Assembly: GCA_003223215.1 (NCBI GenBank)
Contig: QHYH01000089.1
Span: 62,001 to 126,000 of the forward strand
Length of the DNA stretch: 64,000 nucleotides
Direction of reading: 5' to 3'
DNA from: Acidobacteriota bacterium
GTDB taxonomy: Bacteria; Acidobacteriota; Terriglobia; Acidiferrales; UBA7541
This document shows positions 1 through 64,000 of the stretch, one piece after another. Numbering within the stretch: position 1 is the stretch's first letter; each line of letters opens with the position of its first letter. The notes under the pieces were generated by a model. It saw only the letters and a list, made by a program, of their open reading frames with translations, was not told where the DNA came from and searched no databases. A program made the translations under genes and the position numbers.

Positions 1-1004
1 ACGACTTTTCCGGGCTTTTGCGCGGTCTCCTGCAACTGTTTCCGATAGGCGCCGGAATTGAAGACGCGGTGAGAACTCTCTTCCCACTCGACCTGCAATT
101 TCTTTCTGCCCTGCATGGCGGCCCAGGTGTTGTCGGCGAGCACCGCCACCCCGCCGAGGGCCTGATACAGAACCGGAGGCTTGAAGGTAGGGATGGTCGC
201 CGTCTGCTTGACCCCGCCGACGAGCAGCGCCGCCTTGTCGTCCACCGATTTCACGGCACTGCCCAACACCGGAGGATGCAGCACGCTCGCATATAGCATC
301 CCCGCCATGTGGGTGTCCTGCCCAAAGACGCCCTTGCCTGTGCACAAGTCCTTCAGGTCGTAACCGGCGGTATCTTTTCCGATGTACCGCCATGCGCTGC
401 GGGGCTTGAGTTTAAGTTCCTCCTTCTTAGGCACCTCCTGTTTCGCTGCGGCGGCCGCCAGTTCTCCGTACCCCAGCTTCTTCTCGGAGTTCTTGTGGAC
501 CACCATGTGCAATTCCGTGGAGCATTCCGCTTCCGGAACATTCCATTGCTTGGCGGCCGCGCGGACCAGCATCAGCCTCGCCGTCGCACCGGCTTCGCGC
601 AAAGGCACAAAGAAGCTGACGACCGAGTGCGAGCCGTCGGTATCCTGGTCCCCGTATTTCTCATCGCCTGTGGCCTGCACAACTTTCACGCGCGCCCAGT
701 CCGCGTCGAGTTCGTCCGCAACGATGCGCGGCAAGGACGTTCGCACGCCGTTTCCCATTTCCGAGCGATGCGCCACGACATAGGCCGTTCCGTCCGTATC
801 GACGGCCAAGTAAACGCCGGGGTGCAGCACCGCCTTGCTCATGGCGTCGGCGGGGTTGCCATTCACGGTGGCGGCCAACAGCTGGTCGGGCATCCAGCGC
901 ACGCTCAATACAAAGGCGCCAGCGCCAAGCATGCCCTGCAAAAATCCGCGCCGGCTGCCCGAGAATTCTTGCGTTTTTTCGGAAATATTTTCGATGTGCA
1001 TCAT
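1..1004 (-). CDS. Xanthine dehydrogenase family molybdopterin-binding subunit (IorB-like), 3' part outside window
   Basis: Large catalytic subunit of a molybdenum hydroxylase of the isoquinoline 1-oxidoreductase beta type, which hydroxylates N-heterocycles or aldehydes with a separate [2Fe-2S] partner. Only the first 334 codons are visible; the gene runs off the left edge. The N-terminus carries a twin-arginine motif SRRGFL followed by a hydrophobic stretch, so the enzyme is probably exported folded by Tat. The stretches EMGNGVRTSLPRIVADEL and ATGDEKYGDQDTDGSHS are characteristic of this family's first domain. The ATG at 1004 follows a GGAGGG ribosome-binding site; a second ATG is adjacent. 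The gene lies 120 nt downstream of the DinB gene on the same strand. The substrate cannot be told, and the iron-sulfur subunit is not in view. Confidence 0.85.
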   Translation of the reverse strand, partial: MMHIENISEKTQEFSGSRRGFLQGMLGAGAFVLSVRWMPDQLLAATVNGNPADAMSKAVLHPGVYLAVDTDGTAYVVAHRSEMGNGVRTSLPRIVADELDADWARVKVVQATGDEKYGDQDTDGSHSVVSFFVPLREAGATARLMLVRAAAKQWNVPEAECSTELHMVVHKNSEKKLGYGELAAAAAKQEVPKKEELKLKPRSAWRYIGKDTAGYDLKDLCTGKGVFGQDTHMAGMLYASVLHPPVLGSAVKSVDDKAALLVGGVKQTATIPTFKPPVLYQALGGVAVLADNTWAAMQGRKKLQVEWEESSHRVFNSGAYRKQLQETAQKPGKV

Positions 1005-1124
1005 GGCTGCTCGCCCTCCAAAGGAATGAAAACGAGTCCAAAAGCGGTCAAGCGTCAGCCCACCATGCTAACACCATTCCCGGTTTCCCGAGGTTCGAGC
1101 GAATCACGGGCCATCATGGGGTTT

Positions 1125-1649
1125 TCACGGGGTTGGCCATTCTCCGAGCGCCCTCCGGAGATCGACGAGTTGGCCGAGATGATAGGCGTTGTGGTCCGCC
1201 ACGAGCAACGCTTCGCGCAAGATCGTCTGGCCGTCCCTATGGGGAACCCTGGCGAACAAATCGGTCTTCGGATTCTTCACGAGACTGATCATTTCCTCGA
1301 GATCTCGCACAAATGCCTCCACGGACTTGTGCCACGCGGCCTCATTCGCCGGCCCAGGCGTTGTCGGCCAGTACCCTTCGGGAAATCCGGGGGAAACATG
1401 CTTGGGATTGCGGCTGAATTCCAGGATGTCCCATTGCGCGATCCGCGAATGTTCCAGGAGCTGCCAGCCGGTATGCGGCAGTCCCGCTATAAAGGCTCCG
1501 CGTTTGGCCTCGGGGAAGCCCTCGACGGCGTCCATGAAATGGACGTGCGCGCCGCCGCCTTTCAAAAGATAGACGAGGTGTTCGCGCAATGCCCGATCGT
1601 TGCTGCTCGAAGTGGTCTTCTTGCCTGCCGGTTTGGCACTTTTCCTCAT
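1125..1649 (-). CDS. DinB-family protein
   Basis: A 174-residue protein of the DinB/YfiT four-helix-bundle superfamily, whose members bind a metal through three histidines and often act as thiol-dependent transferases. The family-typical histidines are visible in [12 protein letters not shown] near the middle and in [15 protein letters not shown] near the C-terminus. The open frame extends upstream into the preceding methyltransferase gene. The chosen ATG at 1649 lies 7 nt after that gene's stop and has an AGGAA ribosome-binding site. The basic, lysine-rich N-terminus (about 20 residues) looks unstructured. The tight spacing indicates co-transcription with the methyltransferase. Substrate unknown. 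Confidence 0.8.
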
Positions 1650-1656
1650 GGGATTC

Positions 1657-2679
1657 CTATTTCTCTGAAAGCAGAACTTGTTGCGGTACTTCCGGAACGG
1701 GATGCAAGGTCGTTCTTGCGAACCCGGCATTGCCGAACATCCTCTCATATTGCGCGAAGGTATAGGCGTCTCCTCTGTCTGTACCCGCCAGCATCACCAG
1801 ACTAAAAGCGGCCGCCATGGGCGGGGAGACGCGGTCCTCGTTCGGAACAAATTCGAGCGTCATGGCTTGGCCCCCGTGCTTCAGCGCTCGATGGACGCGG
1901 CGCATCAGTTTCTCGCAAGTGGGCACATCGAAATGATGAAAGATGTTTGTCAGCAGAACGAAGTCGTAACCGTTGCCAAATTCGACCTCAAACGCGCTTC
2001 CCGGCCGCGTCGTATAGCGTTCCGCCACGCCAAGTTTTTTGGCGTTCTCCTTGGCAACTTCTAAGACGCCGGGCCAATCAACGGCAACGATCTCTGCTCT
2101 CGGATTGCGCCTCGCCACGGTGATGCCATACATTCCATGCCCCGCCGCGATATCCAGAACTTTCGAAGGCTTGGCTTCGGCGGCGCCGCTCAGTCCGGCG
2201 ATAAACTCTGCCGCCGGTATCGTCAGCGGCGCCATGGAGCGCGCAAAGTTTAACCATACTTCTTCATGCGCCTTGGTATGGTCTCCGGTCTCGCCGGCCG
2301 TCCCGCCTTTGCGCACCGCCTCTGCCAGCGCTGCGAAATTCTTTCGGCTCCATGGACTGGCCAGGAAGTTGATCATCGAGGCGAGGCAGGCCGGCGAATG
2401 GCGGTTCAAAAAAGTTGCGGCGTCCTCGGTGAGCGAATACTGGTTGTTTGTTTTTGTCAGGAATTCTTTCACCGTGAAGTAATCGCACAGAATTCGCATG
2501 CCGCGCTCCGACGTCCCGGTTTTACCAGCCAGCGATTCGGCGGTGTTCGCGCCTTCCGCAATGGCCGTGAAGATGTCCAGCTCAATCGCCGCTTTCAGCG
2601 CCTCGGTTTCCTGAAACGCGACCATGGTATTGAAAATGCGTTCCGGGCTTGGCTTGGATTTCGCTGTGGATGCGGCCAT
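1657..2679 (-). CDS. SAM-dependent O-methyltransferase with N-terminal winged-helix dimerisation domain
   Basis: A 340-residue methyltransferase with the Methyltransf_2 (plant O-methyltransferase and acetylserotonin-methyltransferase-like) layout. Residues about 10-100 form the helix-turn-helix-like dimerisation region ([18 protein letters not shown]). The Rossmann fold follows with SAM motif [13 protein letters not shown] near residue 175, the acidic residue of motif II in IVAVDWPG, and [11 protein letters not shown]. Such enzymes methylate hydroxyls on aromatic or polyketide-like small molecules in the cytoplasm; the acceptor here is unknown. It is the first gene of a probable two- or three-gene minus-strand unit with DinB and the molybdenum hydroxylase, and it is divergent from the alpha/beta hydrolase at 2838. 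Confidence 0.85.
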
Positions 2680-2837
2680 GAACTTTCGCTCCTACTCTTG
2701 AAGGTCGATGCTTCTGCCGGCAAAGATGCTCGCCTTTTGGGAGATGTTGTGGCGAACCGGCAATTCCGTTCAGTCGTTGCCCAGGACCCGCTCATGCTGG
2801 CATACTTTCTCTCCCCGCGGCAAGCAAGAGGCGACCA

Positions 2838-3569
2838 ATGAAACGCGAATACCAGCGCTGGTATTCCCAGCGGCTCGGCTTGGAGCTTGGCGTCGTGGTC
2901 TACGGCCACTGGGGCGCGCCCTTGCTTGGTTTTCCGACCAGCGCCGGCGATGAATGGGAACTCGAAGGCCAGGGCATGGTGGGCGCGCTCGGCGACTTCA
3001 TCGACGGCGGCATAATCAAATTCTATGCGGTGAATTCCATCAATGGGCTCAGCTTTTACAACAAAGGCGGGCATCCGTTCCACCGCAGCTACGTGCAGGC
3101 CATGTTCGACTCTTATTTGCGCGAAGAGGTCGTGCCCTTCATCTGGAACAATTGCCAGACGCAGGGCATCGTCATCTCCACGATGGGCGCATCTTTTGGC
3201 GCGTATCATGCGGCGAATTCGCTCTTCAAACATCCCGACGTCATCAAGCGCTGCTTCGCCATGTCCGGCGTCTACGATCTGCGCAATTTCATGGACGGCA
3301 TGTACGACGACAACTTTTATTTCAACAATCCCGTCGATTACCTCGCAAACATGAGCGACCCGTGGTTTTACGAGCAGATCGCGACTTGCGACATCCACAT
3401 CTCGACCGGCACGGGTTCCTGGGAGAACAGCGGGCCCACGTATCGCCTCTCGGAGGTTCTATCCGGCAAGGGCATCCGCCACTCGCTCGACAACTGGGGC
3501 CCGCAAGGCGGGCACGACTGGCCCTACTGGAAGCACCAGATGCGCGAATATGTCGGGAGATTGTTCTGA
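2838..3569 (+). CDS. Esterase-family alpha/beta hydrolase
   Basis: A 243-residue soluble hydrolase of the esterase-D/putative esterase type. The nucleophile elbow is GASFGAY (Ser near residue 119) and the catalytic His is probably in GGHDWPYW near residue 230; the acid is likely in the intervening TGTGSWEN region. There is no signal peptide. The start has an AGAGG ribosome-binding site 7 nt upstream. Proteins of this kind are often found beside ATP-grasp and carboxylate-amine ligase genes, as here, although this one is on the opposite strand to the ligase run and separated by the AIM24 gene. It could hydrolyse an ester or amide made by that cluster; this is inference. Confidence 0.75.
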   Translation: MKREYQRWYSQRLGLELGVVVYGHWGAPLLGFPTSAGDEWELEGQGMVGALGDFIDGGIIKFYAVNSINGLSFYNKGGHPFHRSYVQAMFDSYLREEVVPFIWNNCQTQGIVISTMGASFGAYHAANSLFKHPDVIKRCFAMSGVYDLRNFMDGMYDDNFYFNNPVDYLANMSDPWFYEQIATCDIHISTGTGSWENSGPTYRLSEVLSGKGIRHSLDNWGPQGGHDWPYWKHQMREYVGRLF

Positions 3570-3605
3570 ATTTAACGCGCTTAACCAGGGCGTAACGCTT
3601 GCTTG

Positions 3606-4358
3606 TCAGTCTCGGTCCAGGATGGAGCCTATAATTCCTCCAACTACCCCGCCTTGAACGGCCTTATTGGACTCGATGGGCATATACTCCATGAGCTCAT
3701 GGGCAAGCTTGGCGATCGGCAAGGTCTGCAGCCAAACACGGCCCGGACCCGTCAAGGACGCCAGAAAAATTCCGTCCCCGCCAAAAATCATGTTCTTGAT
3801 TCCCGGCACCGTGGTGATCTGGAAATTCACGCTGGTCTGGAACGCCCCGACATGCCCCGGATGGACCCGCAGCGTCTCACCCGCCTCGAGGTCTTTCACG
3901 ATCAATTCCCCGGAAAGTTCTAGCCACGCCGTTCCCTGTCCGCTCACACGTTGCAGCAGGAAACCGCTTCCGCCAAAAATCCCCGCCCCCAGTGACTGCT
4001 GGAAACCCACGCCAAGCTGGACAAGCGAGGTCGAACAGAGAAATCCGTGGCGGTGAATCATGTATTCGCGGCCGGGTCCGACTTCGACGGGCACAATATG
4101 TCCCGGAAGTTTTGCGGCAAAGGCCAGCTCGCCCGGCCTTCCCACTGCGCGGTATTCGGTCATGAAAAGCGTTGCGCCGCCCACAACGCGCTTTAATGCG
4201 CCCAACACGCCTCCCCCGCCGCCAAACTGAGTATGCGTGGTCATCTCGATCGAGCTGCCCATCCAGGAGAGCTGGCCTGCTTCGGAAATGATCGAATCAT
4301 TCGGATCCAGCGTAAACTCCAGGACCGGCATGGTCGTGCCCACAATTTGGTTCCGCAT
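3606..4358 (-). CDS. AIM24/TIGR00266-family protein
   Basis: A 250-residue protein of the AIM24 (TIGR00266) beta-sandwich family. Recognisable features are the N-terminal PVLEFTLDPNDSIISEAGQL, a glycine run near residue 50, the central GFLLQRVSGQGTAWLEL, and the C-terminal LTGPGRVWLQTLP. The family's biochemical role is not established; the yeast member is mitochondrial and affects inner-membrane organisation. The ATG at 4358 has an AAGGAG ribosome-binding site 6 nt upstream. It ends 37 nt from the convergent hydrolase and lies directly downstream of the aminopeptidase gene on the same strand, so read-through from the ligase run is possible. Confidence 0.85.
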   Translation of the reverse strand: MRNQIVGTTMPVLEFTLDPNDSIISEAGQLSWMGSSIEMTTHTQFGGGGGVLGALKRVVGGATLFMTEYRAVGRPGELAFAAKLPGHIVPVEVGPGREYMIHRHGFLCSTSLVQLGVGFQQSLGAGIFGGSGFLLQRVSGQGTAWLELSGELIVKDLEAGETLRVHPGHVGAFQTSVNFQITTVPGIKNMIFGGDGIFLASLTGPGRVWLQTLPIAKLAHELMEYMPIESNKAVQGGVVGGIIGSILDRD

Positions 4359-4444
4359 GACTGGCTCCTTACGGGAATGTCGTTCTTTGAACTGAACTAC
4401 GCACTGCCCGGGCTTGAGATTACCGGAATATCCCCAAGCAAGAA

Positions 4445-5470
4445 TTACGATAGCCCGAGGTATGCGAGCTGATAGCGGCCCTTTTCGATGACCTGCTGGT
4501 CATCGATCCAGACGTCGCACTTGCGGGTGAGCACGTCCACATGCGTCGTGGATTTCCAGTCCGCGTGAGTCTGGCTGCCGTAGGGATCGCCAAAGGCGAG
4601 ATGCACGCCGGGAAACTTTTCGTCCTGGAGCAGCACGCCGATCATTTCGGTCAATCCAAGATTCGTTCCGAAGGCCAGCTCTCCGACGCGGTCGCTGTTT
4701 TCGTCGGTGTGGCAATACTCCCAGAACTCCTGCTGCAGGTCCTTGCGCTCGCAGGCTGCGTCCACGAGCCGCCCGGCCCTGATCGCCAGCCGGAGCGGCG
4801 TAGACTGCAGGTCGCCGAATTTCCCGCAGAAGTGATCGCCCACAGTCGCATCACAGACGAACGTGCCATCCACGGTTGCCGGAGTTGTAAAAACCTCGCC
4901 TGCCGGCAGATTCGACCAGTAGCGCGGGTCGATCAGCCCGCTGGTCTTCACCCAATCGAGCCGCCGGTCAAAGTGCGCGGCAAACTCCGTGCCCGCCTCG
5001 GTTTTTACCCTCAGCGTCTCGGCGCCGAGCAAGCGTTCACGCAGCTTCTCGCTCAAGCGGTCCACCATGCGGTAGTCCGCGCGCATACCTTGCTGCATGA
5101 TCTCGGGCGTCACGCCGACCATGTGCGCGTAGCGAATCTGGCGGCGCTCGACGACTTCGACGATGGCCATGCGCGCCGCGAGTTCGCCCGGTTGCGGGGC
5201 CATGCACAAGACGCCGACATCTGCCCTCTCCAGGGCGCCCAAGACTTCCGCTGGCGCCGCCGCCATCGGCCGAGGCCCAAACTCCTCCAGCAAGAGTCGC
5301 GTCGCGCGGGCTTCGCGTTCATCGAGCGCAGCGGCCATGCTCGCGGCCACGGCGCGGCTCGTCTCATCGGCGATCAACGCGACGTTTTCGCCCGAACGCA
5401 CACCGAGGCACGTTTCCACGGCGTTGCGCGCGCCGGGCATCAGTTCCGGATCAGGAGCGCCGAAGCTCAT
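4445..5470 (-). CDS. M29-family aminopeptidase
   Basis: A 341-residue cytosolic metallo-aminopeptidase of family M29 (AmpT/AmpS type), which removes N-terminal residues from peptides using a two-metal centre. The ligand motifs expected from the Thermus enzyme are present in order: Glu in LPAGEVFTTP, Glu in VGELAFGTN, His in GVHLAFG, and the HVD pair in TTHVDVLT. The frame is open from 5515, but the ATG at 5470 gives a normal family N-terminus. It lacks a Shine-Dalgarno sequence; instead TACACT lies 7 nt before it, suggesting a leaderless mRNA. It sits downstream of two ATP-grasp genes and a carboxylate-amine ligase gene, so it may process or recycle their product. Confidence 0.88.
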   Translation of the reverse strand: MSFGAPDPELMPGARNAVETCLGVRSGENVALIADETSRAVAASMAAALDEREARATRLLLEEFGPRPMAAAPAEVLGALERADVGVLCMAPQPGELAARMAIVEVVERRQIRYAHMVGVTPEIMQQGMRADYRMVDRLSEKLRERLLGAETLRVKTEAGTEFAAHFDRRLDWVKTSGLIDPRYWSNLPAGEVFTTPATVDGTFVCDATVGDHFCGKFGDLQSTPLRLAIRAGRLVDAACERKDLQQEFWEYCHTDENSDRVGELAFGTNLGLTEMIGVLLQDEKFPGVHLAFGDPYGSQTHADWKSTTHVDVLTRKCDVWIDDQQVIEKGRYQLAYLGLS

Positions 5471-5584
5471 GCAAATTAGTGTACTTGAATCACAACGATT
5501 TTCTAACCCTGTCATTGTTCGGTGGCTTCTCTCGAACTGCCGGGAGGACGGAGCAAAGCCCGCCGATGCTTCGAACGCTCGAGG

Positions 5585-6964
5585 TCATGTTTTTGGGCTG
5601 ACGCAGAACGCGGGCACCTGCCCGCCGCCGCTCGTGACGTTGGCGAGCCCCGTTGAGCTGAGCCGCGTGAGGAACCCGCAAAGCTTTCCCCGGAACAAGT
5701 ACGGCGCAAAGTCCACCAGCATCTCGCGGTAGTCCACGCGACCCGCCGGCAGGATGTAGGGGAACACTTCGCGCCGCGTGGGAATGCGGTCTTGCACGAT
5801 CCACACGCCGTTCGTCGCGGTGAGCGCGCGCTCGATGGCTTCATCCCACCCGGCTTCGCTTGTTTCCCAGCCCAGCGTCACGCCCGAACCGCCGTATTCA
5901 TCGCTGGGCTTGAGCACGAGGTTTTCGCGGTGTTGGCGGACGAATGCCAGCAGCTCAATGGTCCGGCCGTAGTGCGCCGTCTTTACGTCCGCAACCACGC
6001 GCGTCCAGGGAATGTGCTTGCGGATCAATTCGCGCTCGCTCAGCGAGAAAAGCGCGCCGTTTTGCTCGTCGGTGAGGACCGCAAAAAAAGCCTTCACGTG
6101 CGGGATCTTGCAGCGGAAGTTGTTCGCCACGCACACCGCGCCCGCCGTGTACGCTTTGACCAGCGCAGAACATTCCCCCGGCTTGGCGACGATGTCATTG
6201 ATAAGCACGCGCCGGTAGACCAGATCGATCCGCTGGCCCTCCGCAGCCAGCGACTTCCCGTCCCATTCGAGCTGCTGTGGGTCGGCGATGAGCGTCGGTA
6301 TGCCCTTCTTTTCGAAGCGCGCCTGGAGAATCTCAAATTCACTCCACGTTGGAACTTTTTCCCAGTCCACGATGGCAATTTGCGGTTTTTGCGCGGAGCC
6401 GCCCCAATCCCGATAGCTCTCGAGCAGCGCTTCGAGCAGCTTGGCGCTCAGCGCGTAGGGCTGCACTTCGTATTTCCGGGCGAACTGACCCATCATCGGG
6501 AGTTCGTTGAAAATTTCAGCGAGCGTTTCCGCGTAACCTGGGCCGGCGGGTGATTCCGCGTTGTACTCGGCAAATTTCAGCGAATCGGGCAGCAGGAAGG
6601 CGTCCAAGCGCGAGGCCGTGCTCGCAGGGCCGTAGCCCACGTGGATGCGCGCCAAGCGTTCCTCTTCTTCGCTCAAGTGCAACTGAGCAAAGATGTGCTT
6701 GTCGCCCAAGGCCACCGTTACGACGCGTTCGCCGAGCTCGGCGATCCTCTCCGCGACCGTTCGCACCCGTTCTTCGTCTGCCGGTGAAAGAAAGACTGGC
6801 CGGAGGAAGGGACAATGAACCCGGTCACCGAAGGTCAACTTGGCCTTGCGCATGCGCCCAAACAAATCCTCGGGGAGGCCCGGCATACGCAGGAGCATGG
6901 GCTTCAGGATTTCATGCCACTCCTCGGAAGGAGGAAGAACCGAGGGTTGCGGAGCGATGGTCAC
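5585..6964 (-). CDS. ATP-grasp-type ligase, circularly permuted type (unassigned substrate)
   Basis: A 459-residue protein whose C-terminal half resembles circularly permuted ATP-grasp ligases. It shows LVLKPSDEYGGSGVTLGWE (ATP-binding lysine and glycine-rich loop, about residue 355), WIVQDRIPTRREVFPY, and the closing LANVTSGGGQVPAF. The N-terminal part (NAESPAGPGYAETLAEIFNE) matches the peptide- or amine-substrate half seen in such proteins. These enzymes join a carboxylate to an amine via an acyl-phosphate. The gene starts with GTG only 4 nt after the stop of the preceding ATP-grasp gene, so the two are translated together. The acceptor and donor are unknown. Confidence 0.7.
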   Translation of the reverse strand: MTIAPQPSVLPPSEEWHEILKPMLLRMPGLPEDLFGRMRKAKLTFGDRVHCPFLRPVFLSPADEERVRTVAERIAELGERVVTVALGDKHIFAQLHLSEEEERLARIHVGYGPASTASRLDAFLLPDSLKFAEYNAESPAGPGYAETLAEIFNELPMMGQFARKYEVQPYALSAKLLEALLESYRDWGGSAQKPQIAIVDWEKVPTWSEFEILQARFEKKGIPTLIADPQQLEWDGKSLAAEGQRIDLVYRRVLINDIVAKPGECSALVKAYTAGAVCVANNFRCKIPHVKAFFAVLTDEQNGALFSLSERELIRKHIPWTRVVADVKTAHYGRTIELLAFVRQHRENLVLKPSDEYGGSGVTLGWETSEAGWDEAIERALTATNGVWIVQDRIPTRREVFPYILPAGRVDYREMLVDFAPYLFRGKLCGFLTRLSSTGLANVTSGGGQVPAFCVSPKT

Positions 6965-6968
6965 GGCA

Positions 6969-7994
6969 CTACGAACCTTGCAGCGAACCCGAGGCCAACA
7001 CAGCGGCGGGTTTTTGCCCTGCCGTTGCGCCCTTGGGCGTCCCCGTGAATCCCGCGGCCGTCCCGATCCCCAGCATTTCTTCCCAGCGCGGCCAGGAAGA
7101 GTAGGTCTGCCCGTAGAGAGCGCGGTCGATCACCAGCCGAGCCATTTTTTCCACGACCAGCTCAAAATAGAATTCCGTGATGCGGTCGCGCTCAAAATCC
7201 GGCGCGGGATTCAGGAAGTCGATGGCATAGGGCACGCCGTCCTTCACCGCGAACTCGATGGTGTTCATTTCGTACCCGAGCGCCTGATTGATGGTTTGCG
7301 CGTCGTTCACGATGCGCACGCCCAGTTCCGAGGTTAAGTACGCGTGGTCGACCAGGTATTTGCGCTCCTTCGGGTCGTAATGGACGGGGACAATGTCAGT
7401 CTTGCCAAACGTGAAGCAGCGCACGTATTGCGTGAAATCGATGAATTCCTGCAGCGTCATGCAATACGGCGAGGTCTGGTCGTAGGCCGCCAATAACTCC
7501 TGTTTGTTGTGGACCTTATAGACGTGCTTCCATCCTCCGCCGGAAAAAGGCTTGAGAATCGCCGGCCGCCCGACATAATCGAGCAACCCATCCCAGTCGA
7601 TGGGGTATTCCAGGTTGTGGAGCGACTCCGAAGTGATGTCCACGTCGCTCGGATAGCCCTTTTGCGGGAGCAGTACCGTCTTGGGGATGGCGATTCCCAG
7701 CTTCGTCGCGACCGAATAGTTGAAATACTTGTCGTCGGCCGTCCACCAGAAGGGATTGTTGATGACGTAGGTGCCTTCGAGAACGGCGTACTTCAAAAAG
7801 CCGCGGTAATACTGGACTTCGTGCGAGATGCGGTCGACGATCACGCTGTACCTCGCCGGCTCGCCCATGCGCGTGCCGCCCAGCTTCACAAATTCCGCGG
7901 CAACGCCGTCTTTCTTGCCGAGTTCGTTCACTCGCACGATAAACGCCGGAGGAAAGCTGTATTCCCGCCCGCAGAGAAGGCCGATCTTTTTCAT
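6969..7994 (-). CDS. ATP-grasp domain protein (RimK-like fold)
   Basis: A 341-residue ATP-grasp protein. The N-terminal pre-ATP-grasp domain begins IGLLCGREYSFPPAF. The central part has NNPFWWTADDKYFN and RPAILKPFSGGGWKHVY, typical of the ATP-binding loop. The C-terminal half carries the metal/phosphate residues in GYEMNTIEFAVKDGVPYAIDFLNPAPD. After about residue 310 comes a low-complexity Ala/Gly/Thr tail of roughly 30 residues that is probably disordered. It forms the middle of an apparent operon: the YbdK-type ligase ends 47 nt upstream and the second ATP-grasp gene begins 4 nt downstream. Such proteins form amide or peptide bonds; the substrate is not identifiable. Confidence 0.75.
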   Translation of the reverse strand: MKKIGLLCGREYSFPPAFIVRVNELGKKDGVAAEFVKLGGTRMGEPARYSVIVDRISHEVQYYRGFLKYAVLEGTYVINNPFWWTADDKYFNYSVATKLGIAIPKTVLLPQKGYPSDVDITSESLHNLEYPIDWDGLLDYVGRPAILKPFSGGGWKHVYKVHNKQELLAAYDQTSPYCMTLQEFIDFTQYVRCFTFGKTDIVPVHYDPKERKYLVDHAYLTSELGVRIVNDAQTINQALGYEMNTIEFAVKDGVPYAIDFLNPAPDFERDRITEFYFELVVEKMARLVIDRALYGQTYSSWPRWEEMLGIGTAAGFTGTPKGATAGQKPAAVLASGSLQGS

Positions 7995-8041
7995 TTGCGC
8001 GCTCCTGCCAGGAAGCTGTGGTATTACCTTGCGCGATCCCG

Positions 8042-9178
8042 TTAATTCACCGCGTGCGCCGAGGAAGGGCGCGGCTCGGTCACGCCGGCGCGGGTCTCGG
8101 CAACCAGATGGCGCACGACCGCTTTCGGATCTCCTGTTTCGCGATAGACGCGCAGTTGGCGGTCCGCGCTGGTGCCTTCCTTCAGGATGGTGTGGACGTA
8201 TTCGACGGCGCTGCGGCTTCCGAGCTCATCCACCACGTCGTCCACCAGTGCCAGCAGTTCCGGAACCAACCGGCGCATGTCCACTTCTGCTTCTTTTCCG
8301 AAGTCAATCAGCTTGCCATCGACGCCGTAGCGCGCCGCGCGCCATTTATTTTCCTCGATGAGCGCCCGGCGATAGAGCCTCCAGCCCTGGTTCAATGTAT
8401 ACAGCCGGTGCAGCTTCACGATGATCGCTTGCGCCAGCGCGGCAATGGCCACCGCCTCCTCGACTTTGGTGCATACGTCGAACATCCGGAATTCCAGCGT
8501 TCCGAACATCGGGTGCGGGCGCACGTCCCACCAGATTTTCTTGCCGTTGTCGATGCAGTGCAGTTTGACCAGCAGATTCACGAAATTCTCGTAAGCGCTC
8601 CAAGACTCGAACTGCTCCGGCACGCCGGTTCGCGGGAATCGGCGGAACACCGTGGTGCGAAAAGATTTAAGTCCTGTGTTTCGGCCCATCCAGAAAGGCG
8701 AACTGGTCGAAAGCGCCAGCAGGTGCGGCAGGAAGTAGCGTACGCCGTTCATCAGGTCGATGGTGGTCTGCCGGTCCGGCATGGCCACGTGCACGTGCAT
8801 CCCGAAAATCAGCAGCGACCTCGCCAGTTGCCCCATCTCTTCGACAATGTGCTCGTAGCGCTCCCCGGGAGAGATGATCTGGTCGATCCAGCTCGAAAAC
8901 GGGTGCGTTCCGGCGGCGGCGACCTGCAGACCCGCGCGCTCCGCGGCGGCCACGAGTTCACCGCGCGTGCGGTGCATTTCGATGCGCAGATCGCTGACGC
9001 TGTCGCAAATCCGCGTCCCGGTTTCCACGATGGACTGGTGCAACTCCGGTTTGACCTGTTCCGCGATGTCCGGGGAAGCCTGCGAGATGAGCTGGCTGAC
9101 GTGCGAGCGTAACTCGCACGTGGTGGGGTCAATAATCTGAAATTCTTCCTCGACGCCTATGGTAAAGCGGTGAGCCAT
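8042..9178 (-). CDS. YbdK-type carboxylate-amine ligase (GCS2 family)
   Basis: A 378-residue protein of the glutamate-cysteine ligase type 2 family (YbdK). Family features are the N-terminal FTIGVEEEFQIID, the mid-protein GMHVHVAMPD, SSPFWMGRNTGLKS, and WWDVRPHPMFGTLEFRMFD. E. coli YbdK has only weak gamma-glutamyl-cysteine ligase activity, so the true reaction is open; the general chemistry is ATP-dependent coupling of a carboxylate to an amine. It is the first gene of the minus-strand ligase run (YbdK, ATP-grasp, ATP-grasp, M29 aminopeptidase) and is divergent from the aminotransferase at 9352, with 173 nt between them for promoters. Confidence 0.88.
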   Translation of the reverse strand: MAHRFTIGVEEEFQIIDPTTCELRSHVSQLISQASPDIAEQVKPELHQSIVETGTRICDSVSDLRIEMHRTRGELVAAAERAGLQVAAAGTHPFSSWIDQIISPGERYEHIVEEMGQLARSLLIFGMHVHVAMPDRQTTIDLMNGVRYFLPHLLALSTSSPFWMGRNTGLKSFRTTVFRRFPRTGVPEQFESWSAYENFVNLLVKLHCIDNGKKIWWDVRPHPMFGTLEFRMFDVCTKVEEAVAIAALAQAIIVKLHRLYTLNQGWRLYRRALIEENKWRAARYGVDGKLIDFGKEAEVDMRRLVPELLALVDDVVDELGSRSAVEYVHTILKEGTSADRQLRVYRETGDPKAVVRHLVAETRAGVTEPRPSSAHAVN

Positions 9179-9351
9179 GGGCTGGCACTCCGTAGTACAT
9201 GACCTTGCCAGGGACTTGGCGCTTCGTAATCATACCCCGCCGCGGTTCGCAATTGCACCCTTGGCACGTTCCCTCCTTTCCCGTGAAGAAACTCGGCGCG
9301 AGGCAATTTGGCGCTGGACGCAGGCGGGCACGCCTTGCCAGACTCTCTGCC

Positions 9352-10485
9352 ATGCAAATCCAGCCCTTTCGCATCGAACAGTATTTTGGGAAATACGAAT
9401 TCACTGCCAAATACCTGCTTTCCAGTTCTGACGCGGAGTCCCGCACCGTCCAGGAGCTGCTCGACCTCGAGCCCGGGTCGCATGAACGCCTCCTCAAGCA
9501 TTGGTGCGGGTACACCGAATCGCCGGGGGCGCCCGCGCTCCGGGAGGTCATCTCGGGAATGTATCGGGGAGTCCGGCCGGAAGACGTTCTGGTCATGGCC
9601 GCAACCGAGGAAGGCATCTTTGTTCTGTATCACGCGCTGCTTTCGCCGGGTGATCACGTGATCGTGGAAACCCCGTGTTACGAAAGTGCCCTTGAAGTCG
9701 CGCGCAGTACCGGAGCGCGAGTCAGCGAGTGGCCCCGCTCGGAGGAGAATGGCTGGGCCCATGATCTCGCTGCTCTCGAGAAACTCATCCAGCCCAACAC
9801 GAAAATCATCTACGTCAACACGCCGCACAATCCCACCGGGCTGGTGATGCCGGCAAGCGTGTTCGAGCAAGTGAGGAGCCTTGCGGCCAGCCGTGGCGTC
9901 ATCTTTTTTTGTGACGAGGTTTACCGCGAACTCGAGCACGACCCCGCGGATCGTCTTCCTGCCGCTTGCGAAGTCTACGAACGCGCCGTCAGCCTGGGTT
10001 CCATGAGCAAAACCTACGGCTTGCCCGGTCTTCGGCTCGGCTGGCTCGTTTCCAAAGACGCGGACATCCTGCGGCGCTGTCTCGAACTCAAGTACTACAC
10101 CACGATTTGCACCAGCGCTCCCAGCGAATTTCTCTCAGCGCTGGCCCTGCGCCATCGCCAAGTCCTGGTCGAGCGCAATCGCGAAATTGTCCTGCGCAAC
10201 TTGCCTCTTCTGGATTCCTTTTTCGAGCGGCGCTCGGATCTTTTCGAATGGGTCAAACCCAACGCGAGCCCGATCGGCTTCGTGCGCTACAAGCCGCAGC
10301 GCGACGTGCTTTCTTTTTGCGAGGACGTTGTAGGGAACGCGGGAGTCTTACTGTTGCCGGGAACCGTCTACGACCAGCCGCGCCACATTCGCTTTGGCTA
10401 CGGGCGCAGGAACATGCCCGAAGCACTCGCGCAATTCAGCGCCTACCTATCCGCCCATTCCGGATTTGGCGTCACTGCTCCATGA
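9352..10485 (+). CDS. Class I/II PLP-dependent aminotransferase
   Basis: A 377-residue fold-type I aminotransferase. The PLP-binding lysine is in GSMSKTYGLPGLRLGW; NTPHNPTG and FFCDEVYRELEH are the cofactor-binding Asn and Asp regions; the substrate-carboxylate Arg is likely in HIRFGYGRRN near the C-terminus. The frame is open further upstream, but the first family-like residues (MQIQPFRIEQYFGKYEF) begin at the ATG at 9352. No Shine-Dalgarno sequence precedes it. It is divergent from the ligase run and could supply or consume an amino-acid substrate for it. The amino acid specificity cannot be read from sequence. Confidence 0.85.
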   Translation: MQIQPFRIEQYFGKYEFTAKYLLSSSDAESRTVQELLDLEPGSHERLLKHWCGYTESPGAPALREVISGMYRGVRPEDVLVMAATEEGIFVLYHALLSPGDHVIVETPCYESALEVARSTGARVSEWPRSEENGWAHDLAALEKLIQPNTKIIYVNTPHNPTGLVMPASVFEQVRSLAASRGVIFFCDEVYRELEHDPADRLPAACEVYERAVSLGSMSKTYGLPGLRLGWLVSKDADILRRCLELKYYTTICTSAPSEFLSALALRHRQVLVERNREIVLRNLPLLDSFFERRSDLFEWVKPNASPIGFVRYKPQRDVLSFCEDVVGNAGVLLLPGTVYDQPRHIRFGYGRRNMPEALAQFSAYLSAHSGFGVTAP

Positions 10486-10648
10486 CGGTCAAGCATCTCG
10501 GGAGAAAAGGGAGCCATCGAGGGACGGGAGGAAACCGGCTAGGGTTCATAATAAGAGCGGAACGGATGAACCCATCCGCCCCACCGGAAACGTTCTCCCC
10601 TGCGAGCCCTTCTTTTCTGACCTCTCATCTGGAACTTCGACTTCTCGC

Positions 10649-10945
10649 CTACGCCGCGCCCATGGCCCGCCGTTGCTGGAAGCATTCCCTGCAAAAGACC
10701 GGCCGCCCCTGGGTCGGCCGGAAGGGAACGGTGGTTTCCTTTCCGCACTGTGAGCAATTGGTCTTGGTCTCCGTGCGTGCCGGAGCGGCGTGCCCGCCGC
10801 CTTCGGCCCTTTTCGCTTTGCACGCCTTGCAGCGCTTGGGCTCGTTCTTAAATCCCTTGTCGGCAAAAAACATCTGCTCGCCGCCAGTGAACACGAACTC
10901 GGCACCGCATTCCGCACACTTCAACACCTTGTCGTGGTATTCCAT
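10649..10945 (-). CDS. Double zinc-ribbon protein
   Basis: A 98-residue protein made of two zinc ribbons. The first (residues 5-45) has CAECGAEFVFTGGEQ and KRCKACKAKR, the 'probable zinc-ribbon domain' pattern common in small bacterial proteins. The second has NCSQCGKETTVPFRP and PVFCRECF. A charged linker rich in Ala, Gly and Lys separates them. All eight cysteines are present. Function unknown; nucleic-acid or protein binding is usual for such ribbons. It stands alone between the aminotransferase and rpsU. Confidence 0.8.
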   Translation of the reverse strand: MEYHDKVLKCAECGAEFVFTGGEQMFFADKGFKNEPKRCKACKAKRAEGGGHAAPARTETKTNCSQCGKETTVPFRPTQGRPVFCRECFQQRRAMGAA

Positions 10946-11156
10946 GAGGCGCTCTCCCCTTGGTCCCGCGGGTCAAGGGTTTGGGAGGACTTTCGACCTG
11001 AGAGCCAAGATGCTTGAGGAGACCAGTATCCGGGGACGCCGGGCGCGGATCCCTTGGGCCTGCGGGTACGAAGCTGCGAAAAACACCCAAACACTCTGCC
11101 TAACGGGGGCCTGATTCTCGGAAGATTCTGCGCGCCAGGCTGCGACAGATAACGGA

Positions 11157-11184
11157 AGGGCGGCCCATTCGGAAGGACCGCCCT
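11157..11184 (-). terminator. Hairpin downstream of rpsU
   Basis: A ten-base-pair stem with one G-T type mismatch (AGGGCGGCCC pairs with GGACCGCCCT) starts a few bases after the rpsU stop. The following bases on the minus strand contain only a short T-rich run, so it is a weak intrinsic terminator or a 3' stabilising hairpin. Confidence 0.5.
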
Positions 11185-11190
11185 CGGTAC

Positions 11191-11388
11191 TTACTCCGAT
11201 TCCCGCCGCTGCTTCTTGCGCATTCGCTTCCGCGAAAGCGCTTCCTTGGCCCGGCGCTTCTCGCCGGGCTTCATATAGAAACTATGTTTCTTGATCTCCT
11301 TGATGATGTCTTCCTGTTGCACCTTGCGCTTAAAGCGCCGCAATGCATTTTCAAGAGATTCATTCTCTTGGATGATGACTTCTGCCAC
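11191..11388 (-). CDS. rpsU: 30S ribosomal protein S21
   Basis: A 65-residue, very basic protein matching bS21. It begins AEVIIQENESLENALRRFKRK and continues EIKKHSFYMKPGEKRRAKE, ending in a run of Arg and Lys. bS21 sits on the 30S platform near the anti-Shine-Dalgarno end of 16S rRNA and helps initiation. The gene is monocistronic, with a hairpin just downstream and an extended -10 promoter candidate about 105 nt upstream. Length is normal for the family. Confidence 0.95.
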   Translation of the reverse strand: MAEVIIQENESLENALRRFKRKVQQEDIIKEIKKHSFYMKPGEKRRAKEALSRKRMRKKQRRESE

Positions 11389-11492
11389 TTTATCAATTCA
11401 CCCCCAATCCGGTTCGGATTGGTAACCTGCGGAGCCTCTCGCCGGCAAGGCCATCGCCGGCACATAGATTTGCGGGCACCGCCCCTGCTTTT

Positions 11493-11521
11493 ATTATCAC
11501 ATGTATTGGCCGTTTTGCAGA
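11493..11521 (-). promoter_or_regulatory. Candidate rpsU promoter (extended -10)
   Basis: On the minus strand GATAAT is preceded by TGT, giving an extended -10 element. A weak -35 (TCTGCA) lies 17 nt upstream. The site is about 105 nt before the rpsU start. Consensus match only. Confidence 0.35.
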
Positions 11522-11730
11522 ACGCACCATGAAAGGTCGCTGGCTTCTTCTAAATCAATTCCCGCGCTACAGTCAAGGAATCTTTGCAAATTCTTGCCAG
11601 TTTTATAGGTACTAAGACCACCTGATAACCACTTTACGCTGATAGTAACCCGAATGTAACAATCCGCGGCTCTTGGCCCGAGGCCGGATAAGCCCGCCCG
11701 GGGGATTCGCCCTTTCCGCGCCCAGTCCGG

Positions 11731-11761
11731 TTGCCCGATGCCTTGTTTCTGCTGTTAGAAT
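11731..11761 (+). promoter_or_regulatory. Candidate glgC promoter (extended -10)
   Basis: TAGAAT (11756-11761) preceded by TGT forms an extended -10 element 39 nt before the glgC ATG. A weak -35 TTGCCC at 11731 has a long 19-nt spacer. Similar TGN-plus-hexamer elements precede eno and the nucleoside kinase gene at nearly the same distance. Confidence 0.42.
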
Positions 11762-11800
11762 GAGCCCGCTTCCACATCAAGCCTTTCGAGGAGCCGGCCC

Positions 11801-13042
11801 ATGTCCGATACCATGCGGGATGCCATCGCCGTACTTCTTGCCGGCGGCCAGGGGGAACGCCTTTGGCCGCTTACGCGCGACCGCGCCAAACCCGCCGTTC
11901 CTTTTGGCGCCCTCTACCGCATCATTGACATCACGCTTTCCAACTGCATTAATTCGAGCCTGCGACGCGTTTTTATCCTCACGCAGTACAAGGCCCTCAG
12001 CCTGAGCCGCCACGTCCGCGCCGGTTGGTCGCCGCTCGCCGGCCTCGGCGAATACATCGAAGTCATTCCCCCGCAGATGCGCGTCTCGCAATCCTGGTAT
12101 CAGGGCACCGCCGACGCGGTCTACCAAAACATCTATTCCATCGGGAGCGAGCGATCCAAATTCGTCTTCATCCTTTCCGGGGATCACATCTACAAGATGA
12201 ACTACGCCAAGATGCTTCAGCAGCACACCGACTCGGGCGCCGATGTCACCGTGGCCACTATCCAAATCCCCGTCGAGCGGGCCGCCCGCCAATTCGGCGT
12301 CATCGAAGTGGACAAGGACTGGCGAATCGTGGGCTTTGAGGAAAAACCTGCGACTCCCAAGCAATCCCCTCATCACCCCGGCCATTGCAATGCCTCAATG
12401 GGCATCTACATCTTCAATACCCAGCTCATGATTCCCATTCTTCTGGCTGACTCCGAGGATCCCAAGTCCAGCCACGATTTTGGGAAAGACATCCTTCCGC
12501 GCATCATCGCCAGGCACCGCGTTTTTGCCTACAACTTTGTGGATGAAAATGCCAAGGACGCCTACTACTGGCGCGACGTCGGAACGCTCGATGCCTACTA
12601 CGAGGCCAACATGGACCTGGTCACCGTTTCACCGGTCTTCAACCTGTACGACAAAGCCTGGCCGCTGCGCACCTGGCAGCAGCAGTATCCGCCCGCCAAA
12701 TTCGTGTTTGCCGATCCCGAGCGCATGGGCGTGGCCCTGGATTCGATCGTGGCCGGCGGTTCGGTCATCTCCGGCGGACGCGTGCAAACATCCGTGATTG
12801 GTTACGACGTGCGCGTGAACAGTTATTGCGAGGTGACGGATTCCATCATCTATAATCACGTGAACATAGGCCGGCACTCGCGCATTCGCCGCGCCATCAT
12901 CGACCGCCACGTCAGCCTTCCCGAACACACCGAAATCGGCTACGACGCGGAAGCCGACCGCCGCCGCTTTCACCTCACGGACTCCGGCATCGTCGTCGTC
13001 GTGCGACAGGAATCGCTCATCGAGGAGCCGGAATCGACCTGA
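11801..13042 (+). CDS. glgC: Glucose-1-phosphate adenylyltransferase
   Basis: A 413-residue ADP-glucose pyrophosphorylase, which makes ADP-glucose from glucose-1-phosphate and ATP, the committed step of bacterial glycogen synthesis. The N-terminal nucleotidyltransferase signature VLLAGGQGERLWPLTRDRAKPAVPFG is followed by the substrate-binding GFEEKP and, after about residue 290, the left-handed beta-helix repeats (GGSVISGGRVQTSVIG, YDVRVNSYCEV). The ATG at 11801 has GAGGAG upstream; a second in-frame ATG lies 4 codons later. Length is normal. No other glycogen genes are adjacent. Confidence 0.95.
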   Translation: MSDTMRDAIAVLLAGGQGERLWPLTRDRAKPAVPFGALYRIIDITLSNCINSSLRRVFILTQYKALSLSRHVRAGWSPLAGLGEYIEVIPPQMRVSQSWYQGTADAVYQNIYSIGSERSKFVFILSGDHIYKMNYAKMLQQHTDSGADVTVATIQIPVERAARQFGVIEVDKDWRIVGFEEKPATPKQSPHHPGHCNASMGIYIFNTQLMIPILLADSEDPKSSHDFGKDILPRIIARHRVFAYNFVDENAKDAYYWRDVGTLDAYYEANMDLVTVSPVFNLYDKAWPLRTWQQQYPPAKFVFADPERMGVALDSIVAGGSVISGGRVQTSVIGYDVRVNSYCEVTDSIIYNHVNIGRHSRIRRAIIDRHVSLPEHTEIGYDAEADRRRFHLTDSGIVVVVRQESLIEEPEST

Positions 13043-13092
13043 TCGCGCGGCCGCCGAGGGCCGGCATGCACCTGGTCGACTTCGCCGGGGCT

Positions 13093-13194
13093 TTAGCCTT
13101 TCCAGACGTATTTTCCGCAGGAGCAGGGCACAGTGTCGGTGGGGGTTTGCTTCTCCATCGGCTGTTTACATACGGGACAGTTCTTTCGCCACAT
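13093..13194 (-). CDS. 33-residue zinc-ribbon microprotein
   Basis: A very small open frame (33 codons, TAA stop) with a clean four-cysteine zinc-ribbon pattern: NCPVCKQP near the start and PCSCGKYVWKG at the end. It starts 15 nt after the stop of the 81-residue gene on the same strand, so the pair is probably co-transcribed. No strong ribosome-binding site is visible, which fits translational coupling. Four correctly spaced cysteines in 33 residues make chance occurrence unlikely. Function unknown. Confidence 0.55.
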   Translation of the reverse strand: MWRKNCPVCKQPMEKQTPTDTVPCSCGKYVWKG

Positions 13195-13209
13195 ACCGCA
13201 AATCCGCTA

Positions 13210-13455
13210 TTAGTGGGCCAGCCCGGTAACGGATACGGGCAGGTTCAATTGCGCAATCATGGCGAAGAACTCTTCTCGCTCTTGCAGGGCCACAAGCAGC
13301 GAGAGCGCTTTCCCATAGGCGTGGATCGCACCCGTAAGACGCTGAAAGGCCGCGGAATCCTGTGCGGTCATGCGTCTTTCGATGTGGGCGTCCGCTGAGA
13401 GCTCGAGAACTTGTTCTATGGCCAGATTCGCAAGACCTGTGTCTGATGTCATCAT
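13210..13455 (-). CDS. Small hypothetical protein (81 aa)
   Basis: An 81-residue protein with no recognised family. It is predicted mostly helical (LANLAIEQVLELSADAHIERRM, ALSLLVALQEREEFFAMIAQL), with no signal peptide or membrane segment. An AAGGAGG ribosome-binding site lies upstream; a GTG one codon before the chosen ATG is an equally possible start. It is the first gene of a two-gene unit with the zinc-ribbon microprotein and is convergent with glgC. Confidence 0.5.
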   Translation of the reverse strand: MMTSDTGLANLAIEQVLELSADAHIERRMTAQDSAAFQRLTGAIHAYGKALSLLVALQEREEFFAMIAQLNLPVSVTGLAH

Positions 13456-13722
13456 CACCGGCAGGCCTCCTTCCTTTCTTCCTCAGTCATAGATAAGGGT
13501 ACGCGGCACCGGGTGATGCGCATAAAGGGAACGCCTGTATTTGGGCCCGAACCATAGCCGATTCCAGATACGGGTGTTTACCCGCCCTTGGTGGTGCTAA
13601 ATCGGGCTCCGGAACGGAAAACGGGCTGCCAGCCCGGCGTCCTTATTCGTTTGGCACTTCCTCGGAGACCCAATGCCGCGCTGAAGGGCTGCGGAAGCCA
13701 CCTCCTGCGGTGGCCTGGTCAT

Positions 13723-14199
13723 TCAAGGCCCGAGCGAAACCGGAATCCACAACGGCAGCGCCGCCCGCGCGCATTCCTCCAACCGCTGTTGATCGCTTGG
13801 CGAGAACGCGTTTGCCCGCTCGCTTTCGACGTCAATCATTCCAATTACTTTTCCGCTTTGCGGATGAACAATCGGGACGATGATTTCCGAAAGCGTGCTG
13901 CCGAACGCGGTCAAGTACCGCGGATCGCTTTGCACATCGCCCACAAGGACGGTCGCTTTCTCCCGGATGGCCGCGCCGGTCAGTCCCTGGGTGACGGGAA
14001 AGGTCGGGTAAGCCGGCGCCCCCGGCCCGCTGTAGGCAATCAGGGACACCATTAGGTCGCCCACATCGTACAGGCCGGTCCACCGGTAATTTCCGAGGCT
14101 GCGCACCGCTTCGGCGAGTTGCCTCGCTTTTTCGCTCCGCACCTCCTTTCCCGCGACCACCGACCGCATACGCTCCACGATTTCCTGCGTGCGGCTCAT
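13723..14199 (-). CDS. GAF-domain protein resembling free-methionine-R-sulfoxide reductase, without catalytic cysteines
   Basis: A 158-residue single GAF domain. The segment from WTGLYDV through GLTGAAIREK, VGDVQSDPRYL, SEIIVPIVHPQSGKVIGMIDVESE and FSPSDQQRLEECA follows the layout of YebR-type free-methionine-R-sulfoxide reductases. That enzyme uses conserved cysteines, but this protein has only one Cys, near the C-terminus, outside the catalytic positions. It is therefore more likely a ligand-sensing or degenerate GAF protein. The frame is open to 14283; the ATG at 14199 gives the family-like N-terminus and has a GAGAGG-like site. Confidence 0.75.
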   Translation of the reverse strand: MSRTQEIVERMRSVVAGKEVRSEKARQLAEAVRSLGNYRWTGLYDVGDLMVSLIAYSGPGAPAYPTFPVTQGLTGAAIREKATVLVGDVQSDPRYLTAFGSTLSEIIVPIVHPQSGKVIGMIDVESERANAFSPSDQQRLEECARAALPLWIPVSLGP

Positions 14200-14488
14200 T
14201 GAGTTCGCCTCTCTAACGTCTTTCCACTCCGGAGAAAAACGAGCGTCTACCGAGAGGGTATTCCTACATCCGTTTCCCCGCAAACAATGCGCAAGCCGCT
14301 GAAAGCAAGGGCGCTAAGTGTGTTTCTCTGGTGCCGCCAGCACGCGGCAAAGAGCCATGTAAGTCGACGAAAGGGAGAACGCTTGGATGAGGAACGGTCG
14401 AGGAATCAAGCAGTACGGGCGAGCATGGGTGGCGGCTTGGGCCGGGGAGGCAGGGAAAAGGACGGTCAGGTCTCCTCCGACAGTGTGG

Positions 14489-14812
14489 TTAGAGGGCTCG
14501 CAGGCCCACTTCGCCTTCCTGCTTCGAGCCTGGTTTGCCGACCCATACGACGTTGCAGCGAATGGAGCGCAGTTCGTCGCTGGGGATGACCTCCACAACT
14601 TGTCCACGCCTGAGCCGGAAACTGCCGCGAAGCCTGAACCCTTCGTCCGAACGATCGATAATCAGGCAGGGAACCCTTTGTGGGATTGCAGCGAGGTTGA
14701 CGACCACGCTGGCTCCCTTCCTCGTGGCAACCCGCCTCGAGCCGCGAACCTCATGCACTGAGAAAATAGGCACAGCTTTGTCCTCGACGGTGATTTTCCT
14801 CATGACACCCAT
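14489..14812 (-). CDS. PilZ-domain protein
   Basis: A short PilZ-like protein of about 107 residues. The c-di-GMP-binding pattern appears as RGSRRVATRKGA followed about 25 residues later by LIIDRSDEGFRLRG, close to the RxxxR and DxSxxG motifs; the region PSDELRSIRCNVVWVGK is typical of the barrel's end. PilZ proteins switch motility, secretion or polysaccharide synthesis on binding c-di-GMP. Three in-frame ATGs (14842, 14812, 14803) are possible and none has a clear ribosome-binding site, so the start is uncertain. It stands alone. Confidence 0.7.
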   Translation of the reverse strand: MGVMRKITVEDKAVPIFSVHEVRGSRRVATRKGASVVVNLAAIPQRVPCLIIDRSDEGFRLRGSFRLRRGQVVEVIPSDELRSIRCNVVWVGKPGSKQEGEVGLRAL

Positions 14813-14842
14813 TATTGAATACGTGCCATAAAGCGGAGCCAT

Positions 14843-16601
<1,759 letters not shown>

Positions 16602-16767
16602 CAGGCGTGGCCGATCGCAAAGGCCGCTACGCAGGTCGCTTGTGGCCGCGCCCCCGCGAAACAACGCGAGACTCAAGTACCGTTGACAGGCCCTGGCCGG
16701 TCGCCTAATTTGGAAGCTTGCCCGAGCCTCATCCTCTTTTGCTTTGTTAGGGTTGGGGTGACCCATC

Positions 16768-16968
16768 ATGGCAAAAGTCCTTTACTGCAATAGTCTCGTT
16801 CCCGGGTGCAAGTTCGAGGCGCACGGAAACTCCGAAGAGGAAGTCTTGGGGGATTTCGCCGATCACATTGCGATCGCGCATAACATGGTGAACATCTCGG
16901 AGGAGATTCTGGCGATGATCAGCAAGGCCATTCAGGAAGAAATTCGCCTTCGCGCCGCGCGCGCGTAG
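16768..16968 (+). CDS. DUF1059 protein
   Basis: A 66-residue protein matching the DUF1059 pattern: MAKVLYCNSLVPGCKFEA, then a helix with HIAIAHNM. Two conserved cysteines and the paired histidines suggest metal binding, but the family has no known function. The ATG has a GGGGTGA site upstream. It sits between eno and an acetyltransferase gene on the same strand, 166 nt from eno. Confidence 0.85.
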   Translation: MAKVLYCNSLVPGCKFEAHGNSEEEVLGDFADHIAIAHNMVNISEEILAMISKAIQEEIRLRAARA

Positions 16969-17023
16969 CGCCTTCCCGCACGCGGAAGCCTCGCTACCGG
17001 GAAGGGCGCGGCGAAGTCTTTGC

Positions 17024-17036
17024 TAAACTCTCGGCA
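17024..17036 (+). promoter_or_regulatory. Candidate leaderless promoter of the GNAT gene
   Basis: TGC plus TAAACT (17024-17029) is an extended -10 element ending only 6 nt before the ATG at 17036. There is no Shine-Dalgarno sequence, so transcription would begin at or next to the start codon. Confidence 0.4.
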
Positions 17037-17539
17037 TGTCTCGCCCAGCAAGTCCCGGCGCGGAAGCAAAAAACATCTCGCTTCGTTTTGCCCAATCGGT
17101 TGATGTGGAACCGCTCGCGCGACTGATCAATGCGGCGTTTATCGTGGAGCAGCCATTCATCGAAGGCGATCGCATCGATCCTCGAGGGGTGCGGGCGTAC
17201 CTGGAAAAAGGGAAGTTTCTTGTTGCCGAAGATTCGCATGGGCTTGCCGGATGCGTGTACTTGGAACTGCGGGGAGAACGCGGTTACCTTGGATTGCTGG
17301 GCGTGGAGCCGAGGCGGCAGGGTACGGGCCTGGGACGCAAATTGATGGAGGCGGGTGAGAATTATTTTCGCGCGGCCAATTGCCGCGCTATCGATCTGCG
17401 CATTATCAGCCCGCGCAGGCCGCTTCCGGGGTTTTATGCGCATCTGGGCTACCTAGAGACCGGCACCGCGCCGTTCGCTCCAGACGTTCCGGTTAAAGTG
17501 CCCTGCCACTACATTCTCATGTCCAAACCGCTCGAATGA
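17036..17539 (+). CDS. GNAT-family N-acetyltransferase
   Basis: A 167-residue Gcn5-related acetyltransferase. The acetyl-CoA-binding motif A is GLLGVEPRRQGTGLGRKLME (residues about 84-103), preceded by the strand CVYLELRGERGYLG and followed by NCRAIDLRIISPR and the family-typical LPGFYAHLGYLETG. The target amine is unknown. No ribosome-binding site is visible at the ATG and a -10 element lies directly before it, so the mRNA may be leaderless. Confidence 0.85.
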   Translation: MSRPASPGAEAKNISLRFAQSVDVEPLARLINAAFIVEQPFIEGDRIDPRGVRAYLEKGKFLVAEDSHGLAGCVYLELRGERGYLGLLGVEPRRQGTGLGRKLMEAGENYFRAANCRAIDLRIISPRRPLPGFYAHLGYLETGTAPFAPDVPVKVPCHYILMSKPLE

Positions 17540-17821
17540 CCGATGACCCGTGTCCGGCCCCGTGCGTTTTCGGCTTGCATGTTCGTGTTCGGGCGAGAAT
17601 TTGCAAGCTATCGAATTTCGCCAAACCGCATCAGCAAGACACCTAGCCGAATCGGCGGCAAGCCTGCCGCCGCCCGTATGACTTCGTCGCATTGATTTTG
17701 CTGGCCCCGATACACTCGGTCGGAAAAGGCCCCTCACCGGCACCGACGGCCGCAGACAGGTCGATATTTTCAATCGGCGACGCTTTGATGCAGAATACGG
17801 ACGCTCGTTCAAGGGGGAAAC

Positions 17822-20095
17822 TTGTTCCGTCAGACATTGCCTGCTTCTATCGTATTTGCTTGCCTTTTCTTTGCGCCGGTAGGCCATGGCGTCATTGCCG
17901 AAGAGCAGCCGCTCTCCGGCTTTTCCGCACAGTCGTCCGAGACCGAACGCCAATGGGAAGAAAAGCTGCGCGCCATACCCAGCCCGGAGAATCTGCGCGC
18001 GTACATGCAGCGGCTCTCGGCGCGTCCACACCACGTCGGCTCGCCTTATGACCAGGACAATGCCGAATGGATCCTCGGGAAATTCAAAGAGTTTGGTCTG
18101 GACGCACACATCGAACAATTTGCGGTTCTCTTTCCCACGCCGAAACAGCGCCTCGTGGAACTGGTGGATGGCGGGCTGAAATTTACCGCCAAGCTCGAGG
18201 AGCCCGCGGTCCCGGAGGATCCCACTTCCCATCAGCAATCCGAGCAGCTTCCGACCTACAACGCGTATTCGATCGACGGTGACGTCACGGCTCCGCTCGT
18301 GTACGTGAACTACGGCGTGCCGGAAGATTACGAACAACTGGAGCGCATGGGCGTGTCGGTGAAAGGCAAGATTGTCATTGCGCGCTATTACCATTCCTGG
18401 CGCGGGATCAAACCGAAAGTCGCGGCGGAGCACGGCGCGGTGGGTTGCCTGATCTTTTCCGACCCGCACGAGGATGGTTTCTTTCAGGGCGATACTTTCC
18501 CCGGGGGGCCGTATCGCCCGCCGGATGGCGTGCAACGCGGGAGCGTGGAGGACATGCCGCTTTATCCGGGTGATCCGTTGACACCGGGAGTTGGCGCAAC
18601 CAAGGATGCCAAGCGGCTGAGAGTCGAGGAAGCGCCGGTGATTACCAAGATTCCCGTACTTCCGATTTCCTACGCTGATGCGCAGCCGTTGCTCTCGGCG
18701 CTCACAGGGCGCGTCGCGCCAGCGGATTGGCGCGGGGGACTGGGAATTGCCTATCACGTCGGGCCGGGCCCGGCGAAAGTGCATTTGCGGGTGACGTCCA
18801 ACTGGGAGCCGCTGAAGACCTTGTACGACGTGGTCGGGAAAATTCCCGGTTCGACGTTTCCGGACGAATGGGTGATTCGCGGAAACCATCACGACGCCTG
18901 GGTGAACGGCGCGGAAGATCCTGTTGCGGGACAGATCGCTTTGCTCGAAGAAGCGCGGGCGCTTGGGGAGCTGGTTAAGGCGGGCTGGAAGCCGAAGCGA
19001 ACCATCATTTACTGCGCGTGGGATGGCGAGGAGCCGGGGCTTCTTGGCTCGACGGAATGGGCCGAGGAGCACTACGAGGAATTGCGCGCGCACGCCGTGG
19101 CGTACATCAATTCGGACAGCAACGGGCGCGGCTATTTCAACGTAGAAGGGTCGCACACCCTCGAAAAATTCAGCAACGACGTGGCTCGGGATATCACCGA
19201 CCCGGAAACAAAACTCAGCGTTTGGACCCGCGCCCGGCTCCGCGACATCTCGAACGCAAGAACCGCGGAGCAGCGTGAAGAAATCCGCAAGCGCGCGGAC
19301 CTGCGAATTCCGGCGCTCGGCTCGGGGTCGGACTACACCACGTTTCTGCAGCACGACGGCGTGGCGTCGTTGAATTTCGGCTTTGGCGGCGAAGACGGCG
19401 GAGGCATCTACCATTCGATTTATGACGACTTTTATTGGTTCACGCACTTCAGCGACACGGATTTCGTTTACGGGCGCGCTCTGGCGCAGGCAGGCAGCAC
19501 GGCCGTCATGCGGCTGGCGGACGCGGACTTGCTGCCGTTTGAATTCGGCGACTTTGCGGACACCGTGCAGATGTACGTCAAGGAGCTGAAAGCCCTGGCG
19601 CAGAAATCACAGGATGACATTCGCGAACGCAACCGGGAGATTGAAGAAGGCGTGTTCCAGGCGACCAACGATCCCAAGCGCCCGCTCGTTCCGCCTGCAG
19701 TCGAAGCCGTGCCTCCGCACCTGAATTTTGCTCCCCTGGAAAATGCCGTGGACGCGCTCAATCGCAGCGCGGCGGAGTATCGCAAAGCGGTGGAGCAGGT
19801 CAATGCGAAGGGCGCCGCCCGGTCGGCCTCGTTTGCCGAAGTGAACAAGCTGCTGATGGCAAGCGAGCGCAAATTGACGAACAAGGAAGGCTTACCGACG
19901 AGGCCGTGGTTCAAACATCAATTGTACGCACCGGGATTCTACACCGGCTATGCGGTGAAGACGGTGCCGGCCGTGCGCGAGGCCATCGAGTTGAAGCAAT
20001 GGAAGCAGGCCGATGAAGCCATCGCCGTAGTGGCTGGCGTTCTCGAACAGGAAGCGGCGCTGATTTCTTCGGCGGCACGGAAGCTCGCGCCGTAA
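17822..20095 (+). CDS. Secreted M28 peptidase, glutamate carboxypeptidase II-like
   Basis: A 757-residue zinc peptidase with the GCPII/transferrin-receptor layout. A signal peptide (about 26 residues) is followed by the M28 core split by a PA domain (about residues 150-320) and a C-terminal helical dimerisation domain. Zinc ligands and catalytic residues are in RGNHHDAW, WDGEEPGLLGSTEW (catalytic and metal Glu), YINSD and YHSIYDDFYW. Family members cleave acidic C-terminal residues from peptides outside the cytoplasm. The start is TTG at 17822, with AGGGGGAAA upstream. It is transcribed alone and is convergent with the split-barrel gene, 11 nt away. Confidence 0.92.
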   Translation: MFRQTLPASIVFACLFFAPVGHGVIAEEQPLSGFSAQSSETERQWEEKLRAIPSPENLRAYMQRLSARPHHVGSPYDQDNAEWILGKFKEFGLDAHIEQFAVLFPTPKQRLVELVDGGLKFTAKLEEPAVPEDPTSHQQSEQLPTYNAYSIDGDVTAPLVYVNYGVPEDYEQLERMGVSVKGKIVIARYYHSWRGIKPKVAAEHGAVGCLIFSDPHEDGFFQGDTFPGGPYRPPDGVQRGSVEDMPLYPGDPLTPGVGATKDAKRLRVEEAPVITKIPVLPISYADAQPLLSALTGRVAPADWRGGLGIAYHVGPGPAKVHLRVTSNWEPLKTLYDVVGKIPGSTFPDEWVIRGNHHDAWVNGAEDPVAGQIALLEEARALGELVKAGWKPKRTIIYCAWDGEEPGLLGSTEWAEEHYEELRAHAVAYINSDSNGRGYFNVEGSHTLEKFSNDVARDITDPETKLSVWTRARLRDISNARTAEQREEIRKRADLRIPALGSGSDYTTFLQHDGVASLNFGFGGEDGGGIYHSIYDDFYWFTHFSDTDFVYGRALAQAGSTAVMRLADADLLPFEFGDFADTVQMYVKELKALAQKSQDDIRERNREIEEGVFQATNDPKRPLVPPAVEAVPPHLNFAPLENAVDALNRSAAEYRKAVEQVNAKGAARSASFAEVNKLLMASERKLTNKEGLPTRPWFKHQLYAPGFYTGYAVKTVPAVREAIELKQWKQADEAIAVVAGVLEQEAALISSAARKLAP

Positions 20096-20106
20096 AGCGC
20101 GGTTTC

Positions 20107-20814
20107 TTAGCGTTGGAAATTCTGTAAATAAGGCGGCAGCGCGATCGCTCGGTCGCAGCGTTCGTCGCGAATTGGCGAGTCGAAGGCGACGTGCACGGGA
20201 ATGACGCCGGCCCAGACCGGCAAAGCGTAGTCCGCTTCGTCGTCGATCGGCGGGCCCGTGCGCACTTTGGCGGACACTTCGCTAAGCGGCAGGCGCAGGA
20301 TGCTGGTGGCTTTCAATTCCTGGTCGCTCGGCTGGCGCGCTTCGTTCCAGCGCCCGCGGAGGATTTTCTCGGTAAAACCGTGCAGGGCTTCCCGTTTTTC
20401 CTGCGGCGCATCGACCGGAGTTGCTTTGCCGAGCGCAACGACGGAGCGGTAGTTCATGGAATGGTTGAAAACAGAACGCGCGAGGACAAAACCGTCGGTG
20501 AGAGTGACCGTAACGCAAACGGGAAGGCCCTCACCGAGGTTGCGGAGCATACGGCTGGCGGCGGAGCCGTGGAAGTAGAGGGCGTGACCCACGCGGGCGA
20601 ACAGCGTGGGAATCACGTAGGGCTGGCCATCCACGGAGAATCCGACGTGGCACACAAATCCTTCGTCGAGAATTTTGTAAATGGTTTCGCGATCATAGAC
20701 GCCGCGGTTTGGCTCGCGCACCACGCGCGTGCGCTCGCTCGGCGGAGTTGCTTCGGGCACAATGCACCTCGTGGAGAAACGGGGCGCGGAGCCTATCGAC
20801 TCGCGATGGCTCAT
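20107..20814 (-). CDS. Pyridoxamine 5'-phosphate oxidase-family (flavin split-barrel) protein
   Basis: A 235-residue protein with the FMN-binding split-barrel fold, of the NimA/PNPOx-like group. Recognisable stretches are GFVCHVGFSVDGQPYVIPT, LYFHGSAASRMLRNL, VCVTVTLTDGFVLARS, HSMNYRSVVALGKATPV and a C-terminal ISVWAG-like variant (LPVWAGVIPVH). Such proteins bind FMN, F420 or haem; the true substrate is unknown. The frame extends to 20931, but the ATG at 20814 avoids an atypical N-terminus; its ribosome-binding site is weak. Confidence 0.82.
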   Translation of the reverse strand: MSHRESIGSAPRFSTRCIVPEATPPSERTRVVREPNRGVYDRETIYKILDEGFVCHVGFSVDGQPYVIPTLFARVGHALYFHGSAASRMLRNLGEGLPVCVTVTLTDGFVLARSVFNHSMNYRSVVALGKATPVDAPQEKREALHGFTEKILRGRWNEARQPSDQELKATSILRLPLSEVSAKVRTGPPIDDEADYALPVWAGVIPVHVAFDSPIRDERCDRAIALPPYLQNFQR

Positions 20815-21055
20815 TTGATTTCTAGCCGGCGCCACTGCGGCATGTATGACTGCAGCTAGAGACGATGCTATCACGCATGACCGTGCAAAGAGGGCTGTTC
20901 GAGATTCCGCCTCAGGGAAGAGCATGGCCAAATTGGCAGAATGGCCAAGGACAGAGTCAGTCTGGAAGCCGCTTTTGGCGGCTCGAACGCGGGCAGCGCC
21001 TGTGAGACACTAATTTATTCAAGACGAGGTGAAATCGCGCGATCGGAAGCCGACC

Positions 21056-22333
21056 ATGAGCACACCAGCGGTACGGGAAACCGGAACCAGAGCCTTTGAT
21101 GTCGCCTGGGCACGCGAACAGTTTCCTTCTCTGAAATTGCAGGTGGAGCGGCACGCGGCGGCGTTTCTGGACGGACCGGCGGGAACGCAGGTTCCGAAAC
21201 AAGTGATCCAGGCGATTGAAGACTATCTTGTCAGCGCGAATGCGAATACGTGCGGAGCTTTTGAGACCAGCCGGCGAAACGACGCGATGATCGCGTCCAC
21301 TCGCGCGGCAATGGCGGATTTTTTCAACTGCCATCCGGGCGAGGTCGTGTTCGGGCAAAACATGACCACCATCACCTTTGCGCTCGCGCGCGCGATCGGG
21401 CGGGAGTTCAAGGCAGGGGATGAAATCGTGGTGACCACCTTGGACCATGATGCGAACGTGGCGCCGTGGCAGGCACTCCAGGAAAGGGGTGTGGTCGTCC
21501 GCCAGGTGGACATTCACGAAGAGGATTGCACGCTCGATTTCGACGATCTCAGGCGGAAAATCACGCCGAAAGCCAAGGTGGTCGCGGTCGGCTACGCGTC
21601 GAACATGGTGGGGACCATCAACCGTGTGGCGGAAATTACGAAACTCGCGCATGCCGCCGAAGCGCTGATGTTTGTGGACGCGGTGCACTTTGCTCCGCAC
21701 GGGCTGGTCGACGTGAAAGCGCTGGATTGCGATTTTCTGGTGTGCTCGCCCTACAAGTTTTTCGGGCCGCACCTGGGAACACTCTACGGGAAGCGAGAGC
21801 ATCTCGAGCGCTTCAAACCCTACAAAGTGCGTCCGGCCACCGATGCGATTCCCGATTGCTGGGAGACCGGGACCCAGGTGCAAGAATTGATTGCGGGAAT
21901 TGGCGCGGCTGTTGATTACCTTGCCGGTCTCGGGCGGCGCTCGGATTCCAGCGTGAAAACGCGGCGGGAAGCGCTGCGGGCGGCGTATGGCTCGACCGTG
22001 CCTTACGAAAGGACGCTGTTGACGAGGCTGTTGGACGGCTTGCAAAGCATCCCCGGAGTGAAGGTTTACGGCATTACCGATCCCCAGCGGTTTCAAGAAC
22101 GCTGCTCCACGATCTCCCTGCGGATGGGCGACCACCATCCGACGGAGATTGCGAAGTTCCTGGGTGATCGGGGCCTGTTCACCTGGGACGGCAATTTTTA
22201 CGCCATGAATCTTTCCGAACGCCTGGGGGTCGAATCAAAGGGCGGCGTGCTGCGCATCGGACTTGTGCACTATAACACGATGGAAGAAGTGGACCGCCTG
22301 CTGAAAGCGCTTGACGAGTTCGCCAAGCAGTAA
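21056..22333 (+). CDS. Class V aminotransferase / cysteine desulfurase-like protein (VC1184 type)
   Basis: A 425-residue fold-type I PLP enzyme close to the TIGR01976 group. The PLP lysine is in CSPYKFFGPHLGTLYG (about residue 240); other family regions are FLDGPAGTQVPKQV, GQNMTTITFALARA, TTLDHDANVAPW, VDAVHFAPHG and WETGTQVQELI. Relatives act as selenocysteine-lyase or cysteine-desulfurase-like enzymes, but this subgroup is uncharacterised and no obvious active-site cysteine loop is seen. A GTG at 21029 is in frame, but the ATG at 21056 has GGAAG at good spacing. Monocistronic. Confidence 0.85.
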   Translation: MSTPAVRETGTRAFDVAWAREQFPSLKLQVERHAAAFLDGPAGTQVPKQVIQAIEDYLVSANANTCGAFETSRRNDAMIASTRAAMADFFNCHPGEVVFGQNMTTITFALARAIGREFKAGDEIVVTTLDHDANVAPWQALQERGVVVRQVDIHEEDCTLDFDDLRRKITPKAKVVAVGYASNMVGTINRVAEITKLAHAAEALMFVDAVHFAPHGLVDVKALDCDFLVCSPYKFFGPHLGTLYGKREHLERFKPYKVRPATDAIPDCWETGTQVQELIAGIGAAVDYLAGLGRRSDSSVKTRREALRAAYGSTVPYERTLLTRLLDGLQSIPGVKVYGITDPQRFQERCSTISLRMGDHHPTEIAKFLGDRGLFTWDGNFYAMNLSERLGVESKGGVLRIGLVHYNTMEEVDRLLKALDEFAKQ

Positions 22334-22511
22334 AATCCGCATCAAAATCTCGAGAAGCTGCGGCCAGGGCCGACGCTCGGGATGAATCTCGAGCCTGCTT
22401 TTCGATGTGCCAGCCGTGGTGGCCGATCGTCGGACATCTGAGCGATGGGGGCGCAAGTCAGTGTGGAAAAAATGTAAAAAACCAGAATCCCCTCCCTGCC
22501 CCTCCACCGTG

Positions 22512-23651
22512 TTAATCGGGGAATGCCTTGCGGTCGATCCCGGGAACGAGTTTCAAGGCATTCTGGTAATAGACTTTTTTCAACACTTCGTCGGGAACCT
22601 GGAAACCATAAATGCGCCAGAAGGCGTGGCGCGGGCGGTAATACTCGAAATACTCGTCGCGGGTTTCGAGCGCGCGGAAATACCACTTGTATTCGCTCAC
22701 TTCGTAAATGTCTTTGCCCATTAAAACGCGGTCCTGATACTTCACCAGGAAATCGTGGGCCGAATAGGGCTGGCGGCCCAGTTCGGCAAGCACAGCGGCG
22801 ATGTCCACGTACATATTCGGCAACGCGTCGAGCGTTTCGCCGAGGCGTTCGAGATCGTTGCCGTGAAACGCCAGGTGCGCGGCGATGAAGTTGGTTTTCG
22901 GGTGCTTGGCGAAGAGACGGTTTCGCTCGGCGATGAGCGTCTCGAACGGCGGATACTTATCCGGCGGTCGCGCGCGCCCCGGAAACTGCTTCAACTCGAG
23001 CCAGCGCTCGTTGTGGTAGTCCCAGGGATCGAAAAACGCCGCGGGCTCCGCTATGTGGATGAGCACGGGAATGCCAAGCTCGGCGCACTTGTCCCACACC
23101 GGATCGAATTCGGGATCGTCGACGTGCACGCGCTGACCGCCGGCGTATTTCACATCCATTCCGAAATTCTTGAATATTTTCAGGCCTTGTGCGCCGCCGC
23201 TCTTGACGTCCTGCTCGAGCCGCGCGGCTGCCCGCTTGCCGTACCCCGGGGTGTTAAGGTCGTCGTAACTCAGATTGGCAAAGACCACGAAGCGATCCGG
23301 GTAGCGGCCTTTCATGGTCGCGACGGTTTGCCGCAACTGGTCTCCGGTGCCGCCGCTCAAGTTCACGATCACGCGCAGGTTGATCGTGTCCATTTCCTTG
23401 ACGAGCTCATCCACGTGCTGTGCTGTCGGGTTCGCGTGATGGCTGTGAATGTCGATGAACGGAAACCTCGCCCGTTCGATTTTGTGTTCCCTGGTGACCA
23501 GCGTGGATCTGGGCCGGTACTCCTCAAGGCTCGGCGTCTGGGTGTAATTCTTTGCGTCTTGCTCGGGCGTCCCGGCGTACGTCCGCGTGGGCAGCAGGAC
23601 GGAGATGGAGGCGGCGATGGCGAGCGGAAGGACGGTGCGACGGAATTTCAT
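22512..23651 (-). CDS. Secreted amidohydrolase (TIM-barrel metal-dependent hydrolase)
   Basis: A 379-residue amidohydrolase_2-type protein with a signal peptide ending near the TYAG segment (about residue 27). Metal-site motifs are FIDIHSHH (first strand), PVLIHIAEP (mid-barrel His), FIAAHLAFHGND, and RVLMGKDIYE where the last metal-binding Asp is expected. The family hydrolyses or decarboxylates small ring or carboxylated substrates; the export signal suggests action in the periplasm. It is convergent with the aminotransferase and has no same-strand neighbour close by. Confidence 0.8.
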   Translation of the reverse strand: MKFRRTVLPLAIAASISVLLPTRTYAGTPEQDAKNYTQTPSLEEYRPRSTLVTREHKIERARFPFIDIHSHHANPTAQHVDELVKEMDTINLRVIVNLSGGTGDQLRQTVATMKGRYPDRFVVFANLSYDDLNTPGYGKRAAARLEQDVKSGGAQGLKIFKNFGMDVKYAGGQRVHVDDPEFDPVWDKCAELGIPVLIHIAEPAAFFDPWDYHNERWLELKQFPGRARPPDKYPPFETLIAERNRLFAKHPKTNFIAAHLAFHGNDLERLGETLDALPNMYVDIAAVLAELGRQPYSAHDFLVKYQDRVLMGKDIYEVSEYKWYFRALETRDEYFEYYRPRHAFWRIYGFQVPDEVLKKVYYQNALKLVPGIDRKAFPD

Positions 23652-23837
23652 GAAGCTCCCCCAAGACTCCCCGTTTAGGACTTATCTTCGCACAGGAGGG
23701 TTAGCGGACTTTTGGAAATCCTTGAGGAACCCTTCCTGCCGAGCTCTCCTCCCTGCGGAACGCGTTGCGGATTGGGGAGTTTGCGGTTGGGCAACTTGCC
23801 GAGGTTCGATTGGCGAGTGGACGACAGCCACCCTAAA

Positions 23838-24137
23838 ATGAGGCTGATGCCTCAAGCGAAACTGGCGCGCAATCTGCTTTTTGGAGGGCTGGGCCTGGTG
23901 GCTGGCTTTCTGGCGCTGGCGGTTGCCGTGCCTCTCGAGCCGCAGGTTCCCTTGCCATTGCTGGTTCTGCTTTCCCCGGGTTTGAAAATCGCTGAGCTGA
24001 TTATGCCGCAAACGCACGGATCGCTGGCGTGGACCTTTGGCTGGTTCCTGCGCATTGCAATCCTGAGCAACGCGGTGTTTTATTACGCCATTTTTGCCCT
24101 GCTCGCACACCTTCTGGCCCGCCGAGGGACCAGCTAG
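23838..24137 (+). CDS. Small membrane protein, unknown function
   Basis: A 99-residue protein with about three hydrophobic segments (LLFGGLGLVAGFLALAVAV, a Leu/Pro-rich middle, AILSNAVFYYAIFALLAHLL). The frame opens at 23712, but the upstream part is compositionally odd and ATGs at 23838 and 23847 directly precede the first membrane segment. No family recognised. A GC-rich hairpin lies about 60 nt downstream. Confidence 0.5.
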   Translation: MRLMPQAKLARNLLFGGLGLVAGFLALAVAVPLEPQVPLPLLVLLSPGLKIAELIMPQTHGSLAWTFGWFLRIAILSNAVFYYAIFALLAHLLARRGTS

Positions 24138-24198
24138 CACATGATGGTGCGCCATTCCTCTCGTGACCGCGGTCCCGGAAAGAGCGCAAGGCATGGAC

Positions 24199-24236
24199 GG
24201 GCGGAGGCTCACTCTCTTGCGAAAAGGCCTCCGCCC
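24199..24236 (+). terminator. GC-rich hairpin downstream of the membrane protein gene
   Basis: Perfect ten-base arms GGGCGGAGGC and GCCTCCGCCC with an 18-nt loop. There is no T-tract, so it may be a 3' structure rather than an intrinsic terminator. Confidence 0.4.
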
Positions 24237-24408
24237 CTAGACCCGCGAACTCCCAGGAAGGGGCCGGAGGCACGAGATGTATAACGCCCGGAAGTTCCCG
24301 GGAGTTGCGGCCTACCCGGTAGTGAGCCACACTGGCAAATCATTTCATCGCGGTCTCATACCGCGGTCCCATACGTCAGCGGGCCGCCACGGCCGGCAAG
24401 GGAACTCC

Positions 24409-25299
24409 TCAACGCGAGGAGAAAAAGGTGTGCGGCGCTTCCTTGGATTCCACCTCGGCGCGGCACGCGCGCAGCACATCCAGAGTGTTCTGCCTGGATT
24501 TGCCATCGCGATCTTCGCGATCCTCGGGCAGAAGATCGATCACATGGCCGAATTCGTGCAGCAGGACTAGGACTTGGGCACGAAATGAGCCGCCGACGTA
24601 GGGTCCGACCTGGATCCAGCGCGTACCCTGAAAGCTCAGGGGTCCACCTTTGAATCGATCTTCGACCAAACTCGCTGCCGGGAAAAAGAAGGCGCCATTT
24701 GCGTTAATGGTGACGGTCGAGGAAGGCCCCCCGTCTTGTTCCACGCTGGCAACGTAAGGGTTGTAGATCATCTCGAAGCCGTCGCCGGCGGGGGCTTTCC
24801 GAACAAAGGCCTCCCCTTTGCGGTCCACAGCAAAGGTAACGGTTCGAAAGACCGCTGCGGGATCGGAATTCCTGGTGCGGTACCAATCGGTACAGGCGTT
24901 TTCCGTTTCCAGGATTTCAAGTGCTTTGTCGCGGGCGCGCAGGATCAGTTGGCCTTGTTTTCCCATGGTGTTCAGATCGTCGCGCACGGCGTCACTCGAC
25001 GCCGGGCACGGGGTGACGGCCCGAGTCGATCCATTGCAGAGAACAGCCGGCATGGGGGCGGAGGCTTTGGCGAGCGAATGGCTGCAAGAGGCGCTGCCGT
25101 TTCGATCACCTGCCCGAGCGGCGATGGAACGATTCTCATTGACAGAGCAAGGATCGGCCGAAGACGCCGGGCCGGGAACGCCCATAGGGCGGGCCTCCAC
25201 GCTGAAGAATCGCGCCGACTGGGAAAATGCTGGCGAACCGAAAAAAGTTACTGCGAAAAGAACAACGACGGCCTGAAAGCTCCTTCGGACACCGTACAT
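24409..25299 (-). CDS. Secreted putative metallopeptidase with HEFGH motif
   Basis: A 296-residue protein with a signal peptide (cleavage near SPAFSQ, residue 27) and a zinc-peptidase-like HExxH motif in LLHEFGHVIDLLPED near residue 252. A glutamate in CRAEVES lies 30 residues after the second His and could be the third zinc ligand, as in gluzincins. Residues 40-110 are low in predicted structure. The region ASLVEDRFKGGPLSFQG precedes the motif. It does not match a family I can name. The ATG has a GGGAGAG-type site. Peptidase activity is inferred only from the motif. Confidence 0.6.
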   Translation of the reverse strand: MYGVRRSFQAVVVLFAVTFFGSPAFSQSARFFSVEARPMGVPGPASSADPCSVNENRSIAARAGDRNGSASCSHSLAKASAPMPAVLCNGSTRAVTPCPASSDAVRDDLNTMGKQGQLILRARDKALEILETENACTDWYRTRNSDPAAVFRTVTFAVDRKGEAFVRKAPAGDGFEMIYNPYVASVEQDGGPSSTVTINANGAFFFPAASLVEDRFKGGPLSFQGTRWIQVGPYVGGSFRAQVLVLLHEFGHVIDLLPEDREDRDGKSRQNTLDVLRACRAEVESKEAPHTFFSSR

Positions 25300-25698
25300 C
25301 TGGGCTCTCCCGCCCGGACGTGAAACTCACCACAGACCGCCCTGGAGTTTCTCCTGATGGCCGTCAACCGGAGGCCGTCCAAGGAGCGGTTGAACCTCGG
25401 TCCGGGACTATTGGGGAAGACGAATCTCGGCGGGAACCTTCACCTTAAATTTTTCTAGAAAGATTCTCAGAGCAAGCTTAAGCGCCAATCGTGCAAGAGC
25501 CGCTGAACGAGGGCCTTTTCTACGCGCTAGGCGGCGGCAGTAACTTTGTTAAATTTAGAAAACCTCGATGCGGCCGCGCAGGGAAACCGGGAACCGCTTT
25601 GGCGCCGACATCGACGCGCCTTGACAGAGGAGGGGCGACGACCTAGGCTGCAACACCTGTTGGAGAAGGATGGATGGATGGAGCCGAGGGAGCAAAAC
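25300..25698. other. Intergenic region between two divergent secreted-protein genes
   Basis: About 400 nt. Open frames upstream of 25699 in the CocE frame exist, but the family start and ribosome-binding site are at 25699. No structured element stood out. Confidence 0.4.
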
Positions 25699-27483
25699 AT
25701 GAAGAGCACGAGAATCTTAAGATTTGCCGCTCGCGGAGTTCTGGCTGCTTTCCTTTTTGGAGCCGCTCTGTCCGAGCTCACGCCGTTAAGCCCCGCGGAC
25801 ACCGACAAATACGAGGTGACGGTCGAGCGCAACGTCGCGGCCAAGATGCGCGACGGTGTTACGCTGCGCGCGGATATTTACCGGCCGAAAGCGGACGGAA
25901 GATTTCCGGTGTTGCTGGTGAGAACTCCGTACGACAAACAGGGGATTATGACCTTTGGACTGCGGGCGGCGAAGCGCGGCTACGTGGTGATTGCGCAGGA
26001 TGTGCGCGGGCGATTCACTTCGGAGGGCGAGTGGTATACCTTCAAGAATGAATCGCTGGACGGCTACGACACGGTGGAATGGGCGGCGGCGCTGCCATAC
26101 GCGAACGGAAAAGTGGGGATGTTTGGGGGATCCTATGTGGGAGCGACGCAATACCTCGCGGCGATTGCCAAGCCGCCGCATCTGGCGGGCATTTGTCCCA
26201 CGGTGACGGCTTCCAATTACCACGACGGATGGACGTACCAAGGGGGAGCCTTCGAGCAGTGGTTCAACGAGTCGTGGTCCAGCGGACTGGCACTGGATAC
26301 GATGCGGCGTCGCACCGAGAAAGGCATCAACCCTCTGGAGGGTAGCAAGGTATTGCCGCTGCTTTCCTACCCGGTGCTCGAAGCGCCCCCGTCAACCGGC
26401 CTCGCGACGTACTTCACGGATTGGCTGGAACATTCGAACTACGACCATTACTGGAAAGCGATTTCGATTGAAGACCACTACGCGGATATCCAGGTGCCGG
26501 TGTTCGGAGTGGGCGCGTGGTACGACATCTTTCTGGGCGGAACGCTGCGCAATTACGTGAGGCTGAAGACGGAAGCCGGAACGGGAGCGGCGCGGAAAGG
26601 ACAAAGACTCGAGGTCACGGTTGGCGGGCACGCAGGAGGCGGCAGAAAAATCGGAGCGGTCGATTTTGGTGAGAAATTGCCGGCCGACGATGAAGCAGCG
26701 ATGCTGCGCTGGTACGACTGGCTGCTGAAGGGCGAGGGGAACGGCGTCGAGAAAGAGAAACCGGTCAAAATTTTTGTCATGGGAAAAAACGAGTGGCGCG
26801 AGGAAGACGACTGGCCGCTCGAGCGCGCGAAAAGCACGCGCTATTACCTGCACTCGGCGGGAGCCGCGAATGGATTGAGCGGGAACGGGGTGTTGAATAC
26901 GGCGGTACCGGGAGAGGAGAAGGCCGACCAGTATATTTACGATCCGAGTGATGCAGTGCCGACAATCGGCGGGCCGCTCTGCTGCCAGGCATTGCCGACG
27001 GGAATTGGCCCGCAGGATCAGCGGCCGGCCGAGGAGCGCCATGACGTCTTGGTTTACACGACGACGGCGTTCGCGAGGGACACCGAAGTGACCGGCCCGG
27101 TCTCACTTGATTTGTACGTAAGCAGCTCGGCAGTGGACACGGATTTTACCGGGAAGCTCGTGGACGTCCGGCCGGATGGGTTTGCGCAGAACCTAACGGA
27201 AGGAATCTTGCGGCTGCGTTATCGCAATTCGCAAGAAAAACCGGAGCTCGTAAATCCGGGCGAGACGTACCGCATCACCGTGGACTTGTGGGCTACGAGC
27301 AACGTGTTTCTGGCCGGGCACAAGTTGCGGCTAGAGGTTTCCAGCAGCAATTTCCCGCGGTTCGACCGCAACCTCAATACAGGAGAAGAGCAGGCGCGCG
27401 CGACGCGCATGATCAAATCGACGAACGTGGTTTATCACGACAAGGCGCATCCTTCGGCGCTGATCCTGCCCGTCCTGCCTTGA
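25699..27483 (+). CDS. Exported CocE/NonD-family hydrolase (X-Pro acyl-peptidase type)
   Basis: A 594-residue serine hydrolase of the CocE/NonD family. After a hydrophobic export signal (about residues 7-27) the alpha/beta hydrolase domain shows DGVTLRADIYRP, DVRGRFTSEGEW, the nucleophile elbow FGGSYVGATQY and VGAWYDIFLGGT (catalytic Asp). A helical cap follows, then the C-terminal jelly-roll domain (GPVSLDLYVSSSAVDTDFTGKL, LRLEVSSSNFPRFDRN). Family members cleave esters (cocaine esterase) or Xaa-Pro peptides. The ATG at 25699 has GAGGGAG upstream; an in-frame upstream extension is unlikely. Confidence 0.9.
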   Translation: MKSTRILRFAARGVLAAFLFGAALSELTPLSPADTDKYEVTVERNVAAKMRDGVTLRADIYRPKADGRFPVLLVRTPYDKQGIMTFGLRAAKRGYVVIAQDVRGRFTSEGEWYTFKNESLDGYDTVEWAAALPYANGKVGMFGGSYVGATQYLAAIAKPPHLAGICPTVTASNYHDGWTYQGGAFEQWFNESWSSGLALDTMRRRTEKGINPLEGSKVLPLLSYPVLEAPPSTGLATYFTDWLEHSNYDHYWKAISIEDHYADIQVPVFGVGAWYDIFLGGTLRNYVRLKTEAGTGAARKGQRLEVTVGGHAGGGRKIGAVDFGEKLPADDEAAMLRWYDWLLKGEGNGVEKEKPVKIFVMGKNEWREEDDWPLERAKSTRYYLHSAGAANGLSGNGVLNTAVPGEEKADQYIYDPSDAVPTIGGPLCCQALPTGIGPQDQRPAEERHDVLVYTTTAFARDTEVTGPVSLDLYVSSSAVDTDFTGKLVDVRPDGFAQNLTEGILRLRYRNSQEKPELVNPGETYRITVDLWATSNVFLAGHKLRLEVSSSNFPRFDRNLNTGEEQARATRMIKSTNVVYHDKAHPSALILPVLP

Positions 27484-27518
27484 AGCATTGCCATTTTCTT
27501 CTTCCTCGCCGGAGCCGG

Positions 27519-29303
27519 CTATATCTCGAAGCCCAGGAGACGCATCAGCTCGAGTGCGTTGCTTTTTGCGATGATTCCTTCGCGGAGTCGGTAGTCGAAA
27601 TACATTTTCCCGTCTTTGACCTGATCTGCGAAGTGCATGTTGCGCACAAGGCCGTTGGCGGAACCGGTGATCTCGGTTAAAGCCAGGTCGTGAGTGGTGA
27701 CCACGCCAATGGCACTCTGGTTGAGGAGAGCTTTCAACAGACCTTCGGCGCCGATTCTGCGGTCCTTGCTATTGGTTCCCTCCAGTAACTCGTCAAAAAG
27801 GAACAAAAGTGTTGTCGCCTCCTCGGTCAACTTGAACACCCGCCGAATTTGCTGGATCTCCGTATAAAAGCCGGAGCGGCCTTGTTCGAGAGAATCGGTC
27901 CTTCGAATGCTCGTGCCCACCGAGAGGGGCGAAAGACGAAGCGATTTTCCCCGGATGGGCGCGCCGGCCATGGCCAGGACCGCGTTGATGCCCATGGTGC
28001 GAAGCAACGTGCTCTTTCCAGACATGTTCGAACCGCTCACAAGCATCACGCGTGTGTCTCGGTCGAGCCGCACGCTGTTTCGAACACATTTGGAGTCCGG
28101 GATCAGCGGGTGCCCCAGGTTCTCTCCGATGAAGGTGATCGACGATTCATCGGCGAACTCAGGAAAGGGGTCGCCAGGGTGTTCGAACGAATAGGTTGCG
28201 AGAGAGAGCAAAGCCTCCATTTCCGCGGTAATGTCGACCCAAGCGCGCAGCGAGGCGCCCCAGCGGCGGCGCCAAGCTTCGGCGGCCAGGCCAACCTGGA
28301 GCGTATAGAGGAAGGGAAGTTCAGCGAGGTGCGCCAGCAGGCTATGTCGCGCATCCACCCAGTAAACGATACGCGCCAATCTCCGAATCACTGCCGACGC
28401 GGGTATGGGGCCCGGCTTGAGTGGCGCACAGAGTTTCTGCGCCGGTAAAGAACGGAAGGGTTCTTTTTCCAGGAGTTCGAGAATGTTCGAGAAAAGGACC
28501 AGGCCTTCGGCATTGCAGGAGACTCCGTCGATCACCGCTTGGGTCTTCTTTCGCAGTCGCCAACGAAGGAATCCTTCGAGCGTTAGCACCAGCGTGAAAG
28601 GCCAGACTATCGAGGTCAGAAAGTAAAAGACGCCCGTCGCAACGACCGCGATGACCAGGGCGAGGACCACGCCGCGCCAGACATTCCCCGGAAGGTCACG
28701 CGGACCCTCGGCCCAAACCACCAAGGATTCCGGGGCTAAACGAGGGCGCAGCCCTTCACCGGTGACCGCCAGGTTCTCGCGAAGATCGAGTTTTTCACGG
28801 AATTCGGAGACCAATTCCTGACGGGTAAGAACCACAGGTTTCTTCGACGGTCGGCGAAGCCAGTCTGCCAGGCGATTTTCTCCCATGGGAAGGCGCGCGG
28901 TGGAAAGCAACTCGAACAAACTGCCCTTGCCAAACACGTCGAGGTCTTCGGCATAGACATGCTCGTCAGCGCGAAACCGGTCCCCGCCCTGCCCTGTTCC
29001 GACCCAGCGGTCTTCGATGCGATCCATTCCCCTGCGGTAATAGTCTGCGGCGGTTGAGGCGCGTGCTCTTGCTCGGATGGCAAGTTCATGCAGCAGCGCC
29101 AAGACTAAGTAGAGGACAACCGAAACAAGCACCCAGTATCCCGGAAGCAGGTCCCTTGACAACGACAGATAGGCAATGAGAAGGCCTGCCGCGACAACCA
29201 GCAACTTCAGGTTTCCGATTCTCACGTGAAGGAGGTCTTTGGCCGACAGCGTCTTCCGGCGTGAGTCCAGTCTGTTCGAGTAAACCTGACGCGGGTCGAG
29301 CAC
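27519..29303 (-). CDS. Membrane-anchored MutS-like ATPase
   Basis: A 594-residue protein with a C-terminal MutS ATPase domain: Walker A VSGSNMSGKSTLLRT, then the MutS-typical GMNAVLAMAG-like, LSVGTSIRRTDSL, SGFYTEIQQIR, Walker B FLFDELLEGTNSKDR and VVTTHDLAL. The mismatch-recognition domain is absent. Instead there are two hydrophobic segments near residues 30-75 and two more near 210-245, so the protein is probably in the inner membrane. Such MutS-like proteins are known in Bacteroidota and Acidobacteriota without a defined role. It lies 61 nt downstream of an alkyltransferase gene on the same strand. Confidence 0.85.
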   Translation of the reverse strand: MLDPRQVYSNRLDSRRKTLSAKDLLHVRIGNLKLLVVAAGLLIAYLSLSRDLLPGYWVLVSVVLYLVLALLHELAIRARARASTAADYYRRGMDRIEDRWVGTGQGGDRFRADEHVYAEDLDVFGKGSLFELLSTARLPMGENRLADWLRRPSKKPVVLTRQELVSEFREKLDLRENLAVTGEGLRPRLAPESLVVWAEGPRDLPGNVWRGVVLALVIAVVATGVFYFLTSIVWPFTLVLTLEGFLRWRLRKKTQAVIDGVSCNAEGLVLFSNILELLEKEPFRSLPAQKLCAPLKPGPIPASAVIRRLARIVYWVDARHSLLAHLAELPFLYTLQVGLAAEAWRRRWGASLRAWVDITAEMEALLSLATYSFEHPGDPFPEFADESSITFIGENLGHPLIPDSKCVRNSVRLDRDTRVMLVSGSNMSGKSTLLRTMGINAVLAMAGAPIRGKSLRLSPLSVGTSIRRTDSLEQGRSGFYTEIQQIRRVFKLTEEATTLLFLFDELLEGTNSKDRRIGAEGLLKALLNQSAIGVVTTHDLALTEITGSANGLVRNMHFADQVKDGKMYFDYRLREGIIAKSNALELMRLLGFEI

Positions 29304-29364
29304 GCTTCACGCTCTCAAAAAGAACAAGAAGAGTTTACTCGTTCTTTCCGGACGGCGCGGAGCG

Positions 29365-29922
29365 TCAAGAAAATAAGGGCAAATTGACGGGTGCACCTTC
29401 CAGGGCGAGGAGCCTCGATTTGGTGGCGCGCCCGCCGTGCGCAGAAAATCCGCCGGGCCTCCCGCCGGCAGCGGCGACGCGATGGCAGGGAATGAGGATC
29501 GGGACGGGGTTCTTTGCCATGGCCAGACCGACCTCCTGAGCTCGATGGGGCTGGCCGACCGCTCTCGCGATTTCGCCATAGGTACGCGTTTGTCCCGGGG
29601 GAATTTCGCGAGCGGCTTCGTACACTTGGCGAAAAAACGGGGCCACATCGCCTAAGTCCACCTCGACGCTGTGAAAGTCCTGAACTTGTCCTCCCAGATG
29701 ACGCCGAATTCCTTCTATGATTGCTACGATCTCAGGCGGAGGAAGGCCGCGGCGGCTGGGACCGGACCTCCGAGCGATCCGGGATTCCGTGGCTCGCGGC
29801 GTGGCCTCCGGAAGCTGCACGGCGGTGACGACGGCGCGTGAAGTAGAATACGCCGGTTCGCGCCAGGCAATGCCGCATGTGCCGAGCGGAGTCTCAAACA
29901 GGCAATAGGAGGCTCGCTTCAT
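29365..29922 (-). CDS. ogt: Methylated-DNA-protein-cysteine methyltransferase
   Basis: A 185-residue O6-alkylguanine-DNA alkyltransferase. The active-site PCHRV is in ILIPCHRVAAAGG, preceded by the DNA-binding helix region IPPGQTRTYGEIARAVGQ and followed by GGFSAHGG and K(S)RLLALEG. It repairs O6-methylguanine by irreversible transfer to the cysteine. No AraC-type activator domain is present, so it is the Ogt rather than the Ada form. An N-terminal insertion of basic residues (about 45-60) is unusual. It is the first gene of a unit with the MutS-like ATPase. Confidence 0.9.
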   Translation of the reverse strand: MKRASYCLFETPLGTCGIAWREPAYSTSRAVVTAVQLPEATPRATESRIARRSGPSRRGLPPPEIVAIIEGIRRHLGGQVQDFHSVEVDLGDVAPFFRQVYEAAREIPPGQTRTYGEIARAVGQPHRAQEVGLAMAKNPVPILIPCHRVAAAGGRPGGFSAHGGRATKSRLLALEGAPVNLPLFS

Positions 29923-30262
29923 GGATGAGCCGCGTCTTTAAACCGGGACTGAACTGTTTGTGATGCCTGGAGCGGCCCGCTGGTTATTTGCGTATCCCCG
30001 GCGGGCTCGAGGAGTGTCTCGTGACCTGGCCTGGCGCAAAGTGCGCAAAGTTTCGATCGCTTGTTTTCTGGCCGTAACACCCGTATCCTTCTCCTTCCCG
30101 CAGCCCGAGGGACCTTCATGGCTCGAAATACTTCCTTCGCCGGCGGTGACGGGCGCAGGTCGCTTCCGTGCTCGGGCGGTACTCTCCATTCTCCTGCTTA
30201 CCGGCCTGCTGGCCGGGCCTGTTGCCTGGCTAAGTACGATTCCCCTGGTCCGAAGGTGATGC
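29923..30262. other. Intergenic region between ogt and senA
   Basis: 340 nt. A 99-codon open frame (29960-30259, plus) is present, but it has no family features and weak start signals, so it was not called. Otherwise it holds the divergent promoter space. Confidence 0.4.
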
Positions 30263-31603
30263 ATGGCAACTCCTCACGAAGCCGCCGCCGATGATCCCGT
30301 GAGAAGGGACGTGGTGCTCGCCGCGTGGGTGCGTGACGCTCGAAGAAGGACAATGGAGGTGGTCGAGGACTTGTCCGACGAACAGCTCCTCGGACCGCAA
30401 TTGCGGATCGTGAATCCCCTGTTGTGGGAAATCGGGCATGTCACTTGGTTCCAGGAAAAGTGGGCGCTGCGGCACGCGGGTGGAGAGGCGCCCATGCGGG
30501 CCGACAGCGACTCACTTTATGATTCAGCGGCCATCCCCCACGACACACGTTGGAACCTGAGGCTGCCTTCGCGTGATGACACACTGGCTTACATGAGGGC
30601 CGTGCGCGATCGCGTGCTGGAGCGCATCGAGCAAGGAAACCTCACCGAGAGCGACCGTTATTTCATCACGCTGGCGGTTTTCCATGAGGACATGCACACC
30701 GAAGCCTTCACTTATACGCGACAGACGCATGGGTGGAGTGCGCCGGTTTTTTCCGGACTGGAGCCGGGGAGTTCCTGCGAAGGAGGGCCGCTCGGCGGAG
30801 ATGTGGAGATTCCGGGAGGACGGTTTCGCTTGGGGGCGCTTCACGAAGAATCTTTTGTTTTTGACAACGAGAAGTGGGCGCACGCCGTCGCGGTCGAACC
30901 GTTTGCGATCGCGCGAGCGGCGGTGACACAAGTGCAGTTTTTGGAATTCGTCGAGCAAAAGGGGTACAACCGGCGGGAATTCTGGAGCGAGGCGGGTTGG
31001 GGCTGGCGCGAGAGCGTGAGCGCGGGGCATCCGGTGTACTGGAAACGCGAGGCAGCGGGACGCTGGCTGCGCCGGAATTTCGACCAGTGGGTGCCGCTCG
31101 AAGCGCACCGCCCGGTGCTGCACGTGAACTGGTGGGAGGCGGAGGCATTCTGCAACTGGGCGGGACGAAGGCTGCCAACCGAACTCGAATGGGAAGTGGC
31201 GGCGGCTGGCGAATCATCGGATTCGTCCAAGGAACTCGCGGGAGTGAAACGCCGGTTTCCCTGGGGCGACGATTCGCCGCGAGCGGAGCACGCCAACCTG
31301 GGCTGGCGGGCCATGGGCACCGTAGATGTTGGCGCGATGGCGGCTGGAGACAGCGCCTTCGGGTGCCGGCAGATGATCGGAAATGTGTGGGAATGGACGG
31401 CCGACGACTTCGCGCCCTATCCGGGATTTGAAGTCGATCCGTATCGCGAATACTCCGAGCCCTGGTTCGGCACCCACAAAGCGCTGCGCGGCGGGGCCTG
31501 GCCGACGCAGCCGCGGCTGCTCCGCAATACCTGGCGGAACTTCTACACGCCGGATCGCCGCGACGTTTGGGCGGGATTCCGCACCTGCCAAGCGCCACAA
31601 TAA
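30263..31603 (+). CDS. senA: Selenoneine synthase SenA (EgtB-like, DinB + formylglycine-generating-enzyme fold)
   Basis: A 446-residue non-haem iron enzyme related to the ergothioneine synthase EgtB. The N-terminal DinB-like domain (about residues 20-165) has the iron-ligand pattern in FHEDMHTEAF (HxxxHxE). The C-terminal FGE-sulfatase domain (about 175-445) shows VTQVQFLEFVE, HVNWWEAEAFCNWAGRRLPTELEWE, FGCRQMIGNVWEWTADDF and the terminal RAGF-like WAGFRTC. EgtB and SenA are hard to tell apart alone. The assignment to SenA rests on the next gene, a senB-type selenosugar synthase 3 nt downstream. SenA joins a selenosugar to hercynine to form selenoneine's C-Se bond. No senC was seen. Confidence 0.82.
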   Translation: MATPHEAAADDPVRRDVVLAAWVRDARRRTMEVVEDLSDEQLLGPQLRIVNPLLWEIGHVTWFQEKWALRHAGGEAPMRADSDSLYDSAAIPHDTRWNLRLPSRDDTLAYMRAVRDRVLERIEQGNLTESDRYFITLAVFHEDMHTEAFTYTRQTHGWSAPVFSGLEPGSSCEGGPLGGDVEIPGGRFRLGALHEESFVFDNEKWAHAVAVEPFAIARAAVTQVQFLEFVEQKGYNRREFWSEAGWGWRESVSAGHPVYWKREAAGRWLRRNFDQWVPLEAHRPVLHVNWWEAEAFCNWAGRRLPTELEWEVAAAGESSDSSKELAGVKRRFPWGDDSPRAEHANLGWRAMGTVDVGAMAAGDSAFGCRQMIGNVWEWTADDFAPYPGFEVDPYREYSEPWFGTHKALRGGAWPTQPRLLRNTWRNFYTPDRRDVWAGFRTCQAPQ

Positions 31604-31606
31604 CGA

Positions 31607-32557
31607 GTGAAGATCAAGCTAGTCACGCCAGCACCCGCCAAGGTCCACACCGGAAACCGCACGACCGCGGACCGCTGGGCAGGGCTGCTCGGAGAACTGG
31701 GGAACGAAGTCGGCGTCCAGCAGGACTGGAACGGCGAAGAATGCGACTTGCTGATTGCGCTGCATGCGAGGCGCAGCTTGCCTTCGGTACAACGTTTCCG
31801 CGAGGCGCACCCCCGCAGCCCGCTGATTCTCGCGCTGACCGGAACCGACGTCTACGGCGACCTGGAGAAGGACTCGGAAGCAAAGCGGTCGCTGGAGTTG
31901 GCGACTAGGGTTGTGGTCCTGCAAGACCTCGCAGCTGAGGCACTTCCCCAAGACGCGCGAGGAAAGGTACGCGTGATTTACCAGTCAGCCGAGCCCCCTA
32001 GGATATCTCCGCCGCGGGAAGAGCACTCGTTCCAGGTCTGCGTGCTGGCGCACCTGCGATCGGTCAAGGACCCACTGCGAGCGGCGTATGCGGTGCGCGG
32101 CTTGTCAGCCTCGTCAAGGATTTTGGTGAAGCACGCCGGAGCCATTCTCGACCCGGATTTTGCCAGGCAGCTGGAGGCGGAGCAGCGCGCCAATCCGCGC
32201 TACCGCTGGTTGGGACCTCTAACGCACGAGAAGGCCCTCGATCTGCTGGCGCGCTCGCACCTGCTGGCGCTCACCTCGCACCTCGAGGGGGGTGCCAACG
32301 TTGTCAGTGAAGCTATCGCCGTCCGAACTCCGATCATTTCGTCGCTGATACCAGGCTCGGTTGGCATCTTGGGAAAGGAATATACCGGATACTTTCCCGT
32401 CGGCAACACCGTTGCTCTTCGAGAGCAATTGAAGCGCGCCGAATCCGACGACGGGTTTTATCGAGAGCTCCAACATCAGGTTGCAGAGCTGCGCTCGCTG
32501 GTGAGTGCGGCCCGCGAGCGGGACACCTGGCAAGCCTTGCTCGGCGAACTCGGCTGA
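31607..32557 (+). CDS. senB: Selenosugar synthase SenB (TIGR04348-type glycosyltransferase)
   Basis: A 316-residue GT4-like glycosyltransferase of the group that includes SenB, which couples selenophosphate with UDP-N-acetyl sugar to give a selenosugar. Family stretches are the N-terminal LVTPAPAKVHTGNRTTADRWAGLL... region (split here: TGNRTTADRW), DLLIALHARRS, LALTGTDVYGDL, VIYQSAEPP, and the C-terminal donor-site LTSHLEGGANVVSEAI. The start is GTG, 3 nt after the senA stop, so the two are co-translated. The pairing with senA is the strongest evidence for its role. Confidence 0.85.
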   Translation: MKIKLVTPAPAKVHTGNRTTADRWAGLLGELGNEVGVQQDWNGEECDLLIALHARRSLPSVQRFREAHPRSPLILALTGTDVYGDLEKDSEAKRSLELATRVVVLQDLAAEALPQDARGKVRVIYQSAEPPRISPPREEHSFQVCVLAHLRSVKDPLRAAYAVRGLSASSRILVKHAGAILDPDFARQLEAEQRANPRYRWLGPLTHEKALDLLARSHLLALTSHLEGGANVVSEAIAVRTPIISSLIPGSVGILGKEYTGYFPVGNTVALREQLKRAESDDGFYRELQHQVAELRSLVSAARERDTWQALLGELG

Positions 32558-32710
32558 AGAGCTGCGGCGCTCTTCCGCGTCTTCCGGATAATGCGGCAAC
32601 CCGAGTGGAGCTCTGACGGCCTGCTCTCAAAACGAACTCACCACGTGCCTTTTCGCCTTCTTGACACGGCCGCGGTTGCGTTGTTAACTCGCCGCCCGAG
32701 GAGGCTTCCG

Positions 32711-34798
32711 ATGATAACAATGACACCGAAAGCGCGCTTGGTTGCGACCCTGACAGTAGCCGGTCCCTGGTTTGCGGTTGCTCTATTGATCCTTGGCGCT
32801 GCCCCGTTGCTGCGGGCACAGGAGATTTCGCACAAGCTTACGGTCATGGATGAGTTTCAAATCCAAACGCCTACAGACCCGCAGATTTCGCCCGACGGAA
32901 AGAAAATTGTTTACGTGCGAAGGTTTGCTGACCGAGCAACGGACAAACGCTACGCGAATCTCTGGATCATCAATAGCGACGGCACCGACCACCGAGCGCT
33001 AACCACGGGCAACCGCAGCGACTCTTCGCCGCACTGGTCGCCGGACGGTACGCGCATCGCCTATCTCTCCGACGCCGACGGCAAAACGCAGATTTACATT
33101 CGCTGGATGGATACCGGCCAGACTGCGCGCATTACCGATCTCGAGGATTCACCCGAAGCCATCGCCTGGTCGCCGGATGGAAAGATGCTTTCGTTTTCCG
33201 CGCTGGTTCCGGGCAAGGGGCCGCACATCGCTGACCTTCCTGCACCACCCGCAGGAGCCAAGTGGGCGGATCCGCCGAAGGCGTACGATCAGCTGGTGTA
33301 CCGGTTCAACGGCGTGGGTTATCTCAAGCCCGGGTTCATGCAAGTGTTTGTTGTGAGTGCAGAGGGCGGAGCGCCGCGGCAGGTCACCAACGGCAACTTC
33401 CCGAATGGCGGAAATGAATGGAGTCCGACGCGCGCGGACTGGACTCCCGACGGCAAGTATCTGATTATTTCGGCAAACCGTCATCCGGAATCGGACCACG
33501 CGTACTTCGACACGGAAGTTTACGAATTCAGCGTCGCCGATGGCGCGCTGCGCGCGCTCACCAACCGGAAAGGACCGGATAATTCACCGGAAGTCTCTCC
33601 GAATGGAAAATGGATTGCGTACACCGGCTTTGACGACCGCCTCCAGGGCCACCAAACGACCAAGCTGTATTTGGTGAACCGCGACGGCACGGGCTCGCAC
33701 TCGCTCTCGGACAATCTCGACCGCGACATCCAGGGTCCGGAATGGGCTCCCGACAACAGCGGCGTGTTTTTCCAGTATGCCGATCAGGGGGATACGAAGA
33801 TTGGATTCTGCACGAACGACGGAAACTGCAAAAAAATCGCCGACCATGTTGCTTCCACCACGAGCGCTTATGGCGGAGGTTCGTTTTCCATCGCCCGCAC
33901 GGGGCTCGTCGCCATGACCTACGGCCGTACCGACGACCCCGGCAACATTGCCGTTCTGACGAACGGCGCGATGAAGGTGCTCACTTCTTTGAACCAAGAG
34001 CTGCTGGCGCAGAAGAAGCCCGGGCACGTGGAAGAAATTTCGTACGAATCATCGAAGGACAAGCGCAAGATCCAGGGCTGGATCGTTCATCCGCCGGATT
34101 TCGACGCTTCGAAGAAATATCCGCTCATCCTGGAGATTCACGGCGGGCCGTTCGCGGACTACGGTGACCGCTTCGATTTTGAAAAGCAGGTGTGGGCATC
34201 TATGGGCTACGTGGTGCTGTACACCAACCCGCGAGGCAGCACGAGCTATGGCGAAGAATTCGCCAATCTGATTCACCACGCGTATCCCGGCGACGACTTC
34301 GACGACTTGAACAGCGGCGTGGACGCGGTGGCGGCAAAGGGCTACATCGACACGAACAATCTTTTTGTGACCGGCGGCAGCGGTGGCGGAGTGCTTACCT
34401 GCTGGACCATCGAGCACACCGACCGCTTCCGCGCGGCGGCTTCGCTCTATCCGGTCATCAACTGGTACAGCTTTGTGCTGACGTCGGACATCCCATGGGT
34501 CGCGCAATACTGGTTTCCCGGCAATCCTTGGGACCACACGGAGCAGTACATGCAGCGCTCGCTGACCAATCTGGTCGCCAAGGTCAAAACGCCGACCATG
34601 GTGATGACCGGCGAGGCCGACTATCGCACGCCAATTCCCGAGGCCGAGCAGTTTTATGAGGCTCTAAAACTGTTGAATATCGATTCAGTGCTCGTGCGCG
34701 TTCCTGAAGAGCCGCACGGCATCAGCCGGCGCCCGAGCCACCACATCGACAAAATGTTGTATGTGGCCGGGTGGTTCGAGCAGCACAAAGCAAAGTAG
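32711..34798 (+). CDS. Exported S9 prolyl-oligopeptidase-family peptidase (acylaminoacyl-peptidase type)
   Basis: A 695-residue serine peptidase. A signal peptide (hydrophobic to about LLRAQ, residue 37) leads into a WD40-like beta-propeller with repeated PDGK blades (SPDGKKIVYVRR, SPDGTRIAYLSD, SPDGKMLSFSA, TPDGKYLIISA, SPNGKWIAYTG). The C-terminal alpha/beta hydrolase carries the Ser in VTGGSGGGVLT, the Asp in MTGEADYRTP and the His in EEPHGISRRP. It should trim short peptides in the periplasm. The ATG at 32711 has GAGGAGG; the frame's upstream extension lacks family features. Confidence 0.92.
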   Translation: MITMTPKARLVATLTVAGPWFAVALLILGAAPLLRAQEISHKLTVMDEFQIQTPTDPQISPDGKKIVYVRRFADRATDKRYANLWIINSDGTDHRALTTGNRSDSSPHWSPDGTRIAYLSDADGKTQIYIRWMDTGQTARITDLEDSPEAIAWSPDGKMLSFSALVPGKGPHIADLPAPPAGAKWADPPKAYDQLVYRFNGVGYLKPGFMQVFVVSAEGGAPRQVTNGNFPNGGNEWSPTRADWTPDGKYLIISANRHPESDHAYFDTEVYEFSVADGALRALTNRKGPDNSPEVSPNGKWIAYTGFDDRLQGHQTTKLYLVNRDGTGSHSLSDNLDRDIQGPEWAPDNSGVFFQYADQGDTKIGFCTNDGNCKKIADHVASTTSAYGGGSFSIARTGLVAMTYGRTDDPGNIAVLTNGAMKVLTSLNQELLAQKKPGHVEEISYESSKDKRKIQGWIVHPPDFDASKKYPLILEIHGGPFADYGDRFDFEKQVWASMGYVVLYTNPRGSTSYGEEFANLIHHAYPGDDFDDLNSGVDAVAAKGYIDTNNLFVTGGSGGGVLTCWTIEHTDRFRAAASLYPVINWYSFVLTSDIPWVAQYWFPGNPWDHTEQYMQRSLTNLVAKVKTPTMVMTGEADYRTPIPEAEQFYEALKLLNIDSVLVRVPEEPHGISRRPSHHIDKMLYVAGWFEQHKAK

Positions 34799-34920
34799 CG
34801 CGGGGTTTTTACGGAAACAGACGGTCGGTATTTATGCTGCGTTTAGGTTCGGAAGTCTAGAACTAGTCCGGCTTCGCAGCGTACCAAACCGACTGCGAAT
34901 GCAAAGAGAGAGAACAAATC

Positions 34921-35964
34921 ATGCGCAATAAACTGACTTTCTTCGAACTGACCGGCGCTCTTGTGATTGCCCTGGGTTTTTGTGCCTGCCCATTCCCGCT
35001 TTCCGCCGCGCCTTCGCCCGGCGCCTCCGGTTACAAGGTGATTAAGACCATCCCACTCGGAGGCGAGGGCGGCTGGGATTACGTTTACGTGGACAGCAGC
35101 GCCCGCCGCGTGTACATCTCGCGGGGCACGCACACCGTGGTGATGGACGCGGACACTTACGCGGTGGTCGGCGACATCCCCGACACGCAAGGCGTGCACG
35201 GCATCGCCATCGCCAGCGATTTGGGGCGCGGCTTCACGAGCAACGGCCGCAGCAACGACGTCACGATTTTTGACCTAAAGACACTGAAGCCAATCGGCAA
35301 TGTGAAGACCGACGCGAACCCAGACGCCATTGTCTACGATCCGGTCAGCAAGCGCGTGTTCACGTTTAATGGCCGCGGAAAAAATACCACGGCCATCAAT
35401 GCGGCGAACGGCACGGTTGCGGGCACCTTGCCTCTCGGCGGCAAACCCGAATTCGCCGCGGTGGATGGCAAAGGAAGCGTCTTCGTAAACAACGAAGACA
35501 CTTCCGAAATCATCGAGATCAATGCGCAGAAAATCACCGAGACGCATCGCTGGCCGCTGGCGCCGTGCAAATCGCCTTCGGGCCTGGCCATGGACACAAA
35601 GAACCGGCGGCTGTACTCGGTCTGCGATGACAAAGTGTCCGTCGTGGTCAATGCCGACACGGGCAAGGTTGTGGCCACACCAGAAATCGGCAAGGGGCCA
35701 GACGCTGCGGCCTTCGACGCAGGGTCAAATGAGTTTTTCGCTTCCTGCGGCGAAGGCGTGCTCACGGTCGTCCATCAAGATTCGCCGGATCAATATACGG
35801 TCGTGGAAAATGTGGCAACCAAGCGAAGCGCGCGCACCATGGGCCTGGATTTGAAGACGCACAACATTTTCATGCCTGCCGCGGATTTTGATCCGCCGGC
35901 TCCGGGAGAACGTCGGGGCAAAATGAAGCCCGATTCGTTCGTCATTGTGGTTGTGGGGAAGTAA
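34921..35964 (+). CDS. Exported YncE-type beta-propeller protein
   Basis: A 347-residue protein with a signal peptide (about 30 residues, ending near PLSAAP) and a seven-bladed YVTN/YncE-type propeller. Repeats include VDSSARRVYISRG, FTSNGRSNDVTIFDLKT, PVSKRVFTFNGRG, DTKNRRLYSVCDD and LKTHNIFMPAAD. Such proteins are periplasmic and of uncertain role, often quinoprotein-like or ligand-binding. It follows the S9 peptidase by 122 nt on the same strand and precedes the TonB-type receptor. Confidence 0.8.
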   Translation: MRNKLTFFELTGALVIALGFCACPFPLSAAPSPGASGYKVIKTIPLGGEGGWDYVYVDSSARRVYISRGTHTVVMDADTYAVVGDIPDTQGVHGIAIASDLGRGFTSNGRSNDVTIFDLKTLKPIGNVKTDANPDAIVYDPVSKRVFTFNGRGKNTTAINAANGTVAGTLPLGGKPEFAAVDGKGSVFVNNEDTSEIIEINAQKITETHRWPLAPCKSPSGLAMDTKNRRLYSVCDDKVSVVVNADTGKVVATPEIGKGPDAAAFDAGSNEFFASCGEGVLTVVHQDSPDQYTVVENVATKRSARTMGLDLKTHNIFMPAADFDPPAPGERRGKMKPDSFVIVVVGK

Positions 35965-36447
35965 GTTTTTCGGGAAAGGGGCGGAAGGGGAAACCGCCAC
36001 CTTGTTTGCTTGGAACCTTCTCTGAAACAGATGTTTCAAGCGGGTGTTTTGTGTCCGCACGCGATGATCCTGTAAGTCCCATCGCAAGTTACATTTGCAG
36101 CTTGACCTTCACCTGCAAACGCTTGCGCATCGTATTTGACTTGCCAACAAACGTTTCCATTCCTTGGATACAACAAATTAGTTGTTGACAGCGGTCTATT
36201 ACTCGGTGTATTTGCACACCCACAGTTTGCACGAGTGGGTTTAGCGAGTGGAGCAAAGGCACCGTTTCTCTCCAGTTGCGAGTTCATCCCTGTATCTAAT
36301 CCCGGTGTGTGCGCTGGGCGGTTGGATTGCGCCTGTGCCGCAGGAGAGCGTTAGTGCGTTTGCGTCACACAGGTCTCGCGTGTTCAGGGCGCAGGCCTGT
36401 CCGAGCTTTATCCCGCTTCGCCGACTCGTCTAGTGGGTGGAGGCATC
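35965..36447. other. AT-richer intergenic region upstream of the first TonB receptor
   Basis: About 480 nt, visibly lower in GC than its surroundings between 36010 and 36300. It holds a -35-like TTGACA, an inverted repeat and an 83-codon Cys-containing minus-strand frame (36036-36287) that I do not call. Confidence 0.4.
36171..36214 (+). promoter_or_regulatory. Candidate promoter with overlapping inverted repeat
   Basis: TTGACA at 36185-36190 and TATTTG at 36209-36214 are separated by 18 nt. An inverted repeat with arms CAACAA and TTGTTG (36171-36187, 5-nt spacer) overlaps the -35, the position expected of a repressor site. It would drive the receptor gene 234 nt downstream. Confidence 0.35.
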
Positions 36448-39400
36448 ATGAAAATGTTGAAGAACGTTGCGATCACGTTTGTCCTGCTGGCCGCTTTTCT
36501 CTCAGCGGTGCTGGCGTGGGCGCAGACGGCCAACACGGGCCTCGTCTTGGGAACGGTGACGGATCCAGCAGGGGCTGTCGTCCCCGATGCCAAAGTTCAA
36601 CTTAACAACACGGATACGAATGAAACTAAAGAGACGATGACCAACTCTGCGGGGCAGTTCACTTTTCCGGGAGTTGCCCCCGGTAAGTACAAGGTAACGA
36701 TCACGAAAGCTGGTTTTGCCACTCTCGTAGTGGCCAACTTGATTGTCGACGTGAACAAGAGCTATCCCGTGGACGTCAAAATGGAGATTCGATCATCAAG
36801 CGATGTTGTCGAAGTCTCCGCGGGAGCGGAGGCGGAACTTCAAAAGGCCGATGCCGTCGTTGGCGGTGTCGTGAGCGGCGAAATGCTAACACGGCTGCCG
36901 ACTCTTAACCGCGACGCGACCGAGCTCCTTACTCTCCAGCCCGGGTCCACTCCGTATGATGATTCGACCGGATTTGGGAATGGCGGCGGCACCATCGCAG
37001 GCGCGCGCAGCGATCAGAACACCGTTTCCCTGGATGGCATCGACATCACAGATAACGTTATCACCGGCGGCGCGAACGAACAGCCGATCATTCCCGTCGG
37101 GGTCGATGCGGTGGATGAGTTCCGAGTCGGTGTAACCAACGCGAACGCTACCTTCGGCCGCTCCGCCGGAGGCCAGATCACCCTGATCAGCCACAGCGGC
37201 ACGAATAATTATCACGGCACAGCCTACTGGTTCCATCAGAACGACAACCTCAATGCCAACACTTGGGACCTCAACCACACACCTGTCAAAGATGCGTCCG
37301 GCAATATCAAGACACCCTTCACTCCGAAGCCTGAGCAGAAAGATAACCGCGTCGGCCTGAGTTTCGGCGGACCCATCCGCAAGGATAAGACCTTCATCTT
37401 TGGAAACTACGAAGTTCGGCGATTTCCCCAGGCGCTGTCTTTTACCCGCCTGGTTCCCAGCCCTACGCTGAAGCAGGGGATTCTACAATTCAAGGACTGT
37501 TCTCAGGGGTTCGACAGCTCCGGCAAATGCCTAGGGGGAACGGTCCAGCAATACAACTTAGCCAGTGCTGCAAACTGCGGTTCTGACTCTCAGGGCCAAC
37601 CGCTGAATCAGGCATGCGACCCACGCGGTCTTGGGATGAGCCCGACCGTGCAAGCGCTTTGGAACCTCATGCCAACAGGGAATGACAATACTGTGCCCGG
37701 TGCTGATGGTCTGAATATCCTCGGGCTTCGTGGTACAGTCCCCGGCCAACTTAAGTCTGACGGCGTTGGGGTCAAGCTGGACCACAACTTTACAGATAAG
37801 GTTCACTTCTTCGGCCGCTATTCCTATTCCCGCAGCTTGAACCCAAATGGCTTTCAGATTGACCTTCGCACTCCGAGTACGCCAAGCGGCTCCCAAATCC
37901 GGGGCGATTCCATCATCAGCGGGCTCGATTGGCAACTTCGGCCAAACCTTCTGAACAGTTTCCGCGGCGGTTGGGTCCGAAGTCGCCAGGATTTTAGCGT
38001 GGACCGTCCCAGCACTTCCGCAGCCCAACTTGCGCTGCCGGGAACAGCTTCTAGCGCCTCGCAGACGGGCTGGATCGCACTAGCTCCAGGGCTCGCCACT
38101 GGCAGCGGCTTCTTGGACGCCGTTGTGGATGTGGATACCCAGCGCGCGCGGCACCAGGCCATCTACGACAGCAACAAGCAGTACAGCGACTTCCTGACGT
38201 GGACCAAGGGCAAGCACACGATTGTGGGCGGGACCAACATGCGTTGGCTCCCCACCATCCACGATCGCGACGACAAAGTCATTGGATCGGTCAACTCCCT
38301 CGTTGCCGCCCTCGATGGGGACCATAACTTTACGATTCCCACTGGCAACCGGTTGGCCAGTTGCGCACCTTTGGTGCCTGCCTCGGGAGGTAATCCGGCA
38401 ATTCCTGCTGTTGCCAACAACTGCATACAAAGCTCCGATGTTTCAAGATGGGACCGCCTCTATGCAGCATCGCTCGGATTGATTGATAACGTGGGCATCC
38501 TTACGGCCAGCGATGGCAAGCTCAACCCTTTGCCCTTTGGTAGCACGCTTGTGGCTCGTACCACCTTGCGCTCCTATGATTTCTTCTGGCAGGACACGTG
38601 GCGCATGACGCCTTCCTTCACTATGACGTATGGACTTTCCTACGGGTGGCAAACCACTCCACAAGAGAGGGATGGGAAACAGGCATTGATGGTGGATGCC
38701 GGTAACGGTAATAAGGTTCTTACCGCGAAGGACTACCTGGATGCTAAGGCAGCAGCGGCAGCCGCAGGGAATTTCTACGATCCCACCATCGGCTACATGC
38801 CGATCCGAACCTCTGGCCGCAGCAATGTCTTTAATGTGGATTATGGAGATTTTGCGCCACGATTCTCAATCGCCTGGAACCCTTCGTACGGGAGTGGCTT
38901 CCTTGGACATATGTTCGGGGACCGCAAGACGGTCATCCGCGGCGGCTATGGCATATCTTACGACCGGATCAATACGGTCGGAAGTGTGATTATTCCAATG
39001 CTTGGAGTGGGGTTCGCACAGACTCTAAGTGTTGGGGCACCTGGATGCGCTGCCAGTGGTACGCCGGGAACCGGTTGTGGGGTTAACAACACTCCAGGCG
39101 GTTCGATTTTCCGCGTCGGGCAGGACGGCACAATCCCTACACCTGCCCCACTCGGCAAGCAAAATATACCCGTGGTTCCCCAAGGCTTCCTTGCTGAAAC
39201 TTTGAGCTTTGCCGTTGACCCGGACTTTAAGGTCGGCCGCAATCACATGGTGGACTTCACCGTTCAAACAGAGATGCGCGGCAATATGTTGCTCGAGTTT
39301 GGCTTCATTGGCCGTTATGCTCGCGATCTTCTCAACAACGTCAACTTCAATTCCTCACCGATCATGTTCAAAGATCCAGCCTCCGGCCAGACCTTCGCCC

Positions 39401-40533
39401 AAGCTTACGATGCGCTCAGCGCGCAGGTCCGCAACAACCAATCCATTACCCCGCAACCGTTCTTCGAAAAATACATACCATTAGGCGCCTGCAACGGCAT
39501 ACTTGGGGTTTCAGCCACGAGCTCGACGAGTTGCTTGGCACAAGGCGATACGGGCGACTTCACGGGCTTCAATGTCTCCGACCTTTTCCTTATCATGGAC
39601 ATAGTAAGGGGCCTCGGAGCCGGCCTCCCGACTTTCAACAATTTAAACATTCTCGACATGTTCGTACGCACGCACCGGGACTATTCCAACTACAATGCCG
39701 GGTTCGTGGCGCTGCACAATCGTGGCTGGCACGGCATGCAATTTGACCTGAACTATACGTATTCTAAATCCTTGGACCAGATTGGAACGGTACAAAACTC
39801 GGCAAGCTACTATGCGTCGAGCTTTAACCCAACTTATGAGTACGGCCCGTCGTTCTTTGACCGTCCCCATATCTTTAACGGGACTTACAATTACGACCTG
39901 CCCTTCGGGCATGGGCACCTTTTGGGGAGTTCCTCCCATGAGTGGTTCAACAAGGTCATCGGCGGCTGGTACACGGCGGGCGTGGTTCGTGTTGCCAGCG
40001 GTCAACCGCTCACCGTCGTGCAAGGCCTATCGGGGAGTTCTTTGGGTGGCGGAATCATCTTCGGCGTACCCCAGGGAGCCATCCCAACGGTGACTCCGAA
40101 CTCCCTCGGCGGAGGCGTTCACGAGGGTGTCTGTAGCTCCAGCGGTGTTGGTTCGACTGGTGACGGACCGAATTGCAGCCCCGGCGATACGGGCACGGGT
40201 ATCAACTACTTCGCGAATCCGGCGGCTGCTCTAAAGGACTTTCGTCCTATCCTCCTGGCTTCCGACGGTAGAACGGGCAGGAGCCGGCCACTCCGGGGCT
40301 TTGGCATACGAAGCTTCGACATGCGGATCGGAAAAGAGACGAAATTCCATGAGAAGTACGGCTTCGAAATCTCGGCCGATTTATTCAATGCCTTCAACCA
40401 CCCGATTTTCCTGAATCCAAACCTTGACTTGACCACCCTTCCGACGTTCGGAGTGGTTTCGTCGACCCTTATTCCGGCCAACCGAACCTCCAGCAGCCGC
40501 TGGATTCAACTCGGCTTGCGCATTAATTTCTAG
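36448..40533 (+). CDS. TonB-dependent receptor-like outer-membrane protein with N-terminal carboxypeptidase-regulatory domain
   Basis: A 1361-residue outer-membrane protein of the Oar/acidobacterial TonB-receptor type. Order: signal peptide (about 1-27), carboxypeptidase-regulatory-like beta-sandwich (about 30-110; VLGTVTDPAGAVVPDAKVQL, GQFTFPGVAPGKYKVTI), plug-like region (RLPTLNRDATELLTLQPG, NTVSLDGIDITD), then a long beta-barrel ending in WIQLGLRINF with the terminal aromatic typical of barrel proteins. It probably imports peptides or glycans with TonB energy; the substrate is unknown. The ATG at 36448 has GGAGG 4 nt upstream. A terminator follows. Confidence 0.9.
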   Translation: MKMLKNVAITFVLLAAFLSAVLAWAQTANTGLVLGTVTDPAGAVVPDAKVQLNNTDTNETKETMTNSAGQFTFPGVAPGKYKVTITKAGFATLVVANLIVDVNKSYPVDVKMEIRSSSDVVEVSAGAEAELQKADAVVGGVVSGEMLTRLPTLNRDATELLTLQPGSTPYDDSTGFGNGGGTIAGARSDQNTVSLDGIDITDNVITGGANEQPIIPVGVDAVDEFRVGVTNANATFGRSAGGQITLISHSGTNNYHGTAYWFHQNDNLNANTWDLNHTPVKDASGNIKTPFTPKPEQKDNRVGLSFGGPIRKDKTFIFGNYEVRRFPQALSFTRLVPSPTLKQGILQFKDCSQGFDSSGKCLGGTVQQYNLASAANCGSDSQGQPLNQACDPRGLGMSPTVQALWNLMPTGNDNTVPGADGLNILGLRGTVPGQLKSDGVGVKLDHNFTDKVHFFGRYSYSRSLNPNGFQIDLRTPSTPSGSQIRGDSIISGLDWQLRPNLLNSFRGGWVRSRQDFSVDRPSTSAAQLALPGTASSASQTGWIALAPGLATGSGFLDAVVDVDTQRARHQAIYDSNKQYSDFLTWTKGKHTIVGGTNMRWLPTIHDRDDKVIGSVNSLVAALDGDHNFTIPTGNRLASCAPLVPASGGNPAIPAVANNCIQSSDVSRWDRLYAASLGLIDNVGILTASDGKLNPLPFGSTLVARTTLRSYDFFWQDTWRMTPSFTMTYGLSYGWQTTPQERDGKQALMVDAGNGNKVLTAKDYLDAKAAAAAAGNFYDPTIGYMPIRTSGRSNVFNVDYGDFAPRFSIAWNPSYGSGFLGHMFGDRKTVIRGGYGISYDRINTVGSVIIPMLGVGFAQTLSVGAPGCAASGTPGTGCGVNNTPGGSIFRVGQDGTIPTPAPLGKQNIPVVPQGFLAETLSFAVDPDFKVGRNHMVDFTVQTEMRGNMLLEFGFIGRYARDLLNNVNFNSSPIMFKDPASGQTFAQAYDALSAQVRNNQSITPQPFFEKYIPLGACNGILGVSATSSTSCLAQGDTGDFTGFNVSDLFLIMDIVRGLGAGLPTFNNLNILDMFVRTHRDYSNYNAGFVALHNRGWHGMQFDLNYTYSKSLDQIGTVQNSASYYASSFNPTYEYGPSFFDRPHIFNGTYNYDLPFGHGHLLGSSSHEWFNKVIGGWYTAGVVRVASGQPLTVVQGLSGSSLGGGIIFGVPQGAIPTVTPNSLGGGVHEGVCSSSGVGSTGDGPNCSPGDTGTGINYFANPAAALKDFRPILLASDGRTGRSRPLRGFGIRSFDMRIGKETKFHEKYGFEISADLFNAFNHPIFLNPNLDLTTLPTFGVVSSTLIPANRTSSSRWIQLGLRINF

Positions 40534-40560
40534 CCTTCACATGGGCAAAGAAAACATCGA

Positions 40561-40590
40561 GGGGAGAGCGTAAAAGCTCTCCCTTTGTTT
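40561..40590 (+). terminator. Intrinsic terminator of the first receptor gene
   Basis: Perfect eight-base arms GGGAGAGC and GCTCTCCC with a 6-nt loop, followed by TTTGTTT. It lies 28 nt after the receptor stop codon. Confidence 0.8.
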
Positions 40591-40787
40591 ACTTCCCAAC
40601 GGGGCCACGCACTCCCGCCGTGGACTCGAAGAGATTTCGCCCTTTGCACCGCGCTTCGAAGCCGCGGGTCAAGAAGCGCAACCCGCCGTGGCGAGCAGCT
40701 TGGTGTTGGGGGTAACGGTTCGCCACTTCGCGCAACCGCATCTAGAAAATGCATGAGCGGCGACGGCCCAAGTCCCTCCGCCTCGCC

Positions 40788-40827
40788 AAAAAACAAAGCG
40801 TCCCGGCGGGAGGGTGCGCCGGGACGC
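40788..40827 (-). terminator. Intrinsic terminator of the 192-residue hypothetical gene
   Basis: Perfect eleven-base arms GCGTCCCGGCG and CGCCGGGACGC (40798-40808 and 40817-40827). On the minus strand the stem is followed by TTTGTTTTTT. It lies 70 nt past the stop codon at 40897. Confidence 0.85.
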
Positions 40828-40896
40828 CTTTCGTTGGGGGTTGAGGGATCTTTGGGCCTTCGAGGGAACTCTTTAGGGTGTCAGCCTCCAATTCTT

Positions 40897-41475
40897 CTAG
40901 GGCACAACGCCCAGGTTGTGCCTGCCCGCCAGCAAAGACACGCTTGCTCCCGCCGTTTGCGGAAGCCACCAGAACCTCCGGATCCAGGGGTTCTGGCTGA
41001 CCATCATTCGCTTGCCCAAGAAATCCATGAACGACGGGCTCACCTGGATGGCGGCATAAATCGCATTGGAACTGGCGAACGGTTTGAGAAATGGATTCGC
41101 TTCCCGGCCGTATCCGCTCGAAATGGCGCGGCGTGTGGTCCAGGCGTCAAATCCGGCTGCCGCGTGCGCTGCGGCCATCAGTCCGTACCACGTCTTCCGC
41201 TGCCTCGGGCTTTCGTCAGGCCGTCCTGCCGTTGCTCGGACGGGCTGAACGGGTTCCGCCGACAAGCCGAGCGCCGCCGGTTCAGCCTCGGCCTTTACCT
41301 TCAGCTCCGGCGCGGAAGGCGATGCTGCTCGAACGATCGAATCTCTTGAGGTGCTGTCGAAAGGCGTGACAGAAAGGGTTTGCCGCTCGCCATTCGCTTT
41401 CAAGGCTGCGGAAAACTTCCCTAAGTCGTCGGTCTGCGGAAGGGCGCAAACCCATAGGATGGCTGCAAGGACCAT
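40897..41475 (-). CDS. Hypothetical protein with signal peptide and conserved C-terminal hydrophobic domain
   Basis: A 192-residue protein of unknown function. A short hydrophobic N-terminus (VLAAILWVCALPQ) suggests export. Residues 25-95 are polar and low-complexity. The C-terminal part (DAWTTRRAISSGYGREANPFLKPFA, here split: SSGYGREANPFLKPF; then AAIQVSPSFMDFLGKRMM) has two weak membrane-like stretches and looks like a compact conserved domain. The gene has a GAGGTGG ribosome-binding site, a 16-bp palindrome just upstream and a strong terminator, so it is a real single-gene unit. Confidence 0.6.
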   Translation of the reverse strand: MVLAAILWVCALPQTDDLGKFSAALKANGERQTLSVTPFDSTSRDSIVRAASPSAPELKVKAEAEPAALGLSAEPVQPVRATAGRPDESPRQRKTWYGLMAAAHAAAGFDAWTTRRAISSGYGREANPFLKPFASSNAIYAAIQVSPSFMDFLGKRMMVSQNPWIRRFWWLPQTAGASVSLLAGRHNLGVVP

Positions 41476-41495
41476 TCACCACCTCAGTCGGCCAG

Positions 41496-41511
41496 TGGAC
41501 TTGCAAGTCCA
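41496..41511. promoter_or_regulatory. 16-bp perfect palindrome, candidate operator
   Basis: TGGACTTG joined directly to CAAGTCCA. It ends 20 nt upstream of the start codon of the 192-residue gene, next to its ribosome-binding site. Suitable for a dimeric repressor. Confidence 0.45.
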
Positions 41512-41840
41512 GCCCCACTCGCAGTGAGCCCTCGGTATCGGCCCAAAGCGCATCAAATAGCGGTCCTTTGGCCCCATTTTCGCTAGTCCGGCGCCTCGGG
41601 ACCTCCGTTTAACGCCGGTGTAACGCGAGTACTAGACCGTTTTTGAGAAAAGATTTTCTCTTTTTGATACGGCCGTCTCGGCCGCGTCTGCCACGCAGGG
41701 TCGCGTGAGCCCGCGAAACGGGCTTCGCCTCCCCAGTCGGCAACGGCCACATGCTGCGCTAGGCACGAGGATGTCGAAACTATCAAAACTAACAGGCAAC
41801 ACGAGCTCCGAGCGCTGCGAGTTCGCCCACAGCGCAACTC

Positions 41841-41849
41841 TGCTATAAT
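41841..41849 (+). promoter_or_regulatory. Promoter of the nucleoside kinase gene (extended -10)
   Basis: A perfect TATAAT preceded by TGC, 41 nt before the start codon. The -35 position (GTTCGC) is poor, as is usual with extended -10 promoters. Confidence 0.55.
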
Positions 41850-41890
41850 TCGCGGCGCTGGCTCCGGCCGCGTCGGAGCCATGCCCAACG

Positions 41891-42583
41891 ATGTCAGGCA
41901 ACGACTCCTTGGCTGCCAAGCGCGCGCTCGTTCCGCAGCGCAGTCCTCAGCCTCCGCGCTTCATCGCTATCGAAGGTCCCCTGCGTGTCGGCAAGACCAC
42001 CCTCGCCCGCATCCTCGCCGAACGGCTGCACGCGCGCCGCATTTACGATTGCGAGGACAATCCGTTTCTCGCCGACTTCTACAAAGCCAAACCAGGAGCC
42101 GCATTCCGTGCCCAGATGTATTTCCTCATCGAGCGGCAAAAGCATCTTCGCGAAGGCCTGGCCGTCGAAGCCCTCGGCCTCATCCTCTCCGACTTTCTCC
42201 TCGAAAAAGACCGCATTTTCGCCAATCTCAATCTCGACGATCAGGAACTCAAGCTCTACGAGCGCTACTACGAGCTCCTTTCCGCCGATCTCCCTGCTCC
42301 CGACCTGGTCATTTACCTGCAAGCCAAGCCGGAAGTCTTGCGCGCCCGCATCGCAAAAAAGGCTTCGCGCGAAGAGTCGCAAATCTCACTCGAATACATC
42401 GAGGAGGTCACGCGCGCCTACGAGCATTTCTTTTTCCGCTACTCCGCCTCGGACCTCCTGGTAATCAACACCTCGGAGATCGATTTCGTCGAGCGCAGCG
42501 ACGACTTGCAGCAGCTTCTCAGGCGGCTCCAGGATCCGGTCAAAGGTACGCAATACTTCCTGCCGCTCGGCGCCTCCGAATAG
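41891..42583 (+). CDS. Deoxynucleoside kinase (dNK family)
   Basis: A 230-residue P-loop kinase of the deoxyadenosine/deoxyguanosine kinase family, which phosphorylates salvaged deoxynucleosides. The P-loop is IEGPLRVGKTTLARIL, substrate-side residues lie in YFLIERQKHL and SDFLLEKDRIFA, and the lid region is RARIAKKASREESQISLEYIEE. Length is normal. An N-terminal extension of about 20 residues is probably disordered. No strong ribosome-binding site is seen; an in-window ATG at 41881 is in another frame. The symporter gene follows 68 nt later. Confidence 0.88.
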   Translation: MSGNDSLAAKRALVPQRSPQPPRFIAIEGPLRVGKTTLARILAERLHARRIYDCEDNPFLADFYKAKPGAAFRAQMYFLIERQKHLREGLAVEALGLILSDFLLEKDRIFANLNLDDQELKLYERYYELLSADLPAPDLVIYLQAKPEVLRARIAKKASREESQISLEYIEEVTRAYEHFFFRYSASDLLVINTSEIDFVERSDDLQQLLRRLQDPVKGTQYFLPLGASE

Positions 42584-42590
42584 AAACGCG

Positions 42591-42619
42591 TTGACAGTTC
42601 GGCGCAACCCGTCTAAGTT
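42591..42619 (+). promoter_or_regulatory. Candidate promoter of the symporter gene
   Basis: TTGACA at 42591 and TAAGTT at 42614 with a 17-nt spacer, 32 nt before the symporter ATG. The -35 is perfect, the -10 matches three of six. Confidence 0.4.
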
Positions 42620-42651
42620 TCGCCTCGCATGAATCCGCTGACGCCCTTCCC

Positions 42652-44025
42652 ATGAAAAACAAACTCCTTCTGGCAGCCATCGTTTCGGCAACGGTGGCCA
42701 TCCTTGCTTCGCTCTTTGCCGGCACGCTCGTCGCGCTGATTCCCGCGCTTGCCGCCATGGCGCTGCGCTGGCTCGCAGTGGTTCTCATTGCGGCTTATGC
42801 AACCTATCGGCGCTCGCTGACCGCGTGGATCCTGATCGGTTTGCTCGCCGGCGCGGAATTCGGCCACGATGCGGCTGCCACGGCTGCAAAATTACAATTC
42901 CTTGGCGCGATTTTTCTGCGCCTCATCAAGGTCATCATCGCACCGCTGCTGTTCGGCACCTTGGTCGTAGGCATCGCGGGCCACGCCGACCTGAAGAAAG
43001 TCGGCCGCCTCGGTGTCAAATCGCTTGTTTACTTTGAAATTGTTTCCACGATTGCGCTCGTCATCGGTTGGGCGGCCATAAGTCTCAGCCGCGCGGGTGA
43101 AGGCGTGCGTCTTCCGCCGTCGGCTGCCGCCGAACCGCTCAGCGCCGCTCCACACACCGCGGCACAACTCATCACCGACATCTTTCCCGAAAACATCGCC
43201 AAATCCGTCGCCGAGGGCCAGGTGCTGCAGGTTGTCGTCTTCAGCATCCTCTTTGCCATGGCGCTCATCCTGGTTCCCGAAGCAAAACGGCGTCCCATGC
43301 TGTCGTTCGCCGGAAGCCTCTCGGAAACCATGTTCAAGTTCACCAACCTTGTCATGTACGCCGCGCCGGTCGGCGTCTTTGGGGCCGTCGCCTATACCGT
43401 CGGCCACCTCGGCCTGGGTGTCCTCTTGCCGCTCCTAAAGCTGCTCGCGACCATGTACCTCGCACTCGTATTTTTTATCGTCTGCGTTTTGTTTCCCATT
43501 GCGCTGCTCTCGCAAGTTCCCGTGAAGGAGTTTCTTCGAGCCGCCACCGAACCGGTGACCATCGCGTTTGCAACCGCCAGTTCCGAAGCCGCTCTCCCTC
43601 GCGCCATGGAGAAGATGGAGTCTTTTGGTGTTCCACGTGAAACGGTCGCTTTCGTCCTTCCCACCGGCTATAGCTTCAATCTCGATGGCTCCAGCCTCTA
43701 CCAATCGCTCGCTTTACTGTTCATTGCCCAGGCTGCGGACCTTCATCTCTCGATCGGCCAGCAAGCGGTCATGCTGCTTACTCTTCTCGTTAGCAGCAAA
43801 GGCACGGCTGGGGTGGCCCGCGCATCGCTGGTGATCGTCCTGGCGGCGGCCGCTTCCTTTCATCTGCCGACGGAGCCGCTTTTTCTTCTCTTCGGGATTG
43901 ATCAACTCATGGACATGGGCCGCACGGCCGTCAACGTCCTTGGCAACTGCCTTGCATGCGTGGTCATCGCTCGCTGGGAGCACGAGTTCCCCGCGCCGGT
44001 TCACACAGCGACACACCAAGCCTGA
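42652..44025 (+). CDS. Dicarboxylate/amino acid:cation symporter (DAACS family, GltP-like)
   Basis: A 457-residue inner-membrane transporter of the glutamate/C4-dicarboxylate symporter family. Signatures: the first serine-rich hairpin ATASSEAALPRAMEKM, FNLDGSSLYQ, the second hairpin SSKGTAGVARAS, and the substrate-binding helix end DQLMDMGRTAVNVLGNCLA. About eight membrane segments plus re-entrant loops fit the family. An additional hydrophobic N-terminal region (residues 1-70) extends the usual length. It probably takes up glutamate, aspartate or C4-dicarboxylates with H+ or Na+. An eight-codon open frame overlaps its start codon. Confidence 0.9.
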   Translation: MKNKLLLAAIVSATVAILASLFAGTLVALIPALAAMALRWLAVVLIAAYATYRRSLTAWILIGLLAGAEFGHDAAATAAKLQFLGAIFLRLIKVIIAPLLFGTLVVGIAGHADLKKVGRLGVKSLVYFEIVSTIALVIGWAAISLSRAGEGVRLPPSAAAEPLSAAPHTAAQLITDIFPENIAKSVAEGQVLQVVVFSILFAMALILVPEAKRRPMLSFAGSLSETMFKFTNLVMYAAPVGVFGAVAYTVGHLGLGVLLPLLKLLATMYLALVFFIVCVLFPIALLSQVPVKEFLRAATEPVTIAFATASSEAALPRAMEKMESFGVPRETVAFVLPTGYSFNLDGSSLYQSLALLFIAQAADLHLSIGQQAVMLLTLLVSSKGTAGVARASLVIVLAAAASFHLPTEPLFLLFGIDQLMDMGRTAVNVLGNCLACVVIARWEHEFPAPVHTATHQA

Positions 44026-44471
44026 CTCCGCTGGATAGGAACGAGTGCGAACGAACAGGAGTGAGCTGGCCGTGGGGCGCGCTTCCAAGTCCCCCGGCTC
44101 TGCTCGAAAGCTCCTCTGGCTACGTCGCCTGAACTGACACGAGATATTCGTTCAGATTTCTGATCCGCTGAAGCTCGCGGCAAGATGCATGGTGGTGAGT
44201 GGACATGACCGCCTCCGGAATTTTGAACTTGGTTGGCACGGAAGCCTCTTCTTCCGGGGAGCCACCTGGGCTCTGGCACATTCAACGTACGCTTCCTACC
44301 CTTCCGGACAGCACTCCTATACTAGGGGTCAGCTGCCCGGTTTCGCGTCTTCGGTCCAGTTTCTTGCTTCGCGTCTTGGGCATAGACTGCCGGCATCCTT
44401 AAAGGAAGCCGGTCGAGCGTGCCTGGGCTTCGTCGCTTCAGGAAATGCGGACGGCAGGGAGGGTGTCCTCG
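44026..44471. other. Intergenic region downstream of the symporter
   Basis: About 450 nt. Frames here lack family features. Nothing supported before the candidate microprotein at 44472. Confidence 0.4.
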
Positions 44472-44543
44472 ATGAAATTTCTGGTATCGGTTATCGTGAT
44501 CCTTTTACTGATCTTGTCGCTTCCCCCCATGATTCAGTCGTAA
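44472..44543 (+). CDS. Candidate 23-residue hydrophobic microprotein
   Basis: A short frame beginning MKFLVSVIVILLLILSLPP and ending with TAA. It is almost entirely hydrophobic, enough for one membrane span, and has a GGGAGGG ribosome-binding site 9 nt upstream. No homologue can be named; it is convergent with the S9 peptidase gene. Confidence 0.3.
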   Translation: MKFLVSVIVILLLILSLPPMIQS

Positions 44544-44587
44544 GGGAAGCACACCTCGCATTGCAATCGCGGTAACGCTCGTTCTCT

Positions 44588-46774
44588 TTAGTGTGCTTTC
44601 CTAGCGGGGAGAGTTGTGGCGGGCGCCCGCAAGAAAGTGTCAAAAAATTCCTCCACGCGATGCCACGCATCGCCGAGCACGTGCTCGCGGCTGAAATAAT
44701 GAAATTCGCCCGGGTACATCATAAACGAAACCAGGTCGCCCTTGCGCTTCTTCAGGGCCTCGTCGATGAGCCATACCGACTCGAGGAACGGCACGTTGAC
44801 GTCCGCCGTGCCGTGTAATACCAGCAACGGACGCTCCAGCCTGTCGATGTGCGAGATCGGCGAAGCCTTGGCATAGACATCCGGATGCTCTTCCGGAGTT
44901 CCGATGCGGCTTGCCGTCCAATCACCGTGGTAGGGGTCGGAATAATACATCACGTAATCCACGACTCCCGCAACGTCCACGCCGGCCCGGAACAGTGTCG
45001 GCTGGTCGGTCATGGCGATAAGCGTGAAAAATCCGCCGTAGCTCAAGCCCCACACGCCAATGCGGTTCGCGTCCACGTACGGCAGGCTCTTCAAATAATT
45101 CCCACCCATCCAGGCGTCTTTCGCGTCTTTCCCGCCCACGTCCATGTACACGCCGGTGCGCCAATCCCGGCCGTAACCGATGCTCCCGCGATAATCCGGT
45201 GCCAGGACCACGTACCCTTTCTCGAGAAAATACTGATGAATGCTGTAGTACACGGCATAGTTTCGCTGCACGTGCCAGCCGTCGTAATTCTGGTTCACGC
45301 CGTCGCCGTGAATCCACAAAATCGCGGGATGCTTCTTGCTGCGGTCGAGCTTCTTGGGCACAAAAAGCCAGGCCGGCACCTGCTGTCCATCCGGCCCCGG
45401 ATAATGCACGAACTGAGGCTCGACAAACCGCGTGCGGTCGATGTCCGCGGGCATGGAATCGGTCAGGCGGACAGGCTCGGCGCCTTCGCGCGCCGCAACG
45501 GTGTAGAGATCCGCGCTGTTGTGCGTATCGGTATGCTGATAGACCAGCCTTGCGTCGCCATCCGACCAGTGCGGTTCGATGTTCGTTCCGGCCGCCTCTT
45601 GGAGGTACGCAATCTTTGCCTGCGCGGGGTCGTCGCCGATCGTGGCGATGCCAATCCGGCGGTCCCCAGGGTGATCTTCCGTGTTCGCGTCGAACGCGAT
45701 GCGCGTGCTGTCGTGCGACCAGGCCGGGCGCCAGGCCTCAAACTTGCCCCTGGTGATCTGCGACGCGTTGCCGCCAGTTGATGGGATTACATACAGATGA
45801 TCCCAGCCGTCCTGATCGCTGAGGAACGCGATCCACTTGCCGTTCGGTGACGGCCAGGGCTGCGCTCCCGCCTCACCCCAATCGGGAATACTCCAGAATT
45901 TCTCTTCGTCGACTTCATGAACGGTTTTGACCGAACCGGTCGCGGCATCGGCAATGTAAATGAAATATTTCTTGAAGTCCTTCGATTCTCCATCGAAAAC
46001 CAGGCTCTTCGCGTCTATCCAGGCCAATCCTCCATATTCGCCGGGCGTATGGATCGGCACGGGTTTTCCTCCGTCGAGCTTCAGCGCGTACATTTGCCCG
46101 GGCACGTACTCCGAGACGCGATAAATGATTTTCGCGCCGGAGTACGCCGGAGATTCATCGTGATGAACGATCTTCGACCCGGCCGTATAAGCAACGGAGT
46201 TTCCATCCGGCGACCACACGATGCCGCGAATGCCCACATCATCGTGAGTGACGGTGGACTCTGCTCCATCAGAAAGCCAGCGCACGATCAGATCGCTCCC
46301 GTGCCGCGCGTTTTGGCCTTCTGCGCGGTTGCCGCGTACGAACGCCACGCGCTTGCCGTCAGGGGAAGGCACGAATCCACTGCCTTGATCCGGCTTGCTC
46401 CACGCTGGTTTGGCTTGCCCGCCTGCCGAGGGAACCTTCCACAAGTCTCCTTCGTGCACGAAATAAAGGCTTTCGCCGTCTGCGCTCCAGAACGCATCGG
46501 CGACTCCGCCTTCGGGAAACGATGTGAGAGCAACCGGCGCACCGCTGCCATCGGCGCTCGCCACATACAGATTCTTTATGTCCGCGCGGTCCCAGACAAA
46601 CGCCACATGCTTGTTGTCGGGTGACCATAGCGGGTCCGACGGATGCTTGATTTCGATCAGCTGCTCAATCGTGAGTGCAGGCTTGCGGCTCTCGCCCTGT
46701 GCCTCGAAATCGCTCGCGCCCGCCAGCGCCGCGAGGGCCACACATGCCCCGAGTACGTGCTTCCCTCTGCACAT
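44588..46774 (-). CDS. Exported S9 peptidase (dipeptidyl-peptidase IV type)
   Basis: A 728-residue prolyl-oligopeptidase-family enzyme. A signal peptide (about 25 residues, ending near the DFEAQ segment) is followed by a beta-propeller with blades such as SPDNKHVAFVWD, SADGESLYFVHE, SPDGKRVAFVRG and SPNGKWIAFLSD. The catalytic domain has the Ser in GVWGLSYGGFFTL, the Asp in LHGTADVNVP and the His in GEFHYFSREH. It should release dipeptides in the periplasm. The start is ATG 46774 with GAGGAGG; the frame extends upstream without family features. The TonB-type receptor lies just upstream, separated by a hairpin. Confidence 0.92.
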   Translation of the reverse strand: MCRGKHVLGACVALAALAGASDFEAQGESRKPALTIEQLIEIKHPSDPLWSPDNKHVAFVWDRADIKNLYVASADGSGAPVALTSFPEGGVADAFWSADGESLYFVHEGDLWKVPSAGGQAKPAWSKPDQGSGFVPSPDGKRVAFVRGNRAEGQNARHGSDLIVRWLSDGAESTVTHDDVGIRGIVWSPDGNSVAYTAGSKIVHHDESPAYSGAKIIYRVSEYVPGQMYALKLDGGKPVPIHTPGEYGGLAWIDAKSLVFDGESKDFKKYFIYIADAATGSVKTVHEVDEEKFWSIPDWGEAGAQPWPSPNGKWIAFLSDQDGWDHLYVIPSTGGNASQITRGKFEAWRPAWSHDSTRIAFDANTEDHPGDRRIGIATIGDDPAQAKIAYLQEAAGTNIEPHWSDGDARLVYQHTDTHNSADLYTVAAREGAEPVRLTDSMPADIDRTRFVEPQFVHYPGPDGQQVPAWLFVPKKLDRSKKHPAILWIHGDGVNQNYDGWHVQRNYAVYYSIHQYFLEKGYVVLAPDYRGSIGYGRDWRTGVYMDVGGKDAKDAWMGGNYLKSLPYVDANRIGVWGLSYGGFFTLIAMTDQPTLFRAGVDVAGVVDYVMYYSDPYHGDWTASRIGTPEEHPDVYAKASPISHIDRLERPLLVLHGTADVNVPFLESVWLIDEALKKRKGDLVSFMMYPGEFHYFSREHVLGDAWHRVEEFFDTFLRAPATTLPARKAH

Positions 46775-46854
46775 CGCGCCTCCTCTTGGTTCCGGAGTCC
46801 CGGCGAAGCGGAGTTTATGTGAAATGCGGACAGGCTGCCAGTGAAAGGAATCGA

Positions 46855-46882
46855 CGGGCGGGCGGAGCACGTCGCCCGCCCG
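46855..46882 (-). terminator. GC-rich hairpin between receptor and S9 peptidase genes
   Basis: Perfect ten-base arms CGGGCGGGCG and CGCCCGCCCG with an 8-nt loop. On the minus strand it is followed by a moderately T-rich stretch, so it may attenuate read-through from the receptor gene into the peptidase gene. Confidence 0.5.
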
Positions 46883-46928
46883 CCGATTAAAAAATTTCGG
46901 ATAACAATCCTGCCGCAGCCAGATCGCG

Positions 46929-49802
46929 CTAAAACGTAAAGCGCAGTCCAAACCGCGTTACGAAGGGATTGATGGCCAGTGCCGGCTTCAAATAGGATCC
47001 TCCGGAGGGAGGTGTGTACTGAGTCACCTGCGCGATGGTGGTTTGAGAGTTTGTCAAATTGAAGAAATCGACGACGGGCATAAGGCGCCAGCGGTCCTGG
47101 AAGACAAACTCACGGGAGAATCGCAGGTTCAATTGGTTCACGCTGGGCAAGCGCAGGATCCCTGCTGGTTGAAGAATGACGGTCTCACCGATCGGGACGC
47201 CTTGACCGTCTGGCACGGAAAAAGTCTCCGTTGGCTGGAGGGGGAAACCGGTATAGTGCTGAAAGTTGACGCTGGTAGCGAATTTCCAGGGTAGCTCGTA
47301 AGTGCTGTCCACCTTGAAGACATAGGTGGAGTCGAGATTCAGGTAGTTGTTTGTTCGGTTGATGTCATTGTTGGGATCGTTGAAATTGTCGCTGGTAGCT
47401 TGATCCGAGAAACCGCGTCCGAAAACGCCTTTCTGACGTTGAATGGTGAACCCACCCAGGATTTGCCACTTATGAGACAGACGCTTAACCGCGGTGAATT
47501 CTACGGCGTGGTAGGAGTTGTCATCCAGCTGCGGAAAGTTGGAGACCACGAGATTAAACCTTCCGTATTTTGTTGTATCGGCGGGTTGAAAACTATAGAG
47601 AGTCATCGGCTGGTTTGTGATCGGATTCATGATCGGGCTGCCGTTGAGCGAGGTGATGGGAACGTAGTCCGACTTCTGAACCGCAGCGTTCTCAATTCCA
47701 AACAGGTTCTTTTTCGTTCGGTAGTAATAGGTGGCTCCGACGCGAAGGTCGCGCCACAGCTGCTTTTCGTACCCGGCACTGGCTTCTTCCGAATAGGGGC
47801 GGCTCATGTTGCGGTTGATTTGCGCGGCGCCGGACGAGCCTACAGGCGTCGCCCCGGAGGGCAGCCATTCGCTTTGTTGCGGGATGTTATCGTGGTTCGA
47901 GTCATTCCACGGAAAAGATAGGGTAACCAGTCCGACGGGATTGGCGGTCTCCGCCAGGCCAGTTCCTTGCATGATGTAATAGATGCCGTAAGCAAAACGC
48001 AGCACCGAGTCTCCCTTGCCGGTGGGATCGAATGCAACTCCGATGCGTGGCGAGACGGTGTTCCAAGCCACCAGGTTTCCTGACGCCGGGAAGCTCGTAA
48101 CCTGGAAGAGTTGCGGGAAGGTCAGGTTGGGATCGGTCTTTTGCGCCGGGTAATAGGTAGTGAAACGGTCGTAGCGCACCCCCAAATTCAACGTGAGCCG
48201 TCGCTTGAGGTTCCAAGTGTCCTGCAGGTAGAAGCTGGTATCGCGAAAATAGTTTTTCTGAGTCGTCGGGGTGTTGTAAGCCACGACTTGGAAGGGTGCG
48301 GTGAAGGAGACCTTCGGACTACTGAAGATAGTGTTGATACCTTGATTCACCTTATAGATGTAAGAGTTGTAGCTGTCGCCCCATTCAAACCCAAATTGGA
48401 AATTGTGCGCGCCAGCCCAATTGGCTTTGTACCAAGAACCGCTTGCGGACCATTTGAGCACCCACGCCGGGTTTATAAATTCATAAGGGGCGGCGCCCGA
48501 TTCGGTCGAGGTTCCGATGTCTTGCAAATTAAGCCCGGTAGAGCCGTGCTGGTAACTCAGCGGGAAGACAATTTTGTTCCAACCGATGCGAAAATCCAGC
48601 AAGAAGTTATTGGTGATTTGACTGGTCCAAAGCCCCTGGAGAATGTAAGCCGGCTCAATCTGGAGCCAACTGGCGTCCTGCGTGACGAATTGATAGGAAG
48701 TGTCGCGCCGGAAAAAGCGGTTCTGCTCGTTGTAAAGCCAAATGAAACTGAACTTGTTCTTCGGATTAATCTGCCAATCGCTGCGCAAGTCCGTGTTGGT
48801 TTGATGGTTGATGTCCACGACGGGAACGCCCGCCTGGTTGGTTACGGCCAGTATCCGCTGGTTCAGGTCGTACCGGCGGTAAGAGCCAAACAGCCACCAT
48901 CTGTCCCTCATGATGGGTCCACCCAGGCTCGCCGAAGTATCTCGGGTCATGTTGAATGGCGAGCCCGTTGACACGGGCGATCCCTGGAACAGCGGCTGCT
49001 TTACTCCGGCTTGCGTGGCGGCGGTCAAATAATAAAGCGCCGCCTGACCATGCAGTTGATTCGACCCCGACTTCGTCACCATATTCATGTAAATGCCGCC
49101 GATGGGCACGGAAGCAGGGGCGTTGTCGGAGACAACCTGAAACTCATCGAACGAGTCGTGATTGGTATAAAACTGAGTGTAGCCGCCGCTCGCCCCCGGC
49201 CAGTTCAAATCGAGGCCGTTGAAGCTGTAAACCTGTTCTGCCTGGGTGCTTCCATGGATCTGCATCGCGGACTGCTGGTAGCTGTTGTTGCCGGCTACAT
49301 CGAAGGTGCTCGATGTTACCCCGGGCATTTGCGCGGCGGTGGACCACGGGTCGCGCCCGCTCGGAATGTCCTGCAACAAGGTCTGGTCAAACGTCGTTGA
49401 GGTTTGCACGCCCTGCAGGTCGACGACGTTTACGCCCTCGACGCGGACAACCTGGGTTACTTCTCCAACCTGGAGCTTCGCGTTGACCGTGGCCGTGAAG
49501 CCGGCGGTGAGCACAATGCCGGTTTCGCTGAAGCCCTTGAACCCCTTGGCGGCGACGGTGACCTCATAGGTCCCAAGCGGCAACAGGTCAAACAGATACG
49601 CGCCGTCCGCCCCCGTGCCTGTCGTGCGTTCCGCCATCAGCGAGGTGCTTTTGACCGTCACCGTGGCATTCGGCACGGCGGCTCCGGAGGAATCCGTTAC
49701 CATCCCCGCGATTTTTCCCGTGGTGGCAACTTGCCCGAATGTCGAACCTGACAGCAACATGAGAATCCCGAGAACGAACACCCATGGTCTCCGCTTCCTC
49801 AT
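46929..49802 (-). CDS. TonB-dependent receptor-like outer-membrane protein (second)
   Basis: A 957-residue outer-membrane protein of the same type as the one at 36448. After a signal peptide (about 1-25) comes the carboxypeptidase-regulatory domain (VTDSSGAAVPNATVTVKS, GAYLFDLLPLGTYEVTVA), then a plug-like region (LLQDIPSGRDPWSTAAQMPG) and a beta-barrel ending PFVTRFGLRFTF with a terminal aromatic. The start at 49802 has GAGGAGGGG; upstream frame residues are atypical. The S9 peptidase gene lies 154 nt downstream, suggesting import of peptides trimmed by that enzyme. The exact ligand is unknown. Confidence 0.9.
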   Translation of the reverse strand: MRKRRPWVFVLGILMLLSGSTFGQVATTGKIAGMVTDSSGAAVPNATVTVKSTSLMAERTTGTGADGAYLFDLLPLGTYEVTVAAKGFKGFSETGIVLTAGFTATVNAKLQVGEVTQVVRVEGVNVVDLQGVQTSTTFDQTLLQDIPSGRDPWSTAAQMPGVTSSTFDVAGNNSYQQSAMQIHGSTQAEQVYSFNGLDLNWPGASGGYTQFYTNHDSFDEFQVVSDNAPASVPIGGIYMNMVTKSGSNQLHGQAALYYLTAATQAGVKQPLFQGSPVSTGSPFNMTRDTSASLGGPIMRDRWWLFGSYRRYDLNQRILAVTNQAGVPVVDINHQTNTDLRSDWQINPKNKFSFIWLYNEQNRFFRRDTSYQFVTQDASWLQIEPAYILQGLWTSQITNNFLLDFRIGWNKIVFPLSYQHGSTGLNLQDIGTSTESGAAPYEFINPAWVLKWSASGSWYKANWAGAHNFQFGFEWGDSYNSYIYKVNQGINTIFSSPKVSFTAPFQVVAYNTPTTQKNYFRDTSFYLQDTWNLKRRLTLNLGVRYDRFTTYYPAQKTDPNLTFPQLFQVTSFPASGNLVAWNTVSPRIGVAFDPTGKGDSVLRFAYGIYYIMQGTGLAETANPVGLVTLSFPWNDSNHDNIPQQSEWLPSGATPVGSSGAAQINRNMSRPYSEEASAGYEKQLWRDLRVGATYYYRTKKNLFGIENAAVQKSDYVPITSLNGSPIMNPITNQPMTLYSFQPADTTKYGRFNLVVSNFPQLDDNSYHAVEFTAVKRLSHKWQILGGFTIQRQKGVFGRGFSDQATSDNFNDPNNDINRTNNYLNLDSTYVFKVDSTYELPWKFATSVNFQHYTGFPLQPTETFSVPDGQGVPIGETVILQPAGILRLPSVNQLNLRFSREFVFQDRWRLMPVVDFFNLTNSQTTIAQVTQYTPPSGGSYLKPALAINPFVTRFGLRFTF

Positions 49803-51052
49803 TTTCCCCTCCTCACATGCTTCCGATCGCAACTTCCCGGGTGTTTTTGAAGCCAGCCGAGGGCCCTCCTCGGAGACAGGAAAGCCTCGTCGGGCGTAGC
49901 GGGCTTCCCAGGATATTGCCGCAACGTAGGTTGCAAGAAAGCGGTAATAAGTCAACGGGAAAATCTAGATACAAAGATTCACTCACCCCGAGACTCCCCC
50001 ACGCTCCACTGCTCTACTCTGACGCGGGAATCGGCCAAAAGTGAGTTAAGGCGGATCTAAGGCCTTGAGAGCGCTTTTCGAGGAAAAGGCAAAGCCTTGT
50101 CTGTTAATCGTTTACCGTCATTATTGAGCTGGGCCGAACCGAGCTAGGTTGGCCGAGGTGCGCCCCGGAACCACTTAGGCTGCAAGCTCACCACCCGACC
50201 ACAGACGCGACAACCAGGGAAACCAGCTCTAGACCGACGTCGCCAACACACGTTTCTAAATTTTGTCCGTAAGCAAGCGATACGAATGAGCTAAAGTTTG
50301 GAACTCATTGGGCTTTGCCCGTAATGGACCCGGGCCGGAGCCAGGAGTTCCCTGCGAATTGCCCGCGCCCATTTCGGTCTTCGCGAAAGACCGCTACCAA
50401 ACGGATTGCGCCAGCCGACTTCGCGGACTCTCCGAGGATTCTCTGGATTTTCCAGGCAGGTAAATCCTCAATGAACTCATCGAGGATTTGCCCGTCGATG
50501 ATAATTTCGCCGAAGCAAATCGGCGTGCCACCAGTCAATTTTACATTCCGTCTCCGATCGCCGCTCGGCGCGAGAAGACGAACATCTGTGGTTCAACTCT
50601 TGCATCCAATTCACTGGCAGCTACTTAAAATCGCTAAGCAATTTGCTCGCTCTTTGGCACACTGCTTGCCCCTCTAAACGACAGTCCGCGCACGCGACGG
50701 CTGGCAGCCCGGGAGAAACGGTGCCACGGCGGCGCAGGTAATTCCACTACTTCGGCAGGCTTGCTACTGGCTGTCGAGTGGTAAGCGCTTCTGCGATTTA
50801 CTCCCTCCCAGTCGCCCGGTCCCCGGCAGGATGCTGAAGAACCATTGCTTGGGGGTTACGTTCTCCAAGCTTTGCGGATGGTACGCCCCAAACGGGTGAG
50901 CCGCGGGGTTCGCCGGCCCGGTTGCCTTCTTGCGTTGCCGAGCGAATCCCCAGGAGACTCGGGGAGTTTCGCCGCACCCTAGCGTCGCGTTTTTCAGCAC
51001 CGGTCAAAAAAGAGCTTTCTGGATGAGCTCACAACGTCGAGGTGTCTGAAAA
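49803..51052. other. Large intergenic region (1.25 kb)
   Basis: No convincing gene. A 77-codon minus-strand frame (50305-50538) with a TTG start is protein-like but unsupported. The plus strand contains a sigma-54 site at 50654. No tRNA or repeat was found. Confidence 0.5.
50654..50669 (+). promoter_or_regulatory. Sigma-54 (-24/-12) promoter
   Basis: TTGGCACACTGCTTGC carries the invariant GG and GC with exactly 10 nt between and matches YTGGCACR-N4-TTGC. The TPR gene starts 384 nt downstream on the same strand. No bacterial enhancer-binding protein gene is in the window. Confidence 0.55.
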
Positions 51053-52123
51053 ATGATTTCGCAACTCCGGAAGTTGAAAATTCGTATTGGTTCGTTCTTC
51101 CTTTTGTTTTCTTTTTTGACGGTCGCGTTGCTCGCTGAAACTTCTTCCGCTCGCGCGCAAGGCTCCTTTTTCGATGATCCCCTCACGCCATCCTTCGCAA
51201 GCCACACCGGAGCCATTGTGGGAACCGTATATCTAAACCGGAGCGCGGAAGCGGCCCCTCAAGTCGCCGTGAACATCCGTTCGCTCTCGTCAGGCACGAT
51301 TCGAACGGTGTTAACCGATTTTGGCGGCCATTTCGAAATTAATCAGATTCCGCAGGGAACCTACGAGGTCAGCTCATCGGAGCAGGGCCATGGGTTTGCC
51401 AGCACCATCGCGGAGGTCAATTTCTTTCCCGCGGAAGTCACTCTTTACCTCAGCTCGTCCATGCCCCCCGGAAGTGGCGCGAATCCTTATATCGTCTCGG
51501 TTCGAGAGCTGAAGATTCCGTCAAAGGCCCAGAACGAATACAACCGCGGCCTCGAACGTCTGGCCAAAAAAGATTTTGCCGCGAGCCTCGAGCACTTCAC
51601 CAAGGCCGCGGCAGTCTATCCCGGCTATTATGAAGCGATTTACCACATCGGCCTCGTCGAGTTGCGTTTGCAACATGAGGACAAGGCCATCGAAGCCTTC
51701 CAAAAGGCTATCGATCTGAGTGGCGGCCATTATGCCCACGCGCAGTTTGCCTACGGCCTGATCCTCTGCGACCGGCGGAAACCGGAGGAGGCCGAGCGCT
51801 TGATTCGCCGCGGACTCGATAGCGACCCAGACTCCCCGGAAGGACATCTTTTTCTGGGGATTGCGTTGCTCGACCAGAACCGCCTCGATGAGGCAGAAAA
51901 GAGTCTTCGGGAAGCTCTCCTTCGAAAGCCCCCTTACCCCAACGTCTATCTCGTGCTCGCAGACGTTCACGCGAAAAGAAAGGATTATCAGTCCCAGGTT
52001 CAGGACCTTGACGCCTACCTGAAGCTCGTTCCGTCGTCCGCCGCAAGCGCCGACGTTCGCAAGGTGCGCGACACCGCCAAGCGCCTCAGCTCCCCATCCG
52101 CGCCTGTAAGTTCTCCGAACTGA
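51053..52123 (+). CDS. Secreted TPR protein with carboxypeptidase-regulatory-like domain
   Basis: A 356-residue protein. A signal peptide (about 35 residues, ending SARAQ) is followed by a carboxypeptidase-regulatory-like domain (about 53-120; GAIVGTVYLNRSAEAAP, GHFEINQIPQGTYEV) and four to five TPR units from about residue 160 (NRGLERLAKKDFAASLEHF, IYHIGLVELRLQHEDKAIEAF, GLILCDRRKPEEAERLI, FLGIALLDQNRLDEAEKSL). It is probably a periplasmic scaffold. The regulatory domain resembles those of the two receptors, which hints at a shared system. A sigma-54 site lies far upstream. Confidence 0.8.
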   Translation: MISQLRKLKIRIGSFFLLFSFLTVALLAETSSARAQGSFFDDPLTPSFASHTGAIVGTVYLNRSAEAAPQVAVNIRSLSSGTIRTVLTDFGGHFEINQIPQGTYEVSSSEQGHGFASTIAEVNFFPAEVTLYLSSSMPPGSGANPYIVSVRELKIPSKAQNEYNRGLERLAKKDFAASLEHFTKAAAVYPGYYEAIYHIGLVELRLQHEDKAIEAFQKAIDLSGGHYAHAQFAYGLILCDRRKPEEAERLIRRGLDSDPDSPEGHLFLGIALLDQNRLDEAEKSLREALLRKPPYPNVYLVLADVHAKRKDYQSQVQDLDAYLKLVPSSAASADVRKVRDTAKRLSSPSAPVSSPN

Positions 52124-52187
52124 CGACGAACCATGACTCTTTTACCGATTGGCTAGGAACCCGAGGCTGTTTAAGGAAAGCCGCGCC

Positions 52188-54920
52188 TCACGCTTCTCGC
52201 AAAGCTAGGAGTGGATCGACTCGACTCGCGCTCCGCGCCGGCAGGTAGCACGCAACAAAAGCAACCGCGAGCAGCGCGAACGATGCGCCTCCCAGACTGA
52301 TCGGATCGCTCCCGCTTACGCCGTAGAGGAAGCGCGACAGCACGCGTCCCAGCAGGAGCGACAGCGCCATGCCCACGCCCACGCCGCTAGCCACAACCGT
52401 CATACCTTGACGTAGTACCAGGAGCGACACGCTTCCCTGGCCCGCGCCTAGCGCCATACGCACTCCGATTTCGCGCCGCCGCTGATTGACGGAATACGCC
52501 ATAATTCCGTATAGCCCCACCGAAGCGAGGCCCAGCGCCAGCAGTCCGAAAACACCGAGCAGGCCCACGCCAATCTTCGACCACCAAAGCGCCTGATCAA
52601 TCACCTTGGTCCCCGTGCGAATGTCTTCCACCGCCAGCGCGGGGTCGAGGCTGTGAATCTCTGCCGCAACGGCCGCCAGAACCGTCGATGGACTGCGTTC
52701 AGTTCTGGCATAAAGAATCATGCTGTCTGTGTAATGCTGCCGCAGCGGGATGTAAACGCACGCCTGCGGCGGCTCCCCGAGCGTCTGATAGTTCGTGGTT
52801 TTTACGACGCCGACAATCTCGAGGAACCCCTTGCCTTGAGGTAATTGGAAGCGTTTACCGAGTGCGTTTTGATTTGGCCAATACTTGGCGGCCATGGTCT
52901 CGTTGATGATGGTCACGGGCGTCGAAACGTCGCGATCGTTTTGCGTAAAGTCCCGGCCTTCCAGAAGCGGGATGCCCATCGTGGAAAAATAGTTGAGGTC
53001 CACCGTGTTTACGACGGCCGAGACGGCTTCGGATTTCTTGCGCGCCTCTTGCCCTTCGATCACGATGCCCGTCTCTTTGCGTCCCCACAGCGGCAGGTTC
53101 GACGCCCAGGAAACCGACCAGATGCCGGGAACCCTGCCAATGCGGTCAAGCACCTGTTTGTAAAACTGCTCCGTACGCACGCGATCGTACCCGGCTTGCC
53201 CGGGATAGAGCATGAACAGCGCCAAATGCTCCGTTTGGAAGCCGGGATCGATGACATACTCTCGCTCGATGCTTCGCAGGAAGAGGCCGGCGACCACCAG
53301 CAAAACAAGGGAAACCGCCACCTGCCCGGCCAGCAGCACGTTTGCCAGGCCGACCCGACCGCGGCTCCGTCCAGCGGTGCGCGTTTCCTCCTTCAATACT
53401 TCCGAGACTGAAACCCGCGAAGTTCGCAGTGCGGGCACAATGCCGAAGACGAGCCCGGTCAGTATGGCCACAGCAAATGCAAAAACGAACACACTCACGT
53501 TGAGTCTTAGATCCGCCAGGTTCTCGGCATATTCCGCGGGGCGCAACGATTCCAGAATGCGGCATCCTCCATAGCCGAATAAGAAGCCGAGGATGCCGCC
53601 AAAGAGGCCGAGCAGAACGCTCTCGGTCAGCAACTGGCGGATCAATCGCATGCGCCCGGCACCAAGCGAGATGCGGACCGCAATCTCCCGCCGGCGAACG
53701 CTCGAGCGGGCAAGAAGAAGATTGGCCACGTTGGAACAAGCGATGAGCAGCACCAATCCCACAATCGCCATCAGCAAAATTCCCCCAAACACCACCGGCT
53801 GCCGCTCCGGCCCATAGGCGGCCTCAAGCAAAGGCGTCACCGTAAGGATCTTCCCCTCATTCGCGCCGGGATCCTCCTTGCCTAGGGCCGCCCCCACAAT
53901 GCTCATCTCCGCTTGCGCCTGCGCACGGGTAACTCCTGGCTGAAGTCGGCCGATTCCAGTAAACAGAGGGAGTCCGCGATCATTCAGGGCACTTCGCTGC
54001 TCAGCCGGCAAGACTTGCTCGGCCATCATGGATGGAATCCAAAGATCAGGTCCAAAAACGGCGTAAACGCCCTTGAAACCTTTGGGCCCGACACCAATAA
54101 TCGTGAACGGCGTTTCGTCGAGCATGATCCTTTGCCCGAGAATATCGGAAACTCCAGCGAAGCGGTTTTGCCACGCCGTATAGCCGAGCACGACCACGGG
54201 AGCAGCGCCTGGCGAGCGATCCTCGCCGGGAAGAAAGAACCGTCCCAGGAACGGATGAATGCCAAGGGTATCGAAGTAATTCGCGGTCACGATTTCCGCG
54301 AAAATCCGGTGCGGCTCGCCCTTGTCGGTCATGGTGACCGCCAGGGGATAGGAATGCCCGGCAAGGCTCCGGAACGCGCGCGTCCGCTCCCGGATCTCTT
54401 TGAGATTCAAGTAAGAAATGGCCTGCAAGTCGCCTGACTGGGCCGTCTTGTTGACTTGCGTCGTGTTGACCGCCGCAAGCGTAGAGATTTTCTCAACGGG
54501 AAGGGGGTTCAGGATCAGCGAGTCCACCACCGTAAAGACCGCGGTGTTCGCCCCGATGCCGAGAGCCAGCGTTAGCACCGCAACGGCACTGAAGCCAGGG
54601 CTTTTGCGCAGCATGCGTAGGGCAAAGTGCAGGTCTTTCGCAAAATCCGAAAACAGGTGTCCGCCCGGAGTCGCCCCCTCGACGACGGAACCGCGCTCCG
54701 GGGTCCTCTCAGAGGCCTCGAGTTCCGGGACGAAATCTCCCCAGTCGATTTCCCCGAGCACTTCTCGCAAGACCTCTTTTTGCCCCGCTCCCTGCCGAGC
54801 GAGCTCGTCGTACCTTTGTTGAAGATGATCGGAAAGCTCCTCGATGATTTCCGCTTCCCGTTCCGGCCCGAGATTCAGTCCTGCCAGATGTTTCCTGATT
54901 TCACGCATCCATTCAGGCAT
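52188..54920 (-). CDS. ADOP-type ABC transporter permease (first)
   Basis: A 910-residue acidobacterial duplicated orphan permease. Order: short cytoplasmic prefix domain (about 1-70; IIEELSDHLQQRYDELARQ), membrane segment (VAVLTLALGIGANTAVF), periplasmic MacB-type core, FtsX domain (VGLVLLIACSNVANLLLAR, RREIAVRISLGAGRMRL), second MacB core and second FtsX domain (REIGVRMALGAGQGSV), ending DPLLALREA. No ATPase is encoded beside it. Function probably export or sensing; unproven. It begins at 54920, overlapping the PadR stop by 8 nt, which indicates translational coupling. Confidence 0.92.
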   Translation of the reverse strand: MPEWMREIRKHLAGLNLGPEREAEIIEELSDHLQQRYDELARQGAGQKEVLREVLGEIDWGDFVPELEASERTPERGSVVEGATPGGHLFSDFAKDLHFALRMLRKSPGFSAVAVLTLALGIGANTAVFTVVDSLILNPLPVEKISTLAAVNTTQVNKTAQSGDLQAISYLNLKEIRERTRAFRSLAGHSYPLAVTMTDKGEPHRIFAEIVTANYFDTLGIHPFLGRFFLPGEDRSPGAAPVVVLGYTAWQNRFAGVSDILGQRIMLDETPFTIIGVGPKGFKGVYAVFGPDLWIPSMMAEQVLPAEQRSALNDRGLPLFTGIGRLQPGVTRAQAQAEMSIVGAALGKEDPGANEGKILTVTPLLEAAYGPERQPVVFGGILLMAIVGLVLLIACSNVANLLLARSSVRRREIAVRISLGAGRMRLIRQLLTESVLLGLFGGILGFLFGYGGCRILESLRPAEYAENLADLRLNVSVFVFAFAVAILTGLVFGIVPALRTSRVSVSEVLKEETRTAGRSRGRVGLANVLLAGQVAVSLVLLVVAGLFLRSIEREYVIDPGFQTEHLALFMLYPGQAGYDRVRTEQFYKQVLDRIGRVPGIWSVSWASNLPLWGRKETGIVIEGQEARKKSEAVSAVVNTVDLNYFSTMGIPLLEGRDFTQNDRDVSTPVTIINETMAAKYWPNQNALGKRFQLPQGKGFLEIVGVVKTTNYQTLGEPPQACVYIPLRQHYTDSMILYARTERSPSTVLAAVAAEIHSLDPALAVEDIRTGTKVIDQALWWSKIGVGLLGVFGLLALGLASVGLYGIMAYSVNQRRREIGVRMALGAGQGSVSLLVLRQGMTVVASGVGVGMALSLLLGRVLSRFLYGVSGSDPISLGGASFALLAVAFVACYLPARSASRVDPLLALREA

Positions 54921-55254
54921 GTTGCACTCCCGCGATTCGGCCCACGGCACCGGCAAACTCTTGCCACTTCCTGCGTTGCAGCCCGAGGACACGCTGTCCT
55001 TCCGCCGTCAGCCGGTAATACCTCCGTCGTCTTTGATTCGCTTTCTCGACCCACCGCCCTTGGATCCAACCTCGCTTTTCCAGCCGGTACAGCAGCGGGT
55101 AGAGCGAGGCCACATGAAAATGGAGCGTGCCTCCCGAGCGCACGTCGATGAGCTTGCCGATTTCGTACCCATGCCGAGGCTGGCTCTCCAACAGGGACAA
55201 AATCAGGAGCTCTGCGCTCCCTTTTTTCCAGGCCTCCTCCATTTTCATCCCCAT
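54913..55254 (-). CDS. PadR-family transcriptional regulator (first)
   Basis: A 113-residue winged-helix regulator. The PadR core is ELLILSLLESQPRHGYEIGK, then the recognition region SLYPLLYRLEKRGWIQGRW, the wing (RRRRYYRLTAEGQRVL) and a C-terminal helix. The ATG at 55254 has GGGAGG 7 nt upstream; both the ribosome-binding site and this ATG lie inside a perfect inverted repeat, so the gene is probably autoregulated. It is the first gene of a two-gene unit with the ADOP permease. Confidence 0.9.
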   Translation of the reverse strand: MGMKMEEAWKKGSAELLILSLLESQPRHGYEIGKLIDVRSGGTLHFHVASLYPLLYRLEKRGWIQGRWVEKANQRRRRYYRLTAEGQRVLGLQRRKWQEFAGAVGRIAGVQHA

Positions 55255-55274
55255 ATATGGGCCTCCCATATATG
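55252..55274. promoter_or_regulatory. Inverted repeat covering the PadR ribosome-binding site and start codon
   Basis: Perfect ten-base arms CATATATGGG and CCCATATATG with a 3-nt centre. On the minus strand the centre plus flanks form GGGAGG and the downstream arm contains the start codon. It could be a PadR operator, or an RNA hairpin that hides the start. Confidence 0.6.
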
Positions 55275-55519
55275 CTACGCAGGCAGCCCTCTCCGGATTT
55301 CATGGGATCTCCATTTTTTCCCCGGGATGGTAAGGCCCCAGGTAGCCCCATGCCATGCGACTCAAGGACGCTAGGTAAGATCGGCCTGCCCGTTGCTGGA
55401 TGGAAGGGTGGTTGATAACAGGCTTGAGACGATAGGCTAAGAAGGAACAGCGAAACTTCGGAGAATTTGATCCCTCACGCCCGAGAGCGAGCCATCCCTG
55501 ACGGCGCGCGGTGGGCCTT

Positions 55520-58195
55520 CTATTCCTCGCGCAGCGTCCTGGCCGGGTCGATCCTGGCAATTCTTAAGGTCGGCAGCAGGGTTGCGAGAAGCGTGATAAC
55601 AAAAAGGGTCAACACCACAAACAGGCTGGTCGTTATATCGTAAACGCCTACGCCATAAATCACGCTGCGCATGACCCGCAGCGCTCCCGCGGAAAAAAAC
55701 AGCCCCAGAACCAATCCCAGCAGGGAAGCGGCAACCCCGGAGCGCCCGATCTGCACCATGACCCGACCGACGCTCGAACCCAGAGCCATGCGGATACCGA
55801 TTTCCCGAGTCCTCTCTGCCACCATATTGGCCACCAGCGCAAAGATGCCCACCGCGCTTAGCAGTAGAGCGAGGGCCGCCATGGCGCCCAGCAGCGCTAC
55901 TTCCATTCGCTCGGTCGTCAGCGTCCGGGCCAACAGGTCCCCCATGGTGTAGAAGCCGGAAGCGGGCAAATTTGGATCAGCCTTTTCGAGCGCGCGCTGC
56001 ATCTCGCCCGTCAGTCCCGCCACAGCACCTGTCGTGCGGACCATCCAGTTTGGCTGAAGCCAAACATGTAGCAGGGCGAGAAGCGGGCCGTCTACTTGTG
56101 CGGCGGGAATGTACATCGTCTCCTCGGTCTGGAGCGGCGCAACGGGATCCAAACCTGAGGAAAGAGGGACGTCGGCTACTTCGCCCACAATCAGCGTGTC
56201 TTTGTCGATGTATCGCCCTACGGGATTCGTTCCGCCATAGAACTTTCGCGCGAAAGCCTGGTTCACCACAGCTACCTTCTGCGCATTGGGGCCGTCCGCA
56301 TCAGTAAAGACGCGACCGGCAAGCAATGGCATCTGCAACGTCTCGAAATATCCCGGGGTAACGTAGACCCAATCTGCCCCACCCTGGTGGCCAGCCTCTT
56401 TGCCATCGCTGAGAGTGACCCAGTCGTTTCCGGTGAACTCGTAGGGGAGATTCAATCCGACGGCAGCATTCTCGACTCCTGGAATCTGCCGCATGCCGGC
56501 CGTGCTCTCGTCCAACAGCTTTCGAAATGTTGCGGGGTCGTGGTATCGAACATCGTCGAGCGAGGCTTTCGCAACCATCACGCCGTGGGGATTGCATCGT
56601 GGTGGCAACGTCTCCAAATGGATCAGGGTGCGGATGAGCAAGCCGGTACCGGCCAGCAGCACAACCGTAAGGGCCACTTCACCGGCAACGAGCGCTTGGC
56701 GCAGGCGCAGGCTGCCAACCCCGGCTACCGTACGGTTCGCCATCGATGACCGCAGATCCACTCGCCGCGTGGCTAAGGCGGGGAGCATGCCAAAGAGCAC
56801 GCTGGTCAGAACGGATACGGCCAGCGTGAAGATCATTACGCGGCTGTCGAGCGGCACGCTCGCAACAGGGAGGAAGTGTTCGGGTAGTAGCAGGAAGAGT
56901 TCACGCAGAGCCAGAAAACCGACGACCACGCTAAGCGCTCCACCTACAAGGGCCAGCAACAGGTTCTCGATCCAGAACTGCCGCTGAATCTGCCAGCCCG
57001 ACGCGCCGAGCGCCAGCCGCGTGGCGACTTCCGGCGTGCGGCGCATCATACGCACGAGCGTCAGCCCCGCCAGGTTGGCGCAGGCGATCACGAGGATGAA
57101 ACCGGCGGCCACCATCAGTGCCAACACCTGCGGGCGCAGCGAAGCGGCCTCGGCTTTCTGGAGCGGCACCGCGTGGTAGCTCACTTTTGCGCCGGGGTTG
57201 TCGGCTAATTCGTAGCGCCCGACGCGGCTTGACCAGGTGCGGTTGACCTGCGCATCCGCTTCCCGCCAGGTCGCGCCATCGCGCAGCCGGATGATGCAAC
57301 TGAAGTTCGTTCCACGGCCTTCGCCCTCGCGGTCGGGTTCGAGAGGCGTGTACACATCGGCGTTCAACGGAGTTGTCGCGCCCTGCGGCAGCACGCCCAC
57401 CACCGTGTGGGGCTCGCTTTTGAGCAGGATGGCTTGCCCAAGGATGCCGGGGTCCGCACCAAAAACATTCCGCCAGAGGTTGTAACTGAGAATGACGGTC
57501 TTAGGCCCGTGAGGTCGGTCCTCGTCCTCCAAAAAGTTTCGTCCCAGGACGGGCTCGAGGGCAAGCACGTCGAAGTAATGCGCCGAGACCCGCCCGGCAT
57601 GCACATATTCCACATGCGAACCCGCTTTTAGGTTCACTCCCGATGTGCCTCCCCCTGATACGGCCGAGATTAAGGCCGGAACGTTGTCGCGAAGCAGCTC
57701 CCATTGCTCGCCATTTACGTTGTGCCGCTTATCGGAGGCTTCGGACGAGCCGGCGATCCGTGTGTAAATTGTGCCCATGCGTTCCGGATGCGCGTACGGC
57801 AGACTCTTCAGGAGCAGCGCGTTTACCAACGAGAAAATCGCCGTGTTCGCGCCAACCGAGAGAGCCAGCGTAAGCACCACCGTGAGAGTGAAGCCACGAT
57901 TCTTGGCGAGTTGGCGGAGGCCGAAGCGGCAATCGGACACGACCGAATGGAGCCAATGGCCAAGCTGTTCCTCGCGTACTTGCTCCTTGACCTGTTCCGC
58001 GCCGCCGAGTTCCATTCGCGCCGCTCGCTCGGCTTCCTTGCGTCCCATGCCCGCTCGAATCCTTTCGTCAACCAGCATCTGGAAGTGCGAGCGAACCTCC
58101 CTGTCAAGGTCTTCCTCTACACGCCGGGTGAAAAGGAGATTTCGGAGAAGACTTTTGGCCTTTGCAAGCAGCGGCATGCTCCACCTCAGGAACAT
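55520..58195 (-). CDS. ADOP-type ABC transporter permease (second)
   Basis: An 891-residue duplicated orphan permease, related to but clearly different from the one at 52188. The prefix domain (RRVEEDLDREVRSHFQMLVDE) is followed by the first membrane segment (VVLTLALSVGANTAIF), MacB core, FtsX domain (FILVIACANLAGLTLVRMM, TPEVATRLALGASGWQI), second core and second FtsX domain (TREIGIRMALGSSVGRVM), ending IDPARTLREE. The ATG at 58195 shares its A with the PadR stop (TGATG); an ATG at 58177 with GAGG upstream is an alternative start. No ATPase gene is adjacent. Confidence 0.92.
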   Translation of the reverse strand: MFLRWSMPLLAKAKSLLRNLLFTRRVEEDLDREVRSHFQMLVDERIRAGMGRKEAERAARMELGGAEQVKEQVREEQLGHWLHSVVSDCRFGLRQLAKNRGFTLTVVLTLALSVGANTAIFSLVNALLLKSLPYAHPERMGTIYTRIAGSSEASDKRHNVNGEQWELLRDNVPALISAVSGGGTSGVNLKAGSHVEYVHAGRVSAHYFDVLALEPVLGRNFLEDEDRPHGPKTVILSYNLWRNVFGADPGILGQAILLKSEPHTVVGVLPQGATTPLNADVYTPLEPDREGEGRGTNFSCIIRLRDGATWREADAQVNRTWSSRVGRYELADNPGAKVSYHAVPLQKAEAASLRPQVLALMVAAGFILVIACANLAGLTLVRMMRRTPEVATRLALGASGWQIQRQFWIENLLLALVGGALSVVVGFLALRELFLLLPEHFLPVASVPLDSRVMIFTLAVSVLTSVLFGMLPALATRRVDLRSSMANRTVAGVGSLRLRQALVAGEVALTVVLLAGTGLLIRTLIHLETLPPRCNPHGVMVAKASLDDVRYHDPATFRKLLDESTAGMRQIPGVENAAVGLNLPYEFTGNDWVTLSDGKEAGHQGGADWVYVTPGYFETLQMPLLAGRVFTDADGPNAQKVAVVNQAFARKFYGGTNPVGRYIDKDTLIVGEVADVPLSSGLDPVAPLQTEETMYIPAAQVDGPLLALLHVWLQPNWMVRTTGAVAGLTGEMQRALEKADPNLPASGFYTMGDLLARTLTTERMEVALLGAMAALALLLSAVGIFALVANMVAERTREIGIRMALGSSVGRVMVQIGRSGVAASLLGLVLGLFFSAGALRVMRSVIYGVGVYDITTSLFVVLTLFVITLLATLLPTLRIARIDPARTLREE

Positions 58196-58527
58196 CACGG
58201 CGCTTCCAAAGCCTGCGCAATGGCCCAGGAAATGCGTCCCCATCGCCTGGATTCCGCCTCGAGTTGTTTCCTTCCCGCCTTGGTCAGACGATAGTATTTC
58301 GCGCGGCGATGGTTTTCCGAGTCTCCCCAAAAAGAGGATGTCCAACCTTCCTCTTCCATCCGGTGCAGGGCGGGAAACAGCGACCCCGGCTTAACGACAA
58401 AAGTGCCCCCGGTGATCTGCTGGATTCTGCGGGAAATGCCCAAGCCATGCATCTCACCGGTGGCCAGCGATTTCAAGATCAGCAGGTCCAATGTCCCTTG
58501 CAGCAGAGTCGTCGGTTCAGAGTGCAA
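58195..58527 (-). CDS. PadR-family transcriptional regulator (second)
   Basis: A 110-residue winged-helix regulator: TLDLLILKSLATGEMHGLGISRRI, the recognition region GSLFPALHRMEEEGWT, wing (HRRAKYYRLTKAGRKQL) and a C-terminal helix. The start is TTG at 58527, which has AGGAG at 7-nt spacing; an upstream in-frame TTG is too close to the site. The stop overlaps the permease start by one base. Two inverted repeats lie directly upstream, one touching the ribosome-binding site. Confidence 0.88.
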   Translation of the reverse strand: MHSEPTTLLQGTLDLLILKSLATGEMHGLGISRRIQQITGGTFVVKPGSLFPALHRMEEEGWTSSFWGDSENHRRAKYYRLTKAGRKQLEAESRRWGRISWAIAQALEAP

Positions 58528-58536
58528 TCGCAATCT

Positions 58537-58555
58537 CCTATCGAAAGTCGATAGG
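58537..58555. promoter_or_regulatory. PadR operator candidate, proximal
   Basis: Perfect eight-base arms CCTATCGA and TCGATAGG with a 3-nt spacer, 9 nt upstream of the PadR TTG; it overlaps the ribosome-binding site on the minus strand. Confidence 0.6.
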
Positions 58556-58571
58556 AATGGTAATCCGCCTA

Positions 58572-58590
58572 CCTATAGAGTGTCAATAGG
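58572..58590. promoter_or_regulatory. PadR operator candidate, distal
   Basis: CCTATAGA and TCAATAGG with a 3-nt spacer, a one-mismatch version of the proximal repeat, centred 35 bp away from it. Confidence 0.55.
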
Positions 58591-58668
58591 AAGTAACAAA
58601 AGGAGCCGTAAGTGTCCAGCGCATTTCGCGCAGTTTTTCACGTGCAACCTCCGACTCCCAACCTCTGG

Positions 58669-58677
58669 TGTTATATT
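58669..58677 (+). promoter_or_regulatory. Candidate promoter of the asparaginase gene (extended -10)
   Basis: TGT followed by TATATT, 30 nt before the start codon. No good -35. Confidence 0.4.
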
Positions 58678-58707
58678 GCCCTCCGGGACTTCTAGGAGGC
58701 TTTGAAA

Positions 58708-59859
58708 ATGGAATTGTGGTCTCGCCGTAAATTCTTTCTCACTTCGCTTGCCGGGAGCGCGCTTGCTGGCACAAATAAACTCTTCGGCCGCCCGCCGTCA
58801 AACGAGGACACCGAGCTTGCTCTCGCGACCCTCGCCGCTCCCGCCCCGGGCCAGCGCCCGCTCATCATCTCGAGCGCCAACGGCCTCCGCGCCCTTGATA
58901 AGGGCATGGACATCCTCAAGAAAGGAGGAGACACGCTCGACGCGGTCGTCGCCGCGGTCACCGTCGTCGAGGACGATCCCAACGACGATTCCGTCGGCTA
59001 CGGCGGCTTGCCCAACGAGGAAGGTGAAGTCGAGCTCGACGCCAGCGTTATGCATGGCCCCACCCACCGGGCGGGATCCGTGGCTGCGGTGCGCCGCATC
59101 AAGAACGTCTCGCGCCTCGCCAAAACCGTGATGGAAAACACGAATCACCTCATGATCGTGGGTGAGGGCGCGCGCCGCTTCGCCGTGGCCGAGGGATTCG
59201 AGGAGATGAACCTGCTCACCGAGCATTCGCGGAAAATCTGGCTCGCCTGGAAAGCAAAAACTTCCTTCAATTGGCGGCCCGGAATCGATTCTCCGGAATG
59301 GAAGGAATACATGAGCTCTTTGTTTGACGGCGACGAAAAGCGAATCGCCTACGCCGAGCGCGTCATCGCCCATCCGCCAACGGGCACGATTCCTTGCATG
59401 GCCGTCGACGCCAAAGGCGACATCTCGGCAACCACTACGACCTCGGGACTCTCCTGGAAAATTCCCGGCCGCGTAGGTGACTCTCCCATCATCGGCGCGG
59501 GCTGCTACGTTGACAATGAAGTGGGCGCTGCGGGTTCCACCGGCAAGGGTGAGGAAAACATCAAAATTTGCGGTGGGCATACCATCATCGAAATGATGCG
59601 TCAGGGAAAATCACCGACCGACGCCTGCATGGAAGCCATGGCGCGTGTCGCACACAATTACAAGAACAACAAGACAAAACTCAACACCTTCCACCTCTAC
59701 TTTTACGCCATCAACAAAGACGGCGCGCACGGCGCGGTTTCGCTTTGGCGCAACGGCTATGAGGCAAGCAAGCAGGCCTCCTACGCCGTCCATGACGGCA
59801 CCGAAGCCCGGCTGGTCCCTTGCAAACCCTTTTTTGAGGAAGCCGGCGGCGACCAATAG
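58708..59859 (+). CDS. Tat-exported N4-(beta-N-acetylglucosaminyl)-L-asparaginase / isoaspartyl-peptidase-type Ntn hydrolase
   Basis: A 383-residue Ntn hydrolase of the plant-type asparaginase/aspartylglucosaminidase family. These autocleave before a threonine, which becomes the nucleophile; it is most likely Thr227 in PTGTIPCMAVD, followed by the family's TTTTSGLSWKIPGRVGDSPIIGAG pattern (shown here in part: RVGDSPIIGAG). The alpha-chain has LDAVVAAVTVVEDDPNDDSVGYGG. The N-terminus carries SRRKFF plus a hydrophobic stretch, a Tat signal. It would release ammonia or amino sugars from Asn-linked compounds outside the cytoplasm. ATG 58708 has AGGAGG 8 nt upstream. Confidence 0.9.
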   Translation: MELWSRRKFFLTSLAGSALAGTNKLFGRPPSNEDTELALATLAAPAPGQRPLIISSANGLRALDKGMDILKKGGDTLDAVVAAVTVVEDDPNDDSVGYGGLPNEEGEVELDASVMHGPTHRAGSVAAVRRIKNVSRLAKTVMENTNHLMIVGEGARRFAVAEGFEEMNLLTEHSRKIWLAWKAKTSFNWRPGIDSPEWKEYMSSLFDGDEKRIAYAERVIAHPPTGTIPCMAVDAKGDISATTTTSGLSWKIPGRVGDSPIIGAGCYVDNEVGAAGSTGKGEENIKICGGHTIIEMMRQGKSPTDACMEAMARVAHNYKNNKTKLNTFHLYFYAINKDGAHGAVSLWRNGYEASKQASYAVHDGTEARLVPCKPFFEEAGGDQ

Positions 59860-59962
59860 CTGGAAATCGGAAAGTGGAAAAGTGAAAATAGATAGCGTTG
59901 ATAGCGCATTACCGAAGGGCTAGGTGCGATTTTCCGTTTTCGATTTTCCCATCTCCGCTCAC

Positions 59963-61093
59963 ATGGATCAGGCAAACATCCTAATCATCGGAGGGGGCGT
60001 GATCGGCTGCGCCATTGCTCGGGCCGTCTCCGAGCGCTGGCAAGACGTTTTCCTCGTCGAGCAGTTTCCCAAGCTCGGCATGGCCACCAGCACGCGCAAC
60101 AGCGGTGTCAACCATTCGGGGATTTACTATCCGAAGGGCTCGTTGAAGGCTCGCCTGTGCGTGGAAGGCAATCGCCTCACCTACGAATTCTGCGAGAAAC
60201 ACAAGGTTCCATTCCGTCATTGCGGCAAGCTGGTGGTCGCCGCCGATGGTCACGAACAGCCCGAGCTCCTCGCGCTCAAGAAGCGCGGTGAAGACAACGG
60301 CGTTGAGGGCCTCGAGCTTGTCGACCAAGCGGAAATCCGCAAGCGTGAGCCGCACATTCGAGGCGTGGCCGCCCTCCACGTCCCTTCGAGCGGCATCGTC
60401 TCCGCCGAAGAGCTTGTCCATGCCTACGCCCGCGTAGCGACCAACCAAGGTGCGAATATGGTCACGCACGCGAAAGTGGTTTCGCTCGAACCTTCCGGCG
60501 GCGCCATTCGCGTTGGCTTGAAAATCGGCGACGAAGAAGATGCCCAAGAAGAGAAAATCGACGCGCGGTGCGTCATCAATGCGGCTGGTCTCTATGCCGA
60601 CGAGGTCGCCGCCATGCTGGGAAATCATTCCTGGAAAATCTATCCCGTGCGCGGTGAATATTGCGAGGTGCGCGGCCCGCGCTCCTCGCTCATCAACAAT
60701 CTCGTCTATCCGCTTCCGCATAGCGACGGGCTGAGCCTGGGCGTGCACTTTACGAAAACTCTGTGGGGAACCTTTCTGCTTGGCCCGACGGCCACCTACG
60801 TGGAAGGCAAAGATAACTACGAGAAGAACCGCTTGCCCGTCTCCGCCTTCGCCCAAAGCGCGAAAACTCTTTTGCCGGAAGTCAAAGAGAGCGATTTGCA
60901 GCTCGGCTACGCCGGTCTCCGTCCGAAACTCGTTCCGCCAAGTCACCAAGGCGGGATCGTCGATTTTGTAATCACCCGCGACCCCAACGTCCCGCAAGCC
61001 ATTCATCTGGTCGGCATGGAGTCCCCCGGCCTCACCGCCGCGCCCGCCGTCGCAAACTACATTGCGCAGATGTTGCAAGACGTGCTGGCGTAG
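59963..61093 (+). CDS. FAD-dependent oxidoreductase, L-2-hydroxyglutarate oxidase-like
   Basis: A 376-residue DAO-family flavoenzyme. The FAD dinucleotide-binding motif is ILIIGGGVIGCAIARAV, then STRNSGVNHSGIYYPKGSLKARLC typical of LhgO-like enzymes (partial: NSGVNHSGIYYP), FRHCGKLVVA, VINAAGLYADEVA and the C-terminal GMESPGLTAAPAVANY. L-2-hydroxyglutarate dehydrogenase activity is likely but related oxidases exist. The frame opens at 59924; the ATG at 59963 directly precedes the FAD motif. It lies 103 nt after the asparaginase gene. Confidence 0.85.
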   Translation: MDQANILIIGGGVIGCAIARAVSERWQDVFLVEQFPKLGMATSTRNSGVNHSGIYYPKGSLKARLCVEGNRLTYEFCEKHKVPFRHCGKLVVAADGHEQPELLALKKRGEDNGVEGLELVDQAEIRKREPHIRGVAALHVPSSGIVSAEELVHAYARVATNQGANMVTHAKVVSLEPSGGAIRVGLKIGDEEDAQEEKIDARCVINAAGLYADEVAAMLGNHSWKIYPVRGEYCEVRGPRSSLINNLVYPLPHSDGLSLGVHFTKTLWGTFLLGPTATYVEGKDNYEKNRLPVSAFAQSAKTLLPEVKESDLQLGYAGLRPKLVPPSHQGGIVDFVITRDPNVPQAIHLVGMESPGLTAAPAVANYIAQMLQDVLA

Positions 61094-61222
61094 TGGCTCG
61101 GGATCGGCGTGCAGCTATCCGTGTCCCTTGTCGCCTAAGTGCGCGGCCTGGAGAGTCGGGAACATGGGCTCCTGTCGGCGGCATGCTGCGCCCATTCAGC
61201 AAATTCGAAAGGTTTGGAAAAA

Positions 61223-62485
61223 CTATTCGACGATGATGCGGACGAATCGCTTTTTTCCGGCGCGAAGAATAAACTCACATGGCTTGCTAAGGTCCAGCTC
61301 CTTTCTTGGATCGTCCACCGCTAAGCCGGCAATCTCAACAGCCTTTTGCTTGACCAATCGTTCTGCCTCTGCTTTCGATTCGGCCAGTTTCAATTCGACA
61401 AGTAGCGCGGTTAGCTTTTTCGCAGATCCTGTCGGCAATTTCACTGTCGGCGCTTCTTCCGGAGCTTGACGGTCGCGAAAAACGCGCTGGAAATGTTCCG
61501 CGGCCTTGCGACCAGCTTCCTTGCCATGGAAATCGGAAATGACTTCTTCCGCAAGCCTCATTTTTGCATCCATCGGATGCAGCGTGCCGCCAGAAACTTC
61601 CTTTTCTAGTGACGCAATTTCTTTTGGCGTCCGATCGGTCAGCAGTTCGTAGTAAGACCACATGAGGTCGTCGGGAATGGACATCATCTTGCCGAACATC
61701 TCCGGCGGCGGCTCGGTAATGCCGACGTAGTTGCGGAGGCTCTTGGACATTTTGCGCTGGCCGTCTAGGCCTACGAGAATAGGCATGGTGAGGGCCACCT
61801 GCCCGGCCAGGCCGTATTCCCGCTGAATGTCGCGGTGTATCAGCAAGTTGAACTTTTGTTCCGAGGCACCAAGTTCAACATCGGACTTGAGTTCCACGGC
61901 GTCGCGCGCGGTCAGCAAGGGATAGAGCAGTTCGTGCACGGAAATCGGCTGGTTGTTTTGCAGGCGCGAGCGAAAATCCTCGCGCTCCAGCATGCGCGCC
62001 AGCCGGTAATGGGAGCAAAGCCGAACGACGTCTTCGGCGTTCATTTTGCTGAGCCATTCGCTGTTGTAGCGAACCTCGGTTTTGTTGCGATCGAGAATCT
62101 TGAATACCTGGTCGAGGTAAGTCCTCGCGTTGGCGTCCACCTCGTCGCGGGTCAGCGGTGGTCGTGTCTCCGAAACGCCGGTAGGATCGCCAATCATCGC
62201 GGAAAAATCGCCAATCAGAAAGACCGCGGTGTGGCCCAAATCCTGAAAATGCTTTAGCTTGCGCAGCACCACGGTGTGCCCCAGATGGAGGTCGGGCGCC
62301 GTGGGGTCCACGCCGAGGTAAATGCGGAGCGGCTTCCCGGCTTTGCGCGACGCTTCGAGTTTCTCAACCAACTCGGGTTCCGGGATGATTTCCGCGACGC
62401 CCTTTTTTATATCGGCGAGCTGGTCTTCCACCGGTTTGAATTTGTGTTCGCTCATTTCCACTTTTGGCTTCGCGCCTTGCGTCAT
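61223..62485 (-). CDS. tyrS: Tyrosyl-tRNA synthetase
   Basis: A 420-residue class I aminoacyl-tRNA synthetase. The HIGH-type motif is LHLGHTVVL after GVDPTAPD, the KMSKS loop is RKMSKSLRNYVG, and a C-terminal S4-like RNA-binding domain ends the protein (KLTALLVELKLAESKAEAERL, EFILRAGKKRFVRI). It charges tRNA-Tyr. This TyrZ-like form has the insert typical of the second bacterial class. The ATG at 62485 lacks a clear ribosome-binding site; an ATG 10 codons later (62455) is an alternative. purN lies 80 nt upstream on the same strand. Confidence 0.95.
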   Translation of the reverse strand: MTQGAKPKVEMSEHKFKPVEDQLADIKKGVAEIIPEPELVEKLEASRKAGKPLRIYLGVDPTAPDLHLGHTVVLRKLKHFQDLGHTAVFLIGDFSAMIGDPTGVSETRPPLTRDEVDANARTYLDQVFKILDRNKTEVRYNSEWLSKMNAEDVVRLCSHYRLARMLEREDFRSRLQNNQPISVHELLYPLLTARDAVELKSDVELGASEQKFNLLIHRDIQREYGLAGQVALTMPILVGLDGQRKMSKSLRNYVGITEPPPEMFGKMMSIPDDLMWSYYELLTDRTPKEIASLEKEVSGGTLHPMDAKMRLAEEVISDFHGKEAGRKAAEHFQRVFRDRQAPEEAPTVKLPTGSAKKLTALLVELKLAESKAEAERLVKQKAVEIAGLAVDDPRKELDLSKPCEFILRAGKKRFVRIIVE

Positions 62486-62565
62486 GTTCGTGCTGATTTT
62501 GCGATGACGATTCTGACTCGCACGCTCTAAGACGCCGGCCTCCCGGGGCAGGCCGAAGGCGGCGC

Positions 62566-63171
62566 CTAGAACCTCAGCACACGCCGGCCGGCGATCTTAT
62601 ATTTTCCCTCAAGAACGATGCGCACGGCTTCGGAATAAATGCGATGCTCTTCCGTCAGGATTCTCTCGGACAGAGACGCTTCCGTGTCATCGTCTTTCAC
62701 CGGCACAACCGCCTGCACGATGATCGGGCCGGCGTCGAGGTTTTCGTCCACGAAATGCACCGTGCATCCGGCAAGTTTCACGCCGTATTCGAGCGCTTGC
62801 CGTTGCGATTCGAGTCCCGGGAACGACGGCAGCAGCGACGGATGAATATTCAGAATGCGGTTCGGGAATTTCGCGACGAAGTAGGGCGAGAGCAACCGCA
62901 TGTAGCCGGCGAGACAAATCAAATCCACTTGGTGTTCGTCGAGGACCGCGGCCACCAGGCGATCATAGACTTCGCGCTCGAGACCCTTCGAAGGAATCAC
63001 CCGCGTCGCAATTCCGCGCGTCTTGGCGCGTGCAATACCCGGCGCGCCCTCGCGATTGCTGATGACTATGGCCATTTCCGCGTTGGGGATGCGGCCGGCG
63101 GCCGCCGATTCCGCCAACGCTTCGAAATTCGAGCCGCGCCCGCTCAAGAGCACGCCAATGCGCTTCTTCAT
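62566..63171 (-). CDS. purN: Phosphoribosylglycinamide formyltransferase
   Basis: A 201-residue GAR transformylase, which uses 10-formyl-THF in de novo purine synthesis. Motifs: IGVLLSGRGSNFEAL, VISNREGAPGI, LICLAGYMRLLSP, the active-site NIHPSLLPSFPG, and TVHFVDENLDAGPII with the catalytic Asp. Length is standard. It is transcribed towards tyrS with an 80-nt gap. The flanking 200 nt upstream carry no gene. Confidence 0.95.
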   Translation of the reverse strand: MKKRIGVLLSGRGSNFEALAESAAAGRIPNAEMAIVISNREGAPGIARAKTRGIATRVIPSKGLEREVYDRLVAAVLDEHQVDLICLAGYMRLLSPYFVAKFPNRILNIHPSLLPSFPGLESQRQALEYGVKLAGCTVHFVDENLDAGPIIVQAVVPVKDDDTEASLSERILTEEHRIYSEAVRIVLEGKYKIAGRRVLRF

Positions 63172-63371
63172 AAGCGCAAAACGTTAACACACACCCGAAT
63201 AAGCGCAAAACTCGATGCCGGACCCGCCTGAAACGGATGTCGTATTCCTTACCCTCCCTTTCTTTACGCAAGCAATCCTTTGCCATACCGCAGAGAGCGC
63301 AGGTCGTCAGGAGTTGCTCCCCGACGCTTATTGCCTTGGCTTGTGGTGAACCGCCCTGCGTTAGGGCAACA

Positions 63372-64000
63372 CTAGCTCACCGCTTTGCCGTAGAACCAGC
63401 GCAGGCCTGCGGTGAACAGCAGCAGATTGAAGATAACCAACACAGCGAGGACAACCAGCAAAGGAAGATGCGGGAACTGCGGCACCAGCGTAGCGCGCAA
63501 GCCTTCGCTCGCGTACACCAGCGGATTGACGAGCACCGCTTTCTGCATGATGGGGAACTTCTCGAGCGCGCTCCATGGATAGTAAGTGCAACCGAAGAAA
63601 ATCATCGGCGCCACAATCAAACTGAACATCAAGCCGATATGGGTTTGCTGCATACTGCAGGCGAGCGCCAGGCCGCCCGTCGCGGAGAAAAGAGCCACAA
63701 GCAGAGCTACGGCCGCAAACAGAAGGGGGTGAGGTACGCGCAGGTCGACACCAGGTCGCAGCAAAAGCCAAGCCGCCGGAATCACCATCAGGCCGGCGGC
63801 CAGCGATTGCAGCGTCCCCGCAACGACCTTCTCGACCGCCAGCCAGGAAATGTCCATGGGTGCCAGCAAGCGATCTTCGATTTCGTGCGTGAACTGAAAC
63901 TCCGCGATCACCGGCATGGCCACGGCCCAGATGCCCGTGCCCACCATGCAGATGGCCATGATGCCCGGCAACAACAGGCTCTTGTAGGAGGGCGGCATGT
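63372..64000 (-). CDS. ABC-2-type transporter permease, 5' end outside window
   Basis: The last 209 codons of an ABC-2-type permease, probably for a drug, polysaccharide or sodium exporter. About five membrane segments are visible (LLLPGIMAICMVGTGIWAVAM, LQSLAAGLMVIPAAWLLL, HPLLFAAVALLVALFS, GLMFSLIVAPMIFFGCTYYPW, LLVVLAVLVIFNLLLFTAGL). The motif FFGCTYYPWSALEKFP and the C-terminal NPLVYASEGLRA are typical. The frame is still open at the right edge; roughly the first 50-70 residues are missing. The ATP-binding partner is presumably further upstream. Confidence 0.88.
   Translation of the reverse strand, partial: MPPSYKSLLLPGIMAICMVGTGIWAVAMPVIAEFQFTHEIEDRLLAPMDISWLAVEKVVAGTLQSLAAGLMVIPAAWLLLRPGVDLRVPHPLLFAAVALLVALFSATGGLALACSMQQTHIGLMFSLIVAPMIFFGCTYYPWSALEKFPIMQKAVLVNPLVYASEGLRATLVPQFPHLPLLVVLAVLVIFNLLLFTAGLRWFYGKAVS

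Follow-up and report, generated by a model that had tools for sequence, protein, structure and literature searches.

Genes at the locus

The stretch of DNA under study (the window, 64,000 nucleotides in total) carries four minus-strand genes, designated YBDK, RIMK, CPG and M29, which run from position 9178 to 4445 and thus span 4.7 kb (Table 1). They are separated by intergenic gaps of 47, 4 and 69 nt, the gap of 4 nt lying between the two ATP-grasp genes. This layout agrees in its coordinates with that given in the first-pass annotation, and the succession of three ligases and an M29 peptidase described there is borne out by family and fold matches. A fifth gene, EST, is convergent to the group. 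All five genes are under purifying selection, with dN/dS values of 0.03–0.19 (2 to 5 relatives each; one further comparison, EST with locus L119, gave a saturated dS), and a search of the genome that carries them gives a single match for each (E ≤ 1e-20). Neither an Rfam search nor a plasmid search returned a match.

Table 1. Position, strand and assignment of the genes at the locus (numbering of the window).
Feature	Position	Strand	Assignment
EST	2838..3569	+	alpha/beta-hydrolase, PF00756 esterase family; convergent
AIM24 gene	3606..4358	-	PF01987; between EST and M29; judged outside the system
M29	4445..5515	-	356 aa; M29-type metallopeptidase-like hydrolase (PF02073)
CPG	5585..6964	-	459 aa; predicted circularly permuted glutathione-synthetase-fold ATP-grasp ligase (PF14403)
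RIMK	6969..7994	-	341 aa; predicted RimK-fold ATP-grasp ligase without Pfam match
YBDK	8042..9178	-	378 aa; YbdK-family carboxylate-amine ligase (GCS2, PRK13515)
Aminotransferase	9349..10485	+	fold-type-I PLP enzyme, PF00155; divergent; judged outside the system
Zinc-ribbon protein	10649..10945

Three ligases

YBDK matches PF04107 with 206 bits and exceeds the curated cut-offs of both TIGR02050 (305.3 vs 176.4 bits) and PRK13515 (529.4 vs 371 bits). The structure of E. coli YbdK (1r8g) is matched at 7e-50, and six glutamates, E10, E11, E12, E45, E52 and E229, are invariant in 28 of 28 sequences. The window enzyme has the GCS2 family in common with E. coli YbdK, but differs from it in belonging to the PRK13515 subgroup and in its location within a ligase cluster.

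RIMK gave no Pfam match at E 0.01, and its score of 39.2 bits against the RimK family TIGR00768 lies below the cut-off of 143.4 bits, which sets it apart from RimK, LysX and ArgX. The fold is nevertheless predicted to be that of a RimK-type ATP-grasp enzyme: the model (pLDDT 86) resembles these ligases with Z 22.5 to 21.7, headed by RimK 5zct (Z 22.5, rmsd 2.7, 258 aligned residues) and ArgX 3vpb (Z 22.4). Residues K148, E247, D259 and N262 are invariant (43/43 sequences). At the presumed metal site, where we take E-x-N to be the usual motif, RIMK carries D-x-x-N, a second departure from RimK, LysX and ArgX; because of this replacement, activity of the enzyme is not certain. Some members of the family (11/75) extend into Ala/Lys/Pro-rich C-terminal tails of at least 60 residues.

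CPG reaches CP_ATPgrasp_2 (PF14403) marginally, with 32.7 bits at a gathering cut-off of 32. Its predicted model (pLDDT 93) points to the permuted ATP-grasp fold of eukaryotic-type glutathione synthetase, GspS and YgiC, the overall fold being matched by YgiC (Z 30.6, rmsd 3.3, 367 aligned residues), homoglutathione synthetase (Z 30.4), the human GS chain 8fbz (Z 30.1, rmsd 3.6, 412 aligned), GspS (Z 29.8) and Cp1B (Z 26.0). Of the residues invariant in all 27 sequences (E133, N135, E137 and K352), E133, N135 and K352 add to the likeness with the glutathione and homoglutathione synthetases, GspS and YgiC/YjfC, whereas sequence identity to these enzymes amounts to 11–18% and the amidase domain of GspS is absent. 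The link of a further protein, CPG2, to the ATP-grasp enzymes is tentative: it consists in a profile-level similarity to CPG (probability 62, E 8e-5) and an insignificant match to a Pfam ATP-grasp family (E 0.27), and none of the solved structures matched.

Hydrolases

M29 scores 42.3 bits against PF02073 (cut-off 27), and its profile matches AmpS and the NicX dioxygenase (1zjc and 7cn3). Residues E207, E279, H305, Y312, H325 and D327 are invariant in 21 of 21 sequences; E207, E279 and H305 align opposite E, E and H of AmpS, and H325 and D327 opposite H and D of NicX; all five are taken to be metal ligands. NicX is the best match among solved structures, yet assignment as a NicX-type dioxygenase was rejected, as M29 keeps E207 and E279, which in the profile alignments are present in AmpS and absent from NicX. 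The resemblance to AmpS is itself distant, with 356 residues in M29 vs 418.

In two of the three close loci that lack M29 (L120 and L124), its place is taken by GAT, a conserved protein of about 380 residues. By eye it has a cysteine and an HPE motif, which we take to resemble class-I glutamine amidotransferases. Searches of Pfam and NCBIfam gave no match, and comparison with solved structures returned chance-level matches alone, the better one being to GMP synthase (E 0.29); GAT is thus at most a putative hydrolase or amidotransferase. Elsewhere, RIMK is accompanied by peptidases of other families, namely M28 in L154 and S8 in L128, L129 and L131 (partial in L127), and an S51 peptidase occurs in seven distant sister loci. 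Such replacement fits a pathway that builds and recycles its product.

EST exceeds the cut-off of PF00756 (41.7 vs 22 bits), and its nucleophile serine S119 and histidine H226 are invariant (29/29 sequences). The profile matches S-formylglutathione hydrolase (7yvt) weakly, at E 2e-4; feruloyl-type and other esterases match better.

Synteny and co-occurrence

The comparison of gene neighbourhoods proposed in the first-pass annotation turned out in favour of the cluster among close relatives: YBDK, RIMK and CPG are each found in 16 of the 16 closest loci, and M29 and EST in 13 each. Among 297 Acidobacteriota genomes, 88 contain RIMK, and by raw counts that ignore kinship the partners are concentrated in these genomes: EST in 84/88 against 3/209 genomes without RIMK, YBDK in 71/88 against 20/209, CPG in 42/88 against 10/209, and M29 in 22/88 against 1/209. 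These counts take in every RIMK, EST and CPG match at E ≤ 1e-20, ten of those to RIMK being distant (E 6e-36 to 7e-30), whereas genomes with weak matches were removed beforehand for M29 (9/32) and YBDK (7/98). EST is the tightest partner of RIMK, missing from four of its 88 genomes, and it is on account of this distribution that it belongs to the gene set. Within the same class, the match tables give EST in 19/19 genomes with RIMK and in 2/13 without.

No more than 2/297 genomes combine CPG with a strong M29 match, so that the exact five-gene set of the window represents one of several arrangements. In 25 of 80 loci (the best 80 of at least 520 relatives) and in 19 of 80 Acidobacteriota regions, fetched from 94 RIMK places in the sampled genomes, no partner gene lies within 8 kb of RIMK; some contigs are short. 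Neighbouring genes in the relatives were delimited by script, with approximate starts. In many genomes of family f22 of the sample (e.g. G173) the same genes reside on different contigs or far apart. Such scattering, which the first-pass annotation would have held against a joint function, is thus found in part.

Rearranged portions of the gene set are also present in loci whose titles name Chloroflexi, Polyangiaceae, Armatimonadetes and Obscuribacterales. The order EST-RIMK-CPG-YBDK is seen in two Obscuribacterales loci and EST-RIMK-CPG in a Polyangiaceae locus; one locus holds a CofE-like gamma-glutamyl ligase. Outside the Acidobacteriota, EST is present in 10/13 RIMK genomes, and the three without it are all titled Myxococcales or Deltaproteobacteria. 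These phyla are read from record titles, mostly of metagenome-assembled genomes, and since the relatives are the best 80 of at least 520 (at least 593 stretches), the phylum spread is a lower bound.

Neighbours outside the gene set

The divergent aminotransferase pointed out at first pass is real. Its open reading frame opens at 9199, but the PRK07324 profile begins to align only at residue 52 (base 9352), which favours the ATG at 9349 as the start. It occurs in 4/16 close loci, one of which has it at a distance of about 5.5 kb, while four others end before its place; hence it was not retained as a constant part. Its best models, PRK07324, GntC and VioD, all score below their cut-offs, and for this reason a connection with chemistry derived from arginine is not put forward. 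AIM24, found in 3/16 close loci, was likewise set aside. Of the earlier suggestion that the nearby hydrolase and AIM24 genes may belong to the system, the first half has therefore been strengthened and the second dropped. The build-and-recycle pathway proposed along with it stands in that ligases and peptidase stay together and co-occur, with other peptidases elsewhere; the aminotransferase and AIM24 fall away from it.

Relation to known systems

Operonic linkage of ATP-grasp enzymes with COOH-NH2 ligases is described in multiple instances in PMC4431377, with reference to Iyer et al. 2009; according to the relevant passages, linked amide ligases often act in succession. Like these operons, the present locus brings together amide-forming ligases that belong to different superfamilies and would be expected to act successively on distinct moieties. 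Operons combining ATP-grasp and other amide ligases are thus already known in print. For the fold of CPG, precedents of chemistry given in excerpts of PMC12568646 are homoglutathione synthetase, the peptide-spermidine ligases YgiC/YjfC, and Cp1B of E-64 biosynthesis. The E-64 pathway (Cp1B plus an amide bond synthetase) is similar in its stepwise amide formation independent of nonribosomal peptide synthetases (NRPS) and in its ligase of the CPG fold class. It differs in being fungal, in its epoxysuccinate warhead and in a second ligase of the ANL family, and these excerpts name no RimK-like ligase, YbdK or M29. A paper on permuted ATP-grasp enzymes, PMC8050072, concerns, to judge from its excerpts, another operon. 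A search of open-licence papers found none on this gene combination, and the set may still be published.

Proposed pathway and alternative explanations

The gene set, carried here by a soil-type bacterium, probably builds and trims a small peptide-like compound. More specifically, we consider it rather likely that the locus encodes a pathway of amide ligases that operates without NRPS, includes hydrolases of its own and has a small, perhaps gamma-glutamyl-type, pseudopeptide as product. From the observed gene content, invariant residues of catalytic type, co-occurrence and synteny, together with the predicted folds, we infer the individual reactions, their order, glutamate as first substrate and the small-molecule nature of the product. 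YBDK would couple an amine or amino acid to a side-chain carboxylate, for which the gamma-carboxyl group of glutamate is the likeliest candidate, and CPG would attach a second amine or amino acid to the free carboxylate of this product. RIMK might add a further residue via acyl-phosphate chemistry. The M29-type enzyme, or the peptidases found in its stead elsewhere, could cleave an amide bond for trimming or recycling. EST may act on the RIMK product or supply the RIMK substrate, a placement suggested by the rarity with which RIMK and EST are separated.

RIMK might instead attach residues to a carrier, either a protein or a peptide, with the hydrolases removing or releasing the tag. RimK acts on S6, LysX/ArgX on LysW, and PsnB/MdnC on graspetide precursors; several of the folds nearest to RIMK (RimK, ArgX/LysX, PsnB) thus act on such carriers, and the long C-terminal tails of some family members would be in line with this role. 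D-Ala-D-Ala ligases, however, also belong to the fold class of RIMK, and the gaps within the window cluster could hardly accommodate a precursor gene (in relatives, genes of 80 aa and more were covered). No LysW carrier was seen near RIMK, in contrast to LysX and ArgX: the zinc-ribbon protein of the window was rejected as a LysW-like carrier, its match being sub-threshold (17.8 of 75 bits) and its occurrence local, near the cluster in 5/80 and 0/80 loci of two locus sets. On balance, tagging appears unlikely.

A pathway to a glutathione-like low-molecular-weight thiol, in which YBDK would correspond to gamma-glutamylcysteine ligase, CPG to glutathione synthetase and EST to an S-acyl hydrolase of the S-formylglutathione hydrolase kind, is quite unlikely. 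It would be in keeping with the GCS2 membership of YBDK, with the closeness of the CPG model to YgiC/YjfC and to eukaryotic-type glutathione and homoglutathione synthetases, with the weak EST match to 7yvt, and with the lack of a match to bacterial GshB (PF02955) in the genome itself (1/41 genomes of the class has one). Glutathione, however, needs neither a third ligase nor a peptidase, and other esterases fit EST better. Moreover, the bacillithiol enzyme BshC is encoded in the same genome and in 81/88 RIMK genomes, so that the system is not evidently a substitute for an absent thiol; with BshC in 119/209 RIMK-negative genomes, no replacement pattern is discernible.

That unrelated housekeeping enzymes have come together by chance, as the dispersal of the genes in part of the phylum and the RIMK loci devoid of a nearby partner might suggest, is highly improbable given the clustering across phyla, the single match of each gene in its genome, and the RIMK-EST counts, which contradict it.

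Implications

If the proposed amide-ligase pathway is right, a gene set whose core ligase is present in 88/297 sampled Acidobacteriota genomes, and which has relatives in other phyla, would produce a compound that still awaits identification. The corrected gene list includes EST and leaves out the aminotransferase and AIM24. A broader reading, advanced tentatively and at somewhat less than even confidence, is that the constant core consists of a new RimK-fold ligase subfamily with a near-obligate alpha/beta-hydrolase, around which ligases (YbdK, permuted ATP-grasps, one CofE-like) and peptidases are interchangeable, the whole forming an undescribed metabolic system of multiple phyla. The near-obligate pairing of RIMK and EST provides a handle in the form of two small proteins, and the genomes fall into clear positive and negative sets whose metabolites could be compared; were the reading of such a core true, it would stand for a class of metabolites not yet known.

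Organization and conservation of the gene run

The first-pass annotation had described a run of four minus-strand genes with its two ATP-grasp genes 4 nt apart, and the coordinates bear out both points. YBDK is an unambiguous YbdK-family ligase by family model match, M29 lies above the PF02073 cut-off, and CPG exceeds the PF14403 cut-off by a narrow margin; the Pfam search gave no match for RIMK. The source genome (G000, 8.8 Mb, window on contig C14) has as its nearest relatives in the RIMK scan, among the matches listed, MAGs titled Acidobacteria gp2 (91% identity), with Candidatus Acidiferrum typicum more distant (84%).

Features of the window; YBDK, RIMK, CPG and M29 follow one another in this order from 9178 to 4445
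Feature	Coordinates	Strand	Assignment	Gap to next gene of the run (nt)
EST	2838..3569	+	alpha/beta-hydrolase	
AIM24	3606..4358	-	AIM24 gene	
M29	4445..5515	-	M29-type hydrolase	
CPG	5585..6964	-	permuted glutathione-synthetase-fold ATP-grasp	69
RIMK	6969..7994	-	RimK-fold ATP-grasp	4
YBDK	8042..9178	-	YbdK-family ligase	47
Aminotransferase	9349..10485	+	divergent aminotransferase	
Small protein	10649-10945		two zinc-ribbon domains (PF13451, PF23477); match to carrier LysW far under cut-off	

In the 16 closest loci (L111-L126, out of the 80 best of 520 RIMK relatives; some contigs end early), YBDK, RIMK and CPG are present throughout, and M29 and EST in 13 each. The aminotransferase occurs in four, in one of them about 5.5 kb off, and AIM24 in three, so that neither the earlier inclusion of the first nor the suggested membership of the second is upheld. 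Since, in at least six of the 16 (L119, L121, L122, L123, L125 and L126), EST comes at most about 230 nt after M29, AIM24 appears to have been inserted in the clade nearest to the window. The unit is better drawn as EST, M29, CPG, RIMK and YBDK.

Within 8 kb of RIMK, the 80 best relatives carry YBDK in 46 cases, EST in 37, CPG in 31, M29 in 29, CPG2 (about 400 aa) in 10 and GAT (about 380 aa) in 3, and 25 loci have no partner gene. In a partly overlapping set, 80 of the 94 RIMK regions of the phylum sample, the partners are YBDK (38), EST (34), CPG (22), M29 (17), CPG2 (15) and GAT (7), and RIMK stands without any partner in 19. In 11 regions (L072 and ten others) a second esterase, about 308 aa long, lies upstream of RIMK on the opposite strand, with PF00756 in the one scanned.

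Across 297 Acidobacteriota genomes, RIMK was found in 88, EST in 87 and both in 84; of the 209 genomes that lack RIMK, 3 have EST (Fisher p 7e-65, phylogeny ignored). The nearby hydrolase, proposed earlier as a possible member, thus belongs to the set. Likewise ignoring phylogeny, YBDK occurs in 71/88 RIMK genomes versus 20/209 others (7 weak YBDK genomes removed), CPG in 42/88 versus 10/209, and M29 in 22/88 versus 1/209 (9 weak M29 genomes removed). In the window's class, with G000 left out, EST is present in all 19 sampled genomes with RIMK and in 2 of 13 without. Just 2 of the 297 genomes have both CPG and a strong M29 match.

Outside Acidobacteriota, 13 genomes were picked from among the 80 loci; at E <= 1e-10, 10 of them have an EST match and 8 a CPG match, and at this threshold EST was not found in three Myxococcales/Deltaproteobacteria records (L149, L150, L156). 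In Obscuribacterales L160 and L188 the order is EST-RIMK-CPG-YBDK, all genes pointing the same way. In Polyangiaceae L154 an M28 peptidase comes after EST-RIMK-CPG; Armatimonadetes L172 carries RIMK-YBDK, and Chloroflexi L127, L128, L129 and L131 carry EST-RIMK. Upstream of EST-RIMK, L128 and L129 encode a subtilase whose C-terminal domain is CBM48-like; L131 has a homologue of it and L127 a partial match; L129 additionally encodes a CofE-like gamma-glutamyl ligase. All seven distant sister loci fetched (L099-L105) combine an S51-type peptidase with a longer RIMK relative (open frames of 415-476 aa) and a 385-aa protein alongside, possibly a sister system.

Folds and family assignments

The structural neighbours of the RIMK model (43 sequences, pLDDT 86) are led by RimK (Z 22.5, rmsd 2.7, 258 aligned) and by ArgX (Z 22.4, rmsd 2.6, 260 aligned); D-Ala-D-Ala ligases score Z 19 to 21. 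K148, E247, D259 and N262 are invariant in all 43 sequences; the family thus has D-x-x-N, whereas RimK enzymes carry E-x-N. C-terminal tails of at least 60 residues, Ala/Lys/Pro-rich by eye, occur in 11 of 75 RIMK relatives. For the CPG model (27 sequences, pLDDT 93) the top matches are tied: YgiC/YjfC at Z 30.6 (rmsd 3.3, 367 aligned), glutathione and homoglutathione synthetases at about Z 30, and GspS at Z 29.8. Cp1B follows at Z 26.0 (rmsd 3.5, 403 aligned); E133, N135, E137 and K352 are invariant (27/27). EST keeps S119 and H226 in 29/29 sequences.

By profile, M29 comes nearest to two solved structures, NicX, a dioxygenase (E 1e-5), and AmpS (E 9e-5). E207 and E279 pair with glutamates in AmpS but with other residues in NicX, and are kept, together with H305, H325 and D327, in all 21 relatives; all five are presumably metal ligands. 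The M29 label is therefore retained and a NicX-type dioxygenase rejected.

For CPG2, Pfam and NCBIfam yielded nothing noteworthy, and it would be tied to the ATP-grasp enzymes by profile comparison only (with CPG, probability 62, E 8e-5). It follows M29 in several Acidobacteriota loci (L138, L173, L180 and others), and all ten CPG2 loci among the best 80 of 520 relatives contain M29, EST and YBDK. The conserved GAT, without a Pfam or NCBIfam match or a significant solved-structure match, adjoins CPG or YBDK in L120, L124 and L185 and occupies the place of M29 in L120 and L124. Only by eye does it resemble a glutamine amidotransferase.

A putative amide-ligase pathway

The recurring set comprises the ATP-grasp RIMK, the serine hydrolase EST, at least one further ligase and, in many loci, a peptidase. 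Because the peptidase family varies between loci (M29, M28, S8, S51), amide-bond hydrolysis is suggested to be part of the pathway, the peptidase cleaving an amide bond within it; GAT in the M29 position would strengthen this reading if it is a hydrolase. The ligases suggest a small amide or pseudopeptide made stepwise, in which YBDK would act first, probably on glutamate, with CPG and RIMK acting thereafter.

E-64 offers a precedent among stepwise NRPS-independent routes (PMC12568646), and a general remark on linked ligases (PMC4431377) is a further one. Ligase operons of this general kind are already on record.

G000 gave no match to GshB and contains BshC, which is present in 81/88 RIMK genomes versus 119/209 others; the system is therefore not ordinary glutathione synthesis, nor does it evidently replace bacillithiol. 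EST, M29, CPG, RIMK and YBDK can plausibly be read as a putative amide-ligase route, whose product may be another thiol or else a gamma-glutamyl amide.
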